Counted from the stretch's first letter, positions 1-64,000 are shown. The stretch: DNA of 64,000 nt from an uncultured Bryobacteraceae bacterium (GCA_937924525.1 CALDSU010000008.1:372001-436000), one strand, 5' to 3'. Numbers and translations are program-made. The notes: generated from the letters alone by a model not told the origin.

Positions 1-46
1 GGCTTTCCCCGTCATCTCGGCGGGCGGCGGCGGAGGAGACATCCCC

Positions 47-1072
47 TTATTGTGGACCAGCGGGACGGGCTGCCGGCGCACTCCTGGCATGGGCGCACAC
101 TTCGCGAATCGCCTCCACCACCAACTCCGGCTCGTCCAGGGGAATCCAGTGCCCGCTCTGGTGGGCAAGGACGAACCGGCCGCGGCGGGAGAGCGTGGCC
201 GCGCGCTCGTGGAGCGGCCCGCGCGCCGGGTCCGCGTCGGGTGCGCCCAGCACCACCAGGGGTAGATCGCCGAAGTCCCCGGCCTCGGCCGCTTGCCGCG
301 CGCTCTCCGGCAGGCGCTCCATCTGGCCGGCCAGCGCGTCGAAGAACTTCGGCTGCGACCACATCCACTTCAGGACCGGATAGAACTCGCGGGGGAGTTT
401 CGCAACCGGGGCCAGAATCCGGTCGCCTCGCGCGGTGTCGATCGCGCCGCCGGTCACCCAGCGCACGCCGGTTCGCGCCCAGTCGGCCGCCCGCGTGCCC
501 GCCAGCGCCGCCACCATTCGCGCCAGACCCGCTCGCGCCAGCCAGGCGCCGCGCCGCGTGAGTTGAATGCCTTTCTCCAGGCGGAGGCGGTTATGGGGAC
601 TCATGGCCAGCCATTCCTCCGGGTGCGCGGCGTCGACCAGCACCAGGCCGGCCACCTCCTCCGGATAGCGGGCGTAGAAGGCGCGCACGTTCAGGGCGCC
701 GAACGAATGGCCGGCGAGCACGTAGGGCGGCGGAAACCCGGCGGCGCGCAGCAAGCCGCGCAACTCCTCCACGATGTTCCCCGAGGTGCGGGGCCGTGGG
801 GACGCGGCGCTCCACCCCAGGCCGGCGCGGTCGAACGAGCAGACCGTGGTGAACTCGGCCACCTTCGGCTGCACGTGGGCCCATGTCAGGCAGGACCCGC
901 CCAGCGCCGAATCCAGCACCACGGTGGGCGTCCCGCTTCCCCGCGGATACACGTGCAGCGCCACTCCCTCCACGGGAATGATCCGGCCCGGCGGCGGAAA
1001 ACCCTTGGCGATGGCGGCGCCCTCCCTTCGGCTCGGACGCGGGCGACCGGACGCGCGTTTCCGGGACGCCAC
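47..1072 (-). CDS. alpha/beta hydrolase fold protein
   Basis: This is an alpha/beta hydrolase of about 341 aa whose substrate I cannot name. The nucleophile elbow GHSFGA is visible (Ser near residue 123), preceded by a canonical strand (VVLDSALGG, an oxyanion-type region) and FDRAGLGWS. The catalytic His is in SGHWIPLDEP near the C-terminus, and an Asp in the GAPDADP region is the likely acid. The ORF track starts further upstream at 1174, inside the divergent PHP gene. I prefer the GTG at 1072, because the extra N-terminal residues look unrelated to the fold and would overlap the neighbour. No clear signal peptide is seen with this start. The fold is certain; the start and the substrate are not. 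Confidence 0.85.
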   Translation of the reverse strand: MASRKRASGRPRPSRREGAAIAKGFPPPGRIIPVEGVALHVYPRGSGTPTVVLDSALGGSCLTWAHVQPKVAEFTTVCSFDRAGLGWSAASPRPRTSGNIVEELRGLLRAAGFPPPYVLAGHSFGALNVRAFYARYPEEVAGLVLVDAAHPEEWLAMSPHNRLRLEKGIQLTRRGAWLARAGLARMVAALAGTRAADWARTGVRWVTGGAIDTARGDRILAPVAKLPREFYPVLKWMWSQPKFFDALAGQMERLPESARQAAEAGDFGDLPLVVLGAPDADPARGPLHERAATLSRRGRFVLAHQSGHWIPLDEPELVVEAIREVCAHARSAPAARPAGPQ

Positions 1073-1079
1073 GACTGAA

Positions 1080-1097
1080 CATGTTTGATAACAAATG
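1080..1097. promoter_or_regulatory. AT-rich imperfect palindrome between divergent genes
   Basis: CATGTTTGATAACAAATG has an inner inverted repeat TTTG-ATAA-CAAA and an outer CAT/ATG pair, with one bulged base. It lies in the short divergent space between the hydrolase and the PHP gene and is far more AT-rich than its surroundings. It could be an operator or simply promoter DNA. It is only a candidate. Confidence 0.25.
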
Positions 1098-1148
1098 TTT
1101 CGCCGGGCGGTCAACGTCCTGTAACCGCGTCCCGGATACAACGAATTC

Positions 1149-2027
1149 ATGCGCTGCGACATGCACGTACACACGGTGCATTCCGGGATGTGTACGATTC
1201 CCGTACTGCGCCGGTGGTGCCGGGAAAGCTACAACGACCCCTTGGCGCTCCGCGAGCGGCTGGAGGCCCGCGGCATGGATCTGATCACGGTCACCGACCA
1301 CGATTCGATCGACGCCGCCGAGCGCCTGCGGGGGCTGCCCAACTTCTTCCTCAGCGAGGAGGTGACGTGCCGCACGCCCGATGGCAACGAGTTTCACATG
1401 GGCGTGTACGACATCACCGAGCGCGACCACGCGCAACTCCAGCAGCGGCGGGACGACCTGCCGGCGCTGCTCGCGTACCTGGCGGAGCGGAACCTGCTCT
1501 TCAGCATCAACCATGCGTTCTCGGGCCTGACCGGCCGACGGTCCGACCGCGATTTCCAGTGGTTTCAGGAGCGGTTTCCGCTGGTCGAAACCCGCAACGG
1601 GCAGATGCTGAAGTCCTCGAACCGGGCGGCGCGCCGGATGGCGCGCGCCAACGCACAGTTCCCCATCGGGGGCAGCGACGCGCACACCTTGCACGCGGCG
1701 GGCCGGACCTACACCGAAGTGCCGGGCGCGCGCAGCAAAGCGGAGTTCCTCGCCGGACTGCGCGCTGGGCGGGGCCGCGTCCGGGGCGAATCCGGCACGT
1801 ATTGGAAGCTTACCCGGGCGGTGCTCGCCATCGGCGGGGGCATGCTCCGCGAGCGTCCCTGGACCGCCCTGCTGCTGCCGCTCAGCCTGGTGGCCCCGCT
1901 GATCACCCTCGGCAATTACGCGAATGAGCGCATGTTCGCCGCGTTCTGGGAGCGCCGCCTGGCGTTTCACGGCGCCGCAGCCGGCCGCGGACAACTCCGC
2001 GCCCCCGCCTCCGCCACGGCTTCGTGA
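1149..2027 (+). CDS. PHP-domain metal-dependent phosphoesterase
   Basis: The protein (292 aa) opens with CDMHVHTVHSG, the HxH metal motif of PHP phosphoesterases. It continues with TVTDHDSID and, later, GGSDAHT, the other conserved metal-ligand motifs. Family members hydrolyse small phosphodiesters or nucleoside phosphates, as TrpH/YciV does; the substrate here is unknown. The C-terminal quarter contains a hydrophobic stretch (LLLPLSLVAPLITLGN) that may be a membrane anchor and is not part of the PHP fold. The start ATG overlaps no other gene once the hydrolase start at 1072 is accepted. A TACAAC hexamer lies 6 nt before the ATG, and no Shine-Dalgarno is seen. Confidence 0.85.
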   Translation: MRCDMHVHTVHSGMCTIPVLRRWCRESYNDPLALRERLEARGMDLITVTDHDSIDAAERLRGLPNFFLSEEVTCRTPDGNEFHMGVYDITERDHAQLQQRRDDLPALLAYLAERNLLFSINHAFSGLTGRRSDRDFQWFQERFPLVETRNGQMLKSSNRAARRMARANAQFPIGGSDAHTLHAAGRTYTEVPGARSKAEFLAGLRAGRGRVRGESGTYWKLTRAVLAIGGGMLRERPWTALLLPLSLVAPLITLGNYANERMFAAFWERRLAFHGAAAGRGQLRAPASATAS

Positions 2028-2101
2028 CCATGCTGTAGTGCTTCTGCAACGTGCCTTAGCCGGGGAACGGGTTTGAACGAACCAAGCCAGGTTGGCGATG
2101 T

Positions 2102-2731
2102 TCACCCCAGGTCCAACTTCTGCTGGGCGGGCGGGGACGGCGGTTTCTCGGTGAGTTCGCGCCGCTGGTGGCGAAGCATGGCGGCCAGCAGTTGCCAGGT
2201 AGGCCCGGGCGTGTCCCGCCAGGGGGCGGCGATCCGCATCAGGCAGTAAAGCTCGCGGTCCGCGTCGTAGGAGAAGAAGCCCGCGTGGCCCGCAATCATC
2301 GTCCGCCACTCAGCCGGCGTCGCCTGCCCGGCTTCGATCCAGCCGCACTCGCTGGGGATCTCACCCAGGCCCGCGACTCCGGGCGACGTCACGAAGTAGA
2401 ATTCGTTGGAATAGCGCATGCCGATGCGCCGCTTGAGCGGCCGTCTGAGTTCCGCCAGGAAGTTGGCGCGCGCGGTCTTTACCTCGTAGCAGATCCGCTT
2501 CATCCCGAGGTGTGGATAACAATTCAGCGCAAACGCATCCAGCCGCTGCGCCGCCTGGGCGCCCCGCCCCGTTCCGACCCGCAACTCACGGAGGAAGATC
2601 CACTCGGTCTGGTTGGCGTGCAGAGCCCGCTCGACGACGTCGATCAACCCGGAGGCGTCCGGGCGAAACGGCTCCCGCGCCGGCCCGCCGCCTGCCTCCG
2701 GAGGCAACGCGACCGCCGCTCCTCCGGCCAT
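2102..2731 (-). CDS. MmcB-like PD-(D/E)XK nuclease-fold protein
   Basis: This 209-aa protein carries a nuclease-like core: RLDAFAL followed by ICYEVKTARANFLAEL, i.e. D...E-x-K. Next come a YSNEFYFVTSPGV strand and IPSECGWIEA. This order resembles MmcB-family DNA repair proteins (EVK-S-xx-DF, then FATxPDVP, then P-E-GLI). The function is presumably nucleic-acid related, but catalysis is unproven. It ends convergently with the PHP gene. The ATG has no Shine-Dalgarno; GATAAT sits exactly 6 nt upstream, suggesting a leaderless transcript. The family call is by motif pattern only. Confidence 0.65.
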   Translation of the reverse strand: MAGGAAVALPPEAGGGPAREPFRPDASGLIDVVERALHANQTEWIFLRELRVGTGRGAQAAQRLDAFALNCYPHLGMKRICYEVKTARANFLAELRRPLKRRIGMRYSNEFYFVTSPGVAGLGEIPSECGWIEAGQATPAEWRTMIAGHAGFFSYDADRELYCLMRIAAPWRDTPGPTWQLLAAMLRHQRRELTEKPPSPPAQQKLDLG

Positions 2732-2737
2732 GCCGGG

Positions 2738-2743
2738 ATTATC
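2738..2743 (-). promoter_or_regulatory. -10-like GATAAT, 6 nt before ATG (leaderless candidate)
   Basis: Read on the minus strand, GATAAT matches TATAAT at 5 of 6 positions. The six bases CCCGGC separate it from the ATG of the MmcB-like gene, so transcription would start at the A of ATG. No Shine-Dalgarno competes and no clear -35 is seen. Confidence 0.45.
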
Positions 2744-2920
2744 CCACAGCGCCCGCCACTGACGAGTTCCTCAGCGGGACAGGGCCGTCCCTACCCGCCA
2801 TCCCTCGGCAGAACGCGCGGAGACGGGGAACGCCATACCCACAAAATTCCCGCTCGCCTTGCCTGCCGCAACGCGCCGCCCGCGCGGCAGGCCGCGGCAA
2901 GCTGGTGAGGCCGTGGGACG

Positions 2921-3586
2921 CTACCCGGCAAGCGGGATTTTGATGATCTTCTTCTGAATGGCGTACTGGACCAGTTGCGCCTTGTTGTGGATGTCCAGTT
3001 TGCGCATCAGGTTGAATTTGTGGGCTTCCACGGTCTTCACGCTCAGCTTCAGCCCGCAGGCGATTTCTTTGACGGAGTTGCCTTCCGCCAGCAGTTTCAG
3101 GACTTCCTTTTCCCGCGTGGTCAAGGTGGCGAAGCGGGGCAACCGGTGGGCCGACTTGATGCGCGACCGGAAGTCGTCCACCAACTGCGACAGCATGCGC
3201 GGGCTCAGATAGCTGCCGCCCCGCTGGACGTCGCGAATGGCCGCGACCAGTTGCGCCGCAGGGCTGTCCTTCAGTACATAACCGCTGGCGCCCACTTCCA
3301 TGCACTCGACCAGGTAATCCTCATCATCGTACATGGTGAGGAACAGCACCTTGGTTTCCGGCCGGTTCTTCTTGATCTGGCGGGTGGCCTCAAAGCTGCT
3401 CAGGCCGGGCATACCGATGTCCATCAGGATTACGTCCGGCCGGACCTCGGCGGCTTTCGTCACGGCGTCGGTGCCGTTCCCCGCCTCTCCCACGACCTCC
3501 ATATCCGCTTCGGCGGAAATCAGCGTCTTGATTCCCTGCCGGAACAGAGTATGGTCATCCGTCAGCAGAACTCGAGTCTTGGCCAT
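2921..3586 (-). CDS. NarL/FixJ-family response regulator
   Basis: This is a 221-aa DNA-binding response regulator. The receiver domain (about residues 4-120) has the acidic pair DD at 10-11, the phospho-acceptor Asp56 in LMDIGMPG, and the conserved Lys in YVLKDS. The C-terminal LuxR helix-turn-helix (about 150-210) shows LTTREKEVLKLLAEG and SVKTVEAHKFNLMRKL. It lies 80 nt downstream of the sensor kinase gene on the same strand and is its likely partner. AGGAGAG in the leader is a good ribosome binding site. The target genes cannot be read from the sequence. Confidence 0.93.
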   Translation of the reverse strand: MAKTRVLLTDDHTLFRQGIKTLISAEADMEVVGEAGNGTDAVTKAAEVRPDVILMDIGMPGLSSFEATRQIKKNRPETKVLFLTMYDDEDYLVECMEVGASGYVLKDSPAAQLVAAIRDVQRGGSYLSPRMLSQLVDDFRSRIKSAHRLPRFATLTTREKEVLKLLAEGNSVKEIACGLKLSVKTVEAHKFNLMRKLDIHNKAQLVQYAIQKKIIKIPLAG

Positions 3587-3666
3587 ATTCCTAATTCTCT
3601 CCTCTGAATCGATGGCCCGGCATCTCGTGTACGTTTTCTCCCTTAACCCACGGAGGAGTCTTGGAC

Positions 3667-5298
3667 TTACGTCCTCGTCCGCGCGGAGGCATCCTTGGCT
3701 CGGGTTTCTCTCCGCCCCGTAAGGGGCAGCGACACCTTAACCGCGGTTCCCCGGGCTTTGCTGCTTTGGATCTCCAGGGTTCCGCCCAACAGCGTGACGC
3801 GCTCTCGCATGCCAGATAAGCCAAACGAATTCCGTTTTTTCAGCGCCGAGTCGACTTCAAAACCAACTCCATCGTCCTCTACGCGAAGTTCTAGGTATCT
3901 ATCGGTAGATCTCAGGTAAATGTTTACGGTTGATGCGGCAGAATGTTTAGCGATGTTGTTGTAGCACTCCTGCACCAGCCGGTAGGTAATGATCTCGGCC
4001 TCTCGCGGCAGGCGGCCTAACTTCAGTGGCATGTGTAGCCTAACGCGCACCGGGTGCATCCTCCGGAACCGGGCGGTCAATTGCCTTAGGGCCGGCACCA
4101 ATCCCAATTGTTCGAGTACGGACGGACTGAGTGCGGCAATGATGCGCCGGATCTCGACGATGGTCCGCTCGGTGACGTCCCGGATCTCCGCCAGCCTGCC
4201 CCGAGCTTCGTCCGGGAGGGTCCGCTCCAGCATCTCCAGTTGGAGCCGGATGAAGAGCAGGGACTGGCCGGCCTCATCGTGCAATTCCCGGCTGATGCGC
4301 CGCCGCTCCTCTTCTTCCACCTGCCACATGTGCTCGCTGAGCTGCCGGATCTGCTCCTCGCGGGCGCCTAAGTCCTGGACCAGGCGGGCCTTTTCCGCCG
4401 CCTGGAGACACTGCTGGACGGCTCCGTTCAGCAGGTGAAGTTCGCGGGGCAGCCAGCTTCGCTCGGTGGAAAAACCCAATTGGATGACTCCGGCCAGCGA
4501 CCCGCGGGCGAACAGCGGCACGGACCAGAAGGAACGGTGCAGCCGGGCCATCGCCTTGTCCAGGATGAGGCTCTCGGCGCGTTCTCCCTGGCGGATGTAT
4601 CGCGTCCGGCTGAGTTGTTCCAGTTGGCGCCGCGGGACATGCGGCGGCTGCCAGTCGCCGCCGCATTCCCCGGTGGCCGCTTTCGCCCAGCAGGTTCCGC
4701 CGCCGTCCCGGAACAGCAGGAGGCGGCCCGCCTGCGCCTGACACACGGAGGTCAGATTGTTCAGAAACTGGAGCAGCAGCTCATCCAGATTCTTGGCCTC
4801 CAGTTCGGCCTGGAAGAGCTGATAGTAGGCGTCCGCTTCGGCCCGCTGCACCAGGTGAAAAGCGTTGTTGAGGCCCAAGGCGACGCAGAACGAATAGCGT
4901 TCCCGCGCGGCGGCGAACCTCGGATCGGCGGGTGGGGCCTTGCGAAGCGCAGGTTCCAAGACCGCATCGTAAATCTTTAAGGCTTCCAGGGCCTGGCGCG
5001 GCGACAAATTCAACTTCGCCAACCGGCGGCCGCTGTAGTTGATCTGTTCCAGCAGCGCCTCCGGAGGAGCGTTTTCCCGGATCATGCGGGCCGCGGCGCC
5101 CACCGTGATCGCCGACAGCGCCTTGATCTGCTTGGCGTCGTAACTTCCGGCGCGTCTCAGCCGCAGCCGGTACTGCTGCTCCAGGCGAGGGAAATGCGGC
5201 TCCAGGACCTCGCCCAGCCACGCCAGTCCTCCCACCAGTTCGGCGTTGAAGAAGCCCTCCGCGCCCGCCACCAATGCCGATGAATCCGGAACGTACAC
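3667..5298 (-). CDS. NarL-type sensor histidine kinase with GAF-like domain
   Basis: This cytoplasmic kinase (about 543 aa) has no obvious membrane segment. It has an all-helical N-terminal region of about 160 aa. A GAF-like domain (CQAQAGRLLLFRDGGG to GVIQLGFS) and a short coiled coil follow. A HisKA_3 dimerisation helix follows with RRISRELHDEAGQS (phospho-His near residue 338). It ends with a HATPase domain (VQECYNNIAKHS, VEDDGVGFE, FGLSGMRERV). It pairs with the response regulator just downstream. The start is uncertain: GTG at 5298 follows GAGAG and GTG at 5322 is also possible, while the longer track ORF runs into the divergent DUF1684 gene. The helical N-terminus faintly recalls RsbR-type sensor globins. 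Confidence 0.88.
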   Translation of the reverse strand: MYVPDSSALVAGAEGFFNAELVGGLAWLGEVLEPHFPRLEQQYRLRLRRAGSYDAKQIKALSAITVGAAARMIRENAPPEALLEQINYSGRRLAKLNLSPRQALEALKIYDAVLEPALRKAPPADPRFAAARERYSFCVALGLNNAFHLVQRAEADAYYQLFQAELEAKNLDELLLQFLNNLTSVCQAQAGRLLLFRDGGGTCWAKAATGECGGDWQPPHVPRRQLEQLSRTRYIRQGERAESLILDKAMARLHRSFWSVPLFARGSLAGVIQLGFSTERSWLPRELHLLNGAVQQCLQAAEKARLVQDLGAREEQIRQLSEHMWQVEEEERRRISRELHDEAGQSLLFIRLQLEMLERTLPDEARGRLAEIRDVTERTIVEIRRIIAALSPSVLEQLGLVPALRQLTARFRRMHPVRVRLHMPLKLGRLPREAEIITYRLVQECYNNIAKHSAASTVNIYLRSTDRYLELRVEDDGVGFEVDSALKKRNSFGLSGMRERVTLLGGTLEIQSSKARGTAVKVSLPLTGRRETRAKDASARTRT

Positions 5299-5373
5299 GC
5301 CGCTCTCTAAAGATAGAAACACCTTGTGCGCGCACGCAATATAAACCGGACGGGTCTGTGGTGGAATGGGGCC

Positions 5374-6237
5374 ATGGCGGGCATCCGAAGCTGGTGTTGC
5401 GGACTGCTGGCCGCCTGCTGCGCGGCAGGGGCCTCCTATCCCGACGAGATTGCGCAATGGCGCCGCGACCGCGAGGAGCGGTTGCTAGCGGACGGGGGCT
5501 GGTTGACGGTCGAGGGGCTGTTCTGGCTGCGGCCGGGCGACAACCTGGCGGGAGCGGATCCGGGGCTGCGGATTGCCCTCCCGGCCAGCGCGCCGCCGCG
5601 TCTGGGCGTGTTTACCCTGACGGGCGGGCAGGTGCGATTCGCCGCCGAAGCCGGCGTCCGGGTGCTCAGCCAGGGGAAACCCGTCGACCGGCTGGAACTA
5701 CGCCCGGACACCTCCGGCGATCCGACCAAGCTTTCCGCCGGCCCTCTCGAGATGTTTGTGATTCAGCGCGGGGACCGGCTCGGCGTGCGCCTAATCAACC
5801 GCGACAGCGAGCGGCGGCGCAGTTTCCGGGGCTTGCGGTGGTTTCCAGTCAACCCGGAAGCCAGGGTGGTGGCCACTTTCGTCCCGTACCCGGCGGGTCG
5901 CACGATTTCAGTGCCCAACGTCCTGGGCACGGTGGAAACGCTGCCCTGTCCGGGCTATGTGGAGTTCACCTGGGAGGGGGCCAGGGTTCGCCTGGAACCG
6001 ATTCAAGAAGGACCGCAGTTATTCTTTATTTTTCAGGACGCCACCAGCAAGACGGAGACCTATCCGGCGGGGCGTTTCCTGGATGCGGACGCGCCGCGGG
6101 AGGGGCGCGTGGTGCTAGACTTCAACAAAGCGTACAATCCTCCGTGCGCGTTCACTCCCTACGCCACCTGCCCGCTGCCGCCTCGCCAGAACCGGCTCCC
6201 CATAACGATCCGCGCCGGCGAACTGCGCTACCCGTGA
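5374..6237 (+). CDS. DUF1684 secreted protein
   Basis: This 287-aa protein has a signal peptide rich in Cys and Ala (MAGIRSWCCGLLAACCAAGA). The DUF1684 hallmarks follow: EIAQWRRDREERLLADGGWL near the start of the mature protein and DFNKAYNPPCAFTPYATCPLPP near the end. The function of the family is unknown. I start it at the internal ATG 5374, because the signal peptide begins there; the track ORF adds 16 unrelated residues. A TATAAA at 5340-5345 is a plausible -10 box in the divergent space shared with the kinase gene. DUF1080 follows 45 nt downstream. Confidence 0.85.
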   Translation: MAGIRSWCCGLLAACCAAGASYPDEIAQWRRDREERLLADGGWLTVEGLFWLRPGDNLAGADPGLRIALPASAPPRLGVFTLTGGQVRFAAEAGVRVLSQGKPVDRLELRPDTSGDPTKLSAGPLEMFVIQRGDRLGVRLINRDSERRRSFRGLRWFPVNPEARVVATFVPYPAGRTISVPNVLGTVETLPCPGYVEFTWEGARVRLEPIQEGPQLFFIFQDATSKTETYPAGRFLDADAPREGRVVLDFNKAYNPPCAFTPYATCPLPPRQNRLPITIRAGELRYP

Positions 6238-6282
6238 ACGATGGTTTGGTAACCTGAGAAATCCATCGGAAAGGAGCAGCGC

Positions 6283-7128
6283 ATGAAACGGGTCAGATTC
6301 TGGAGCGCGTGGGCGGGGATGGCCGTAGCGCTGGGCGTGGCGATCTGGGCCGCCGATTCGAAGCCCAAGCCGAACCGCTCCGCGCCCTTAGGCTATAAGG
6401 ATACCCCCCAACTGCCCGGCCAGCCGTGGCTGGTGCACGATCTCGACCGGCCGCGCCCGCGGGTAGTGACCCCGGGCGCCGACTGCTCGCAGCCGCCGTC
6501 GGACGCCATCGTGCTGTTCGACGGAAAGAACCTGTCGCAGTGGGTCAGCCGCCGCAAGGGAGGACAACTCTCCGAGGGCGCCTGGAAGGTTGAGCGCGGG
6601 TACATGGAGATCGTCCCCGGTTCCGGCGACCTGATGACGAAAGAGAAGTTCGGCGACATCCAGTTGCATATCGAATGGGCCAGTCCGAAGGAAATCGACG
6701 GCGCCAGCCAGTGGCGCGGCAACAGCGGCGTCCTGTTGATGAACAGCTACGAAATCCAGGTGCTCGATTCCTACCACAATCCCACGTACGCCGATGGGCA
6801 GGCGGGTTCCATCTACGGCCAGTGGCCGCCGCTGGTGAATGCCTCGCGCCCGCCCGGCGCATGGCAAAGCTACGACATTGTTTTTGAGGCCCCGAAGTTC
6901 GAGGGCCAGCGGCTGGTCAAGCCGGCGTATGTGACGGTCTTTCACAACGGGGTGCTGGTGCATCACCGGCAGCGGATCGTGGGACGCATGGCGCATCGCG
7001 TGGTGGGAACCTACCAGCCCCACGGAGACGAGGAACCGCTGGGTTTGCAAGATCACGACGTGCCGGTGCGCTTTCGCAATATCTGGGTGCGCCGGCTGCG
7101 GGGGTACGATCAGCCCGAAGGTTCCTAG
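6283..7128 (+). CDS. DUF1080 (3-keto-disaccharide hydrolase-type) secreted protein
   Basis: The 281-aa protein has an N-terminal hydrophobic signal (WAGMAVALGVAIWAA). A DUF1080 domain follows, recognised by AIVLFDGKNLSQWV, LHIEWASP, RGNSGVLLMNSYEIQVLDS and the closing RFRNIWVRRL. Some DUF1080 proteins hydrolyse 3-keto-glycosides and the fold is a jelly-roll carbohydrate-binding type; the activity of this copy is unproven. AAAGGAGCAGCGC upstream is a textbook ribosome binding site. It is likely co-transcribed with the DUF1684 gene and converges on the hybrid kinase. Confidence 0.9.
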   Translation: MKRVRFWSAWAGMAVALGVAIWAADSKPKPNRSAPLGYKDTPQLPGQPWLVHDLDRPRPRVVTPGADCSQPPSDAIVLFDGKNLSQWVSRRKGGQLSEGAWKVERGYMEIVPGSGDLMTKEKFGDIQLHIEWASPKEIDGASQWRGNSGVLLMNSYEIQVLDSYHNPTYADGQAGSIYGQWPPLVNASRPPGAWQSYDIVFEAPKFEGQRLVKPAYVTVFHNGVLVHHRQRIVGRMAHRVVGTYQPHGDEEPLGLQDHDVPVRFRNIWVRRLRGYDQPEGS

Positions 7129-7158
7129 AGAGCCGCGCGCGGCAGGCGGGTCGGCCTT

Positions 7159-7184
7159 GCCGGCTTGGAAAAACGGCTGCTGGA

Positions 7185-7194
<10 letters not shown>
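7159..7194. terminator. candidate bidirectional hairpin between convergent genes
   Basis: GCCGGCTTG (7159-7167) and CAAGCCGGC (7186-7194) form a perfect 9-bp inverted repeat around an 18-nt loop. The right arm overlaps the stop codon region of the hybrid kinase. It is GC-rich with no T-run, so termination is inferred from its position between convergent genes. Confidence 0.35.
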
Positions 7195-10166
<2,972 letters not shown>

Positions 10167-10324
10167 CGTACCCGTATGCTCGCTCCCCTGGGCCGTTCCA
10201 GAGCGACGTGCCAATTATACGATTGAAACGAACCCAAGTCCCACTGATTTCCACCATTAGCTCCGCGAGATAGTTCCTGCCCGTTGGTTCTAAGCAATTC
10301 TGCGGGAATGCTGGCCAAAAGGTC

Positions 10325-11101
10325 CTACAACCCGCAGGACCACGCCCGTTGGTAGTCCTGTTTCGGCAGGCGCTCGCGGCAGAATCTGTCCAGATCGGGC
10401 GGAAATGGGGCGCGGAACCGCGGCCGGTCCTGGAAATCCACCTCCAGACGATGAAGCGCTTGACGCGGCAAATCCAACCGGGCGGCCAGGCTGGCGGTGT
10501 ACCCGTGACGCAGGAACGCCAGATAAATCTCCTCGCCGTCTCCATAAAGCTTGTCGCCAACCACGGGCCGGCCGATGCACGCGGCGTGGACCCGGATCTG
10601 GTGGAGCCTGCCCTGGCGAGGCAGCACGCGGGCGAGCGTGTATCCTCCACCCGCGACGAGCGGAATGAACGTGGTTTGGGCGGCGGCCCCGGCCGGCGGA
10701 TCCACGGTGCGCTGTTTGAAAGAAACCTGCGCGCTGGGATCGCGGGCCAGCGGCCGGTCGACGCGGACGCTCTGGAGGAGTTCTCCCCGCAAGATCGCCA
10801 GGTAGACGCTGCGAACCTGGCCCCGTGTCACGGCCCGCTGCAACCGCGAGGCGGTGTCCGCCCGTTTCGCAAAAACGACGACGCCGCTGCTCTCCCGGTC
10901 CAGCCGGGACAGCAGGTGCACCCGCGAGAGTTTCCAGGGTTCCCGTACGGCCCCCGCCAGGCTGGACCAAGGCCCGTGCTTAGACGGGTGGCAGACTACC
11001 AACCCGGGCTTGTCCAACGCCAGAATCTCCTCGTCTTCATACAGGATCCAACTTTCCAGTTCCGCGGGGGTGACCAGCCAGCCCCACTCGGTCGCCGGCA
11101 T
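10325..11101 (-). CDS. RluA-family pseudouridine synthase
   Basis: The 258-aa protein isomerises uridine to pseudouridine in rRNA or tRNA. The catalytic Asp lies in LLSRLDRESSGVVVFAK, and YLAILRGE, RQGRLHQIRVHAA and IGRPVVGDKLYG are the other family motifs. There is no N-terminal S4 domain, and the target base cannot be assigned. The motif LLSRLD replaces the common HRLD. It lies 9 nt downstream of the creatininase gene, so the two are probably co-transcribed. About 160 nt separate its end from the hybrid kinase start, with nothing notable between them. Confidence 0.9.
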   Translation of the reverse strand: MPATEWGWLVTPAELESWILYEDEEILALDKPGLVVCHPSKHGPWSSLAGAVREPWKLSRVHLLSRLDRESSGVVVFAKRADTASRLQRAVTRGQVRSVYLAILRGELLQSVRVDRPLARDPSAQVSFKQRTVDPPAGAAAQTTFIPLVAGGGYTLARVLPRQGRLHQIRVHAACIGRPVVGDKLYGDGEEIYLAFLRHGYTASLAARLDLPRQALHRLEVDFQDRPRFRAPFPPDLDRFCRERLPKQDYQRAWSCGL

Positions 11102-11110
11102 GTGGTGGCC

Positions 11111-11941
11111 CTACGCGAGCATGCGTTCGATCCGGCCGGCCAGCCAGTCGACGGCGATGCCGATCATGGCCTCTCCCTTGGCCGTCGTGGCCCACCGCGC
11201 TTCCCGGGCGAACTCTTCGTCCTGCTTGGCGGACTGGGGATCGCGGATTCCCAGCCGCCCTTTGACTTTTTCGTAGTCGACTCCCTCCCAGTGGATCCGT
11301 TCGGGGAAGGCGGCCATGGCGAACGAAGTTTCGAACTCCGCGGCGTGGCCGGGAGCTTTGCCGCTTTCCATGAATTTCTTCACGATCTCGGGTGAGTACG
11401 CATCCCAGTAGGAATGAAATTGCACGTCGATACGCAGTTTTTCCCGGAAATCGGCCAAACTCTCCCGCAGGGGGCGCACGTTTCCGCCGTGGCCGTTCAG
11501 AATCAGGATGCGCGTTACGCCGTGCGTGCGGAGACTTTCGCAAATGTCGAACACGACGGCGAGAAAGGTTTCCTTCCGCAAGGTCAGGGTGCCTTTGCGG
11601 TCCATCCAGTGCGGGGAGATGCCAATGGAGACGGGCGTCGCCACCAGGACCTGCGGGTACAGGCGCAGCGCGGCCAGTTCCGCCACCAGGGTGACGCTGG
11701 CCGTGTCGTGGATCATCGCCAGATGCTCGTTATGCTGCTCGGTGGAACCGGTGGGAACGATGACCAGCCGCAAGGCGCCGCTTTCGATCGCTTCGCGAAA
11801 CTCCTTGCGGGTGTTCTCCCACAGGCGCACTTTGCGGGCGAGGGCATAGCCTTGGCCGGCGCGCGCCAACTCGTGAGCTCCTGCGGGAGCGGCGGCCAGC
11901 GCGGCGGCCAGCCACCTCCGGCGGAGAATGGTTTCGCTCAT
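11111..11941 (-). CDS. creatininase-family amidohydrolase, exported
   Basis: This 276-aa protein belongs to the creatinine amidohydrolase family of metal-dependent amide hydrolases. Family motifs are VIVPTGSTEQHNEHL, GISPHWMDRKGTL, ILNGHGGN and APGHAAEFETSF. The N-terminus (MSETILRRRWLAAALAAAPAGA) looks like a signal peptide with an Arg-rich n-region, so a Tat route is possible. I start at ATG 11941 instead of the GTG 18 nt upstream because the signal peptide begins there. TACGAT lies 8 nt before the ATG without a Shine-Dalgarno. The substrate is unknown; many family members act in cofactor or heterocycle turnover. Confidence 0.88.
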   Translation of the reverse strand: MSETILRRRWLAAALAAAPAGAHELARAGQGYALARKVRLWENTRKEFREAIESGALRLVIVPTGSTEQHNEHLAMIHDTASVTLVAELAALRLYPQVLVATPVSIGISPHWMDRKGTLTLRKETFLAVVFDICESLRTHGVTRILILNGHGGNVRPLRESLADFREKLRIDVQFHSYWDAYSPEIVKKFMESGKAPGHAAEFETSFAMAAFPERIHWEGVDYEKVKGRLGIRDPQSAKQDEEFAREARWATTAKGEAMIGIAVDWLAGRIERMLA

Positions 11942-12004
11942 GTTCAGCGATCGTATCACCCGGCGCGGCCGGAAGCACCGCTGCCGCCGGCGAGGGGAAT
12001 TTGC

Positions 12005-12010
12005 GACAAT
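12005..12010 (+). promoter_or_regulatory. -10-like GACAAT, 6 nt before GTG (leaderless candidate)
   Basis: GACAAT (4 of 6 to TATAAT) is followed by six bases and then the GTG start of the D-aminoacylase gene. The block GCGACAATCG is repeated almost exactly before the SMP-30 gene. No Shine-Dalgarno is present. Confidence 0.4.
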
Positions 12011-12016
12011 CGCGAC

Positions 12017-13507
12017 GTGCTGTTACTGGAAAACGGAACTCTCATCGACGGGACTGGCGCGCCCCGGACGCCGGGCAGTGTGCTGGCCGACCAGGGCCGG
12101 ATCGTGGCCGTGGGGCGCTTTGAGCCCCCCACCGATTGCGAACGCGTCGACTGCACGGGCCTGGTGATTGCGCCCGGCTTCATCGACCTGCACAGTCACT
12201 CGGACCTTCAGGTCCTCACCGGCGAGCGTGTGAAATCGCAGCAGGGCGTCACGACGGAGGTGGTCGGGAACTGCGGCTTCTCGGCATACCCCTGCGGGTC
12301 CGACCCGGCGGCGGTGCATGCGTTCGCCAATGGGATCTTCTGCGGAGACGACTCGTGGAACTGGGCGGGCGCGCGCGAATACCTGGCCGATGTCGCCGCG
12401 CGCTCCCGACTGGTGCACGTGGTCTCCCTGGTCGGGCACGGAACGCTGCGGATTGCGCACCTGGGGCCCCGGCAGGGTCCGGCGGCGCCGCGGGAACTCG
12501 AAGCCATGGAGGGCGCGCTGGCCGAATCGCTCACGGCCGGCGCCAGCGGCTTTTCCACAGGCCTGATGTATGCGCCGGGCTCCAGCGCCCCGCGCGAGGA
12601 GTTGGTGCGTTTGTGCAAAGTCGTGGCCAGGCACGGGAAGTTGTATGCCACGCATATGCGGAGCTACTCGTTTGAATTGCTGGAATCCATCGACGAACAA
12701 CTGGATCTGGCGCGGGCGAGCGGCGCGCGGCTCCAGATCTCGCATTTGCAGGCGGTCGGCCGCGCCAACTGGCATCTGCAGGCAGCCGCGATCGAAAAGA
12801 TCGAGCGCGCGCGGCGGGAGGGCATCGATGTAGCCTTCGACATCTACCCCTATACGGCCGGCAGCACCGTGCTGACCCAGTTGCTGCCGCAGTGGGCTCT
12901 GGACGGCGGCATCCCCGCCATGCTGGCCCGCCTGCAGGACCGGGAGCAACGCCAGCGGATCCGGGAGTCCATGGTGCTGGCCCAGGAGTGGCGGGATATC
13001 TACATCTCCGCGGTGGGTTCGGCCCGCAATCAGGATCTGGTGGGCAAACACCTCGCCGAGATCGCCGAGGCGCGCGCGTGCGATCCCCTGGAGGCCACCC
13101 TGGACCTGCTGCTGGAGGAACAGGGCATCGTCAACATGCTTTCGTTCAACCAAAGCGAAGACAACCTGCGCGCCTTGCTGACCCACCCGTTGTGCAGCAT
13201 CATCAGCGACGGGTTCTACGTGAAGGGGCGCCCTCACCCGCGCCTCTACGGAACCTTCCCGTTTCTGCTGGGTGAGATCTGCCGCAACCGCCGCTGGATG
13301 ACGCTGGAGGACGCGATCCACCGGGTCACCGCCAAGCCGGCGGCGCGCTTCGGCATCACCGACCGCGGACGGCTGGCGCCAGGAGCCCGCGCCGACCTGT
13401 GCGTATTCGACCCGGAGCGGGTGGCGGGTACAGCCACCTACGAACGCCCGCAGTCGGCGCCGGAAGGAATCCGGATGGTGTACCGCGAGGGGAAACGCGT
13501 GCAGTAG
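12017..13507 (+). CDS. N-acyl-D-amino-acid deacylase (amidohydrolase family)
   Basis: This cytoplasmic metal-dependent amidohydrolase of 496 aa is of the D-aminoacylase/N-acyl-D-glutamate deacylase type. It starts VLLLENGTLIDGTGAPR and carries the metal motif GFIDLHSHSD, then TTEVVGNCG, ATHMRSYS, ISHLQAVG and YPYTAGST, and ends with GRLAPGARADLCVFDPERV. It probably deacylates N-acyl-D-amino acids or related peptides. The track ORF begins 600 nt upstream inside the creatininase gene. I choose GTG 12017, since similarity to the family begins exactly there. It is divergent from creatininase, and the stop is 2 nt from the convergent small gene. Confidence 0.88.
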   Translation: MLLLENGTLIDGTGAPRTPGSVLADQGRIVAVGRFEPPTDCERVDCTGLVIAPGFIDLHSHSDLQVLTGERVKSQQGVTTEVVGNCGFSAYPCGSDPAAVHAFANGIFCGDDSWNWAGAREYLADVAARSRLVHVVSLVGHGTLRIAHLGPRQGPAAPRELEAMEGALAESLTAGASGFSTGLMYAPGSSAPREELVRLCKVVARHGKLYATHMRSYSFELLESIDEQLDLARASGARLQISHLQAVGRANWHLQAAAIEKIERARREGIDVAFDIYPYTAGSTVLTQLLPQWALDGGIPAMLARLQDREQRQRIRESMVLAQEWRDIYISAVGSARNQDLVGKHLAEIAEARACDPLEATLDLLLEEQGIVNMLSFNQSEDNLRALLTHPLCSIISDGFYVKGRPHPRLYGTFPFLLGEICRNRRWMTLEDAIHRVTAKPAARFGITDRGRLAPGARADLCVFDPERVAGTATYERPQSAPEGIRMVYREGKRVQ

Positions 13508-13509
13508 CC

Positions 13510-13800
13510 TTAGCGGGCGAACCACCAGGCCACGGCCGCCGCCAGCAGGGCCAGTGCGCCCAAGGCGAACTTGCGCCCCGCGCCGGGCCGCGCCGCGGGA
13601 CTTGGCGGCGGCCCCGGAGTGGAGATTCCCACGCCGGGGCCCATGTTCAAACCCATTCGCTGGTAGCGTTGCAGCAGCCGCTCGATATGCGCTCGCGTCT
13701 CCGCGTCTTGGCCGCAAAACGATTCCAGGAAGCCCGGCCACTCTTTCTCCGGCAAATCCAAGGCGCGGCGCAATCCCTCGGAAACACGGTCGTCGTTCAT
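13510..13800 (-). CDS. small single-pass membrane protein, kinase-N-terminus-like
   Basis: This is a 96-aa protein with a soluble N-terminal part and one C-terminal membrane helix (FALGALALLAAAVAWWFA). The N-terminal part (LRRALDLPEKEWPGFLESFCGQD followed by AHIERLLQRY) resembles the short helical leader found before the kinase domain of many acidobacterial Ser/Thr kinases. The kinase domain is absent, and a Pro/Gly linker joins it to the membrane helix. GGAAGGGGAA right before the ATG is a good ribosome binding site, which supports a real gene. The function is unknown. Confidence 0.6.
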   Translation of the reverse strand: MNDDRVSEGLRRALDLPEKEWPGFLESFCGQDAETRAHIERLLQRYQRMGLNMGPGVGISTPGPPPSPAARPGAGRKFALGALALLAAAVAWWFAR

Positions 13801-13856
13801 TTCCCCTTCCGCGAAGTACGACGGAGGCCGCGCCGCAGGACGCCGCGGCGCCCCCT

Positions 13857-14222
13857 TTATTTGCTGGTTCGCCGGGCGCTGACAATGCGGGAGGCGATCA
13901 GGTCGTAGATCTGATCGCGCTGCTTGCGGTCATTCAACTGAAAGTCATACCGCGATCCCTTCACGGGCCGGACGCGCATCTCTTTCCGCCCCTTGCGGGA
14001 CAGTTCGCGAATGTCGGCGTACCGCCACGTGCGGGAGTGGCGGGAGTCGGTGAGCGATTCGAACGCCAGTTCAGTCTCCAGGAGCATCAGCTTGCCCCGT
14101 TGATCGCCATTCCGCACATCGAAGATCAGGTCGCCCGGCGCCGTCTGCGCGGCGGCGGTTCCCGCCAGGAAAAAGATCGCGCCAACCAGCAGCGCCGCGG
14201 TGTGAAGCGTGGCTCGTTTCAT
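13857..14222 (-). CDS. small secreted protein of unknown function
   Basis: This is a 121-aa protein with a clear signal peptide ending near GTAAAQTAPGD. The mature part is basic and beta-rich (DLIFDVRNGDQRGKLMLLE, then RTWRYADIREL and YDFQLNDRKQRDQIYDLIASR). That layout looks like a small PH-like or lipid-binding barrel, but I do not recognise the family. The track ORF starts 17 residues earlier; I prefer ATG 14222 because the signal peptide begins there. GGAGGG lies about 12 nt upstream. Confidence 0.6.
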   Translation of the reverse strand: MKRATLHTAALLVGAIFFLAGTAAAQTAPGDLIFDVRNGDQRGKLMLLETELAFESLTDSRHSRTWRYADIRELSRKGRKEMRVRPVKGSRYDFQLNDRKQRDQIYDLIASRIVSARRTSK

Positions 14223-14324
14223 CTTTTGTTTGCACCCTCCGTGTTCGAAACCTTCCCTGCAAGGGACCGTCATTTCAGCCCTTCCCCGAAGCGGAGACGC
14301 GCCGCGCCGGCGGCGCGTTACGTT

Positions 14325-15578
14325 TCAAGTGTGCAACGTCGCCACTTCCACCTGGGAGCGCTCCCCCGCCACAACCACGATGCCGCTTTCGGTGACATGG
14401 TGGCGGCGCCGGTCGGCCTCGAGATCGAAGCCGATTTGCGCGTCTTCCGGTATTCGGACGTTCTTGTCCAGAATGGCGCGGCGGACTTTGGCGCGGCGTC
14501 CGATGTCGCAGTTGTCCAGGATGACGCACTGATCGACCACGGCGCCCGAGTGGACCCGCACGCCCCGGGAGAGCACGGAATTCCGGACCATGCCGCCTGA
14601 CAGGATACAGCCGCCCGAAACGATCGAGTCGATCGCCTGCCCGCGGCGGTTCTCGTCGTCGAACGTGAACTTGGCGGGCGGATCGGGATACCCCACTGTG
14701 CGCACCGGCCACTTCTTGTTGAACAGGTTCAAGGCGGGCGTCACCGCGCGCAAATCAAGATTCGCCTCAAAGTAGGCGTCGATCGTTCCCACGTCCCGCC
14801 AATACGGCTGCACCCCGAGCGGATCGCCGGGAATCCGGTTGGTCGTGAAATCGTAGGCGAACATGGCGCTGCGGCCCACCAGCGAAGGCAGGATGTCCCG
14901 TCCAAAATCGTGGGAGCTGCCCACGGCGGCCGCGTCGGCGCAAACTTCGTTAATCAAAAGCCGGGTGTCGAAAATGTAGTTGCCCATGGACGCGAACACT
15001 TTGTCCGGCTGCCCGGGGATGTGCGGGGCGTCGGCGCGTTTTTCGTGAAAGCCAATGATTCGTCCGTCCGGAGCGGTTTCGATCACGCCGAACTCGACGG
15101 CGTAACGCCGGTCCACCGGGATCGCCGCTACCGTGACCTGGGCCTCGCGTACCTTGTGGAACTCGATCATGCTGGCGATGTCCATGCGGTAGATATGGTC
15201 GGCGCCGAAGATCGCCACCACTTCCGGATCGGTCTGCTCGATGAGGTTGATGTTCTGGTAGATCGCGTCCGCCGTGCCCTGATACCAGGACTCGTTGGCC
15301 GAGCGCATCTGCGCCGGCACGGGAATAATGAACTGGTTCTTGAGAATGCCGCCGAATTGCCAGCCCTCGCTCAGATGTTGGAGGAGAGATTGGCTCTTGA
15401 ACTGTATCAACACATAGAGTGAGTAGATCCCGGAGTTGACGAAGTTACTCAACACGAAATCGATGATGCGGTACTTGCCGCCAAACGGGACGGCCGGCTT
15501 GGCGCGTTCCTTGGTCAGCGGGTAGAGGCGGGTTCCCTTGCCGCCGGCGAGGATGATGCCGAGTACACGAAGGTGCAT
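14325..15578 (-). CDS. glgC: glucose-1-phosphate adenylyltransferase (ADP-glucose synthase)
   Basis: GlgC makes ADP-glucose from glucose-1-phosphate and ATP, the committed step of glycogen synthesis. The 417-aa protein shows the nucleotide-binding start GIILAGGKGTRLYPLTKERAKPAV, YRIIDFVLSNFVNSGI, the WYQGTADAIYQN motif, FGADHIYRMD and FHEK. A C-terminal left-handed beta-helix region follows (SIVSGGCILSGG, VLSRGVRVHSGA). Length is normal for the family. The track ORF adds 180 residues upstream; ATG 15578 is the family start, with AAAGG 8 nt before it. No other glycogen gene is nearby. It is divergent from an MFS transporter. Confidence 0.96.
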   Translation of the reverse strand: MHLRVLGIILAGGKGTRLYPLTKERAKPAVPFGGKYRIIDFVLSNFVNSGIYSLYVLIQFKSQSLLQHLSEGWQFGGILKNQFIIPVPAQMRSANESWYQGTADAIYQNINLIEQTDPEVVAIFGADHIYRMDIASMIEFHKVREAQVTVAAIPVDRRYAVEFGVIETAPDGRIIGFHEKRADAPHIPGQPDKVFASMGNYIFDTRLLINEVCADAAAVGSSHDFGRDILPSLVGRSAMFAYDFTTNRIPGDPLGVQPYWRDVGTIDAYFEANLDLRAVTPALNLFNKKWPVRTVGYPDPPAKFTFDDENRRGQAIDSIVSGGCILSGGMVRNSVLSRGVRVHSGAVVDQCVILDNCDIGRRAKVRRAILDKNVRIPEDAQIGFDLEADRRRHHVTESGIVVVAGERSQVEVATLHT

Positions 15579-15689
15579 GCGGTTTGCCTTTGGCCTGGAT
15601 GGCCAGCACGACTGCTGCGACTGCGATTTCATTGTGTCAGCAGCCGCCCGTGTCCGCAAGGTGAACGGTGTGATATTGTTGGGAACCGA

Positions 15690-16967
15690 ATGGCGACCGC
15701 ATCCCAATCCCCGGCGGAATCCGGCGGAAACGCCCCGCGGGAATCCAACCTGCTTCGCTGGTCCGTGATCGCGCTCCTGAGTCTCGGCATGATCATCGCG
15801 TATGTCGACCGCACCAACCTGTCGGTGGCGCTGGCCGTGCCTGAGTTCAAAGAGTTCTTCAGCCTGACCGACGCCCAGCGCGGCAACCTGAATTCGGCGT
15901 TTTTCTGGTCCTACGCGTTCCTTCAGATTCCCGCGGGATGGCTGGTGGACCGCTACGGCGTCAAGTTCCCGTACGCGATTGGCTTCTTCTTCTGGTGCCT
16001 GGTCTCGGCCGCGACGGCGGCGACGCGTTCCTTCGGCCAGTTGTTCACCCTGCGTTTCCTGCTGGGAGTGGGCGAAAGCGTCGTCACCCCCGCCAGCATG
16101 CGCTGGATCCGCTTCCACTTCAGCGAGAAGGAGCGGGGACTGGCGGTGGGGATGTACATGACCGGCACCAAGATCGGACCGGCGATCGGCGCTCCCATCG
16201 CGGCCTGGCTGATCCTGTCGTTTGGCTGGCGGGCGATGTTCGTCATTCTGGGCCTTGGCGGTCTCCTCTGGCTGATTCCCTGGATGCTGCTGGTGAAGAA
16301 TGACGACCGCGCCCGCGAGACGGCGCAGGCGCCGAAGGGCGGAGCGCCGCCGGTGTCCTTCGGCAAAATGATGGCGAGCCCCGTGATCTGGGGGACCATC
16401 ATCGGGACCTTTTGCTACATGTACTTTGTCTACTTCTGCATGACCTGGATGCCGGCGTATTTCGTCGAGCGCCGCGGGATGTCGTTAAACTCGATGGGGC
16501 TATATCAATTCTTCAGCTTTGGCGGCATGGCCACTATGGCCGCGGTCGCCGGATGGCTCGCCGACCGGCGGATCGCCCGGGGCGGCGACCCGGTCAAAGT
16601 GCGGAAGGCCTTTACCATCGCCGGGTTCGTGATTGCGTCCACCGAGGTGTTTGGGGCGCTCTCCGAGTCGCACGCCGTGGCGTTGTTCTTTGCCGTTTTC
16701 TCGCTGAGCGGTCTCGGTCTGGCTACCGCGAACTACTGGGCCCTGACGCAAACCCTGATCCCCGGCGGCGCGATCGGCCGCATCGTTGGCATCCAGAATT
16801 GCGCCGCCAATCTGCCCGGCATCGTCGCCCCGATTCTCACCGGCTGGCTGAAGGAAAAAACCGGCAGTTACGATGCGCCGATGCAGGCCATCTGGGTGTT
16901 CCTGATCGTGGGGATTGCCGCTTACGTCTTCCTGGTGCGGAAAGAGTATGCGCCGAAGTCCACCTGA
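15690..16967 (+). CDS. MFS transporter, ACS (anion:cation symporter) type
   Basis: This is a 425-aa inner-membrane transporter with about 12 helices. The early motif IAYVDRTNLSVALAVPEF, AGWLVDRYGVK and the loop SEKERGLAVGMYMTGTKIG are typical of the ACS subfamily, which moves sugar acids such as glucarate or galactonate, or phthalate-like acids. The ATG at 15690 follows a TGATAT hexamer by 13 nt. The track's longer ORF reads into the glgC promoter region. The substrate cannot be fixed, but the window has several sugar-acid enzymes. Confidence 0.9.
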   Translation: MATASQSPAESGGNAPRESNLLRWSVIALLSLGMIIAYVDRTNLSVALAVPEFKEFFSLTDAQRGNLNSAFFWSYAFLQIPAGWLVDRYGVKFPYAIGFFFWCLVSAATAATRSFGQLFTLRFLLGVGESVVTPASMRWIRFHFSEKERGLAVGMYMTGTKIGPAIGAPIAAWLILSFGWRAMFVILGLGGLLWLIPWMLLVKNDDRARETAQAPKGGAPPVSFGKMMASPVIWGTIIGTFCYMYFVYFCMTWMPAYFVERRGMSLNSMGLYQFFSFGGMATMAAVAGWLADRRIARGGDPVKVRKAFTIAGFVIASTEVFGALSESHAVALFFAVFSLSGLGLATANYWALTQTLIPGGAIGRIVGIQNCAANLPGIVAPILTGWLKEKTGSYDAPMQAIWVFLIVGIAAYVFLVRKEYAPKST

Positions 16968-17347
16968 ACTGCGACGGAAACTGGCATGGGGTCTTGGCTT
17001 GGCTGCCGCCGTTGCGGCTTTCGGCTCATCATCTTGCCTCGATGGTAGCAGGCTGGGGGACCTGCCGAGGCAACGACGCCGGAGAACGCCTGGCTCACGT
17101 TAAGCTGCCACCCTTATTGCGCGGTGGCGATGGAACGCCCCAAAAACCGTGAGCGCAATTTTTACCGTCCCGCAAGCAAATCGTCATTTATCTGTAACTA
17201 TTCGGCTGTTATCGTGGGGCTTCGTAAGTGAAGTGATCTCAGCTCGGCTTCTCGTGATCTGCATCCGCTGGGAACACACGCTGATTTCGAAACAGGCGTG
17301 AGTGGAGCACCTGTAGTTCGAACCTCAACACAACAAAGGACTTCTCG
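16968..17347. other. 380-nt intergenic region, AT-rich in its second half
   Basis: The first half is GC-rich and holds no convincing gene. A 51-codon frame overlapping the MFS end looks like a lipoprotein signal but is probably chance. From about 17155 the DNA turns AT-rich and contains direct repeats of a CTGTnAy type at 17181, 17192 and 17206. The region ends with AAAGGACTTCTCG, the ribosome binding site of the TIGR03437 gene. It is the likely promoter of the 17.3-22.8 kb operon. Confidence 0.6.
17181..17212 (+). promoter_or_regulatory. Pho-box-like direct repeats and -10 candidate
   Basis: TCGTCAT-TTAT-CTGTAAC (17181-17198) resembles the PhoB box CTGTCAT-AWAW-CTGTCAY: two 7-mers spaced by four A/T bases with an 11-bp period. 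A third repeat CTGTTAT (17206-17212) follows, and TGTTAT within it could serve as a -10, at about the distance expected when a Pho box replaces the -35. The downstream locus ends with a phosphoesterase. The match is by eye and imperfect. Confidence 0.4.
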
Positions 17348-18106
17348 ATGAAAGTATTTGCTCTTGCTGCTGCGCTGGTTTGTCTGGGCGCGGGGACCGT
17401 GGACGCCCAGAACCGAATAGTAGTGGTAAACGGAGCTCGCTTTGAGCAGGGCTTTCCGCTGGCCCCGGGCACCTATGCCCAAGCCTTTGGTGACTTCGCC
17501 GGGGTTTCGACCGCCACTGCAGCCACGGTGCCCTTGCCGACTGAATTGGGCGGGATCAGTGTGCTGGTGGGAACGACGCGCGCGCCGCTGTACGCGGTCA
17601 CGTCGCAAGCGGTCGCCTTTGTGGTGCCGTTCAATACCGAGCCCGGGCGGGTGCGGGTGCGCGTCCAGCGTGGCGGCGCCGACCTTGGAGCGGGCGATGT
17701 GGACATTTTTCAGGTTTCCCCGGGGATTTTTTTTGACGGAGCGTCCCCGGTTCGCCAGGGCGGCGTGCTCAATCAGGCTGGCCAATACGCCGTGGACGGC
17801 GCTCCCGCCCGGCGAGGCCAAGTGATTCAAATTTTCGCTACTGGTCAAGGCGCGGTAACTCCCGCCGTGGCCGACGGTGCGGTTCCGCCTGCCGGAACCT
17901 TAGCGAACGCTCGCGGCGCCACGAAGGTCTTTGTCTCGGTCGATGAGGCCCAGGTGCTCTTCAGCGGTCTCTCTCCCCAGTTTCCCGGCCTCTGGCAGAT
18001 CAACGCGGTCGTTCCCGATAAGCCTTATATCTCCGGGCAGGTGCCCTTGGTGGTCACCATTGACGGGCTCCCCTCGAATCAGGTGAGTTTCCGGGTGGCT
18101 GAGTAG
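17348..18106 (+). CDS. TIGR03437-domain secreted protein
   Basis: The 252-aa protein has a signal peptide (MKVFALAAALVCLGAGTVDA). It matches the Solibacter-type TIGR03437 domain: VVNGARFEQGFPLAPGTYAQAFG, VLVGTTRAPLYAVTSQAVAFVVP, IFATGQGAVTP and the closing PGLWQINAVVPDKP...VTIDGLPSNQVSF. This Ig-like, extracytoplasmic domain has no established function and usually caps long secreted proteins; here it forms the whole protein. AAAGGA precedes the ATG. It is the first gene of an apparent operon with the TonB receptor 22 nt downstream. The Pho-box-like repeat lies about 135 nt upstream. Confidence 0.85.
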   Translation: MKVFALAAALVCLGAGTVDAQNRIVVVNGARFEQGFPLAPGTYAQAFGDFAGVSTATAATVPLPTELGGISVLVGTTRAPLYAVTSQAVAFVVPFNTEPGRVRVRVQRGGADLGAGDVDIFQVSPGIFFDGASPVRQGGVLNQAGQYAVDGAPARRGQVIQIFATGQGAVTPAVADGAVPPAGTLANARGATKVFVSVDEAQVLFSGLSPQFPGLWQINAVVPDKPYISGQVPLVVTIDGLPSNQVSFRVAE

Positions 18107-18128
18107 CCGTCCATAATTCAGGGCGATC

Positions 18129-20933
18129 ATGATGCAGTTTTGCTGTCGTGTTGTTGTTCTGTTCGTGTCCCTGGTCGCCGTGCTCTCGTCGTCCGCGCAA
18201 TCGCCATCATCTGAAGGTTTGGCGGATGCCGGGAAGCAAGGCACGATCGCGGGAACCGTTTTCGATGCAAATAACGGCCAGCCAATCCGGGCGGCGCATG
18301 TCTCAATCAAGGGTCAAGCTCTGACCCTAGTCACGGACACCGACGGACGCTTTCAAGTTAGAGTCGCGCCAGGAACTTATTCCTTGGTCGTGACTTCCCC
18401 TCGCTACGTGGACGTGGAAGTAGCGGATGTGGTGGTGGTCGCTGGCGAGGTCGCCGAAGCAAGTACGGTCATGGTGGCCAAAGGCACGGTGACGACAGTC
18501 GACGTCGTGGAAAAAGTGGGCGCGGTAGAAGCCACCGCTGCCGCGATGCTGGCCGAACGAAAGTTGTCGGGTAGTGTAACGGATGGCCTCTCCAGCGAGG
18601 AGATTCGCAAAACCGTCGCGTCTGACGCCGCGGGCGCCGTCGAGAAGGTTACCGGAGTTTCCATCGTGGGCGAAGGATACGTGTATGTCCGAGGCATGGG
18701 CGAACGTTATAGCGCCACCATGTTGAATAACTCCGTGCTGCCCACGACGGATCCGGAGAGGCGGGTGGTTCCCCTGGACCTGTTTCCTGCGTCCCTGATC
18801 GATCAAATCAAGGTGCTCAAGACGTATTCGCCCGATTTGCCCGGTGAATTTTCCGCCGGACTCGTTCAGTTGCAGACTATTGAGTTTCCAACCAAGCGGC
18901 TCTTCCGTTTCGGTTACAGCACCGGCTTCAACACCCGCACGACCTTCCAGCCCTTTCAGAGCTATGCGGGCGGTCGCCGCGACTTCTTCGGCTTCGACGA
19001 CGGGACCCGCTCCATTCCAGCTGCCATTCCCACCGACGATCGCCTGTTTCAAGGCCGCTTTCCCGCGGAACAAGTGCAGGCCTTCGGCCGTTCGTTCTCG
19101 AGGAATTGGGAGCCTCGGCCCATCGGCAGCATGCGTCCCGTTCAAACGTTCAACTTGGCCGGAGGCGACACCTTTGGCAAGTTTGGACTCGTCGGCGCGG
19201 TCACCTTCACAAATCAGCCCCAGCGCTACGCACAAGTTCAGCGATTTCTTGCACTGGAAGCCGCCAACCAACCCTTCTTTTTCACTCGCTTTGACGATTT
19301 CCAGACCGACAACGAGGCGACTCGTCTCGGAGCGGTAGGCAACCTCGCGTACCGGATCAACCCTTCCCATAAACTGGTTTGGCGAAACACGCTGAGCCGC
19401 GATTCCGACAAGGAGGCCCGGACCTACGAAGGGCTCTACGGCACCACGGACTCGGTCATTCAGGCGCAGCGGTTGCGCTGGATTGAACGGGGTCTGCTGT
19501 CCACGGGGCTGGAAGGCGAGCATGCGCTGGCGTCACTCGGCAACACCCTGTTCCGTTGGCAGTTTACCGTTTCCAACAGTAAACGCGATGAACCCGACCT
19601 GCGTGAGACCATCCGGACCCAAAACTTCGACGGCACCTTTCGGTGGGCGCCTTTGCAAAATTCCGGGCTGCGATTCTATAACGACCTCACCGACCGAATT
19701 TATGAACCTTTGGCGGAGGTGTCCAAGCCCTTCTACTTTGGCGGCGTGTCGGGCCTCATCAAGACCGGATTCCGCGCCACAATTCGGGAGCGGGACTTCA
19801 ACGCTCGGCGTTTCCGCTTCTTTCAGAGCCGGCTGCCCAACTCGCTGCTGATTCAGCCGACCAACACTATCTTCGCGCCGGAAAACATCAATCCAAACGG
19901 ATTGGTTTTATTGGAGGAAACCCGGACTACGGACGCGTACCAGGCGTCGCTTGACATCTATGGCGGCTACGTGATGGCGGACGTGAACCTGAGTCCGCGC
20001 TGGCGGCTGGTCGGCGGCGCGCGCATCGAAGACGCGCAAATGGTCGTCACCACCAGGGAGTCCAAGGTTCCCGGATCGGTGCCGATTGTCTCACGCCTGG
20101 ATAACCGGGACGTTCTTCCTTCCCTGAACCTGATTTATGCCCTCTCTCGCCGTCAGAATCTGCGTTTCGGGTACGGGCGGACGGTCTCCCGGCCGGATTT
20201 TCGCGAGCTCTCTCCTTTCGAATTCCTGAACACCCTTGGGGGATTCACTACGGTTGGCAACCCCGACCTGCTGCGCACCAAGATCGAAAGTCTCGACGGG
20301 CGCTGGGAGTGGTTTCTTGGTGGTGATCAAGTGGTGGCCGCCAGCTATTTCTACAAGCGCTTATCTGACCCCATTGAGGTCTTTCTCCAACCCAGCACCG
20401 GAAGCGACCTGCGTCAGAGCTTCTTCAACGCCGAGGGGGCCAACAACCAGGGTGTGGAACTCGAATTCCGCAAGAATCTCTCCTTCCTCGGCTCCCGTTT
20501 CCGCCCCTTGTCTCTCGTGAGCAATTACACCTTTGTGAACTCCGACGTCGTGCTGGGAGGCACCGACGCGATCGTCGGCATTCTCACTTCGCAGAACCGT
20601 CCGTTGACCGGCCAGTCGCGTCACATCTACAACGTCATTCTCGATTTCGCCAAACCCCAATGGCGTTCCAACGCGCGGTTTTTCATCAATTCCGTTTCGC
20701 GCCGGATCACGGACGTCGGTCTGCTGGGCTTGCCGGATCTCTATCAGGAACGGAATGTGATGATGGATTTCGTTTATCAGTACGACATTAAAGAGAATGG
20801 CAGATGGAGCGTTCGTTTTACAGCCGAGAACCTCGGCGACAACACCTTCCGTTGGACCCAAGGCGGTCTTCTGGTGCGCCAGTACCAGCTGGGCCGTACG
20901 TTTCAGATCGGCACGACCTTCTCATTGTTCTGA
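18129..20933 (+). CDS. TonB-dependent outer-membrane receptor
   Basis: This 934-aa receptor has a signal peptide. A carboxypeptidase-regulatory-like domain follows (about residues 40-115; GTIAGTVFDANNGQPIRAAHVSI, TDTDGRFQVRVAPGTYSLVV). A plug domain comes next (about 140-250; SDAAGAVEKVTGVSIVG, YVYVRGMGERYSATMLNN, PGEFSAGLVQLQT), then a beta-barrel ending in Phe (FQIGTTFSLF). It imports a ligand across the outer membrane using TonB energy. The plug is of the class that often sits next to secreted partner proteins. Its third codon positions look less GC-rich than those of neighbours. The ligand is unknown; linkage to a phosphoesterase suggests a phosphorylated compound, which is inference. Confidence 0.92.
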   Translation: MMQFCCRVVVLFVSLVAVLSSSAQSPSSEGLADAGKQGTIAGTVFDANNGQPIRAAHVSIKGQALTLVTDTDGRFQVRVAPGTYSLVVTSPRYVDVEVADVVVVAGEVAEASTVMVAKGTVTTVDVVEKVGAVEATAAAMLAERKLSGSVTDGLSSEEIRKTVASDAAGAVEKVTGVSIVGEGYVYVRGMGERYSATMLNNSVLPTTDPERRVVPLDLFPASLIDQIKVLKTYSPDLPGEFSAGLVQLQTIEFPTKRLFRFGYSTGFNTRTTFQPFQSYAGGRRDFFGFDDGTRSIPAAIPTDDRLFQGRFPAEQVQAFGRSFSRNWEPRPIGSMRPVQTFNLAGGDTFGKFGLVGAVTFTNQPQRYAQVQRFLALEAANQPFFFTRFDDFQTDNEATRLGAVGNLAYRINPSHKLVWRNTLSRDSDKEARTYEGLYGTTDSVIQAQRLRWIERGLLSTGLEGEHALASLGNTLFRWQFTVSNSKRDEPDLRETIRTQNFDGTFRWAPLQNSGLRFYNDLTDRIYEPLAEVSKPFYFGGVSGLIKTGFRATIRERDFNARRFRFFQSRLPNSLLIQPTNTIFAPENINPNGLVLLEETRTTDAYQASLDIYGGYVMADVNLSPRWRLVGGARIEDAQMVVTTRESKVPGSVPIVSRLDNRDVLPSLNLIYALSRRQNLRFGYGRTVSRPDFRELSPFEFLNTLGGFTTVGNPDLLRTKIESLDGRWEWFLGGDQVVAASYFYKRLSDPIEVFLQPSTGSDLRQSFFNAEGANNQGVELEFRKNLSFLGSRFRPLSLVSNYTFVNSDVVLGGTDAIVGILTSQNRPLTGQSRHIYNVILDFAKPQWRSNARFFINSVSRRITDVGLLGLPDLYQERNVMMDFVYQYDIKENGRWSVRFTAENLGDNTFRWTQGGLLVRQYQLGRTFQIGTTFSLF

Positions 20934-20983
20934 GAACGCAGTTGTGAAAGATTTCGATTGCACGCAAACAGGAGCCTGACACG

Positions 20984-22795
20984 ATGCAAAAGCAATTTCT
21001 GATTTTGGCCGGGTTGTTGGTGCTGCCGACACTGTCGGTAGCAGCCGGCAGCGCCGGCTTTGAGGCGATATCGTACTCCGAAGCGCGCCGCGAGGCCGAA
21101 GCGCTCAGCCACAACGAATCTCCCGCGTCGCTTTATATCTGGACGAATAAGGTTGTGTATTCGCCCGGCGACCCCCTAACTTTGCGGTGGACATCCAAGC
21201 CGAACAACGACCTGTATCCCTACACCTTGTTCGCCTACCGCCTCAATAACCAGACCGGAGCCAAGACTTACTTGCCGGGCAACAGCGCGGAAGTTACCGA
21301 TATTTTCGGCAACACCGCATCGCAGGGTTATCGCATTACCCGGCTTCCAGAGGCGAGCAAGCAAGTTCTGGTCGGATCTGGCGGCATTCTGGTTTCGTCG
21401 ACCGTGGCCGTGCCCAACGAGCCGGGGATGCACACGCTGGTGCTGGAATTGCGCGATTTCACCGCCACGCGGGTGATCAAGTCCGCTTATTACAAGATCA
21501 GCGTGGTGACTGAGTTCGTGAACGTGTCCGGCAATATCGAGTCCAGCGTGACGTGGGTAAATTCCAAGGCCTATCGCGTGACGGGCATCGTGTTCGTACG
21601 GAACAATGCGGTACTGACGATCGAACCGGGCACCGTGATCCTCGGCCAGCCTAGTGCTCCTCCCAATCCGTCGACCATCGTGATCACCCGTACCGGGCGC
21701 ATCGTCGCCAACGGCACCAAGAGCCGGCCGATCATCATGACGAGTTCGCGGGACGTCGGCCAGCGGGACCGCGGCGACTGGGGCGGTTTGATTCTTCTTG
21801 GCCGGGCGCGCATCAATGTGGGCGCCGAGGCGGTAATCGAAGGCCTGCCCGATTCGCCCGATTCGCGTTTCGGACCAGGTAGCGGCCAAGCCGATGAAAA
21901 TCATAACTGCGGTTCGTTGCGCTATGTGCGTGTCGAGTTCGCCGGCGCGGTTTTGGCCCCCGGCAGCGAGGTGAACGGCATCACTTGGGGAGGATGCGGC
22001 AAAGCCACCGTGTCGGAACACCTCCAGTCGCACTATGGCTTCGACGACGCCTTTGAGTGGTTCGGGGGAAACAACGACGGCAGGTACTTGGTCGCCTCCT
22101 TCGCACGCGATGACTATTTCGACTGGCAACTGGGCTGGACCGGCCGGCTCCAGTTCGGCGTCGCTGTCGCGAATGGCGACTTCGGCAACCGTGGCATCGA
22201 AGCGGATAACTTGTCAAACCCGCAGGACGCCCAGCCGATTTCGAACCCCACTCTCTACAACTTCTCCTTCATCGGGAATCCCCTCTCTATTGAGGAGGAT
22301 GTCAACGCAAACGCCGGCATCTGGCTGCGCCGCGGCACCGCCGGCACGCTGCGGAATGTGGTGGTTTTTGACTGGAACCAAACAGGAATCGAAATCCGCG
22401 ATACCGGCACGGTGAATCAGATTAACGCTGGAAACTTGCGGCTGGATGGTTTGCTCTTGTGGAACAACGGCCGCGACCGGCAGGGCGGCGCGGTGAACAC
22501 GCTCGAAGGTCAGGTTGGCTCGCCCAATACGCCCGCCGCGGTACTTGGCCCGCTCCGCACTTGGGTATCCGGTTCGCCCCGCATTTTCGTAGAGGACCCG
22601 AAGATGCGCCGGCCGCTCGAGTACTCGAATCCGGACTTTCGCCCTGGCCCGGGTTCGCCTCTGTGGAAGCCCGGCTGGGTGCAACCCCCTGATGATGGGT
22701 TCTTCGACCAGTCGGCGCGTTTCCTCGGCGCGTTTGGGGACGTCGACTGGACCGAGGAGTGGACTTCGTTCCACGTCGAGACGGAGCTCCGCTAA
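20984..22795 (+). CDS. secreted receptor-associated protein, Gly/Trp-rich repeats
   Basis: This is a 603-aa protein with a signal peptide (ILAGLLVLPTLSVAAG). A short beta-sandwich-like part comes first (YSPGDPLTLRW). A long region then resembles secreted proteins paired with TonB receptors in other phyla: VFVRNNAVLTIEPGTVILG, TRTGRIVANGTKSRPIIMTS, RGDWGGLILLG, LRYVRVEFAG, DDAFEWFGG and DDYFDWQLGWTGRLQFG. These alternating strand and turn motifs suggest a right-handed beta-helix. It lies 50 nt after the receptor and ends before a strong terminator. It may be the ligand-capturing partner of the receptor, but no biochemical role is known to me. Confidence 0.7.
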   Translation: MQKQFLILAGLLVLPTLSVAAGSAGFEAISYSEARREAEALSHNESPASLYIWTNKVVYSPGDPLTLRWTSKPNNDLYPYTLFAYRLNNQTGAKTYLPGNSAEVTDIFGNTASQGYRITRLPEASKQVLVGSGGILVSSTVAVPNEPGMHTLVLELRDFTATRVIKSAYYKISVVTEFVNVSGNIESSVTWVNSKAYRVTGIVFVRNNAVLTIEPGTVILGQPSAPPNPSTIVITRTGRIVANGTKSRPIIMTSSRDVGQRDRGDWGGLILLGRARINVGAEAVIEGLPDSPDSRFGPGSGQADENHNCGSLRYVRVEFAGAVLAPGSEVNGITWGGCGKATVSEHLQSHYGFDDAFEWFGGNNDGRYLVASFARDDYFDWQLGWTGRLQFGVAVANGDFGNRGIEADNLSNPQDAQPISNPTLYNFSFIGNPLSIEEDVNANAGIWLRRGTAGTLRNVVVFDWNQTGIEIRDTGTVNQINAGNLRLDGLLLWNNGRDRQGGAVNTLEGQVGSPNTPAAVLGPLRTWVSGSPRIFVEDPKMRRPLEYSNPDFRPGPGSPLWKPGWVQPPDDGFFDQSARFLGAFGDVDWTEEWTSFHVETELR

Positions 22796-22817
22796 GCGGA
22801 GAATAAACTCCTCTGTG

Positions 22818-22852
22818 GCCCGGGCTCCCGTCGAAGGGATCCCGGGCTTTTT
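22818..22852 (+). terminator. strong Rho-independent terminator
   Basis: GCCCGGG-CT-CCC, a short loop, GGG-AT-CCCGGGC and then TTTTT. The long GC stem followed directly by five T is a classic intrinsic terminator. It closes the TIGR03437-receptor-secreted protein operon and separates it from the phosphoesterase gene. Confidence 0.85.
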
Positions 22853-22960
22853 CATCTGTGCCCTCCACCAGCGATTTCTTTGCCCTCCTAGGCGTAGCAG
22901 CCGGAACGAGCCTGAACCGAGGTCCGAGGATTGCCGGATTCAAGCTATAAAGAGTAAGCG

Positions 22961-25660
22961 ATGTCTTCAGCTTGCGCAGTGCGCGCGGTGGTTTGCCTAG
23001 TAGTGCTGGGGCTTCTGTTGGCCGCCGCCGACTATCGAGGTCCTGCCGGCGATCGCGCCGCCCAAAGGCGCGCCGAAGGTACAAGCATCCTGCCCGGCGG
23101 CCGGTTGATCGCGCCCCATGGCGCGCAGTACGTCACTGGACCAGGTCCTTTCGGCTTGGCCGTGAGCCCGAGCGGCCGGCGCGCGGCCACTGCCAACAGC
23201 GGGCCGGACCGCTTCTCTGTTACCCTGCTCGACAAGCCCAAGGACCGGTTTCGCACGGTCCGCCATTTCGTCGCCGAGCGACGCAAACGCGGCGAAGCGC
23301 CTGGAGAGAACAGCGAGTGGCGAAGCGTGTTCATGGGCTTGGCTTTCTCCGACGACCGCACGTTGTATGCTTCTGACGGGAACTCGGGCCAGGTGCGCGT
23401 GCTGGATCCAGAGTCGGGCCAGACGCGCCGCGTTCTTGCGCTGGACGGGGAGTTTGGCGGGGTCGCCTATCGCGACAGCTACTCCGGTGACCTGGCGCTC
23501 GACGCGGAACGCGGCCGTCTCTACGTGGTCGACCAGGCTAATTTCCGCGCGGTCGCCTTGGATCTGCGCTCGGGCCGGGTGGTTTCTTCCCTGCGGCTGG
23601 GGCGCCTTCCGTTCGCGCTGGCCCTGTCGCCGGACAAACGCAAACTCTACGTCACCAATATCGGTATGTTCGAATACCAGGCGATCGAAGGCGCGGACCG
23701 CAAGCGCGCCCGCGAAACCGGCCTGCCGTTCGCCGCGTTTGGCTTCCCGTCTGCGGAATCGCTGAGCGGAACCACCGCGGAGACCGGCAGCGGCCGAACC
23801 GTCCGCGTGCCTGGCCTGGGCGATCCGAACGTGCAGGAATCCAATTCGCTCGCGATGGTCGACCTGTCCGGCGAGGAGATGAAGCTCGAGGGCTTCGTGC
23901 GCACGGGCCTCGCCTTTGGCCAGGACGGCGCGGCAGGCGGCAGTAGTCCCGCGGGCGTCGCGGTCACGGACCGTTATGTCTTCGTCTCGAACGGCCACAA
24001 CGACACGATCACCGTCCTCGATCGCGATTCCGGCAAGCGAGTGAGGGACGTGCCGATCCGCATTCCCGGTCTGGAGAAACTCCGCGGCGTACTGCCCATC
24101 GGCATGGCTTTTCACGCCACCAGTGGCTGGCTGCTGATCGCCGAAGCGGGCATCAACGCCGTCGGTGTGCTCGATACCCGCAAGATGGAGGTCGTCGGAC
24201 ATATCCCCGCCGGCTGGTTCCCTTCGCGCGTCGCGCTGGACGGCGACGACGTCTACGTCACCAACGTCCGCGGCAATGGAACCGGACCTAACATTCGCCC
24301 TCCGGATGAAGACTCTTTTGTGGGCGTGATCCGCCGCGGCAGCATCTCGGTCTACCCGCTGCCCGGCCCCGAGGAGTTGCCCAAGCTGACTGCCGCCGCG
24401 CTGGGCGCCGCCGGCTTCGCGCCCTTGCGCGAGCAGCCGGCGCCGCTGCCCGAACAGATTCGCCACGTGGTCATCATCGTGAAGGAGAACCGCACCTTTG
24501 ACGAAGTCTTCGGCGACCTGCGCGAAGCAGCCAACGGCAGGGTACGGGGATTTCCCGGGCTGGCGCGGTTCGGCGCGCGCGGTTTTGCCCGCGGCCGTGG
24601 CGAACGCTTCAGCCTCCAGGACGTCAACGTGACGCCGAATCACCGCAAGCTGGCCGAATTGTACGCTTTCAGCGACAATTTCTACGCCGACTCCGAGGTG
24701 AGCGTCGACGGGCACCATTGGGTTGTCGGCGCCTACCCGAATGCCTGGACCGAGACCACCTACCGCGCCGCCTACGCCGGCGAAAAGGACTTCCGCCTGC
24801 CGACGTCCGCGCCGGGCCGCCTGCTTTATCCGGGCAGCAACTCCTCGGTGCATCCGGAAGAACAACCAGAAGCCGGCGCCATCTGGCACCACCTGGAACG
24901 CCATGGCATCCCCTTTCGTAATTTCGGCGAGGGCTTCGAGTTGGCCGGGATAGACGAGGGCGTGGGGCTGAAACCCACCGGCGCGCGGTTCCTCACCAAC
25001 GTGCCGATGCCGGATCCGCTGTACCGCAACACGTCCCGCCGCTACCCGGGCTATAACATGAACATTCCGGACCAGTACCGCGCCACGCAGTTCATCGCGG
25101 AAATCGAAGAGTTGTATCGGGCGCCCGGCAAGCCTCTGCCGCGGCTGTTGTTTCTCCACCTGCCCAACGATCACATGGCGCGGGCGCGCCCGGAAGACGG
25201 TTATCCCTACGAGGAATCGTTCGTCGCCGACAACGACTACGCGCTGGGCCGCATCGTCGAATACCTGTCCCGCAGTCCCTGGTGGCGGCAGCTGGTCATC
25301 TTTATCACGGAAGACGATGCGCAAGGCGGGCGGGACCACATCGACTCGCACCGCACGGTGTTGCTGGTGGTGAGTCCGTGGACCAAGAAGAACTACGTTT
25401 CGCGCGTCAACACCAGTTTCCCGGGGCTGCTCAAGACCGCGTTCCGCATCCTGGGGTTGCCGCCGCTGAACTTGTTCGACGCGGCCGCGACGGACCTGAG
25501 CGATTGCTTCACGGACGAGCCCGACTTCACGCCCTACACCGTGCAGCCCATCGACCCCCGGCTCTTCGTTCCAGGCAAGGCTCGCGAGCCCATGGATCCC
25601 AAGCCCAGCCCCCGCATGGACGATCCGGCCGTGCTGCGCGACCAGCACCGCCGGCAGTAA
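22961..25660 (+). CDS. secreted YncE-type beta-propeller / alkaline-phosphatase-fold phosphoesterase
   Basis: The 899-aa protein has a signal peptide. A YVTN/YncE-like beta-propeller follows (about 50-480; repeats such as GPFGLAVSPSGRRAATANS, FALALSPDKRKLYVTN, GVAVTDRYVFVSNGHNDTI). A phosphoesterase domain (PF04185 type, about 500-870) begins IRHVVIIVKENRTFDEVFG and includes YAFSDNFYADSEVSVDGHHW, LHLPNDHM, DNDYALGRIVEYLS and FITEDDAQGGRDHIDSHRT. These residues include the Glu/Asn and Asp/His metal ligands of acid phosphatases and phospholipase C. It probably releases phosphate from esters in the periplasm or outside. TATAAA sits 9 nt before the ATG, and it follows the terminator of the receptor operon. 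Confidence 0.9.
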   Translation: MSSACAVRAVVCLVVLGLLLAAADYRGPAGDRAAQRRAEGTSILPGGRLIAPHGAQYVTGPGPFGLAVSPSGRRAATANSGPDRFSVTLLDKPKDRFRTVRHFVAERRKRGEAPGENSEWRSVFMGLAFSDDRTLYASDGNSGQVRVLDPESGQTRRVLALDGEFGGVAYRDSYSGDLALDAERGRLYVVDQANFRAVALDLRSGRVVSSLRLGRLPFALALSPDKRKLYVTNIGMFEYQAIEGADRKRARETGLPFAAFGFPSAESLSGTTAETGSGRTVRVPGLGDPNVQESNSLAMVDLSGEEMKLEGFVRTGLAFGQDGAAGGSSPAGVAVTDRYVFVSNGHNDTITVLDRDSGKRVRDVPIRIPGLEKLRGVLPIGMAFHATSGWLLIAEAGINAVGVLDTRKMEVVGHIPAGWFPSRVALDGDDVYVTNVRGNGTGPNIRPPDEDSFVGVIRRGSISVYPLPGPEELPKLTAAALGAAGFAPLREQPAPLPEQIRHVVIIVKENRTFDEVFGDLREAANGRVRGFPGLARFGARGFARGRGERFSLQDVNVTPNHRKLAELYAFSDNFYADSEVSVDGHHWVVGAYPNAWTETTYRAAYAGEKDFRLPTSAPGRLLYPGSNSSVHPEEQPEAGAIWHHLERHGIPFRNFGEGFELAGIDEGVGLKPTGARFLTNVPMPDPLYRNTSRRYPGYNMNIPDQYRATQFIAEIEELYRAPGKPLPRLLFLHLPNDHMARARPEDGYPYEESFVADNDYALGRIVEYLSRSPWWRQLVIFITEDDAQGGRDHIDSHRTVLLVVSPWTKKNYVSRVNTSFPGLLKTAFRILGLPPLNLFDAAATDLSDCFTDEPDFTPYTVQPIDPRLFVPGKAREPMDPKPSPRMDDPAVLRDQHRRQ

Positions 25661-25661
25661 G

Positions 25662-25679
25662 CGGAGCCAGCACGCTCCG
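25662..25679. terminator. small hairpin between convergent genes
   Basis: CGGAGC-CAGCAC-GCTCCG is a perfect 6-bp stem with a 6-nt loop in the 28-nt gap between the phosphoesterase and SMP-30 stops. There is no T-run. It may act as a weak two-way terminator. Confidence 0.3.
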
Positions 25680-25688
25680 GCCGCGCAT

Positions 25689-26612
25689 CTAGCGCGGAAG
25701 CCCGGCGATCTCCGTGCGCAGCGTATACAGTGTCTTGCCCGCCGTGACATAGAGCGTCTTCATGTCGGGCCCGCCAAAAGCGCAATTCGTGAGGGTGTCT
25801 TCGGGAATCGGGATAAACTTCAAGAGCTTGCCCTGCGGCGAGATCACATGGATTCCGCACTTGGTATCCAGCGTTTCATGGGTGCCGCGCCGCCGGTGCA
25901 ATCCCGCGGCGGCGTACAGGTTCCCCTCCCGGTCGATGCTCATCCCGTCGGCGCTGCGGCCCGGGTAGAAGTTGAAGTGGACGCGCTGGTTGCGCACCGT
26001 GCCGTCGGGCAGCAAATCGAAGGCGCGAATCATGCGCGCGCCTCCTTCGGCGGGGTTGGCCTCCACCAGGTACAGTACCCGGTCGTCCGGCGAGATCTGG
26101 ATGCCGTTGGGCCGCTCGATCTCCGGGCGGCTCAGGATGCGGGCCACCCGGCCCGGGCCATCGATGCGGTACACGGCGCCGCCGGGCAGGTCGGTGAAAT
26201 AGATCCTGCCGCGGCCGTCCAGCGTAACGTCGTTCGGCCCTTCGAACCGCTGACCTTCGCAGTGGTCCGCCAGCACCTCGATCTTCCCGGTGGCCAGGTC
26301 GGTGCGGGTCACGCGCGGTTTGCCGCGGATGGCCAGGCCGGGCTGGCGAAAACTGGCGCCCTCGCAGGCGATCAGCCGGTTCTGGGCATCCACCACCAGC
26401 CCATTCGCCACATTGCTGTTCTCCCGGTACACGGAGAGGACGCCCTCGCGCGAAAGCTTCAGGATACGCTGCCAGATCGTTTCGGTGAAGTACACATTGC
26501 CGTCGCGGTCGACGGCAGGGCCTTCGGTGAACGCCACCGTGGCGGCCACTTCCGGTTCCTGCGGGAACGCCGGCGCCAGGCCCAGACAGAGAAACAGGAG
26601 TGCGCGTTTCAT
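25689..26612 (-). CDS. SMP-30/gluconolactonase-type secreted lactonase
   Basis: This is a 307-aa exported six-bladed propeller. After a signal peptide (MKRALLFLCLGLAPAFP), the family signature follows: VAFTEGPAVDRDGNVYFTE, ENSNVANGLVVDAQNRLIACEG, FEGPNDVTLDGRGRIYFTD, RPNGIQISPDDRVLYLVEA and SADGMSIDREGNLYAAA. These supply the Glu/Asn/Asp metal ligands of SMP-30 lactonases, which open sugar lactones to sugar acids. ATG 26612 is chosen over the upstream track start because the signal peptide begins there. GACAAT lies exactly 6 nt before the ATG. The product would feed sugar-acid enzymes such as the UxaA homologue. Confidence 0.9.
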   Translation of the reverse strand: MKRALLFLCLGLAPAFPQEPEVAATVAFTEGPAVDRDGNVYFTETIWQRILKLSREGVLSVYRENSNVANGLVVDAQNRLIACEGASFRQPGLAIRGKPRVTRTDLATGKIEVLADHCEGQRFEGPNDVTLDGRGRIYFTDLPGGAVYRIDGPGRVARILSRPEIERPNGIQISPDDRVLYLVEANPAEGGARMIRAFDLLPDGTVRNQRVHFNFYPGRSADGMSIDREGNLYAAAGLHRRRGTHETLDTKCGIHVISPQGKLLKFIPIPEDTLTNCAFGGPDMKTLYVTAGKTLYTLRTEIAGLPR

Positions 26613-27056
26613 GCCTCGATTGTCGCGCACGCCGCCGGCGGAGCACGACCTTGCCGGGCTTCTTCTCCGCGACCACTCCGGCTACGCCGCGGCGTTGCCA
26701 ATCCTCCCGGTCCGCCTCCTGCCGCTGCCGGATCGCGGCGGCGGGCATCACCACCACGCGGCGCGCCTCGCGCGCGCCGGGGACGAACGTCACCAACACC
26801 CGGTCGCCGGCCTGAATTTCGGAGAAGCGCACGGGCGGCGCGTCTTTCAAGCTCCGCTGGCCGGGGGTACCCGCTGCGGCACGGCATCCGCGCCGGTTGG
26901 CACGGTCATCGTTGCTCCGTGATCGGATCGAATCGCGAGTTCGCCCGCTTCCGCCCGTGCAGCGATCACCGTTCCAGTCACAGACGGTGTCTGCGCCCCG
27001 GCCAGCGCGGCGGCCAGCCACGCCAGGCCGGCCAGGATTCGCCCCCTTCTCTTCAC
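26613..27056 (-). pseudogene. frameshifted DUF5666-like secreted protein gene
   Basis: Two minus-strand frames join into one plausible protein. The first, from GTG 27056, gives a signal peptide (ILAGLAWLAAALAGAQT) and VTGTVIAARAEAGELAIRSDHG up to QRVPP, then a stop at 26847. The other frame resumes at once with GQRSLKDAPPVRFSEIQAGDRVLV and REDWQRRGVAGVVAEKK. One missing C in the C5 run (G5 on the plus strand at 26863-26867) explains the break. The joined text resembles DUF5666-type repeat proteins common in Acidobacteria. Downstream the frame runs into the SMP-30 gene without a natural stop, so the end is also damaged or shifted. A sequencing or assembly error is the alternative. Confidence 0.6.
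26619..26624 (-). promoter_or_regulatory. -10-like GACAAT, 6 nt before ATG (leaderless candidate)
   Basis: On the minus strand GCGACAATCGAGGC precedes the SMP-30 ATG. The hexamer GACAAT ends 7 nt upstream of the A, as it does before the D-aminoacylase gene. Confidence 0.4.
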
Positions 27057-27158
27057 ACCGGTGAAGACGACCGCTCTTCTGTTAACCGGCGGAAGTGGGG
27101 GAGAAACGCGGACCGCGAAGAAACCGCATCAAGGCACGAGCGGCGAGCGCGGTGCGCG

Positions 27159-28535
27159 TCAGACGCTTTCGCCGTACCGTTCCAGGAAGCGCGTCACGGT
27201 CCGAATCCCGTTGAAGAAGTTCTCGATCCGGTATTTTTCGTTGGGGGAATGGAGACCGTCGTCCGGCAAGCCAAAGCCCATGAGCACCGTGGGAATGCCA
27301 AGGTGGCTGGATACGTCGCCGACGATCGGGATCGAGCCGCCGGAACGGATGAACACCGCAGGCTGCCCGAAGACGTCGTGGAACGCCTGGGAGGCCACGC
27401 GGATGGCGGGATGATCCGGATTCACCATCGTCGCCGGACTGGAGATCAGCACGCGGACTTCGGTGTGAATGCCCTCGGGGGTATGCTCCGCGATGAACTG
27501 GCGGAACGCCGAGATGATCTGCTGCGGGTCCTGCCGGGGAACCAGGCGCAGGCTGACCTTGGCGGTCGCCTTGGAAGGAATCACCGTCTTGGCGCCCTGC
27601 CCGGCGAACCCGCCCGCGAGGCCGTGGACCTCGAACGTCGGCCGCGCCCAAAGCCGTTCCAGCACCGAATAGCCTGGTTCGCCCGCCAGGCCAAAGGAAC
27701 CGACCTCCTCCTTGAGGAAGCGCTGTTCGCAGAACGGCAGGCGGTCCCAACTGGCCTTTTCCTCCGGCGCCGGCGCTTCGACCCCCTCGTAGATGCCCGG
27801 AATCCGGATGCTGCCATCCCCATTCTTCGCCTTGGCCAGCATTTCCATCAGCGCAAAGACGGGATTCGGCGCCACCCCGCCGAACAAACCGCTGTGCAGA
27901 TCGCGCCGGGGGCCGATGGCTTCCACCTCCAGATACACCAAGCCGCGCAAACCAATGCACAGCGTCGGGATGCCATCGGCGTACAGCGGCGTGTCGGAAA
28001 CCAGCGCCACGTCCGCCTTCAACTGCTGGGCGTTGGCGGCGATATAGCGGCGGACGGACAGGCTGCCCACCTCCTCCTCGCCCTCGATCAGGAACCGCAC
28101 GTTGACGGGCAGACGGCCGTGGATCGCCCGCAGCGTCTCCACCGCCTTGATGTGCATGAAGAACTGTCCCTTATCGTCGGCGGCGCCCCGGGCGTACAGG
28201 TTGCCGTTGCGCACGGTGGGCTCGAAGGGCGGCGACTCCCATTGATCCAGCGGATCGGGCGGCTGCACGTCGTAGTGGCCATAGCAAAGCACGGTGGGCC
28301 GGCCCGGCGCGTGCAGCCACTCGGCATACACCAGGGGATGCCGTCCGGTGGGAATGATGTCCACGTTCTCCAAGCCGGCCGCCTTCAAGCTCTCGGCAGT
28401 GAATGCGGCCGCCCGTTCGATATCGGCCCGGTGCTCCGGCGCGACGCTGATGCTCGGAATGCGCAGGAACTCTTTCAGTTCGTCGAGAAACCGGTCCTGA
28501 TGCGCCTGTACGTAGGCGTCGGTGGCTTGGGGCAT
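27159..28535 (-). CDS. M20-family dipeptidase
   Basis: This 458-aa cytoplasmic zinc peptidase is of the M20 (PepV/CNDP-like) family. The metal-binding sites are visible: VLCYGHYDVQPPDP, GNLYARGAADDKGQ, FLIEGEEEVGS (catalytic Glu plus ligand), ALVSDTP, and the C-terminal LHSPNEKYRIENFFNG. The dimerisation domain lies between (RRDLHSGLFGG). It should cleave dipeptides or related amides. No Shine-Dalgarno is seen; TAAGAT sits exactly 6 nt before the ATG. The multiheme cytochrome gene ends 24 nt upstream on the same strand. Confidence 0.94.
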   Translation of the reverse strand: MPQATDAYVQAHQDRFLDELKEFLRIPSISVAPEHRADIERAAAFTAESLKAAGLENVDIIPTGRHPLVYAEWLHAPGRPTVLCYGHYDVQPPDPLDQWESPPFEPTVRNGNLYARGAADDKGQFFMHIKAVETLRAIHGRLPVNVRFLIEGEEEVGSLSVRRYIAANAQQLKADVALVSDTPLYADGIPTLCIGLRGLVYLEVEAIGPRRDLHSGLFGGVAPNPVFALMEMLAKAKNGDGSIRIPGIYEGVEAPAPEEKASWDRLPFCEQRFLKEEVGSFGLAGEPGYSVLERLWARPTFEVHGLAGGFAGQGAKTVIPSKATAKVSLRLVPRQDPQQIISAFRQFIAEHTPEGIHTEVRVLISSPATMVNPDHPAIRVASQAFHDVFGQPAVFIRSGGSIPIVGDVSSHLGIPTVLMGFGLPDDGLHSPNEKYRIENFFNGIRTVTRFLERYGESV

Positions 28536-28541
28536 GAGGGA

Positions 28542-28547
28542 ATCTTA
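28542..28547 (-). promoter_or_regulatory. -10-like TAAGAT, 6 nt before ATG (leaderless candidate)
   Basis: On the minus strand TAAGAT-TCCCTC-ATG places a TAnnnT hexamer exactly 6 nt before the M20 peptidase start. No Shine-Dalgarno is present. Confidence 0.4.
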
Positions 28548-28559
28548 AAGTGTAGCGAA

Positions 28560-29201
28560 CTAGTGGCACCCTAAACAAGTAAATTGGCGGCCGTGGCAGA
28601 CGGCGCAACTCGCTTTGTCCAACGCGGCGTCGCGCCTCGAGTGCTCGTCCAGGTAGTGCGGCGTGTGGCTGGCGGGCTTCAGTGGGGTGGACCGGTCGTG
28701 ACACGTCTCGCAACTGAACGGCGGGTCGATCTTGTCGTGACAGACCAGGCAGTCGGCCATGCGGGGGAAGTTTTCCGCGGTCACGCGGACCGAGTTTTGC
28801 AGGCCGCGATGGCAAGCGGCGCAGGCATTGCTTCCGGCGGTCTGCAACTGTTCAAGCAGCGCGCCGGGCGGCGATAGGTACCGGCCGGACTCGACGGCCG
28901 CGCGCAGCCACGGCGCCACGCTTCCCAGCGCCGCATGTTGCCGGTGCGAGAACCGGTGTACCAGCGTGCGGCGTGGTTTCTTGATCGCGACTTCGGCGTG
29001 GCAGTCCCGGCATGCGCGCGGGGGCGGAAGCAGGTTGTCTTCCGCGCGCGCGCTGTCGGCGGCGGCGGGGTGGCAAGCCACGCAGGTCAGCTCGAGGCGG
29101 AGGTGCGCCTGATGCGAGAACGGGCGCGGTTGCGCGCTCAGCCCCGGCAACAGGCTCAGCGCCAGGAGGGGGACGAGTTGGTGCCGCGCCACGCCGGTCA
29201 C
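28560..29201 (-). CDS. heptaheme c-type cytochrome, periplasmic
   Basis: This is a 213-aa protein with a signal peptide (LVPLLALSLLPGLSAQ) and seven CxxCH heme sites: CVACH, CRDCH, CAACH, CLVCH, CETCH, CAVCH and CLGCH. The last His is the final residue. FSHQAH and FSHRQH upstream of heme sites supply distal ligands, as in cytochrome c7/c3-type modules. The GTG start overlaps the TGA of the upstream sugar dehydrogenase (GTGA), so translation is coupled. It is a likely electron acceptor for that enzyme, which is inference. No membrane anchor is seen. Confidence 0.9.
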   Translation of the reverse strand: MTGVARHQLVPLLALSLLPGLSAQPRPFSHQAHLRLELTCVACHPAAADSARAEDNLLPPPRACRDCHAEVAIKKPRRTLVHRFSHRQHAALGSVAPWLRAAVESGRYLSPPGALLEQLQTAGSNACAACHRGLQNSVRVTAENFPRMADCLVCHDKIDPPFSCETCHDRSTPLKPASHTPHYLDEHSRRDAALDKASCAVCHGRQFTCLGCH

Positions 29202-30355
29202 TTGCCGCGATAGGCGACACGCCAGATGGTGCCGTTACCGTCTTCTGAAACCAGCAAACTGCCGTCACGCATTTCCAGCAGGCCCACCGGCCGCCCCCAC
29301 ACTTCCTGTCTGTCCGGACCGAGCATCCAACCGGTGAGGAACTCGCGGGGCTCGCCCGCCGGCTTGCCGTTTTTGAACGGTACGAACGCGACGGACTGGC
29401 CCACCCGCCGGGATCGGTTCCAGGAGCCGTGCCAGGCCAGAAACGCGCCGCCCTGGTAATCCTTGGGGAACTGCGTTCCGCTGTAGAACAGGAAGTCGAG
29501 GACCGCCACGTGCGCGCCGAGCAGCACATCCGGCGTCAGCGTCTTCGCCACCAGGTCCGGCCTTTCGCTGCGGCGCGGGTCCGCGTTCGGGCCGAGGTAG
29601 GCGTAGGGCCAGCCATAGAATCCGCCCTGCCGGATGGACGTGAGAAAATCGGGAACCAGGTCGTCGCCCAGCGCGTCCCGCTCCTGGATGGCAGCCCACA
29701 GCACGCCGGTGACCGGATTCCACCGGAGGGCGGTGGGGTTGCGGGCGCCCGCCGCGAAGATCTCGTGTCCGGAGCCGTCCGGATTGAAGCGATTGATCGC
29801 CGCGCGCATCTCCGGCTCCCCGTGGTCGACGTTCGAGCCCGAACCGATGCCCACGTACATCTTTTTGCCGGCGGGATCGAACAGCAGGCTGCGCGTCCAG
29901 TGGCCCTTGCCGAAATCCTTCATGCTGACGACTTCCTCGCCCGGCGTGGCTGCCTTCCGCGCGGCCCGATCATACCGGTAGCGCTTCACGGAGGTCGTCT
30001 CGGCCACGTAGAGCCATTCCTGATGAAAAGCCATGCCGTACGGCCGGTCCAGGTTCTCGAGCAGCGGCCGGCGCTCGGGCTCCAACAGGTACACGATGCC
30101 GGCGCGGCTGTCGGACAGCAAAATCTCGCCGGACGGGCCGTAGATCATCAGCCGCGGCTGGGCGAATCCGCTGGCGTACGGTTCCACCGTGAATCCCGCG
30201 GGAACCGAAAGCCGCGCCCCGGCGGGAGCCGCGATCACCCGCGGCCGGTTGTTAACCGAAGGCGTGTGATACGGCTTCGGCAACCGGATCTCGGCGGCAA
30301 GGGCGGCGGCTGCCGGAAGCGCCGCCAGGAGTGACAACAAGGCAACAGAACGCAT
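29198..30355 (-). CDS. PQQ-dependent sugar dehydrogenase (sorbosone/glucose dehydrogenase type)
   Basis: This is a 385-aa periplasmic propeller enzyme with a signal peptide (SVALLSLLAALPAAAALAA). Family motifs are ASGFAQPRLMIYGPSGEILLSDS, GMAFHQEWLYVAETTSV, GHWTRSLLFDPAGKKMYVGIGSGSN, GARNPTALRWNP and GFYGWPYAYLG. It resembles soluble glucose/sorbosone dehydrogenases that use PQQ. The track ORF adds 60 residues upstream; ATG 30355 begins the signal peptide. Its stop overlaps the start of the heptaheme cytochrome. TACACT lies 8 nt before the ATG. No PQQ synthesis gene is in the window. Confidence 0.88.
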   Translation of the reverse strand: MRSVALLSLLAALPAAAALAAEIRLPKPYHTPSVNNRPRVIAAPAGARLSVPAGFTVEPYASGFAQPRLMIYGPSGEILLSDSRAGIVYLLEPERRPLLENLDRPYGMAFHQEWLYVAETTSVKRYRYDRAARKAATPGEEVVSMKDFGKGHWTRSLLFDPAGKKMYVGIGSGSNVDHGEPEMRAAINRFNPDGSGHEIFAAGARNPTALRWNPVTGVLWAAIQERDALGDDLVPDFLTSIRQGGFYGWPYAYLGPNADPRRSERPDLVAKTLTPDVLLGAHVAVLDFLFYSGTQFPKDYQGGAFLAWHGSWNRSRRVGQSVAFVPFKNGKPAGEPREFLTGWMLGPDRQEVWGRPVGLLEMRDGSLLVSEDGNGTIWRVAYRGK

Positions 30356-30411
30356 GTTGTTCCAGTGTAGTACGGCGGGCAGGGCCACCCTTCGGGCTGG
30401 AAGGCTGCGCG

Positions 30412-31050
30412 TCAGTCCTGGTCGTTCACTTGCCAGGACTCCTCCAACATGCGCGAGTATTCGCCGGAGGCGTAAATCTCGAAGCGGAAGCGTTGCGTGG
30501 CCAGAACGGTGAAGGGCTGCAACTGCTGCTTGCACAGGAACAGGTGATCCGCGTAGCGGTAGTAGTGGCGGATAAACTCCAACTGGAGGAAATTGGGGTC
30601 CGGCGGTTCGCTGAAGATGGCGTTCAACCCGAGGGCGCGGGAGAAGATCGACTTATAGTCCAGCACTCCCCAGCGGCGCAGTTTTTCCTGCACGTTGGGC
30701 GGCGGATCCCGCACCAGCAGGTCCGCGTAACTCTCCGCGCGAATTCCCATCTCCGCCAGCTGGGGATCCCGGCCGGTGAACTCCATGCACTGGCCCACCC
30801 AGCGGTTCAGGTCCCGGCCAACAAAGTACAACATGCGGACCTCACACATCCTGCCTTCCAGCAGGCGGAGGTTCAGTTCGTCGCGCATCGATTCGTCGCA
30901 GGGCAGCACCCCGTTCAGCATCAGGCTCGCCCGGGAACTTTCGAGCAGCTTGGATGGTCCGCTCTGATCGGAAAAGGGGTGCAGGATCAGCGGGGGCAGT
31001 TCCCAAACCTGGTCGCCGAAGAGCTTGGCGTCATCGTCCACGCGTGACAT
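30412..31050 (-). CDS. conserved-looking cytoplasmic protein of unknown function
   Basis: I do not recognise this 212-aa protein. It has no signal peptide or membrane helix, a mixed charged composition, and conserved-looking aromatic patches (QVWELPPLILHPFSD, LYFVGRDLNRWVGQ, FIRHYYRYADHLFLCKQQLQPF). GGAAG lies about 8 nt before the ATG, and TATACT (31062-31067 on the minus strand) is a good -10 box, so it is very likely a real gene with its own promoter. It sits between the dehydrogenase and the M28 peptidase without obvious linkage. Confidence 0.7.
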   Translation of the reverse strand: MSRVDDDAKLFGDQVWELPPLILHPFSDQSGPSKLLESSRASLMLNGVLPCDESMRDELNLRLLEGRMCEVRMLYFVGRDLNRWVGQCMEFTGRDPQLAEMGIRAESYADLLVRDPPPNVQEKLRRWGVLDYKSIFSRALGLNAIFSEPPDPNFLQLEFIRHYYRYADHLFLCKQQLQPFTVLATQRFRFEIYASGEYSRMLEESWQVNDQD

Positions 31051-31061
31051 GATCTTCCACG

Positions 31062-31067
31062 AGTATA
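31062..31067 (-). promoter_or_regulatory. -10 box TATACT for the unknown gene
   Basis: On the minus strand TATACT (5 of 6 to consensus) lies 11 nt before the ATG, with GGAAG in between as the ribosome binding site. Confidence 0.4.
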
Positions 31068-31113
31068 TATCGGCTCGCGCCGCGGGACTCTTCGGAAAAC
31101 CACTGATTAGCGG

Positions 31114-32979
31114 CTATTTTCGTTGACCGAGTACTACGCGGGTTTCGACGGTTTCCGTACCCCTCCGCACCTTGACCAGCACCTCGTCTCCAGGCTTTCT
31201 GGAGCGCAGCAGGTAGGTGAAATCGTATAGGTTCCCCACTGGTTTGCCGTCGAATTCAAACAAGATGTCCCCGCCCTTCAGGCCGGCTTGCGCCGCCGGA
31301 GAGTCCTCTCGCACATCCGCAAACTTGACTCCGTTGGGAACCTCGGCGAAGTCGGGAATACTCCCAAAGTACGGTCCGTAGCCCGTACCTTGCCCCCCGG
31401 CCGCCGATGAACCGGCCACCGCGCCGTGCGACGGCCGCGGGTCGCGCACCCGCACGAACTGAGGCCGTTCCACGCCATCGGCAAGAGCCGAGGCCGCACG
31501 GGCCACCAGGCGCAGCACCTCGGTCGCGCCTGATGAGTTGATCTTGTCCCAGGTGTCGCTCGGTTTGTGATAGTCGCCGTGCAAACCGGAAAAGAAGAAC
31601 AACACCGGCACCTGCTTGGTCGTGAACGAGGTGTGGTCGCTGGATCCGTACCCGGTGGCATCGCTAAAGTCGATGCGGAGCCCGTTCAGGTCCGCGCCGG
31701 CCTCCTCCATCAGCTGGCGGAGATTGGCGCCGGTGCCCACCCCGCCGACGTACACCTTGCCGTCCTTGACCCGGCCGATCATGTCCATGTTCAGCATGGC
31801 CACGGCGCGACCCAAAGGAAGGGGCGGGTTGTTCACCAGGAAGCTGGAGCCGAGCAGACCGAGTTCCTCACCGGCAAAAGCCACGAACAGCAGGCCGCGC
31901 TTCAGCCGCGGCCGCGAAGCAAAATAGTACGCCAATTCGATCACGCCCGAAGTTCCCGACGCGTTGTCGTCGGCGCCGGGATGCGGCGTGCCCGCCAGCG
32001 ACGGGGCCATGGAGAACTGCTCGCCCAGTCCCAAATGGTCGTAGTGCGCGCCAAGGACCACGTACTCCTCCGTCTGGCCGCGCAGATAACCAACCACGTT
32101 GTGCACGGTCTTGACCTCGCGGTCGACATCGACCCAGGCTTCCACCCGGATCGAGTCGGGGAGGACAAAGGAACGGGGTTTGAGGTCCGCGTCGATCTCC
32201 TTCTGAATGCTGGTCAGATTCCGGCCCGCCTCGGCGATCCACGTCTCGGCGATTTCCGCCTTCAGGTGGACGAACGGGATGCCGGCGTTGGCGGGTCCGA
32301 CGGTCCGGCCGAACTTCTCCAGTTCATCCGGTTCGCCTTCATGCGCGGCGCGGTCGCTGATCAGAATCACGCCCACCGCGCCGTGGGCCTTTGCGTTCGT
32401 GACCTTACTGAAGAACTGGGCGTGCTCGGTGTACACCTTTCCGGCGAACACGCTCTTCTCGTCGAACTCCTGCGGCTCGTGGCGAAGCAGCAGGACGATC
32501 TTGCCCCGTGCGTCGATGCCGGCGTAGTCGTCGTAGCTGTACTCGGCCGCCGTGATGCCGTATCCCGCGAAAACGAGCTGGCCGGTCATCTCGCCGCGCG
32601 CCGAAAAATTGAAGGGCATGAACGCGGTTTCAAACGGCGCCTCGGAGCGTTGGCCCCGGACGACATAGCTGAACCGGTTCCGCTTGCCCAGGCGGGCGTT
32701 GGTGGTGACGGCGAACGGCTGAAGGAAACTCCGGCCGGTGAGCGGCTCCAGGCCAGCCTGCTTGAAGTGGCGGGCGACGTAGCGGGCGGCCTGGTCCAGT
32801 TCCGGCATTCCCGTGCCGCGGCCGCGCATTCCTTCCGACGAGAGGGTTTTGACGTGCTCCAGGTAACGCTCCGGGAGCAGTTCGTAGAGAGCCGCGCGCC
32901 GCTCGGAAACCGCGAGGCCGGCGGCCAGCGACGCGAAGGCGGCAAACGCCGCAACGCGGCGGAACCAGTTGTACCGCAT
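31114..32979 (-). CDS. secreted M28 aminopeptidase with PA and PDZ domains
   Basis: This is a 621-aa exported zinc aminopeptidase. A signal peptide is followed by a protease-associated (PA) insert (about 110-240; FAGYGITAAEYSYDDYAGID, GVILISDR). The M28 catalytic domain follows with its ligands in VLGAHYDHLG, HPGADDNASG, FAGEELGLLGS, NMDMIGR and HGDYHKPSDTWD. A C-terminal PDZ domain (about 530-620; REDSPAAQAGLKGGDILFEFDG) completes it. The ATG overlaps the stop of the DsbA-like gene by one base (TGATG), so translation is coupled. It probably trims peptides in the periplasm or outside. Confidence 0.94.
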   Translation of the reverse strand: MRYNWFRRVAAFAAFASLAAGLAVSERRAALYELLPERYLEHVKTLSSEGMRGRGTGMPELDQAARYVARHFKQAGLEPLTGRSFLQPFAVTTNARLGKRNRFSYVVRGQRSEAPFETAFMPFNFSARGEMTGQLVFAGYGITAAEYSYDDYAGIDARGKIVLLLRHEPQEFDEKSVFAGKVYTEHAQFFSKVTNAKAHGAVGVILISDRAAHEGEPDELEKFGRTVGPANAGIPFVHLKAEIAETWIAEAGRNLTSIQKEIDADLKPRSFVLPDSIRVEAWVDVDREVKTVHNVVGYLRGQTEEYVVLGAHYDHLGLGEQFSMAPSLAGTPHPGADDNASGTSGVIELAYYFASRPRLKRGLLFVAFAGEELGLLGSSFLVNNPPLPLGRAVAMLNMDMIGRVKDGKVYVGGVGTGANLRQLMEEAGADLNGLRIDFSDATGYGSSDHTSFTTKQVPVLFFFSGLHGDYHKPSDTWDKINSSGATEVLRLVARAASALADGVERPQFVRVRDPRPSHGAVAGSSAAGGQGTGYGPYFGSIPDFAEVPNGVKFADVREDSPAAQAGLKGGDILFEFDGKPVGNLYDFTYLLRSRKPGDEVLVKVRRGTETVETRVVLGQRK

Positions 32980-33932
32980 CAGTTCAAAGGAGTCGGCAGC
33001 TTCACTTCGCAGCCGCAGTCTTCGCCGGCGTTCTTCGCCGTCTTCTGGTATTCAATCTCGAAGTCAATCACTTGTTTCAGTTCCGGCCAGCCGATCCGCG
33101 TGGGAATCCGGCGGCCGTTGACGAACAGCGTCGGCGTGGACATCACCCGCAACTCGCGGGCTTCGGCCACGGATTTTTCCACCTCGGCCAGCGTGGCCTT
33201 CGTGTCCAGGCACTGCCGCAGTTGCAGCGAGTCCAGGTCATTCTGGTTGGCGAACTCCATGACCTTGTCCCGGAAGTTCTCCGCGGTCAGCTTGTCCTGG
33301 GCCTCGAAAACCCAGTCATGGTAGCGCCAGAACACGCCCGCGTTCTGCCGGAAGACGCAGCGGCCCGCCAAGGCGGCGGGTTTGGCCCAATTGTGAATCT
33401 GCTCGAGCGGCAGGTCCTTGAAATACACCCGCACCTGCTTCGGATACGTGGCCACGACATTCTCGCGCAGCATCTTGGCTTCTTCCCGGCAATATGGGCA
33501 TTGGAAGTCGCTGAACACGACCAGCACCACCGGCGCCCCCGGGGTTCCGAAACTGGGCTGGAACTCGGTCTTCAGCTTGTCCAGTTCCGGCTTAAACGGG
33601 TTCGAATTGACGTCGAAAACCTGCCCCCGGACGATCTTTTGCCCGTCCTGGGAAACATAAAACTTCTCCTCCTGGCGGGCGTTGCCGGCGGTGGCGTGCA
33701 CCCCGACCTCCAGGAAGCCCGGCAACTGGCTGGGTTTGGGCTCGTCCACCGTCACCTGAATCTGCGGACCCCACACGAACAGGTGCCGTACGTACGCCTC
33801 CAGCGCAGCCCGATTCAACGCGGACTTTTTCGCGGCGGGCGTGGACGGTTTCGCCTTCTCCGCGCTCCCACCGGGCGCCGCCAGGGCGAATACCGCAATC
33901 GCAATACGCAGCCGGAACATGAGTTCTCCCAT
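32979..33932 (-). CDS. DsbA-like thioredoxin-fold protein (CPYC)
   Basis: The 317-aa exported protein has a signal peptide (LRIAIAVFALAAPGGSA). An N-terminal domain of about 100 aa carries FYVSQDGQKIVRGQVFDV, the linker seen in DsbC/DsbG-like and acidobacterial DsbA relatives. A thioredoxin fold follows, with VVFSDFQCPYCREEAKML as active site and the cis-Pro in VMSTPTLFVNGRRI. It probably oxidises or isomerises periplasmic thiols. Two ATGs are possible (33932 and 33920); AGGA precedes the first and GGGAGA the second. Its stop overlaps the M28 peptidase start. Confidence 0.9.
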   Translation of the reverse strand: MGELMFRLRIAIAVFALAAPGGSAEKAKPSTPAAKKSALNRAALEAYVRHLFVWGPQIQVTVDEPKPSQLPGFLEVGVHATAGNARQEEKFYVSQDGQKIVRGQVFDVNSNPFKPELDKLKTEFQPSFGTPGAPVVLVVFSDFQCPYCREEAKMLRENVVATYPKQVRVYFKDLPLEQIHNWAKPAALAGRCVFRQNAGVFWRYHDWVFEAQDKLTAENFRDKVMEFANQNDLDSLQLRQCLDTKATLAEVEKSVAEARELRVMSTPTLFVNGRRIPTRIGWPELKQVIDFEIEYQKTAKNAGEDCGCEVKLPTPLN

Positions 33933-33984
33933 TGTACGTCCTGCTCGGGTTGGATGCGCCGCGGGGCCGGGAAGTTGCCCGCCG

Positions 33985-35526
33985 TTACACTACCGGGCCG
34001 ATCCGCCAGGGCACGAATTCCTGGTGCCCGAGTTGTTCGGCGCACGTCCGGTAGTCGCCCGAGGCGGTGCGGAGCAGCAGTTCGAAAATTTCTTCGCCGA
34101 CCTGCGCCACCGTTTTCGCGCCATCGGCAATGGCGCCCGCGTTCACATCCATGTTGTCCTGCATCCGCCGGTAGGTGGAGGAGTTGCTGGCCACCTTGAT
34201 CACCGGGATGGTGGGAAACCCGATCGCGCTGCCGCGGCCCGTGGTGAAGACGATCAGGTTGCAACCGCCGGCCGCCAGTCCGGTCAGCGACACGGGGTCG
34301 TACCCCGGCGTGTTCATGAAGACGAAGCCTGGCGCCGTGACCGGCTCGGCATAGTCGACCACCTGCATGAGCGGCGAGGCGCCGGCTTTGGCGACCGCAC
34401 CCAGGGACTTCTCCAGGATGTTCGTCAGGCCGCCTTCCTTGTTGCCCGGCGAGGGGTTGTCGTCGAAGCTCTCGCCAAACCGCGCCAGATACTCCTTGTA
34501 CCGGGCAATCATCTCGAGCAGCCGCTCGGCCACCTGGCGATTCCGGGAACGGCGCACCAGCAGGTGCTCGGCGCCGAAGTTCTCGGGCGTCTCGGCCAGC
34601 ACCGCCGACGCGCCCAACTCCGCCAGGCGGTCGGAACAGAACCCCAGGGCGGGGTTGGCGGTGATGCCCGAGAAGGAGTCCGACCCTCCGCAGTTCAATC
34701 CCACCACCAGCTTGGAGACCGGCGCTTCCCGCCGCTTCTCCTCCGCCATTTCCTCCATCATGGCGAGGATCTGACGCCGCGCCTGCTCGACCGTGGCGCG
34801 CGTACCGCCGCTGGTTTGCAAGGTCAATCCCGCCAGCCGGCTGGACCGCGGGGCGTTCGGGCCGAGGTAGTGATCGATCTGGTTGACTTCGCAGCCCAGC
34901 CCAATGATCAGCGCGGCGCCGACGTTGGGATGGGCCAGCACCCCGGCCAGCGTCCGCCGCAACTGGTCGGTATCCGGCCCGAAAGCGTGGCCGCAGCCGT
35001 CGCCGTGCGGGAACGCCCGGATCCCATCGACGTTCGGCGGCAGCGCCTGCCCCTGAAACGAAGCGGCGACCAGATCGGCAGTGTGCGCCGCGCAGTTGCT
35101 GGCGGCCACCACGGCCACGAAATTCCGGGTTCCCACCCGGCCATCCTCGCGGAGATAGCCGCGGAAGGTGGGCGCCTGGGCCGGCAGCGGGCGCTCGGGC
35201 AGGTCTCCCGCCGGAAACTCGTAGTCCCGCGTCAGTTCTTCAAAGGCTAGATTGTGCGTGTGCACGTGCTCGCCGGGCGCGATGGACGTCCTGGCGCGTC
35301 CGATGAGCTGGCCGTACCGCAGCACGTTCTCGCCCGCCGCGATCTGGCGTAAGGCCACTTTGTGACCCGCCGGGATGTCCGCCCGCAGCCGCACCACCAG
35401 GCCCGCGAGGCGAATCTCGGCGCCGGCCGCCAGGGGTACGCGGGCCACCACCACATTGTCGAGCGGATGAAGATGGATCGCGGAGTTCTCCGCGGTGGGT
35501 AAAGGCGCGATTTCGTGTAGGGCCAT
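33985..35526 (-). CDS. UxaA-family altronate/galactarate-type dehydratase
   Basis: This 513-aa enzyme is of the altronate dehydratase family, which dehydrates sugar acids to 2-keto-3-deoxy acids. An N-terminal SAF domain (about 1-95; NVVVARVPLAAGAEIRLAGL) is followed by the catalytic part. There FRGYLREDGRVGTRNFVAVV, HGDGCGHAFG, IIGLGCEVNQ, VGLNCGGSDSFSGITANPALG and ILEKSLGAVAKAG are the family marks. Both halves, which are separate proteins in some species, are fused here. The exact sugar acid is not readable. It begins 3 nt after the secreted HIT gene, and the window also has an SMP-30 lactonase and sugar-acid-type MFS proteins. Confidence 0.9.
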   Translation of the reverse strand: MALHEIAPLPTAENSAIHLHPLDNVVVARVPLAAGAEIRLAGLVVRLRADIPAGHKVALRQIAAGENVLRYGQLIGRARTSIAPGEHVHTHNLAFEELTRDYEFPAGDLPERPLPAQAPTFRGYLREDGRVGTRNFVAVVAASNCAAHTADLVAASFQGQALPPNVDGIRAFPHGDGCGHAFGPDTDQLRRTLAGVLAHPNVGAALIIGLGCEVNQIDHYLGPNAPRSSRLAGLTLQTSGGTRATVEQARRQILAMMEEMAEEKRREAPVSKLVVGLNCGGSDSFSGITANPALGFCSDRLAELGASAVLAETPENFGAEHLLVRRSRNRQVAERLLEMIARYKEYLARFGESFDDNPSPGNKEGGLTNILEKSLGAVAKAGASPLMQVVDYAEPVTAPGFVFMNTPGYDPVSLTGLAAGGCNLIVFTTGRGSAIGFPTIPVIKVASNSSTYRRMQDNMDVNAGAIADGAKTVAQVGEEIFELLLRTASGDYRTCAEQLGHQEFVPWRIGPVV

Positions 35527-35529
35527 GGA

Positions 35530-36066
35530 TTACCTGATGAGGACAGTCTCCGTGATCTGTTCCCCCAGATGCACGTGCAGTTTGCCTTGCACGGGGCGCA
35601 CCCAGAGTCCGCTGCCGTCCGCGGGTGCCGGAATTTCCGCCGGAGAGTCAACCACGATGAAGTTGTCCGTCTCCACGCCGGGGATGTATTTGCCAATGTG
35701 AATATGCGTGTGGCACTGGGTGCGAACTTCATCGCCATTCATCGCCAGCGCCCACTGTTCGCCCCATAACTCGCGCGCCTTTTCGATAGCCGCTTGCCAG
35801 AGCCGCGCGCGCGCCTCCGGCGGCATGGCGGCGAACGGATGCTCGCCCCGCAAATGCTGGCGGGGCAGGGCCAGCATGCGGTTTGGTTTCCGGGGGTTGA
35901 TGTCTTTCAGAAAAAACACTTCTTCGCCCGGCGGGCGTTTCTCGGCTTCCCGGCACAGGCTGCACGCGCGCGCCGCCATGGTTTCCGGTTTGGCGGGATC
36001 ACAATGGCAGTCCAGCGCCGGCGCGGCGCCTGCCCACAGCAGCAGTCCAAGAACTACGATCCGCAT
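35530..36066 (-). CDS. secreted HIT-like (Cdh-type) protein
   Basis: This is a 178-aa exported protein. After the signal peptide it has paired cysteines (CHC and CSLC), then a HIT-like core with NRMLALPRQHLRGEHPF and a His triad variant QCHTHIHIGKYIPG. HIT enzymes hydrolyse or transfer nucleotidyl groups; periplasmic CDP-diacylglycerol pyrophosphatase is the closest functional type I can suggest. The C-terminal tail (GKLHVHLGEQITETVLI) is extra. ATG 36066 has a strong GGGAGGGAAG site and a perfect TATAAT box upstream, while the track ORF extends far beyond both. Confidence 0.7.
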   Translation of the reverse strand: MRIVVLGLLLWAGAAPALDCHCDPAKPETMAARACSLCREAEKRPPGEEVFFLKDINPRKPNRMLALPRQHLRGEHPFAAMPPEARARLWQAAIEKARELWGEQWALAMNGDEVRTQCHTHIHIGKYIPGVETDNFIVVDSPAEIPAPADGSGLWVRPVQGKLHVHLGEQITETVLIR

Positions 36067-36082
36067 GACTTCCCTCCCTTCG

Positions 36083-36088
36083 ATTATA
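36083..36088 (-). promoter_or_regulatory. consensus -10 box TATAAT before the HIT gene
   Basis: On the minus strand a perfect TATAAT lies 16 nt before the ATG, followed by a strong GGGAGGGAAG ribosome binding site. It is the likely promoter of the HIT-UxaA gene pair. The -35 is not recognisable. Confidence 0.5.
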
Positions 36089-36134
36089 GAGAAGCCGCGT
36101 TCGCAGCCCGGCTCCCGGGGTCGCCGTGCAACCG

Positions 36135-37238
36135 CTATTTGGCGCTGCGTTCCACGCGGATCACCTCCAGATTGCGGCGGGCCGCGTCCTGATAGGGACC
36201 GCGATATTGCAGGCAGGACTGGTTGAACTTCTCGGCGTCCACCAGGTTGCCCAGTTTGTAGTTCACCCAGCCCAAGTGAAACAGCACCGCGCCGGTCATG
36301 GCGTCGTTCCCGCGCAACCTGTTCAAGGCCTGGCGCAGCAGCGAGTCCGCCGCGGCGAACTGTCCGCGCTCCATCTGGATTTTGCCCGCCATCCAATAGG
36401 CGCGGCCGAGCGCCCGGGCAGCCTGCTTCGCGCTGTCCGGACCCGCGGCCGCCTCGGCCCGCCGCTGGGCGGCCGCCTCGATCGTCTTGGCGCTGTACCG
36501 CAGCGCCTTGTCAAAGTCGCCGGCCTTGAAATAGTGCTCCGCCACGGAGACGGCCAAGTCCTCGCTGGCGGCGCCTCGCTCGATCATCTGCTCGGCCAGC
36601 GCAAGGACCTTGGCCCGGTCGCCCAACTGCTCGTAAGTTGGAAAGTACAACGACTGTACGTTGCCGAGGTACGACGAGCGGGGATGCTTCCGCTCGAACT
36701 CCGCCATCAGGCTCAGGCGCTGTTTCGGATCCTGGGCCTTGGTGATTTCGACATAATCGAGGTACTCGCAGTATTGGATCACCTGCCGCGCCAGATCCGC
36801 CTTCGGGGCGTCTGGGCGCGCTGCTACTCGTCTCGCCACTTCCCACGCCCTGGCCGCGTGCGCTCTCACGGCTGACGCATCTTGCGCAGCCTCCGCGGCC
36901 TGCAGGTTCCGGTAGGCCGCCTCCACATCGTCGGGGTCGAGTTCGAGCAGCCGCTCGCCGGCCGTGATCGCTTCCCGCCATTGTTGCCTGGCCGCCAGGA
37001 GGAGTTGGGTTTGTTCCAACACCCAGCCGCTCGCCGGATGTTTCGGGAATCTGCGGAGGAATTCCTCTAAATACTTCAGTTTTTCGGCCGGGTCCGCCAG
37101 CCCGAAAATCTGTTGCAGCTTGAGTGTCTCCTCGCAGGGTTCCGTTGCTTCCGGGCGCGCATAGCGCTCGGCTTCCGCCACGACCGGCAACAGCGCCAGC
37201 ACTGCCGCCAAAGCGAACGTCGGGAATCGCGCAGGCAT
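36135..37238 (-). CDS. exported TPR-repeat protein
   Basis: The 367-aa protein has a signal peptide (FALAAVLALLPVVAEAE) and helical repeats of the tetratricopeptide type. Clear units include EAITAGERLLELDPDDVEAAYRNL (split by a short linker), HYFKAGDFDKALRYSAKTIEAA and GRAYWMAGKIQMERGQFAAADSLLRQAL. TPRs bind other proteins, so this is probably a periplasmic scaffold; the partner is unknown. AAGGAGGG just before the ATG is a strong ribosome binding site. It is divergent from pyrF across about 280 nt that contain no gene. Confidence 0.85.
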   Translation of the reverse strand: MPARFPTFALAAVLALLPVVAEAERYARPEATEPCEETLKLQQIFGLADPAEKLKYLEEFLRRFPKHPASGWVLEQTQLLLAARQQWREAITAGERLLELDPDDVEAAYRNLQAAEAAQDASAVRAHAARAWEVARRVAARPDAPKADLARQVIQYCEYLDYVEITKAQDPKQRLSLMAEFERKHPRSSYLGNVQSLYFPTYEQLGDRAKVLALAEQMIERGAASEDLAVSVAEHYFKAGDFDKALRYSAKTIEAAAQRRAEAAAGPDSAKQAARALGRAYWMAGKIQMERGQFAAADSLLRQALNRLRGNDAMTGAVLFHLGWVNYKLGNLVDAEKFNQSCLQYRGPYQDAARRNLEVIRVERSAK

Positions 37239-37518
37239 GAGCCCTCCTTCGCTGGTTGCCCATAGCGTACACCCTGAAACTCGTAGAACTTCTAGACCGA
37301 GTTACGCAGGACAAAAGGCGTTTTGCCGTAAACATTCCACAGAAATCAGCTGGAGATTTGGCGTGAATCTAGTACCTCGATACTGGTACCTTTGGTTGAT
37401 GCGCCGGAATGCCCCGAACGTGCAAGGCTTTCCGCGCTCGCGCCACCCGCCGTGGCATAATCGAGGGTCGTGCCGGCTGGCGAACGGCCGGTCCCGGATC
37501 GGATCTGCCTCTCCTCAT

Positions 37519-38238
37519 ATGCGCCTCATTGCTGCCCAGGACCGCTTAATCGTCGCCCTTGACGTCGCCGGCGTTGAAGAGGCGCGGCAGGCGGTACAAG
37601 CGCTCGAAGGCGCGGTGGACTTCTTCAAGATCGGCCTGGCGTTGCAACTGGCCCCCGGGGTGGATGCGTTCCTCCAGTCTTTGCTCGCACAAGGAAAACG
37701 CGTCTTCCTGGACTACAAGTATTACGACGTCCAGGAGACGCTGCGCAAAGCGGTGGGCCGGGCCGCGCGGCTGGGCGTTTCCTTCCTGACGATCCACGGT
37801 CCGGGGAGTCTGATCCGGGCGGCCGTGGAGGCCAAAGGCGAGAGCGATTTGAAGCTGTTGACGGTGACGGTGCTCACCAGTCTGGACGCCGGCGACATCG
37901 CGGAGATGGGATACACGCGGCACGCCGTGGACGAATTGGTCCTGTTCCGGGCGAAGAAAGCCCTGGAGGCGGGGTGCGACGGCGTGATCGCGTCCGGGCG
38001 GGAGGCGGCGAAGATCAAGGAAATTGCCGGGAGCCGCCTGCTGGTGATCACGCCCGGCATCCGGCCGGAGGGCGCGCCTGCGCACGAGCAGAAACGGCAC
38101 GCCACGCCGGCGGAGGCCATTCGGGCGGGCGCGGATTATCTGGTGGTGGGACGGCCGATTCTGGGCGCGTCCGACCCCCGGCGCGCGGCAGAACGCATAC
38201 TTGCCGAAATGCAGGATGCATTCGACGCCCTTCCCTGA
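37519..38238 (+). CDS. pyrF: orotidine-5'-phosphate decarboxylase
   Basis: PyrF converts OMP to UMP, the last step of de novo pyrimidine synthesis. The 239-aa protein shows RLIVALDVAG, VDFFKIGLAL, the catalytic Asp-x-Lys-xx-Asp in VFLDYKYYDVQETL (usually DLKFHD), LTIHG, LVITPGIRPEG and ADYLVVGRPI for phosphate binding. Length is normal. The track ORF adds 94 residues of non-family text; ATG 37519 is the family start although no Shine-Dalgarno is visible. A CATAAT box at 37456-37461 may be the -10, giving a short leader. Confidence 0.95.
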   Translation: MRLIAAQDRLIVALDVAGVEEARQAVQALEGAVDFFKIGLALQLAPGVDAFLQSLLAQGKRVFLDYKYYDVQETLRKAVGRAARLGVSFLTIHGPGSLIRAAVEAKGESDLKLLTVTVLTSLDAGDIAEMGYTRHAVDELVLFRAKKALEAGCDGVIASGREAAKIKEIAGSRLLVITPGIRPEGAPAHEQKRHATPAEAIRAGADYLVVGRPILGASDPRRAAERILAEMQDAFDALP

Positions 38239-38505
38239 AGCCGCCACCCGTGTCCGACGGCTTTGGCGGCCCGCTCGCTCGCGAGGCTACGAAAAACCGG
38301 GACAGAGAGCCTTTTGCGATCAACGAGCAGTGCAGAATCAACGATTTGGTGGCCGGAAAATGGTGGCAGTCCTCGGTTTTTTCACACCCCCTCCCGCTTA
38401 CGGATCGGCTTGAGCCATGGTTTGCGCGGCGATTCGCAAAGCAGAAACGGCCTGCTAAGATCACGATGAGAGGAATGTGGGGGAGCTTCCCTATTCGACC
38501 TGTCC

Positions 38506-39884
38506 ATGCGAGTGCTGATTGCGGGCGGAGGCGAAGTCGCCTTGCTCATCGCCCGGCGCCTTAGCCGGGAAGGCAAAGAGGTAACGGTCGTCGAGGAGAA
38601 TGCCGACCGGTGCCTGCACCTGGAAGAACAGGTCGACGCGCACATTGTGCGAGGCAGCGCGCTAAGCGTCGCCACGCTGCTTCGCGCGGGCGTCCGTGAG
38701 GCGGAGATGTTCATCGCCGTCACGAATGTGGATTCGGTGAACCTGCTGGCTTGCATGGTGGCTCAAGCCGAATCGCCCGGCGCCATCAAGGTGGCCCGGG
38801 TGCGGACCCACGAGTTCGAACACTGGCGCCGCGTGTGCGCGCAGTGCGACCTGAAGATCGACCTGATGATCCACCCCGAATCGGAGATGGTGGCCCGCAT
38901 TCTGCCGGTGTTGCGCGTGCCCGGCGTCGCCGATGTCTTCGAGTTCGCCGGCGGCCGGGTAAAGCTATTCAGCATCAACGTGGATCCGGACAGTTGGGTG
39001 GCTGGCAAGACCATGGAGGAGCTGGACCGCGCCGGACCGCCCAAGAATTCCCTGATCGCGATGATCTTTCGCGGCTCCCAGGTGGTGATCCCCCGTGGCG
39101 GCGACCGCCTGCTGCCAGACGATCAGGTGTACGTCGTCACCACCGCGCAAGACTTGGAAGAAGATTTCCGTTTCATGGGCATCCGCGCTCAGCCCTCGAT
39201 CGAGCGGGTCTTTATTTTAGGCGGCAAGCAGCTCGGTATTGCGATCGCCCAGGAACTGGAGCGACAGGGCTTGCGCATCAAGCTGTTCGAGCGGGACGCC
39301 GCGCGGTGCGAAAAGATCAGTCAGTTGTTACACAAAACGGTGGTGATCCATGCCGACGGCACCGAGGAAACCACGCTGGTGGACGAGAACATCGAGGGCA
39401 TCGACGCGTTTCTGGCCCTGACCAACCACGACGAGGACAACATCATCGCTTCGCTGCTGGCCCGGCGGCTTGGCGCCAAGAAGGTGGTGGCGCTCATCAA
39501 CCGGCTGAACTACCTGCCCATGGCGCACCGCTTGGGCATTCACACAACCGTCAGCCCCCGCCTGGCCGCGGTGGACGGCATTCTCCAATTTGTGCGCCAG
39601 GGCCGCGTTCTTTCGGTCACCACGTTCCGGCAGGAGGAAGCCGAAGCGATTGAACTGCTTGCCCCCGCCGGTTCCCGCTTCGTGGGCAAGCCTCTCCGTG
39701 AACTCAAAATGCCGGCGGGCGCCCTGGTGGGCGCCATCGTCCGCCCATCCGGGGAAGTGCTGATTCCCCGCGGTGATGCGGTGATTGCGCAGGGGGACCA
39801 GGTGATCTTCTTCACGCTGGAATCGTCGGTGCGCAAGCTGGAGTCGGCGTTTCTTTCCGAGGCGCCGTCGTTCTGGAGCCCCGC

Positions 39885-39888
<4 letters not shown>
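38506..39888 (+). CDS. trkA: Trk potassium uptake regulatory subunit TrkA
   Basis: TrkA is the cytoplasmic NAD(H)-binding ring that gates the TrkH potassium channel. The 460-aa protein has two RCK modules: MRVLIAGGGEVALLIARRLS plus TVVEENADRC in the first, and VFILGGKQLGIAIAQELE in the second. Each is followed by a TrkA-C domain (INVDPDSWVAGKTMEEL and VTTFRQEEAEAIELLAPAGSR). It overlaps trkH by 4 nt. The 267-nt region upstream holds no gene. Confidence 0.95.
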
Positions 39889-41336
<1,448 letters not shown>

Positions 41337-41483
41337 GCGTCCGGCGCGGATCTGCAACCGCCGACGTCGGTTGCACCTGGCCGTACCGGGCGGTTGAGCC
41401 GAACCCGCGCGGGATGCGATGATGAGACACTCCTCGCGGCGGCAACCGCCGGCCGCGGGTCAATCCGGTCCTTTTGGCCTTGT

Positions 41484-42752
41484 ATGCCTGACCTCGAAAC
41501 TGTTGCGCCACCCACCACTCCCCGCCTGCGTTACGCCGGCGCCGCCGTGTTCATGCAGGTGTTGCTCGGCGTCATTTACTCCTGGTCCATCTTCCGCGGA
41601 CCGTTGGAACAATTGCACGGCTGGACGAGAGCCGAGACGATCGCGCCGTACCGGTATTCCCTGATCACCTTCGCCGCGGGAATGATCCTGGCGGGTTTCT
41701 GGCAGGACCGGCGCGGGCCGCGTGAGGTGGCCAGCGTGGGCGGATTCCTGCTGGGCCTGGGCTGTCTGCTGGCCGCATGGTTGGGAGATACGGTCTCGGG
41801 GCTGGTTTTTGCGTACGGAGTGGTCGCCGCTTTGGGTGTAGGGTTCGCGTATGTCACGCCGATCGCGACCTGCATCCAATGGTTCCCGGACAAGCGGGGA
41901 ACGATTGTCGGCCTGGCGGTGATGGGGTTCGGCATCGGCCCGCTGCTGTTCGGGCCTTTGCTGGAGGGACTGATCGGCAAGGACCCGGCGCGTTTGGGCG
42001 AGACCATTCCGCGCACGTTCCTAGTCCTGGCCGCGCTGTTTTTTGTGGGCGTGATCGGCGCAGCGCAGTTTTACCGGGTCCCGCCCCCGGGCTGGAAGCC
42101 GGCAGGCTGGACGCCGCCGGGCGGTCGCACGACGGGCCGCGTCGACGTACCCGCCCGCGAGATGCTGGCCACCTGGCAATTCTACGTGCTGTGGGCCGTG
42201 TACTTTCTCGGCACTTCGGTGGGACTAACCGCGATCGGCGAAGCCACCCCGCTTCTCCGCGAGATGGCTCAAACCACCGCCCTGATGTCGGCCGGCACCG
42301 CCCTGGGCGTGATGGCGACGTTCAACGGCGTGGGACGTCTGGCCTGGGGCAGCGTCTCGGACCGGTTTGGCAGGCGCGCGGCCGTGCTCGGGATGTGCGT
42401 GGTCTCCATCGTGGCCTGCCTCGGATTCCTGCGCGAAAGCAGCGGATTCCTGCCGCTGCTCATCGGGTTGTGCCTCGCGGCGTTTGCCTATGGCGGCTAT
42501 CTGGCGTTGATGCCCTCGCTCACCGCCGATTATTTCGGTCCGCGGCACGTGGGCGCCAACTACGGTTTGCTCTTCTCGGCCTGGGGAGTCTGCGGGTTTC
42601 TGGCGCCCGGCTATTTCGCTGGAATCATGGACCGGGCCAAAGCCGCGGGCGACTTGGCGGGCGGGTACCGCGAAGTCTACACGACCCTGGCCGTGCTGGC
42701 GCTGGCGGGCGGCATCCTCTCCGCCGTGGTACGCCCGCCGCGGCGAACGTAG
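41484..42752 (+). CDS. OFA-family MFS transporter (oxalate/formate antiporter type)
   Basis: The 422-aa transporter has 12 predicted helices. VFMQVLLGVIYSWSIFRGPL near the start, GGFLLGLGCLLAA, GVGFAYVTPIATCIQWFPDKRGTIVGLAVMGFG and GRLAWGSVSDRFGRR are typical of the OFA family, which exchanges small organic acids. I use ATG 41484, where the family similarity begins; the track adds 30 residues. The substrate is unknown. It converges on the TonB receptor gene 3 nt away. Confidence 0.9.
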   Translation: MPDLETVAPPTTPRLRYAGAAVFMQVLLGVIYSWSIFRGPLEQLHGWTRAETIAPYRYSLITFAAGMILAGFWQDRRGPREVASVGGFLLGLGCLLAAWLGDTVSGLVFAYGVVAALGVGFAYVTPIATCIQWFPDKRGTIVGLAVMGFGIGPLLFGPLLEGLIGKDPARLGETIPRTFLVLAALFFVGVIGAAQFYRVPPPGWKPAGWTPPGGRTTGRVDVPAREMLATWQFYVLWAVYFLGTSVGLTAIGEATPLLREMAQTTALMSAGTALGVMATFNGVGRLAWGSVSDRFGRRAAVLGMCVVSIVACLGFLRESSGFLPLLIGLCLAAFAYGGYLALMPSLTADYFGPRHVGANYGLLFSAWGVCGFLAPGYFAGIMDRAKAAGDLAGGYREVYTTLAVLALAGGILSAVVRPPRRT

Positions 42753-42755
42753 CCG

Positions 42756-45700
42756 TTAGAAGTGAATCTTCGCCGCGAGTTGAATTACCCGCGTGGTTAC
42801 GCCCTGCACGCCTCCGCCAATCGACCCGAAAGTAGCCGACTGGAGATTGAGATCCACCGCCGCCGGCGGCGCGTTGAAGTGGTTAGCGGCATTGAAGACT
42901 TCCGCGCGCAATTCCACCCGTCGCTGCTCCCGCCAATTCAGGGCGCGGGCGAAAGCAAGATCCACGTTGCGGATGCCAGGCAGGCGCACCGCTCCCGTCC
43001 GCGGCGCAGTGCCGAAACGGCCGAACGGAGCGGGCGCGAACGCGTCGGTGTTGAACCAGCGCGCGTAGGTCCTCTCGGACGCGGGCAAGTCGCCGCGCTG
43101 GCCCGCTAACCGGTCTGGCCGGGAGACGAGGCCCGTGCCGGTGGTGTCTACATTAAAGAAGACCGGAGCGGGCGGCCCGCTCGACAACGTAGGAATCGCC
43201 GCGATCCGCCAACCGTCCAACAGCCACTTCAAGGCCGCCGGTCCTCGCCGCAGCCTGGTTTCATAGATCGCGCTACCCGTGAACCGGTGGGTGCGGTCGA
43301 ACCCGCAAAGGCTGCGGTCAGCCTGGAGATGGTACAGATCCTGCGGTCGGCCAACGTACGCGCCGCCCGGAACCATCCCGCCGGCGTCGCCGGGACCCGA
43401 AAGGCACTTGCTCCACGTGAAGGCCAGCGCCAATTCCAGACCGCTTGAGCTGCTGCGGAATGCCGAAGCTTGCAGGGAATGATAGTTGCTGTTGCCGATC
43501 GACTTCTCCCCCACGACGGCGCGCGGAAACTCGGGATGCGGGCGGCGCTGGTTCAGGGGCGCCAAGCCAGGCGTGCGCGGGTCCACCAGATCGGCCGGAC
43601 GGTTCAGGTCGTCGAGAGTGACCGGCAGGCGGGTTCCCTTGGAGCCGACGTAGCCTGCATCGAACAGGAAATTCAACAGCACTCTCCGCTGGACCATGAA
43701 GTTCCAGTGCTGGGCGTAGGCGTCGCGCAGGTGTTGGTCGACGCTGACCGCCAGGTGGGAAACGCCGTTGGCAGGCCGCCGGGGAAACGGATTCGCAAGG
43801 AAGACATCCGGGATGCCGTCGAGCGACCCCTGGACGGCGGAGGCTTGTGTCTCCTGGGCCGCTTCGGCCATCCGGAACGACGCGCCGGGGTGCTGGGGCG
43901 AGAAATACATTCCATAGCCGGCGCGCAAGACCACCCGGCCCAGAAACGTCGGCGCCCAGGCCAGACCGAATCGCGGGCCAAAGTTCGTCAGGCTGACTTC
44001 GCGCATCCGGCGTCCGAACCGGGATTCGCTAGCCCGCACGAATTGCGCGAGCCGGAAACCATCCTGCTCGATGTTCACCATCTCTCCGCCCCGCTGAAAA
44101 AAGGCCGGGATCCGATCCCACCGCATACCAAAGCTCAAGGTGAGTCCGGATTGCACCCGCCAGTCGTCCTGGACAAACGCGGCTTGCCAGTCCGTTTGCA
44201 ATCGCTCGTTGGTGAGCGTGGGCGCCACTTCCGCCGCGCGGACGTAGCCCAGGAGGAAGTCGGCGATCGCGGAGCCGGTGTAACTGCCGTCGAACACGAA
44301 AGTCCCCCGAGGATTCCGCGCCAGCCGCCGGTTGTCGTGCTTCCGAATCCAGTCACCGCCCGCGCGGACCGTGTGCGGACCATTCTGCCAGGCGAGCACG
44401 TTGGAAAACTGGATGCTGTAGTTGGCGCGGGCGCGCGGGCCGCTGACGCTGGGCAGCGAGTAGACGTCGAAGACGCCGTCGGGGCCCGCCAGCGACAGCG
44501 CGGGGGGGCCGAAATCCTCGGGGCGGCGCGATAGGAGAGGAATGCCCATGGCTCCCCCGACGTCGAAGGCGTCTAGCCCAGTGCTGCCAAAGCTTTCACT
44601 CTCGGCGAGGCGATTCCAGCCCAGGCGGAGCTGGTTGACCCGCCGCGGCCCGAAGCTGCGCGTGTACTGAGCCAGCAGGTTCTGCCCGCGGGCTTGGTTG
44701 CGCCGTTCGTCGTGCCCCCAGAAGGCGGCGCCGCGCTCGTAGGTTTCATTGAAGCTGTAGCGGGCCGTGAGCAGGTTGTTGCTCCGGAGCTTCTGGTCGA
44801 GCCGCGCCATGGCGTTCTCCTGCCGAGCGCGGGCTTTCTGGTCTTCAGACCGGTAGTTGAATGGGCCCTCCGCGGTGTTAGGCAGCGCCACGAAGTTCAA
44901 GAAGGCCAGAGCAGGACGGCTGAGCAACGGGGCCGGAATCCGGTTGCCCGCCAGGCCCGCGCCCAGCGGGTCGCGCAACACGATGGGTGATCCGTCCCGG
45001 GCATTCGCCAACCCGGACAGATCGCCCTCCCGCATGGCGAGCGTGGGTACCCGGCGGAGCTCGCCGACTACTCCTTCCCGAAGGCGACCGCCTTCCCAGT
45101 TGACGAACAAGAAGCTGGAAGCTTCCGGCGTCAGCACATCCGGCACCTGAATCGGACCGCCGAAGTTGACCCCGTACTGATTGCGGTTCAGCCGCGGCGG
45201 CGTCAGCGACACGCCCGCAATCATATCCTGGGTCTGGCTGAAAAAATCGTTGCGGTTGAACGCCCAGAGCGTGCCGTGATAGCCCGCGCCGCCGGTCCGG
45301 GTGACCAGGTCGATTTGGGCTCCCGGCGCCGCTCCGTAAAGAGCGGAATAGGTGCTGGTTTCCACTTTTACTTCCGCCAGCGAATCGATGGACGGCGAGA
45401 ACGGATAGGAGCCGGTTTCGAAGTCGAGAAACTCGACGCCATCCAGGAAGTAGCGGTTGGCCGTGTCCCGGAAGCCGTTGGCGGCGAGGGCGGTGAAGCC
45501 GGTTTGCGGAGAGGATTCGCCCAAAGACGCGCGACCTTGCGTCGAGGCGATCGAGCCCGGGGCGCCGGGAAATACCCCCGCCAGCAACTGCGCCAGCTGC
45601 ACGACATTGCGGCCATTCAGCGGCAAATCGCGAATGTTGCGCGGCTCCACCAGCCGCCGTACCGCGGCGCCCTCGGTCTGCATCCAGGTGTGGCTCGGGC

Positions 45701-46091
45701 TCGCCTGGGCCTGCACCTCCTCGGCCGGACGCAGCACGAAGTCAAGCCGCAGCACTTGCCCCGCGCGCAGGGAAAAATCGTCCAACGCGCCCACCTGGCG
45801 GTCCGGCGCTGCGACGCGAATGCCGTAAACGCCGGCCTGCAGAAAGCGGATGGCAAAGAATCCCGCCGGATCCGTCACGGTTTCTCGGGAGATCCCAGTT
45901 TCCACGTTCGTAAGGATGACGCGCGCATTGGCCAGCGGAACGCCGCGACGCGTTTGGACTTCGCCGAGCACGGTCGCATCCACCTCCTGTCCGCCCACCG
46001 GCGCCAGGAAGCCGAGCAGCGCGCACGCGAGGGCGGTAGTGCGAGCCAGGACTTCGACGACCAGTACCCGGGTTGTCTCTGCGCGGTCCAT
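42756..46091 (-). CDS. Oar-like TonB-dependent receptor
   Basis: This outer-membrane receptor of about 1111 aa is of the Oar type common in Acidobacteria. It has a signal peptide and a carboxypeptidase-regulatory-like domain (about 38-115; VLGEVQTRRGVPLANARVILTN). A plug follows (about 140-260; RNIRDLPLNGRNVVQLAQLL, NRYFLDGVEFLDFETGSYPFSP). A large barrel then ends in HF (RVIQLAAKIHF). GTG 46097 directly after the upstream stop is an alternative start. It is the third gene of a tight operon with the DUF3386 and DUF2490 genes. The ligand is unknown. Confidence 0.92.
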   Translation of the reverse strand: MDRAETTRVLVVEVLARTTALACALLGFLAPVGGQEVDATVLGEVQTRRGVPLANARVILTNVETGISRETVTDPAGFFAIRFLQAGVYGIRVAAPDRQVGALDDFSLRAGQVLRLDFVLRPAEEVQAQASPSHTWMQTEGAAVRRLVEPRNIRDLPLNGRNVVQLAQLLAGVFPGAPGSIASTQGRASLGESSPQTGFTALAANGFRDTANRYFLDGVEFLDFETGSYPFSPSIDSLAEVKVETSTYSALYGAAPGAQIDLVTRTGGAGYHGTLWAFNRNDFFSQTQDMIAGVSLTPPRLNRNQYGVNFGGPIQVPDVLTPEASSFLFVNWEGGRLREGVVGELRRVPTLAMREGDLSGLANARDGSPIVLRDPLGAGLAGNRIPAPLLSRPALAFLNFVALPNTAEGPFNYRSEDQKARARQENAMARLDQKLRSNNLLTARYSFNETYERGAAFWGHDERRNQARGQNLLAQYTRSFGPRRVNQLRLGWNRLAESESFGSTGLDAFDVGGAMGIPLLSRRPEDFGPPALSLAGPDGVFDVYSLPSVSGPRARANYSIQFSNVLAWQNGPHTVRAGGDWIRKHDNRRLARNPRGTFVFDGSYTGSAIADFLLGYVRAAEVAPTLTNERLQTDWQAAFVQDDWRVQSGLTLSFGMRWDRIPAFFQRGGEMVNIEQDGFRLAQFVRASESRFGRRMREVSLTNFGPRFGLAWAPTFLGRVVLRAGYGMYFSPQHPGASFRMAEAAQETQASAVQGSLDGIPDVFLANPFPRRPANGVSHLAVSVDQHLRDAYAQHWNFMVQRRVLLNFLFDAGYVGSKGTRLPVTLDDLNRPADLVDPRTPGLAPLNQRRPHPEFPRAVVGEKSIGNSNYHSLQASAFRSSSSGLELALAFTWSKCLSGPGDAGGMVPGGAYVGRPQDLYHLQADRSLCGFDRTHRFTGSAIYETRLRRGPAALKWLLDGWRIAAIPTLSSGPPAPVFFNVDTTGTGLVSRPDRLAGQRGDLPASERTYARWFNTDAFAPAPFGRFGTAPRTGAVRLPGIRNVDLAFARALNWREQRRVELRAEVFNAANHFNAPPAAVDLNLQSATFGSIGGGVQGVTTRVIQLAAKIHF

Positions 46092-46097
46092 CGCCAC

Positions 46098-46799
46098 TCA
46101 GAAAGCCGGGCGGTTGGGAAAATCCGGATCCGGCGTGCGCGTGAAGCGAATCAGCAGATTGGTGAACAGCAGATGGCGCCGCGCGCCGACGCGGGCGGCG
46201 CGGCCATCCCAGTAATAGCCCACGTCCAACATCACCTTCGGGTTAGCCTGCCACCGCACGCCGGCGTGCGGGCGCTGCCCCCAGAAACTGTCGGCAAACG
46301 CGAACACTTCGTAGCCAAGCAGGGGCGAGACCTTCCATTCACGGAAACTCAGCCGGTTGCGATGCCGGAAACGGGTATAGTTCGTGAGCGTGCCCGCCGG
46401 TCCGCCCTGGAATCGTTCGGTGAGAAACCGGGTTTCCAAGAGCAGCGGCGGCAAGGCGCCCGGCTCGTCGAGAAACTGATAATTCTCGATTCCCCCGAAG
46501 TAGCGATGCGAGTCACCCCAGCCCGGAGACAGGCGGTTAGGTTCGCGCCGATAGAAATACCCGCCCACCAGCGCTGTCTTCGGCAAGACATAAAACCTCA
46601 GGATGGGACCGGTGCGCCCTTGCAGAAATTCGCCGAGCGGGCGCACGGTGCGAAACTGACCATGCAGCACCAGCGAGAAGCGGCGGCTCAGGTCGACCTC
46701 GTTGGTCCACCAGTGCCACATCTGCACATCTTCCGCGCGGGCGGCGCCGGGCGCCGCCCATATCAAAGCTGCCAGCAAAAAGCGGCGGAAAGGCGTCAT
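46098..46799 (-). CDS. DUF2490-like outer-membrane beta-barrel protein
   Basis: This is a 233-aa protein with a signal peptide (FLLAALIWAAPGAARAED). The rest is a set of amphipathic strands with aromatic ends (MWHWWTNEVDLSRRFSLVLHGQFR, FYVLPKTALVGGYFYRRE, HRNRLSFREWKVSPLLGYEVFAF, NPKVMLDVGYYWDGR), as in DUF2490 proteins thought to form small outer-membrane barrels. Its ATG overlaps the stop of the DUF3386 gene (ATGA), and the TonB receptor follows with no gap, so all three are one unit. The track's longer start lies inside the upstream gene. Confidence 0.7.
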   Translation of the reverse strand: MTPFRRFLLAALIWAAPGAARAEDVQMWHWWTNEVDLSRRFSLVLHGQFRTVRPLGEFLQGRTGPILRFYVLPKTALVGGYFYRREPNRLSPGWGDSHRYFGGIENYQFLDEPGALPPLLLETRFLTERFQGGPAGTLTNYTRFRHRNRLSFREWKVSPLLGYEVFAFADSFWGQRPHAGVRWQANPKVMLDVGYYWDGRAARVGARRHLLFTNLLIRFTRTPDPDFPNRPAF

Positions 46800-47599
46800 T
46801 GCGCGGGTGTCCGGGCGGACTCCACCGGCGCCTCTGTCAGCAGGCGATGTCCGCGCAGGGACAGGGAGTAGGTTCGCTCGCCGCCCTTGCCCACCCGGGT
46901 CTCCTTCCAAGTCTCCGGCAACACATAGCCGTCCAGGATGACACGCCGGTCGACAATGGCCTCCGACCGGAGCAAATCGCCGGTTTTCTTGTCGAAATAG
47001 AAGACGACAAAACTGCGCGCCTGCTTCCGGTCGGCAGCGTCGCGTTCGATCGCCAGAATCGTGAGCATCATGTTGTATTCCGGCGTGCTCCGTTCGATCA
47101 CACGGATTTCACGGTCGAGGATACGGAAACGCGTCTGATAGGGATCCCCTTTGAGTTCCAAAAGCTGCCCCAGGGGGTGCAGGTCGTCCTTGCCAAAAAC
47201 CACGCCCACCTTGGCGTACCGTTCCTCGAAATCCTTGCGATGGCTGGCGGCGGCGATCGAGTTCATTACGCCGGCGGCCCACTTCCGGGCTTCGCTGTCG
47301 GGGAGATCCACGCGCACCTTGCGGCCGCCGTCCACGGTGACCTTACCCTTGTGCGTCTGACCGGCATGGTAGACAGCCATTTCGGCGGAAAAACCTGGGA
47401 AGCCGTTCCAGGATGCGGCGCGCTCCTCGGCTTCTCGCAGAAAAGCGCGGGCTGCCGGGTCGTTGGGCGGTTCGCCAAGCGGGCCGTTGCGCTTCTGCTT
47501 TCCCCCTGCGCCCTCCTGTCCCGACCAAGCTGTGGCCCCGGCCAGGAGGACGATGCCCGAAACGAACACGCAGCGGAATAACAATAACGTGGTCATCAT
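46796..47599 (-). CDS. DUF3386-like exported protein
   Basis: This is a 267-aa protein with a signal peptide (VFVSGIVLLAGATAWSGQ). The order of motifs fits DUF3386, known from Cyanobacteria and Planctomycetes: FLREAEERAASWNGFPGFSAEM, GKVTVDGGRKVRVDLPD, SIAAASHRKDFEERYAKVGVVFGKDD, then YQTRFRILDREIRVIERS. No function is established for the family. ATGATG gives two equivalent starts; the track start is a TTG one codon earlier. It leads the DUF3386-DUF2490-TonB receptor operon and is divergent from the GH127 gene. Confidence 0.65.
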   Translation of the reverse strand: MMTTLLLFRCVFVSGIVLLAGATAWSGQEGAGGKQKRNGPLGEPPNDPAARAFLREAEERAASWNGFPGFSAEMAVYHAGQTHKGKVTVDGGRKVRVDLPDSEARKWAAGVMNSIAAASHRKDFEERYAKVGVVFGKDDLHPLGQLLELKGDPYQTRFRILDREIRVIERSTPEYNMMLTILAIERDAADRKQARSFVVFYFDKKTGDLLRSEAIVDRRVILDGYVLPETWKETRVGKGGERTYSLSLRGHRLLTEAPVESARTPAQ

Positions 47600-47787
47600 C
47601 AAAGCACGAACCGGTCCGGAACCCGATCTCTGGCTGGGTTCTCCGGAAGGAGATGGCTCCCTTCAGGATAACAGCAGGACGAACGCTGGTTTGTAATCGC
47701 GAGACGACCCGGTCCGGTCCGGCGGGAAGCAAACGGGTGGTAGCGCCCGCCCTGCCGGACGCCCTATCATGACGGACGGAGCCGCCC

Positions 47788-49656
47788 GTGACCTGTCTTG
47801 CCGTGCTGTCCCCGCTCATTTTCGCCGCGAGCTTAGCCTCAGCCGCTCCCGTGCCCGACAAGGCCGCTCCGCGCTTGTCCCGGCCGCCGGGCATCGAGTA
47901 CCAACTGAGCGGCCCGGTTGGCGAGCGGCTGAAAGCCAACCTGGAAAACTGGGAGCTGCGCGCTCCAGCCGCCAATCCCGCCCTGGTGCAGATGTTTTAC
48001 GACCGCGAACGCAAACCGGACCGCAACCTGCTGCCGTGGTCCGGCGAGTTCATCGGCAAACACCTGTGCGCGGCGATGCTCAATCATCGGCTCCAGCGCG
48101 ACCCTCGCCAGAAACGGAGCATCGACCGCCTGGTGACGGAGTTCCTCAAGAGCCAGGGCCCGGACGGCTACCTGGGCCCGTTCGACCAGAACCGGCGCCT
48201 GACTGGCAAGAATTGGGACATCTGGGGCCATTACTGGGCGATCCGCGCGCTCCTGCTCTATCACGAAGAGTTCGGCGCCCCGGGGGCGCTGGCCGCGGCC
48301 ACCCGCGCGGCGGACCTGCTGGTGGACAAGTTCCTCGACAAAGGAATCCCCCTCACCAACGACGGCTCCTTCGGCCAGATGAATTACGCCGTCATTCACG
48401 CCTTTACCAACCTCTACCGGGTTACCGGCAAACCCTCGTACCTGGCGATGGCACATTGGATCGTGCGCGAGTGGGACCGCCCCGGCGCGGGGCTCTACCT
48501 GCGCTACGCCCTGGCCGGAAAGGAAATGTTCGAGTTTCCCGGCAACCGCTGGGAGAGCCTGCACGACTTCCAGGGCATGTACGACCTGCACCTGCTGACG
48601 GCCGGCCCTGAACTCCGCTCCGCCTTCCAGCACATCTGGTTCAGCATCCTCAAAGGCGACCGCCATAACACGGGCGGCTTCACGTCCGGGGAAAAAACCA
48701 CCGGCAACCCCTACGACCCCGGCGCGATCGAGACCTGCTGCACTGTGGCCTGGATCGACATGAGCGTAGACATGCTCAAGCTCACCGGCGACTCGCTGGT
48801 GGCCGACGAACTGGAGCTTTCGCTGTTCAACGGGCTGATCGGCGGGCAGCATCCGTCCGGAAGCTGGTGGACATACAATACCCCGATGGATGGCGTGAAG
48901 AAGGCCTCCGCGCACGACATCGTGTTTCAGGCGCGTCCGGGCAGTCCGGAACTGAACTGCTGCTCCGTGAACGCGCCGCGCGGGCTGGGCCTGCTGACGG
49001 AATGGGCCGCGCTGCGCGCCGCCGACGGCATCGTACTGAACTTCTACGGACCGGGCACGATCGCCATTCCCGCCGCCTCCGGCCAGAAAGTGAGCCTGGT
49101 CCAGCGGACCCGCTACCCGGCGGACGGGAGCATTGAGGTGAAGCTCGCGCTTGCGAAGTCCGAGGCGTTTGCCCTCTACCTGCGGATTCCCGCCTGGTCG
49201 GCGAAGACCGAAGCTCAGCTCAACGGCGCGCCCCTCAACGCCGCCCCCGGGGCTTACCTGCGGGTTGAACGCGCATGGAAAAGCGGAGACACGATGTCGC
49301 TACAACTCGACATGTCGCCCCACTACTGGATGGGGGAGCGCGAGGCGGACGGCAAAGCATCGGTGTACTACGGGCCGCTCCTGCTGGCGTTCGATCCGGC
49401 GTACAACCGCTTAGGGCCGGACGAGATCCCGGAGTTCGATGCCCGCCAGCTCGCTTTGCGGCACGCGCGAGCGGAAGGACCATACCCCCCGCTGGCGATC
49501 TTCGAGGCGGACGCCGCGAACGGAACCTCCCTGCGCCTTTGCGATTTCGCGACGGCGGGCGTCTACGGGAACTCCTACCGCACGTGGCTGCCGATGCGGA
49601 ATCTCCAACCGCGCCCCTTCGACCGCCGGCGGCCGGTGTGGGCGAACCGCCCTTAA
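47788..49656 (+). CDS. GH127 beta-L-arabinofuranosidase-type glycosidase (DUF1680), exported
   Basis: This 622-aa secreted glycosidase has a signal peptide, an alpha/alpha-barrel and C-terminal beta domains. Family marks are GEFIGKHLCAAMLNH, GYLGPFDQ, WDIWGHYWAIRALLLYHE, the cysteine-rich motif GAIETCCTVAWIDM and ELNCCSVNAPRGLG. These cysteines bind zinc and one serves as nucleophile in the characterised enzyme. It likely removes beta-L-arabinofuranose from plant glycans, though GH127 members vary. The GTG start begins the signal peptide; TATCAT lies 17 nt upstream. It stands divergent from the receptor operon and could supply its ligand, which is inference. Confidence 0.9.
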   Translation: MTCLAVLSPLIFAASLASAAPVPDKAAPRLSRPPGIEYQLSGPVGERLKANLENWELRAPAANPALVQMFYDRERKPDRNLLPWSGEFIGKHLCAAMLNHRLQRDPRQKRSIDRLVTEFLKSQGPDGYLGPFDQNRRLTGKNWDIWGHYWAIRALLLYHEEFGAPGALAAATRAADLLVDKFLDKGIPLTNDGSFGQMNYAVIHAFTNLYRVTGKPSYLAMAHWIVREWDRPGAGLYLRYALAGKEMFEFPGNRWESLHDFQGMYDLHLLTAGPELRSAFQHIWFSILKGDRHNTGGFTSGEKTTGNPYDPGAIETCCTVAWIDMSVDMLKLTGDSLVADELELSLFNGLIGGQHPSGSWWTYNTPMDGVKKASAHDIVFQARPGSPELNCCSVNAPRGLGLLTEWAALRAADGIVLNFYGPGTIAIPAASGQKVSLVQRTRYPADGSIEVKLALAKSEAFALYLRIPAWSAKTEAQLNGAPLNAAPGAYLRVERAWKSGDTMSLQLDMSPHYWMGEREADGKASVYYGPLLLAFDPAYNRLGPDEIPEFDARQLALRHARAEGPYPPLAIFEADAANGTSLRLCDFATAGVYGNSYRTWLPMRNLQPRPFDRRRPVWANRP

Positions 49657-49673
49657 GCGCGTGGGGCCTCCCG

Positions 49674-50378
49674 TCACCTTCCGCCGCCCGCGCGGCGGCG
49701 GAAGCCCAAGCGACCTGCCAGTAGCAGCGCGACCCCGGTCAGCAAGAGCGTACCCGGCTCGGGAGCGTTCTGAAAGACAATGTCTTGCGCGCCGATGAGG
49801 TTGAGGGCGAAGACGTCGTCCAGCCTCGGTCCCGCGCTGGTGAGGCTAGATAGCATGGTTTGCGCCAGGGTCAAGGCGGCGGGATCGCCCGGATTGCGGA
49901 ACCGCGTGGTTCCGCTCGTTACGTCCAGCACCCCCGTTGTTTCGCGTACGATCTCCCACGTGGCAATCTGGAGCGCGTGGGCCGTGTTGGTCGGAATCGA
50001 CGCAATGAATTGCGGAAAATAGCGCGCGTAGAGTTCCCGCAGCAAGTCAGCCCGAGCGGGCCCCATGCCGCCGATGTTGGTCGCTCCGTATTGCAGGTCC
50101 TCGACGTCGTAGGTGTAGGTGACGCCGGGCGTGACGAACTCGCGGGGCTCAATGCAGAAGCCGACGAAATCGCCGGTCGGACTTCCAGGATAGGTGCCGC
50201 CTAAGCGCGTGAAAGCGAACAAGCCGACGCTGGTGGTGATCCAGCCTCCACCATCTCCCACGTCGCGCTGAATGCTCATCGGGTTGATGACCCCGTTGAA
50301 GCGCGCGATGAGGGTGGCGCTTTCGAGCGGCATCACGGCAGCCAAGCCGACACAAAGAAAGAGAGCGGTGCGAATCAT
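49674..50378 (-). CDS. PEP-CTERM protein with thioester-domain-like motifs
   Basis: This is a 234-aa surface-targeted protein. It has an N-terminal signal and a C-terminal sorting tail (APEPGTLLLTGVALLLAGRLGFRRR), which is a clear PEP-CTERM signal for exosortase. The body has GFCIEPREF (Cys75) and HALQIATWEIV (Gln137). The Cys and Gln spacing and their contexts resemble thioester domains (TED/TQXA) of Gram-positive adhesins, where these two side chains cross-link. No exosortase gene is in the window. Convergent with GH127. The body assignment is tentative; the sorting signal is strong. Confidence 0.8.
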   Translation of the reverse strand: MIRTALFLCVGLAAVMPLESATLIARFNGVINPMSIQRDVGDGGGWITTSVGLFAFTRLGGTYPGSPTGDFVGFCIEPREFVTPGVTYTYDVEDLQYGATNIGGMGPARADLLRELYARYFPQFIASIPTNTAHALQIATWEIVRETTGVLDVTSGTTRFRNPGDPAALTLAQTMLSSLTSAGPRLDDVFALNLIGAQDIVFQNAPEPGTLLLTGVALLLAGRLGFRRRAGGGR

Positions 50379-50537
50379 GCGTTTTCAGAACCCCACATAG
50401 CAGTTAAGGTTGGTCCAGGGCTGCAAGCGGCGGCGACCCCGGAGCTAGGATCATGGTGTACTGACTTGTCCGGACGAGGAATCGGGTCGACTCCCTAGCC
50501 CCTTTGCGTGTTCCGCCTTAGCCCTCCCCCCTCAGTT

Positions 50538-50555
50538 GCGGTACGTCGGTACCGC
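50538..50555. promoter_or_regulatory. perfect palindrome GCGGTAC-GTCG-GTACCGC
   Basis: This perfect 7-bp inverted repeat with a 4-nt spacer lies 46 nt before the dehydrogenase ATG. It also contains a direct CGGTAC repeat. Its position and symmetry suit an operator for the dehydrogenase-SDR-NIPSNAP operon. A TAGGAT at 50581-50586 may be the -10. No regulator gene is adjacent. Confidence 0.4.
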
Positions 50556-50601
50556 CAGGGCATCTGAGGCGTTTTGCGGGTAGGATGAGAAGAAGCTCGC
50601 C

Positions 50602-51639
50602 ATGAAAGCTCTCCTTCTCACCGACTACCTGCAGATGCAGTACACCGACGTGCCGGAGCCGGAAATCGGCCCGGACGACCTGCTGGTGGGGGTCCGGGCG
50701 TGCGGCATCTGCGGCAGCGACGTGCATGGCTTCGACGGCAGCACCGGACGGCGCATTCCTCCGCTGGTGATGGGACACGAGGCGGCAGGCGTCGTCGTGG
50801 AAACCGGCAGGAATGTCCGGCGCTGGAAGAAGGGCGACCGGGTGACGTTCGACTCGACGGTGTCCTGCGGCCAGTGCTACTTCTGCCGGCGCGGCGACAT
50901 CAACTTATGCGACAACCGGCAGGTGCTGGGCGTTTCGACGGGAGAGTACCGGCGGCACGGGGCGTTCGCGGAACTGGTGGCCGTGCCGCAGAACATTGTC
51001 TACGCGCTGCCCGACGAACTGCCCTTTGAGCACGCCGCCCTGATTGAGGCGGTATCCGTCGCGGTCCATGCCGCCAACCTGACGCCGGTAAGCCTGGGCG
51101 ACACCGCGGTGGTGGTGGGCAGCGGGATGATCGGGATGCTGACCATCCAGGCGCTGCGCCGGAAAGGCTGCGGACGCATCATCGCGGTGGATCTCGAACA
51201 CCACAAACTGGAAGCAGCGCGCGGCCTGGGCGCGGATGTGACGTTGAATCCGAGACGCGACGACGTGCCGGCCGCGGTCCGGGCGTGGACCGATGGCCGC
51301 GGGGCGGACATCGCGGCGGAGGCGGTCGGCGCGACCGAGCCGATCCGGACCGCGCTCGATAGCCTGCGCAAGGGCGGCGTGCTGACGCTGATCGGAAACG
51401 TCACGCCCCGCATCGAGCTCAACCTGCAATCGGTGGTGACGCGGCAGATCCGGCTGATCGGCTCCTGCGCGTCGGCGGGCGAGTACCCGGCCTGCATCGC
51501 GCTGCTGGCCAGCGGGGCGATCGAGGTGCGGCCGCTGATCAGCGCCCGCGCGCCCTTGGGCGAGGGCGTCGAGTGGTTTCATCGCCTTTACCGGCACGAG
51601 CCGAACCTGATGAAAGTGATTCTGGAGCCGCAAAGATGA
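50602..51639 (+). CDS. zinc-dependent medium-chain alcohol/polyol dehydrogenase
   Basis: This is a 345-aa MDR-family NAD(P)-dependent dehydrogenase. Catalytic zinc ligands are in CGICGSDVHGF and MGHEAAG. The structural zinc cysteines are in CGQCYFCRRGDINLC, and the Rossmann motif is VVVGSGMIGML. Similarity in layout is to sorbitol, threonine or galactitol-phosphate dehydrogenases; the substrate is a polyol or sugar acid by context. Its stop overlaps the ATG of the SDR gene (ATGA), showing translational coupling. The palindrome at 50538-50555 is a candidate operator. Confidence 0.92.
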   Translation: MKALLLTDYLQMQYTDVPEPEIGPDDLLVGVRACGICGSDVHGFDGSTGRRIPPLVMGHEAAGVVVETGRNVRRWKKGDRVTFDSTVSCGQCYFCRRGDINLCDNRQVLGVSTGEYRRHGAFAELVAVPQNIVYALPDELPFEHAALIEAVSVAVHAANLTPVSLGDTAVVVGSGMIGMLTIQALRRKGCGRIIAVDLEHHKLEAARGLGADVTLNPRRDDVPAAVRAWTDGRGADIAAEAVGATEPIRTALDSLRKGGVLTLIGNVTPRIELNLQSVVTRQIRLIGSCASAGEYPACIALLASGAIEVRPLISARAPLGEGVEWFHRLYRHEPNLMKVILEPQR

Positions 51640-52436
51640 GCGCACCATTTTTCGATTTGAGCGGACGGGTGGCCCTGGTGACGGGGGCCAGCCGCGGCTT
51701 GGGGCAATATTTTGGGCGGGCCTTGGCGCGCGCCGGCGCCGATCTGATTATCACGAGCCGCAGACTGGCCGATCTGACGCCGTTCCAACGCGAGATCGAA
51801 GCCTTGGGGCGGCGCGCCGTGCCGCTGGAACTGGACGTCCGGGACTACGGCAGCATCCAGCGCCTCGGCGAGGCGGCGCCCGAAGCTTACGGCCGCATCG
51901 ACATCCTGGTGAACAACGCCGGCTGCAACGTGCGCAAGCCCGCGCTGGAGGTGAGCTGGGACGACTGGAACCTGGTGGTGGAGACGAACCTGCGCGGCAC
52001 CTTCTTCGTGTCGCAGGCCATCGCCCGGCACATGATTCCCCGCCGCTACGGTCGGATCATCAACATCGGCTCGGTGACCTGCGTGTTCGGCTACGCGGGA
52101 TTGGGGCCCTACACCGCCAGCCGGGGCGGAGTCAAGCAGCTCACCATGAGCCTGGCCGACGACTGGGGACCGCACGGCATCACCGTGAACTGCCTGGCGC
52201 CGGGCTGGTTCAAGACCGCGCAAACCGCGGTCCTCTATGAGAACCAGGAATGGCTCGCCTATATCTGCGACCGCATCCCGCTGAAGCGCCCCGGCGCGCC
52301 GAACGACCTGGACGGCGCGGTGGTGTTCCTCGCCTCCGAGGAGAGCCGGTATATCACCGGACAGACGCTCTTGGTCGACGGCGGCATCTCGACGGGCGCC
52401 ACCAAGGCTACGATTCAGAAGAAGCCGACGGCATGA
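51636..52436 (+). CDS. SDR oxidoreductase, gluconate-5-dehydrogenase-like
   Basis: This 266-aa short-chain dehydrogenase begins with FDLSGRVALVTGASRGLGQ (nucleotide binding) and has LVNNAGCN, INIGSV with the catalytic Ser region, and the C-terminal YITGQTLLVDGG. Its pattern resembles gluconate 5-dehydrogenase and 2-deoxygluconate 3-dehydrogenase. The usual YxxxK motif reads YTASRGG: the catalytic Lys is replaced by Arg. It starts at ATG 51636 overlapping the dehydrogenase stop, so the two enzymes probably act in one sugar-acid pathway. Confidence 0.9.
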   Translation: MSAPFFDLSGRVALVTGASRGLGQYFGRALARAGADLIITSRRLADLTPFQREIEALGRRAVPLELDVRDYGSIQRLGEAAPEAYGRIDILVNNAGCNVRKPALEVSWDDWNLVVETNLRGTFFVSQAIARHMIPRRYGRIINIGSVTCVFGYAGLGPYTASRGGVKQLTMSLADDWGPHGITVNCLAPGWFKTAQTAVLYENQEWLAYICDRIPLKRPGAPNDLDGAVVFLASEESRYITGQTLLVDGGISTGATKATIQKKPTA

Positions 52437-52451
52437 TATCCTCGGTGGCCG

Positions 52452-52880
52452 ATGACAGCCCGGCTCTTCTTACAGTACGCCGCGGTGGCGGCGGTTTCGG
52501 CTCTGGGAGGATGGTGGATGCACAGCGAGACGGCAGCGGCGGCGTCCCCGCGCGTTTTTGAACTACGTACGTACACCGCTCATGAGGGCAAGCTCGAGGC
52601 GCTGCACGCGCGCTTCCGCAACCACACGGTGAAGCTCTTTGAGAAACACGGCATGCAGAACATCGGGTACTGGGTCCCGCGGGACGCCCCCGGCAAGACC
52701 AACACGCTGATTTACATCGTTTCTCACGCCAGCAGGGAGCAGGCCCGGATGAACTGGGATGCGTTCCGCAACGATCCGGCCTGGATCCGGGCGCGCGACG
52801 AATCGGAAAGAAACGGCAAGCTGGTCGAGAAGGTCGAGTCCGTGTTCATGGACGCGGTGGACTATTCTCCGATGAAGTAG
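52452..52880 (+). CDS. NIPSNAP-family protein, exported
   Basis: This 142-aa protein has an N-terminal hydrophobic signal (FLQYAAVAAVSALGGWW). A NIPSNAP ferredoxin-like domain follows: RVFELRTYTAHEGKLEALHARFRNHT, FEKHGMQNIGYWVP, TLIYIVSHASREQARMNWDAF. NIPSNAP domains form dimeric alpha-beta barrels; a function in bacteria is not established. It is 15 nt after the SDR gene and may share its transcript, although TGATAT lies 12 nt before the ATG. Confidence 0.88.
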   Translation: MTARLFLQYAAVAAVSALGGWWMHSETAAAASPRVFELRTYTAHEGKLEALHARFRNHTVKLFEKHGMQNIGYWVPRDAPGKTNTLIYIVSHASREQARMNWDAFRNDPAWIRARDESERNGKLVEKVESVFMDAVDYSPMK

Positions 52881-52925
52881 AGCGGTCCGCGCGGGCGCGT
52901 TAGAATAGAGGCGCCCAAATCCTGG

Positions 52926-55415
52926 ATGTGTGAACGACTGGCTCGCGGAATCCTGCTGTTGGGGCTGGTGGGGCTGCCGCTGCGCGCCGCTGGAGCGGTC
53001 ACCGGGAAGGTGACCGATGAGAACGGCGTCGCGGTAGCGGCCGCGCGCGTCCAGTTGCGCGCCGCGGACGGGTATCGCGTCACCGCGGTTTCGGACCTGA
53101 CCGGCCATTTCCGCGTGGAAGCGCCCGTCCCGGGCCGTTACCAGGTGCGCTGCGAGCGGGACGGGTTCTTTCGGCTGGATACGACCGTGGACCTGAGCGA
53201 GGCCGAGCCTGGCCTTACCCTGGTCCTCAACCATTTGGAAGACCTGGTGCAGAAGGTGGATGTAGCCTACTCGGCGCCAGAGGTAGACCCGCAACAGATC
53301 AGCGAGAAGAAGCAACTCAACAATCTCCAGATGCTGGAAGTGCCCTACCCGGCGTCGCAGGATTTCCGCAACGCCCTGCCCATGCTGCCCGGCGTGGTGC
53401 AAGACACGGCGGGCCGGCTGCACTTCAACGGGGGCGGCGCGGACCAGACCAACTTCACGCTGGACGGGTTCAATCTGACCGATCCGGTGACCGGCCGGCT
53501 GGAAGCGCGCATCAACGTGGAGACCGTGCGGGCGGTCGAGTACGAAGGCAGCGGGTTCACCGCGGATAAGGGACGCGGGTCGGCCGGTTTCGTGGACCTG
53601 AAGACCGCCATGGGCGACGACCAGTGGCGCGTCGGCGCCACCAACTTTGTGCCGAGCTTTTCCGCCCTGGGCGGCTGGCATTGGAGCAAATGGACGCCGC
53701 GTTTTCAGTTCTCCGGCCCATTGCGGAAAGGGCGGGTGTGGTTTCACAACGGCTTCGACGCTTTCTACGACGTCGACACCGTGCCGGAACTGCCGCGGCA
53801 GGAGAATCGCAGCCGCGCGTTGTCCTCGAACAACCTCACCCGGGTACAGGCGAATGTGACCTCCGCCAACATTCTGACCGCGAGCGTGCTGTACAACCTG
53901 GTGCGCGACAGCCGGCGGGGATTGTCGTTTCTCGAACCGGCGGAAACCACCACCAACCGCCGCCAGAACCTGTGGTTCGCTTCTTTGAAGGATCAGCACA
54001 CCTTCCGGCGCGGCGCGATCGTCGAGTTCGGCTTCGCCGGCACCCGGATCAGCGAGCGGCAGAATCCTTTGGGGCGGCAGCCGTTCGAGATTCTGCCCTG
54101 GGGCCGGCGCGGCAACTACTTCGTGGACGTGACGCGCGACGTGGACCGCCAGCAGTGGATCGCCAAGACCTACCTGCCCGCCCTCCGCTCGCCGTGGGGC
54201 GCCCACCAGTTTCAGTTCGGCGTGGACTTACAACGCACCGCGTATTGGCAACGGGCGGACCGGCACACGTACCGGATTCTGCGCAATGACGAGAGCGTGG
54301 CCCGCGAGGTATCCTTCGCGGGCGCGGGCCGCGCCGCCCGGCGCAACTTCGAGTTCACCGAGTATGTGTCGGACCGCTGGACGCCGCGCGACGGACTGCT
54401 GCTCGACGTGGGACTCCGTCTCGATTGGGATCAGGTGGTGCGCAACGTGCTCACCTCGCCCCGGCTCGGCGTCTCGTGGGCCCCGGCGTGGCTGGGCGGC
54501 GCCAAGGTGGCAGCCGCCGTGGGCGTGTTTCATGACGCGCTCAGCCTGCCGCTGATCAGCCGGCACCAGGACCAGGTGGCGGTTTCGACCTTCCTTGCTC
54601 CGGACGGCCTGGTCCGGCGCGGTCCGGTTGAAACGGCATTCCTGGTGGAAGAGCAATTCCTGCGCGTGCCTCGCTACCGGACCGTCAGCGCCAGCCTCGA
54701 GCGCCCGTTGCCTGGCGGTCTGCTCGGCAAAGCGACTTATTTGCGGAGGAGCGGCAATCGGGGGCTGACTTTCTTTTCCGAACTGGTGGACCTTCAGGGT
54801 CCCGAAGCGTCCCGCGTCCGGCAGGTGGAAAATTATTATCTGCGCAACTGGCGCCGCGACCGGTACGACGCCCTGGAGCTTACCGTGCGGCGCTCGTTCG
54901 GGGGCGCCTTTCAGTGGCACGGAAGCTACGTGTGGTCCCACGCCCGTTCGAACGCCGTCATCGATTTCAGCCTGGAGAACTCGATTTTCGCCGAGCAGAG
55001 CGGGGGGCCGTTTCCCTGGGATACGCCCCATCGCTTCGTCACCTGGGGTTGGGCGCCGCTGCCGGAGCGCCGGCTGGCTCCGTGCCTGCGCTTTCTTACA
55101 CGCGACACCAATGCTTCCTACCTGATCGAATACCGCACCGGCTTCCCGTTCAGCGCCGTCAACGAAGAGGGTTTCCTCGCCGGCCGGCCGAACGAATGGC
55201 GGCTGCCGGGCTATTTCAACATCAACCTGCACTTGGAACGGAGGTTCCGGTTCTGGCATTACCTGCTGGCGTGGCGGGTAGGGTTGAACAACCTGACCAA
55301 TCATGGCAATCCGAACGTGGTCAACAACAACATTGACTCACCGGACTTCCTGGCGTTTGGACGCGGTCAACCCCGGGCGGTGCAGGTGCGGCTGCGCTTT
55401 CTCGGGAAGAAATAA
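52926..55415 (+). CDS. TonB-dependent receptor with CarboxypepD_reg domain
   Basis: This is an 829-aa outer-membrane receptor. A signal peptide is followed by a regulatory-like domain (about 24-100; GAVTGKVTDENGVAVAAARVQL, SDLTGHFRVEAPVPGRYQVR). The plug follows (about 125-230; PASQDFRNALPMLPGVVQDTAGRLHFNGGGADQTNFTLDGFNLTD) and then a barrel ending RAVQVRLRFLGKK. The final residue is Lys, not the usual aromatic. A TAGAAT box lies 19 nt before the ATG. An exported esterase follows 27 nt downstream and may process the same substrate. Confidence 0.9.
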   Translation: MCERLARGILLLGLVGLPLRAAGAVTGKVTDENGVAVAAARVQLRAADGYRVTAVSDLTGHFRVEAPVPGRYQVRCERDGFFRLDTTVDLSEAEPGLTLVLNHLEDLVQKVDVAYSAPEVDPQQISEKKQLNNLQMLEVPYPASQDFRNALPMLPGVVQDTAGRLHFNGGGADQTNFTLDGFNLTDPVTGRLEARINVETVRAVEYEGSGFTADKGRGSAGFVDLKTAMGDDQWRVGATNFVPSFSALGGWHWSKWTPRFQFSGPLRKGRVWFHNGFDAFYDVDTVPELPRQENRSRALSSNNLTRVQANVTSANILTASVLYNLVRDSRRGLSFLEPAETTTNRRQNLWFASLKDQHTFRRGAIVEFGFAGTRISERQNPLGRQPFEILPWGRRGNYFVDVTRDVDRQQWIAKTYLPALRSPWGAHQFQFGVDLQRTAYWQRADRHTYRILRNDESVAREVSFAGAGRAARRNFEFTEYVSDRWTPRDGLLLDVGLRLDWDQVVRNVLTSPRLGVSWAPAWLGGAKVAAAVGVFHDALSLPLISRHQDQVAVSTFLAPDGLVRRGPVETAFLVEEQFLRVPRYRTVSASLERPLPGGLLGKATYLRRSGNRGLTFFSELVDLQGPEASRVRQVENYYLRNWRRDRYDALELTVRRSFGGAFQWHGSYVWSHARSNAVIDFSLENSIFAEQSGGPFPWDTPHRFVTWGWAPLPERRLAPCLRFLTRDTNASYLIEYRTGFPFSAVNEEGFLAGRPNEWRLPGYFNINLHLERRFRFWHYLLAWRVGLNNLTNHGNPNVVNNNIDSPDFLAFGRGQPRAVQVRLRFLGKK

Positions 55416-55430
55416 CCGCAGGCGACGTCC

Positions 55431-55436
55431 TATGAT
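55431..55436 (+). promoter_or_regulatory. -10-like TATGAT, 6 nt before ATG (leaderless candidate)
   Basis: TATGAT (5 of 6 to consensus) is followed by AACGGG and then the ATG of the esterase gene. A transcript starting at the usual distance would begin at the ATG. No Shine-Dalgarno is seen. Confidence 0.45.
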
Positions 55437-55442
55437 AACGGG

Positions 55443-56687
55443 ATGCGTTTGTGGATGGCTTTGCTGGTGGCGGCCGGCGTCCAGGCGGCTGTGCCCTCTT
55501 CCTTCGACGCCTTGTGGCGTCTGACCCGCTCCCCTTCCCGGGCGCTGGCTGCCGCGCTTGAGTCCTGGTTTTGCGAGTCCGACCTGCGCGAGGGCAAGGC
55601 GTGGGCCAGCCAGGGATCGAACTTCGTTTGGGCGCTCGAATGCGAGCGGGAGCCGCAACTGGTGGTGGACGAACAGGCGCCCCGCAAGATGCGGCGGATC
55701 CCCGGGACGCATCTGTGGTATGCAACCGGCCAATTGCAGACCGGGCGCGTGCACGCGTTCGAGTACCGGATCGAGGGAAAACCGTTCGGCGGCAAGGCGG
55801 ATGTGCCGGCCTTTGGTCCTTACTCCTACCTGAAGCCGGGTGCGGCGCCGGGCAGACTCTCGAAAAAGTTCACCCACCGCAGCCAAGTCTATCCGGATAT
55901 GGAGTGCTCTTATTGGGTTTACGCGCCAGCCGCCTACGACGGCGCGCAGCCCGCGGCGGTCATGATCTGGCAGGATGGCGAGGTGCTGGTCCCGCGCGAA
56001 CTGCCCTCGCGCGCGCAGATTGTCTTTGACAACCTGACCCACGAAGGGAAGATCCCCGTGATGGTCCACATTTTGATCTCGCCCGGCCTGGTGGGAGGCC
56101 GCCGGATTCGCTCAGAGCAATATGACGAGGTGTCGGACCGGTACGCGCGTTTTCTGCTCGAGGAGATTCTCCCGGCGGTAGGGGCCGGCTATCGTCTGCG
56201 AACGGACGGATACTCCCGGGCGCTGGCGGGGGATTCGTCGGGCGGAATCTGCGCCTTCAATGCCGCGTGGCACCGGCCCGAAGAATTCAGCCGCGTCCTG
56301 TCGCGGATTGGCAGTTTCACGAGCATTCAATGGAAACCCGGCAGGATGGACGGAGGCAATATCTATCCCTTCTGGGTCCGCAAGGCCCCGCGCAAGAATC
56401 TGCGGGTCTGGCTCCAGGATGGCGCGGGGGATCTGGAAAACGAGCACGGCAGTTGGCCCGCCCAGAATCTGGCGATGGCCAATGCGCTGAAGCTGATGGA
56501 GTATGACTTCCACTTTAGTTGGGGCGAAGGCGGACATAGCCGCAACAGCGGACATGTGGAACTGGCTGAGGAGATGGTCTGGCTGTGGCGGGACTATAAC
56601 CCCGCCCGCACCGGGCAGGAGTTCCGGATGGATCCGGCCGAACGCGGCCGGCCGTTCTACCGGATCAGGGGATTAAACCGGAAGTGA
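55443..56687 (+). CDS. exported esterase (enterochelin-esterase/PF00756 type)
   Basis: This is a 414-aa secreted alpha/beta hydrolase. After the signal peptide comes a beta-sandwich N-terminal domain like that of Fes/IroD-type esterases (NFVWALECEREPQLVVDE, HAFEYRIEGKPFGGKAD). The esterase domain then begins FTHRSQVYPDMECSYWVYAPAAYDG. The nucleophile is in LAGDSSGGICAF, the acid is probably in WLQDGAGDLENE, and the His is in WGEGGHSRNSGH. The substrate may be a carbohydrate ester, or a siderophore if the upstream TonB receptor carries one. There is no direct evidence for either. Confidence 0.88.
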   Translation: MRLWMALLVAAGVQAAVPSSFDALWRLTRSPSRALAAALESWFCESDLREGKAWASQGSNFVWALECEREPQLVVDEQAPRKMRRIPGTHLWYATGQLQTGRVHAFEYRIEGKPFGGKADVPAFGPYSYLKPGAAPGRLSKKFTHRSQVYPDMECSYWVYAPAAYDGAQPAAVMIWQDGEVLVPRELPSRAQIVFDNLTHEGKIPVMVHILISPGLVGGRRIRSEQYDEVSDRYARFLLEEILPAVGAGYRLRTDGYSRALAGDSSGGICAFNAAWHRPEEFSRVLSRIGSFTSIQWKPGRMDGGNIYPFWVRKAPRKNLRVWLQDGAGDLENEHGSWPAQNLAMANALKLMEYDFHFSWGEGGHSRNSGHVELAEEMVWLWRDYNPARTGQEFRMDPAERGRPFYRIRGLNRK

Positions 56688-56955
56688 CGGGCCCGCCACA
56701 CCTGTGCGAAGGCGCGCACAGCCGCTCGCCGATGCCGGCGGAAGGCCTGGCCGGCGCCTGCCGGGTCCCGCCTTCAAGCGAATCAATCAGTTTCCGGGCG
56801 ACGCCCCCATGGTCTAAGCGCGATCCCTCAGACCGCCGAGATTCAGCTAGAATGGAAAATTACGTGCTTCACCGTCCGGCGGAGTCCAGAGAAATCTCTT
56901 GCGGGGCCACGTCCTCTTCAAACCAGCGCGGAACGGGAAAGGAATCAGGTATCGG

Positions 56956-59922
56956 ATGGGTTGGTGTGGGCGCCTAAGCCTGCTGATCGTGTGGGTTTCA
57001 CTGGTCGTTGGGGCTTCGTTCGCGCAACAGCCGCAGAGCGCCCCGGGCGGTGGGCAGGGACAAGCGCCGCCGCCGAAGCCCGCGCCCCCGAAGGCGCCGA
57101 GTCCGTTTGAAAATGTGCCCGATTCGGTTGCCCCGGAGGCGCAGCCGGCCCCGGCCCCCAAACCGGTCCCCGGGCAGAAACCCGTCTTTGAGACTCCGGA
57201 GACGGCGGTGGAGCCTGCCAAGCCCGTCTCCAATCTGATTGAGGCGATCGAATTTCGCGGCGCGCGCCGCGTCCCGCAGGACACGCTCCGGGCGCTGATT
57301 TTCACCAAGAAGGGCGACACGTTTGATGCGGAAGCGTTGCGGAGGGACTTCATGGCCCTCTGGAACACCGGCCGCTTCGATGACATCACCCTGGAGACCG
57401 AGCAGGGCCCCGCCGGCCTGATCGTGCGTTTTCTGCTGGCGGAACGCCGCGTCGTCCGCACGATTAAGTACGAGGGCATCAAGTCGGTCACGGTTTCCGA
57501 GATTCTGGACCGCTTCAAGGAGCGGAAAGTGGGTCTTTCGGTGGAATCGCAGTACGACCCCGCCAAGGTGCAGCGGGCGGCCGTCGTGCTGCGGGAGTTC
57601 CTGGCCGAGCGCGGGCGGCAATACGCCCAAGTGGAGCCGGACATCCGCCAGATTCCACCGTCCTCGCTCTCGGTTACCTTCAACGTGCAGGAAGGGCCGA
57701 AGGTAAAGGTCGGCAAGCTGGACATCACCGGCAACCGGGTCTTGAAGGACCGCGTGGCCATCCGGTCGATGAAGGCGCTGCGGCCCATCGGCATCCCCCG
57801 CTCCATTCTGCTGGAGAACATCTTCGCCAAGACGTACGACTCGACCAAACTCGAAGTGGATAAAGAGTTCCTGCGCGAAGCGTACCGCGAGCGCGGCTAC
57901 TTTCTGGCCAAGGTGCTTGACCATGACGTAAAGATCCGCGACGTGGGCGGCGGGAAGTTCCGCGTACCCCTGTTCTACATGAACAAGCCCGGCAAGCGGG
58001 CGGACATCACCATTCCGGTGGAAGAAGGCGATCAGTATCGCCTGAGCAAGATCAACTTTGTGGGCGTGAAGTTCTTCCGCACGCCCGAGTCGCTGATGCG
58101 GCCGCTGTTTCAGATGGGCGAAGGAGACGTGTTCTCGACGGGAAAGCTGCGCAAGGGGTTCGAGAACATGCGCAAGCTCTACGGCGAGTTCGGCTATATC
58201 GACGCGGTCATCGAGCCTGCGTTCGATTTCCCCGAGCCTGGCAAGATCGACCTGACGCTGACCGCCGAAGAGGGCAAGCAGTTCTTCGTCCGCCGGATCG
58301 ATTTCGCCGGCAACACCACCACGCGCGACAAGGTGATCCGGCGCGAACTGCTGCTCGACGAAGGCGATATGTACAACACCCGGTTGTGGGAGCTGAGCAT
58401 CCTGCGCCTCAACCAGCTTGGCTACTTCGAGGTGTTGAAGGAGAACGAAGCCACCGACCTCAAGCGCAACCCGCAATCGAACACCGTGGACATCACGCTG
58501 AAGGTGAAGGAGCGCGGCAAGAATTCGATCGGGCTGACGGGCGGCGTCTCGGGAATCGCCGGCAGCTTCATGGGATTCAATTACTCCACCAACAACTTCC
58601 TGGGGCTCGGCGAAACGTTGTCCATCGACTCGCAAATCGGCGCCCGGATCCAGGATGTCAGCTTCGGCTTCACCGAACCATATTTCCTCGACCGCCCGCT
58701 GCAGTTGGGCTTCGTGGTCTACATGCGGCGGTTCAACTTCGACCAGGCGCGCGAAGTTTCGCTGCTGACCGGCCGCAACTACATTCCGCTGTTCGAACAG
58801 TTCGGCCGGGACAACCTGCTGAACTATACCCAGAACGGCAAGGGGTTCTCCGTTTCGGCCAGCTATCCGCTGCGGCGGAGTTTCGCGCGGGTGGGCATTA
58901 CCTACGGCTATGACCGGTCAAACATCGCGGTCGACAGCACGGCCTCCCGGCAGTACTTCGAATTCATCAACTTTCAGGGCATTGGGGGTCCGAACTCTCT
59001 GCAAGGCATCAAGACGAGCCGCGTGGTGCCGTCCTACTCGTACAACACGGTCAATCATCCGATTAATCCGACCGCCGGCAAGGCGCTGTTTATCTCGACG
59101 GAATTCGCGGGCAGCTTCCTGGGCGGCAACGTCAACTCGATCCGCCCCGTGGTGGACGCGCGTTATTTCCGGCCTTCGCCGTGGAGCCGCAAACACGTGC
59201 TGGCCGCGCACGGCATGTTCTCGTTTCTGAGCGGCTACGGAGGCAAGGTGGCGCCGCCGTTTGCGCGGACCTACATCGGCGGCGAACAGGACATTCGCGG
59301 CTTTGACATTTGGGGGATCAGCCCGATTGCGTGGGTAGCGAGTGAAGCGACGGTGCCCATTTTGAACGCGGACAACTCCGCCCGGCTCGAGAAGCTCATT
59401 GACGAGAACGGCCAGGAGTTTTTTGTGCCGGCCAGCCAGCGCATTCCGATTTACCAGTTCACTTATGCCGGCGGCGACACGCAAATGGTCGGCAATTTTG
59501 AGTACCGCATTCCGATTGTCGGCCCGGTGAATGTCGCCCTCTTTTTCGACGTGGGCGCGAACAAGGTGCTGCGGAAGGACCAGCTTCGGATGAACGACTT
59601 CCGGGTGGACGAGTTGAATGCCTTGTATCCCCAGGCGGGTTTTGACGGCCGGGCTTTCATCGCGCCGGGCACGGAGAAGGTACGCGCTTCGACGGGTGTC
59701 GAGTTCCAGGTGCTGCTGCCCGTGGTGAACGCGCCGTTTCGCCTGTACTGGGCGTACAACCCGATGATCCTGCGGGACTTTCTCCAACCCCCCATCGTGG
59801 CGGACCGGTCGTTCTTCCCCAACCAGCAGACCTTTGTGAACAGTATCGCCCAGTTCGGTCGGGCCTACCCCTGGTTTGAGCGGCGGCGGACGTTCCGCTT
59901 CACGATCGGGCGCACGTTCTAG
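56956..59922 (+). CDS. bamA: outer-membrane protein assembly factor BamA
   Basis: BamA inserts beta-barrel proteins into the outer membrane. The 988-aa protein has a signal peptide and a Pro/Ala-rich linker (about 20-90). Five POTRA domains follow (about 95-500; e.g. LIEAIEFRGARRVPQDTLRALI, VKVGKLDITGNRVLKDR, FFVRRIDFAGNTTTRDKVI). The barrel has FGFTEPYFLDRPLQLGFVVY, the loop-6 motif YIGGEQDIRGFD (VRGF-like) and a C-terminal Phe (RFTIGRTF). The Pro-rich linker is unusual for the family. It is followed 43 nt later by ompH, as in many bacteria. TAGAAT at 56848-56853 may be its -10. The ATG at 56956 begins the signal peptide. Confidence 0.95.
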   Translation: MGWCGRLSLLIVWVSLVVGASFAQQPQSAPGGGQGQAPPPKPAPPKAPSPFENVPDSVAPEAQPAPAPKPVPGQKPVFETPETAVEPAKPVSNLIEAIEFRGARRVPQDTLRALIFTKKGDTFDAEALRRDFMALWNTGRFDDITLETEQGPAGLIVRFLLAERRVVRTIKYEGIKSVTVSEILDRFKERKVGLSVESQYDPAKVQRAAVVLREFLAERGRQYAQVEPDIRQIPPSSLSVTFNVQEGPKVKVGKLDITGNRVLKDRVAIRSMKALRPIGIPRSILLENIFAKTYDSTKLEVDKEFLREAYRERGYFLAKVLDHDVKIRDVGGGKFRVPLFYMNKPGKRADITIPVEEGDQYRLSKINFVGVKFFRTPESLMRPLFQMGEGDVFSTGKLRKGFENMRKLYGEFGYIDAVIEPAFDFPEPGKIDLTLTAEEGKQFFVRRIDFAGNTTTRDKVIRRELLLDEGDMYNTRLWELSILRLNQLGYFEVLKENEATDLKRNPQSNTVDITLKVKERGKNSIGLTGGVSGIAGSFMGFNYSTNNFLGLGETLSIDSQIGARIQDVSFGFTEPYFLDRPLQLGFVVYMRRFNFDQAREVSLLTGRNYIPLFEQFGRDNLLNYTQNGKGFSVSASYPLRRSFARVGITYGYDRSNIAVDSTASRQYFEFINFQGIGGPNSLQGIKTSRVVPSYSYNTVNHPINPTAGKALFISTEFAGSFLGGNVNSIRPVVDARYFRPSPWSRKHVLAAHGMFSFLSGYGGKVAPPFARTYIGGEQDIRGFDIWGISPIAWVASEATVPILNADNSARLEKLIDENGQEFFVPASQRIPIYQFTYAGGDTQMVGNFEYRIPIVGPVNVALFFDVGANKVLRKDQLRMNDFRVDELNALYPQAGFDGRAFIAPGTEKVRASTGVEFQVLLPVVNAPFRLYWAYNPMILRDFLQPPIVADRSFFPNQQTFVNSIAQFGRAYPWFERRRTFRFTIGRTF

Positions 59923-59965
59923 TTCCTCGTGTGAGAAACTATCAGGAAGGAGTTAAACGGAACCA

Positions 59966-60577
59966 ATGAGACTTGCTGCGCAGCCGGCCGGCTTGCGTGC
60001 GGCCCTGGTGTTGTTTGGAGCCGCCGCGGCCTGGGGCCAGGCGCCGCCGGCCAAGGTCGGCATCATCAACATTCAGGAAGCGATCATTCGCACCAAGGAC
60101 GGCCAAAAGGCGGCCAACGATCTCCAGGGCAAGTTCCAGCCCAAGAAGAACGAGATCGACAAAATGAACAGCGAGATCGAGCAGTTGCGCTCCCAGTTGA
60201 GCCGCGGCGCCAACACCATGAGCGAAGAGCAAAAACAGAAGCTCATGCGGGAGATCGACGCCAAAACGAAATCCTTGCAGCGGGAGACGGAAGACGCGCA
60301 GGCGGAGCTGGACCAGGAGCAGCAGCGGATCATGGGCGAACTCGGCCAGCGCATTATGGCGGTGATCGACAAGTACGCGCAGGACAACGGGTATACGTTG
60401 ATTCTGGACGTGAGTTCGCAACAGAGCCCCGTGCTGTATGCTTCCAACTCGATCAATATCACGGACGAAGTCATTAAACTGTATGACCAGAACTCGCCCG
60501 GTCCGGTGAGTTCCCCGTCGGCGCCTGCGGCGGCGCCGAAGCCCTCGCCCGCCAAGAAGCCTGCGGCGGCGAAATAG
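59966..60577 (+). CDS. OmpH/Skp-like periplasmic chaperone
   Basis: The 203-aa protein has a signal peptide, then KVGIINIQEAIIRTKDGQKAANDL, the standard Skp opening. A long charged coiled coil follows (about 55-130; KKNEIDKMNSEIEQLRSQL, KTKSLQRETEDAQAELDQEQ), then YTLILDVSSQQSPVLYAS, which closes the Skp core. Skp holds unfolded outer-membrane proteins on the way to BamA, and bamA is just upstream. A Pro/Ala/Lys tail of about 30 aa extends the usual length. GGAAGGAG lies about 14 nt before the ATG. Confidence 0.93.
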   Translation: MRLAAQPAGLRAALVLFGAAAAWGQAPPAKVGIINIQEAIIRTKDGQKAANDLQGKFQPKKNEIDKMNSEIEQLRSQLSRGANTMSEEQKQKLMREIDAKTKSLQRETEDAQAELDQEQQRIMGELGQRIMAVIDKYAQDNGYTLILDVSSQQSPVLYASNSINITDEVIKLYDQNSPGPVSSPSAPAAAPKPSPAKKPAAAK

Positions 60578-60654
60578 CCGCCCACGGCGGAAACTCCGCA
60601 TCGCCGCCGCGCGTCGATCACCGCGTAAGCTAAACTAAAAGCGCGGAGGTCGGC

Positions 60655-61305
60655 ATGCGTTTGCTGTTTGTGTTTGCGGCCGGAGCGATGGTGGCGTTTG
60701 GTCAAGGGGTTCGCGCGGGATCCAACGGGCACGGGTTCGGGAACGTGGTGTTTCCGGGCACGGGTGGGCCTCCCGGACGGCACGCACCCCTGACTCCCGG
60801 CGTGCGGTCGACCTTCGCGGACCGGTTAGGTTCCACCGTGAGCGGGTATCCCGGCTACACCGGGCGGAGGGGCTGGGGTCCGGCCCGGCCGGTGTTCGTT
60901 GTTCCGTGGGCGTTTCCGACGTACTACCCGCCCGCGCAGCCGAACGTGGTCGTCCTCCCGCAGGCGCAGCCCGGCCCCCAGGTGATTATCAACCAGAACT
61001 TCACCCCGGAGGTGGCGCGGCCCGTCGTGAAGGAATACGCCAGCGACGACGGGGTGCGCATTTACGAAGTGCCGCCGCGCGCCGCCGCCCAGCCGACGGA
61101 GCCACCCGCCGGCGAAAAGCGGCCCTTCCTGCTGGCCATGAAGGATAGCAGCGTGTACGTGGCGTTTACCTACTGGCTGGAGAAAGACACGCTGCACTAC
61201 GTGACCATGCAGGGCGCGCACAACCAGGTGACGCTCGACCGGGTGGACCGCGAGATGACCCTGCGGCTGAACCGCGAACGGGGTGTGGACGTCAAGCTGC
61301 CCTGA
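60655..61305 (+). CDS. proline-rich secreted protein of unknown function
   Basis: The 216-aa protein has a short signal peptide (LLFVFAAGAMVAFGQ). A Gly/Pro-rich segment follows (about 20-100; GNVVFPGTGGPPGRHAPLTPG, YPPAQPNVVVLPQAQPGPQ). A compact C-terminal part (about 145-216; RPFLLAMKDSSVYVAFTYWLEKDTLHYVTMQG, DREMTLRLNRERG) resembles small outer-membrane-associated domains, but I do not recognise a family. GGAGG precedes the ATG and TAAACT 18 nt upstream may be the -10. It follows ompH by 77 nt. Confidence 0.75.
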   Translation: MRLLFVFAAGAMVAFGQGVRAGSNGHGFGNVVFPGTGGPPGRHAPLTPGVRSTFADRLGSTVSGYPGYTGRRGWGPARPVFVVPWAFPTYYPPAQPNVVVLPQAQPGPQVIINQNFTPEVARPVVKEYASDDGVRIYEVPPRAAAQPTEPPAGEKRPFLLAMKDSSVYVAFTYWLEKDTLHYVTMQGAHNQVTLDRVDREMTLRLNRERGVDVKLP

Positions 61306-61363
61306 CCGCCCGCCGCCAGAAGCGGCCCGCGCGCAACTCCGCTCGGAGGGCGGCGGTCCGCAT

Positions 61364-62590
61364 TCAAAGCACATCCGCAAACCAACGCCGTAGTTTATAG
61401 AACCAGGCGAACCCGCCGAGGAACGTCACCGAGCCGAGGGCATACAGCATGGCCAACCCCGCAGCCGAAGGAGCGGCGCCTTCCAGCAGCACCGTGCGGT
61501 ATTCGCGCACCAGCACGGACATGGGGTTTTTCGCCAGAATCGGCGCGATGGCCGCCGGCAGGGAAGCCTCCGGGTAACAGATAGGCGTGAGGAAGAACCA
61601 CAACGTCAGCAGAAAACCCATCACCTGGCTGAGATCCCTCACGAAGACCCCCAAGGCGGCGAGGAACCAGCAAAGGCCCAGGGTGAACAGCACCTGAGGA
61701 ACAAACAGCGCCGGCAGCCAAAGAGCGCTGAACGGCGCCGCCCCTCGCAGCGCCAGCAGGACCCCCAAGAGCAGGATGGCGGCGATGCACTCGGTCACCA
61801 GTCCGGCGGCGGTGAGGTTTACCGGGAGCATTTCCACGGGAAACAGGAGTTTCTTGACGAAATTGCGATGCTCCCACAGTACGCCGGGCGCCCGCGCCAG
61901 CGCTTCGGAGAACGCGAGCCACGGCAGCATGCCCGCCAGGAAGTACAGGGCGAATCCGGAGCGGCTTTGGTCATTGCCGAAACGCGCTTCCAGCACAATG
62001 CCGAAGACGAAGAAGTAGGTGACCATGAGCAGCAGCGGGCTCAGTACGGTCCAGAACGCGCCCATGAAAGAGCCGCGATAGCGCGCCAGGATGTCGCGCC
62101 GCACCATGGACCGCACCAGGCCCCAGTTGGCGAAAATGGCGCGGAAGGGCAGCGTGAACAATCGCCCAACGGCGCGCCACCAGCGTTCGCGGCGCAGCGT
62201 GCGGGCGGTGGCCAGGCGCAGCTTCTGCCAGTCCGCCCGCCCGTGCTCGACGACGGCATCGAGCAGCAGGAATGGCCAGCCGCGCTCGGAGTACCACGCC
62301 ACGCCTTCGCGCAAAGGCGAAACCACAATGCGATAGCGGCCTGGCTCGGGTGGCAGATCGATCGACAGCGCCAGCGGAGCTTCTCCTTCCGGCGGGAGAA
62401 CGCCGGGAAGCAGGGCCCGCGGACCATCGCGCACCAGCGTGTCGCTTTCCGGATCGAACATCAAATAGCCGAAGGCGAATCCCTGGTCTGCGGGCCACGG
62501 CTCCCCGGAGCGGTTCCGCGCGGTGAACTCGATCCGGAGGCGAAGATCGCCCTCCCGGACGACACGAGGCTGCTGGTAGCCGACGCTCAT
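61364..62590 (-). CDS. polysaccharide ABC exporter permease (Wzm/TagG type) with N-terminal Ig-like domain
   Basis: The 408-aa protein has an ABC-2 permease domain in its C-terminal two thirds: ANWGLVRSMVRRDILARYRGSFMG, TVLSPLLLMVTYFFVFGIV, ALYFLAGMLPWLAFSEALA and LTLWFFLTPICYPEASLP, as in exporters of O-antigen or teichoic acid. Residues 1-115 are extra: DLRLRIEFTARNRSGEPWP, FGYLMFDPESDTLV and EPGRYRIVVSPLREGVAWYSERG. This resembles the carbohydrate-binding domain usually found at the C-terminus of the ATPase Wzt. The ATG overlaps the stop of the GT/MT gene (ATGA). No ATPase gene is in the window; it may lie elsewhere. Confidence 0.88.
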   Translation of the reverse strand: MSVGYQQPRVVREGDLRLRIEFTARNRSGEPWPADQGFAFGYLMFDPESDTLVRDGPRALLPGVLPPEGEAPLALSIDLPPEPGRYRIVVSPLREGVAWYSERGWPFLLLDAVVEHGRADWQKLRLATARTLRRERWWRAVGRLFTLPFRAIFANWGLVRSMVRRDILARYRGSFMGAFWTVLSPLLLMVTYFFVFGIVLEARFGNDQSRSGFALYFLAGMLPWLAFSEALARAPGVLWEHRNFVKKLLFPVEMLPVNLTAAGLVTECIAAILLLGVLLALRGAAPFSALWLPALFVPQVLFTLGLCWFLAALGVFVRDLSQVMGFLLTLWFFLTPICYPEASLPAAIAPILAKNPMSVLVREYRTVLLEGAAPSAAGLAMLYALGSVTFLGGFAWFYKLRRWFADVL

Positions 62591-64000
62591 GAGTAGAGCC
62601 AGGAAGGATAGCGGTCGCGCACCGGACCCGTCTTGCGGCCCACGGCGTAAATGCCGTCGCCCCGGAGGTGCACGGGCAGGTTGTAGCCGCGCAGCAGGTG
62701 CTCTACCCAGGCATACTCCGGATGAGCTTCCTCGCGAAAGGGACCCGTTTCGAGCAGCGTCACCTCGAAACCGGAGTTTTCCAGAAGCTGGTGGATCTCG
62801 CGGGGGGTGTACTCCCGGTTGTGGCGGGCCGCGGGTTCTTCCGCGCCGGCAGGCCGGAGGTAGGCGTGGAAGAAGCCGGGGTGGTAGCCCTCCAGCATGG
62901 CCGCCAGCCCGCGCAGCGCGGCGATATTGGGCGTCGTCAACACCAGGCTCCCGCCGGGCCGCAGGATGCGGTGCACCTCCGTCAGGAGATGCATGGGATC
63001 GGCGTACAAGTGCTCGATCAGCTCGCAACAGAGCACCGTGGTGAAGGACTCGTCCGCGTACGGGTAGCGATCCCGTTCGGCGTCGAAATGATCGATGTCG
63101 CAGACAAAGGTTTCACCGCTCGCGGAGCGGACTTCCTTGTGATCCACCACGCCGAGCTTGCCATAATAACAGCCGCGCACATGCCCGTAGCCCAACTGAA
63201 AGCGCAACGCCGGCGTGATTTGCAGGTAAGCGCCCATCTCCAGGATGTGATCGTCGGGCCCGCCGGGGGGAATGATCGACAGCGTCTTTTGCAGGCGGCT
63301 GACATGCGCGGCGGCGTAAGCGCGCGCGTTTGGTTCCTGCACCCAGTCGAGAATGATTTCCGGCGGCGGCGTGGGAGCCGGCGCTTGGGCCGGCGCCGGC
63401 CCGGGCGATGGCTGAGGCCCGGGATCCTGATAAGGGCGTCCCTCGGTCGCCGCGCGGGCGAACTCCAGGTAGCGGCGCGCGGCCAGTTCCCAGCTACACT
63501 CCCGCGCGACGTAGCGCCGGGCCGCCTCGCCCAGGGTGCGCGCCAGGTCCAGGCGCGAGGTCAGCAGGTTCAGATACTCGAAGATCAGGTCTTCCTCGCC
63601 CGCGCCCACGGGAATCTTCAGGCAGATCTCGTCGGGCAGTTCCGCGAAGGAACCTACGTCGGAAACGAGCACGGCCTTTCCCATGCCCAGCGCGCGCAAG
63701 AGACTGCCCGACGTTTCGCCCACGGTGGGATAGCGCAAGTTCAGGACGATGTCGCAGGCGGCCAGGCAGCCTTCAAAGTCCTCGAGCGGCGCGAAACCGG
63801 TTAGCCGGACATACGGCGTCAACTCCAGGGATTGAATCAGCGCGCGCACCGGAAAATCGGGGTGCTCCTCACCCACCAGGATCATGCGCACCCGGGGATG
63901 GAGCCGGACCAGGCGGCGAAAGGCGCGCAGCGACTCGGCGATGCGTTTGTACGGTTTCAGAAAACCGAAGATTCCCACCAGCGGCGTAGCTGGGTCGAGG
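62587..64000 (-). CDS. glycosyltransferase (GT4)-methyltransferase fusion, 5' end outside window
   Basis: The reading frame stays open to the window edge (LDPATPL before the first Met), so the N-terminus is missing. The visible part has the C-terminal half of a GT4-type glycosyltransferase: FGFLKPYKRIAESLRAF, VRMILVGEEHP, VRLTGFAPLEDFEGCLAACDIVLNLRYPTVGETSG and LVSDVGSFAELP. A Pro/Ala linker of about 25 aa follows. Then comes a class I methyltransferase-like domain with CCELIEHLYADPMHLLTEVHRILRPGGSLVLTTPN. Its first SAM motif reads HILEMGAYLQITP, lacking the usual GxGxG. It is coupled to the export permease and probably modifies the exported glycan. Confidence 0.88.
   Translation of the reverse strand, partial: LDPATPLVGIFGFLKPYKRIAESLRAFRRLVRLHPRVRMILVGEEHPDFPVRALIQSLELTPYVRLTGFAPLEDFEGCLAACDIVLNLRYPTVGETSGSLLRALGMGKAVLVSDVGSFAELPDEICLKIPVGAGEEDLIFEYLNLLTSRLDLARTLGEAARRYVARECSWELAARRYLEFARAATEGRPYQDPGPQPSPGPAPAQAPAPTPPPEIILDWVQEPNARAYAAAHVSRLQKTLSIIPPGGPDDHILEMGAYLQITPALRFQLGYGHVRGCYYGKLGVVDHKEVRSASGETFVCDIDHFDAERDRYPYADESFTTVLCCELIEHLYADPMHLLTEVHRILRPGGSLVLTTPNIAALRGLAAMLEGYHPGFFHAYLRPAGAEEPAARHNREYTPREIHQLLENSGFEVTLLETGPFREEAHPEYAWVEHLLRGYNLPVHLRGDGIYAVGRKTGPVRDRYPSWLYS

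Follow-up and report, generated by a model that had tools for sequence, protein, structure and literature searches.

The window, by which we mean the whole 64,000-nucleotide stretch of DNA analysed here, derives from a soil Acidobacterium whose assembly is given as 99% complete. Between positions 17,181 and 25,660 it carries a short direct repeat, three genes closed by an intrinsic terminator, and a fourth gene beyond the terminator:

17181..17198, + strand: Pho box, TCGTCAT-TTAT-CTGTAAC, two in-phase repeats, 150 bp 5' of the first start codon
17348..18106, + strand: TIGR03437 protein, 252 aa, secreted, first gene of the operon (NCBIfam TIGR03437, E 9.4e-49)
18129..20933, + strand: TonB-dependent receptor (P0002), 934 aa, with an N-terminal CarboxypepD_reg domain (Pfam PF13620, PF07715 (Plug) and PF00593 (TonB barrel))
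20984..22795, + strand: secreted partner (P0003), 603 aa, predicted Ig-like sandwich and right-handed beta-helix (predicted model and FII homology)
22818..22852, + strand: intrinsic terminator, 11-pair stem and TTTTT (-32.2 kcal/mol for a 66-nt stretch, z -3.65)
22961..25660, + strand: phosphoesterase (P0004), YncE-type propeller and PF04185 (Pfam/NCBIfam)

Read directly from the sequence, the repeat consists of TCGTCAT (17181-17187), a TTAT spacer and CTGTAAC (17192-17198), giving a period of 11 bp. These are the letters reported in a preliminary description of this DNA, which also listed a third copy, CTGTTAT; this copy lies at 17206-17212, shifted by 14 bp, and is thus out of phase with the 11-bp repeat. 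Scored with an E. coli-type PhoB consensus and up to three mismatches, the 64-kb window holds 14 matches against 13.8 expected and the site is unremarkable, as would befit a meaningless chance match; the consensus is that of E. coli and not of the clade, and at this chance level a comparison with relatives was needed to decide the matter. Expectation-maximisation over 14 promoters from the window and 13 relatives, each taken as the 220 bp upstream of the operon's first gene, returned de novo a direct repeat with an 11-bp period, tTcATCGAactGTaAC, corresponding to a clade consensus of tTcATC-N4/5-TGTaAC with a frequent third in-phase copy, and the site picked in the window by this unsupervised search was exactly the repeat at 17181. 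The likelihood ratio of the two-repeat motif was 88.7 compared with 52.4±2.7 (maximum 59.7) in 80 dinucleotide shuffles, and that of the three-repeat form 146.6 compared with 81.7±3.3, values that include a contribution of descent because the promoters are orthologous; the distance from box to start codon varies widely among them, from about 40 to 190 bp. A two-repeat matrix built from the 13 relatives, with the window excluded, ranked 17181 first of ~128,000 positions when both strands of the window were scored, and a three-repeat matrix ranked it second in the window. Together with the transfer of the matrix to pstS promoters described below, these statistics contradict a chance match, which we regard as almost certainly wrong, and indicate that the repeat at 17181 is a genuine, conserved Pho box of the clade, in line with the PhoB-box-like site proposed earlier. 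A genome-wide box search using a sequence-only covariance model gave zero matches and also missed the window's own site at 17181, so that its empty outcome carries no weight.

The genes downstream of the box are likewise kept together in relatives. Relatives of P0003 occur in ten further genomes of the family (48-56% identity) and in three sister-family genomes (47-53%), with remoter ones beyond. Directly 5' of the partner gene, 13 relatives carry a receptor orthologue (47-60% identity to P0002), with a TIGR03437 gene at the head of the operon in 10 of the 13. This order points to a conserved three-gene unit, and we infer that the regulated unit consists of the TIGR03437 protein, the TonB receptor and the secreted beta-helix protein and is ended by the terminator. 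Matrix scan and gene-order comparison thus find both the site and the three-gene order kept among relatives, which bears out the earlier proposal of a TIGR03437, TonB receptor and secreted-partner operon behind the box. A simple promoter/terminator scan did no better than chance and failed to pick up the terminator at 22818-22852, the interrupted stem of which falls outside that scan's rules.

The preliminary description had gone further and included the phosphoesterase encoded at 22961-25660, so that receptor, partner and phosphoesterase would jointly capture and hydrolyse phosphate esters. P0004 is indeed encoded adjacent to the operon on the same strand, across a gap of 166 bp, and PF04185 is a phosphoesterase family, but the terminator at 22818-22852 stands between P0003 and P0004, the box is absent from the promoters of P0004 and of its orthologues (15 of 15), and operon and phosphoesterase gene lie on different contigs in each of the seven relatives that hold both the operon and a close P0004 orthologue (G004, G005, G009, G010, G011, G023 and G032). 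No P0004 match was found in the stretches fetched around orthologous operons, and P0004 orthologues (~60% identity) are also present in many relatives that lack the operon. The terminator, the boxless promoters and the lack of linkage (0/7), the last of which the earlier proposal had itself named as counting against it, place P0004 outside the module and rule it out as a member; we consider joint capture and hydrolysis very improbable, and nothing supports the idea that the module hydrolyses phosphate esters or phospholipids. The P0004 family is expanded, with eight PF04185 match stretches in the host genome, and 59 of 61 genomes contain a match.

Neither PstS (PF12849) nor PhoU (PF01895) is detectable in the host genome; Pit (PF01384) and PhoB/PhoR-like genes are present. 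Among 61 relatives, PstS is matched in 26 and PhoU in 25. Across 37 genomes of the family, those without PstS carry the operon more often than those with it (8/19 versus 3/18), which at p 0.15 and without correction for phylogeny is a trend only, and a replacement of Pst by the operon was therefore not adopted on the basis of presence and absence. Porin O/P, considered as an alternative outer-membrane route, was set aside owing to patchy, weak matches in the host genome.

Further evidence for the identity of the box comes from the pst loci of relatives. With a box matrix that had no pst genes in its training, 9 of the 19 Pst-containing relatives show a site scoring 13 bits or more in the 100 bp upstream of pstS (p 1e-14 relative to how densely these loci carry such sites). 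Among the remaining genes of these loci, 7 of 241 have a site of this strength, and of the seven, four are the gene just 5' of pstS and one is the regulator gene. That a matrix trained on the operon marks pstS promoters argues that the motif is the clade's Pho box.

A PhoB-like regulator of the host genome (G000, contig C10, 202260-202961) is preceded by four in-phase repeats, CTTTCAT-CCAC-TGTTTAC-GACT-CCGTAAC-CGCA-GTGTAAC; these 11-bp repeats (L111:5036-5079) overlap the 3' end of a kinase gene, and autoregulation of the phoB-like gene is likely. The best NCBIfam model for this regulator is PhoB, at a score under the curated cut-off, and it is 72% identical to the regulator directly after pst-phoU in G024, where the order is pst-phoU-phoR-phoB. 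Its orthologues are found near the operon in five relatives from two families, in one case with its kinase alongside. In G009 a Pit-type phosphate permease, there present as two open frames, is divergent from the operon; the promoter of the host's own Pit operon has a weak box only (9.7 bits).

Direct repeats with an 11-bp period are general for the class of OmpR-type regulators, and the box could be real and yet serve another member of this class that responds to a signal other than phosphate. The many OmpR-type and PhoB-like regulators in the host genome and the clade would provide candidates, and the host lacks the usual Pst-PhoU sensor. Against such a regulator speak the pstS promoters, marked by the same matrix, and the orthology of the regulator found near the operons to that of the G024 pst-phoU-phoR-phoB locus, and we judge this explanation quite improbable.

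The secreted partner P0003 has no match in Pfam or NCBIfam. Its AlphaFold2 model (pLDDT 87.5, pTM 0.90) predicts an Ig-like beta-sandwich followed by a parallel beta-helix, for which the closest solved fold, by a weak match, is a GH28 exopolygalacturonase. The acidic motifs DDxFEWFGG, DDxxDxxxG and IExDN are largely invariant and also occur in the Flavobacterium protein, and constitute a candidate ligand or metal site. P0003 shares 33% identity over 435 aa (E 6e-60) with a protein of Flavobacterium micromati, encoded in a locus with the order kinase, regulator, receptor, partner, and by this similarity is homologous to the Flavobacterium FII family. The earlier view of a secreted partner without precedent does not hold, as low phosphate induces this family and a relationship to Caulobacter ElpS has been reported for it.

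P0003 relatives are spread over many phyla, with at least 588 stretches in a scan of species genomes. In 76 P0003-like loci of other lineages, a TonB receptor adjoins the P0003-like gene in 59, and 18 have a PstS, Pit or PhoB-type gene no more than ~8 kb away; a small control set of 14 loci around P0004 orthologues yielded no PstS, Pit or PhoB-type gene and one kinase match. A plasmid search with the Flavobacterium homologue found distant homologues beside TonB receptors, once next to an ExbB-ExbD-TonB cluster. On a megaplasmid of Pseudoalteromonas sp. CF6-2 (L214:359-11228), a DUF3450-ExbB-ExbB-ExbD-TonB-TPR cluster is followed by a P0003-like gene and a TonB receptor, an arrangement suggesting that the pair may have a dedicated energy source in some lineages. 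Three sister-family genomes (G045, G051 and G052) contain giant open frames of ~1,700 to 6,800 codons with P0003-like domains, some of them repeated.

The PUSIV cluster of F. johnsoniae comprises PhoR/PhoB (Fjoh_0543/0544), a TBDT (Fjoh_0545) and an FII lipoprotein (Fjoh_0546), the same arrangement as in F. micromati, and its receptor and FII lipoprotein respond to phosphate depletion, with induction at low phosphate only (PMC8115612). The host operon resembles this cluster in having a homologous receptor type and a beta-helix partner, a pair that in Flavobacterium stands beside phoB/phoR in hosts mostly without Pst. It differs in that phoB/phoR are elsewhere in the genome, a TIGR03437 gene leads the operon, and the partner has an extra N-terminal Ig-like domain and no lipobox. 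As its signal peptide, MQKQFLILAGLLVLPTLSVAAG, contains no cysteine, we class P0003 as a variant and not as ElpS itself. The missing lipobox, the extra N-terminal domain, the TIGR03437 leader gene and a host without detectable Pst characterise this variant.

ElpS of Caulobacter (CC0170) is, comparably, a surface-located protein made at low phosphate that co-occurs with a TonB receptor, CC0171 (PMC2996285); the kinship of P0003 with ElpS rests on the report that FI-FIII are 31-36% identical to the Caulobacter protein (PMC8115612). Unlike the host partner, ElpS is a lipoprotein encoded beside a type II secretion locus, and its receptor gene is not induced at low phosphate (PMC2996285). No phosphatase activity was seen for ElpS itself, ElpS was still made after deletion of the receptor, and intracellular phosphate showed no detectable change upon a shift to poor medium (PMC2996285). 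Flavobacterium PusCD is a further outer-membrane transporter of the TonB type, likewise tied to low phosphate and equipped with a surface partner (PMC8115612), from which the host operon differs by the lack of a phosphatase and by a partner that is a beta-helix and not SusD-type, with no Pfam SusD match. With the classical Pho regulon (PhoB, PstSCAB-PhoU) the host shares a PhoB/PhoR-type pair and 11-bp direct-repeat boxes, but it has no detectable PstS or PhoU, and the clade consensus is not CTGTCAT. The host operon thus appears, from its sequence, to be a variant of the known receptor/surface-protein pair of Caulobacter and Flavobacterium.

We posit, with a probability of roughly 0.6, that the genes at 17348-22795 are an operon switched on by PhoB and devoted to acquiring phosphorus at the outer membrane, given the conserved box, the PhoB/PhoR-type genes, the terminator that closes the unit and the pairing of the receptor with FII/ElpS-like proteins across phyla. 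Under phosphate starvation, the PhoB-like regulator on contig C10 would bind the box and activate the operon. The secreted beta-helix protein, perhaps together with the TIGR03437 protein, may then capture or present a phosphorus-bearing substrate at the cell surface, and this substrate, be it phosphate itself, one of its esters or a polymer with bound phosphate, would pass into the periplasm via the TonB receptor. Phosphate would finally enter through the Pit permease, which is proposed as the entry route because no Pst is detectable in the host genome.

The operon could also be phosphate-regulated and yet import no phosphorus, with the partner binding or cutting a polysaccharide and the receptor moving a glycan, a metal complex or a signal required under phosphate scarcity, or helping to place the partner at the surface. 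The weak GH28 exopolygalacturonase fold match, the polygalacturonase-like model of the FII family put forward by the Flavobacterium authors (PMC8115612) and the absence of a phosphatase from the operon would all fit such a function; the linkage that ties the receptor/partner pair, in several phyla, to genes for PstS, Pit and PhoB-type regulators argues against it, and we consider it unlikely. If the genes do serve phosphorus acquisition, the receptor with its beta-helix and TIGR03437 partners, driven by PhoB, might even be the main high-affinity entry for phosphorus in Acidobacteria without PstSCAB-PhoU, with an energised step at the outer membrane that supplies Pit instead of a periplasmic ABC importer, a broader proposal that we make tentatively and hold to be rather doubtful. 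Were it true, it would give a TIGR03437 protein its first role. The receptor/beta-helix pair of several phyla is tied once more to phosphate starvation, and the question is raised of how phosphate is sensed and gathered by bacteria that have PhoB/PhoR-type genes but in which neither Pst nor PhoU can be detected. A Pho box for this poorly cultured soil group may also allow its phosphate regulon to be read from sequence alone.

A further site in the window, at 1097-1125 (+ strand), is the third-best for the two-repeat matrix and the best for the three-repeat matrix; it lies 23 bp 5' of an ORF (1149-2027) for a PHP_C / CehA-McbA-like metallohydrolase, which is a possible second member of the Pho regulon. 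In pst loci of relatives, a secreted protein with a coiled-coil-like start and its own Pho box is encoded 5' of pstS (L122:3459-5117, L126:5754-7445, L127:5114-6883 and L129:4656-6431). The two examples searched have no Pfam match, and from its box and position the protein appears to be an uncharacterised member of the phosphate regulon.
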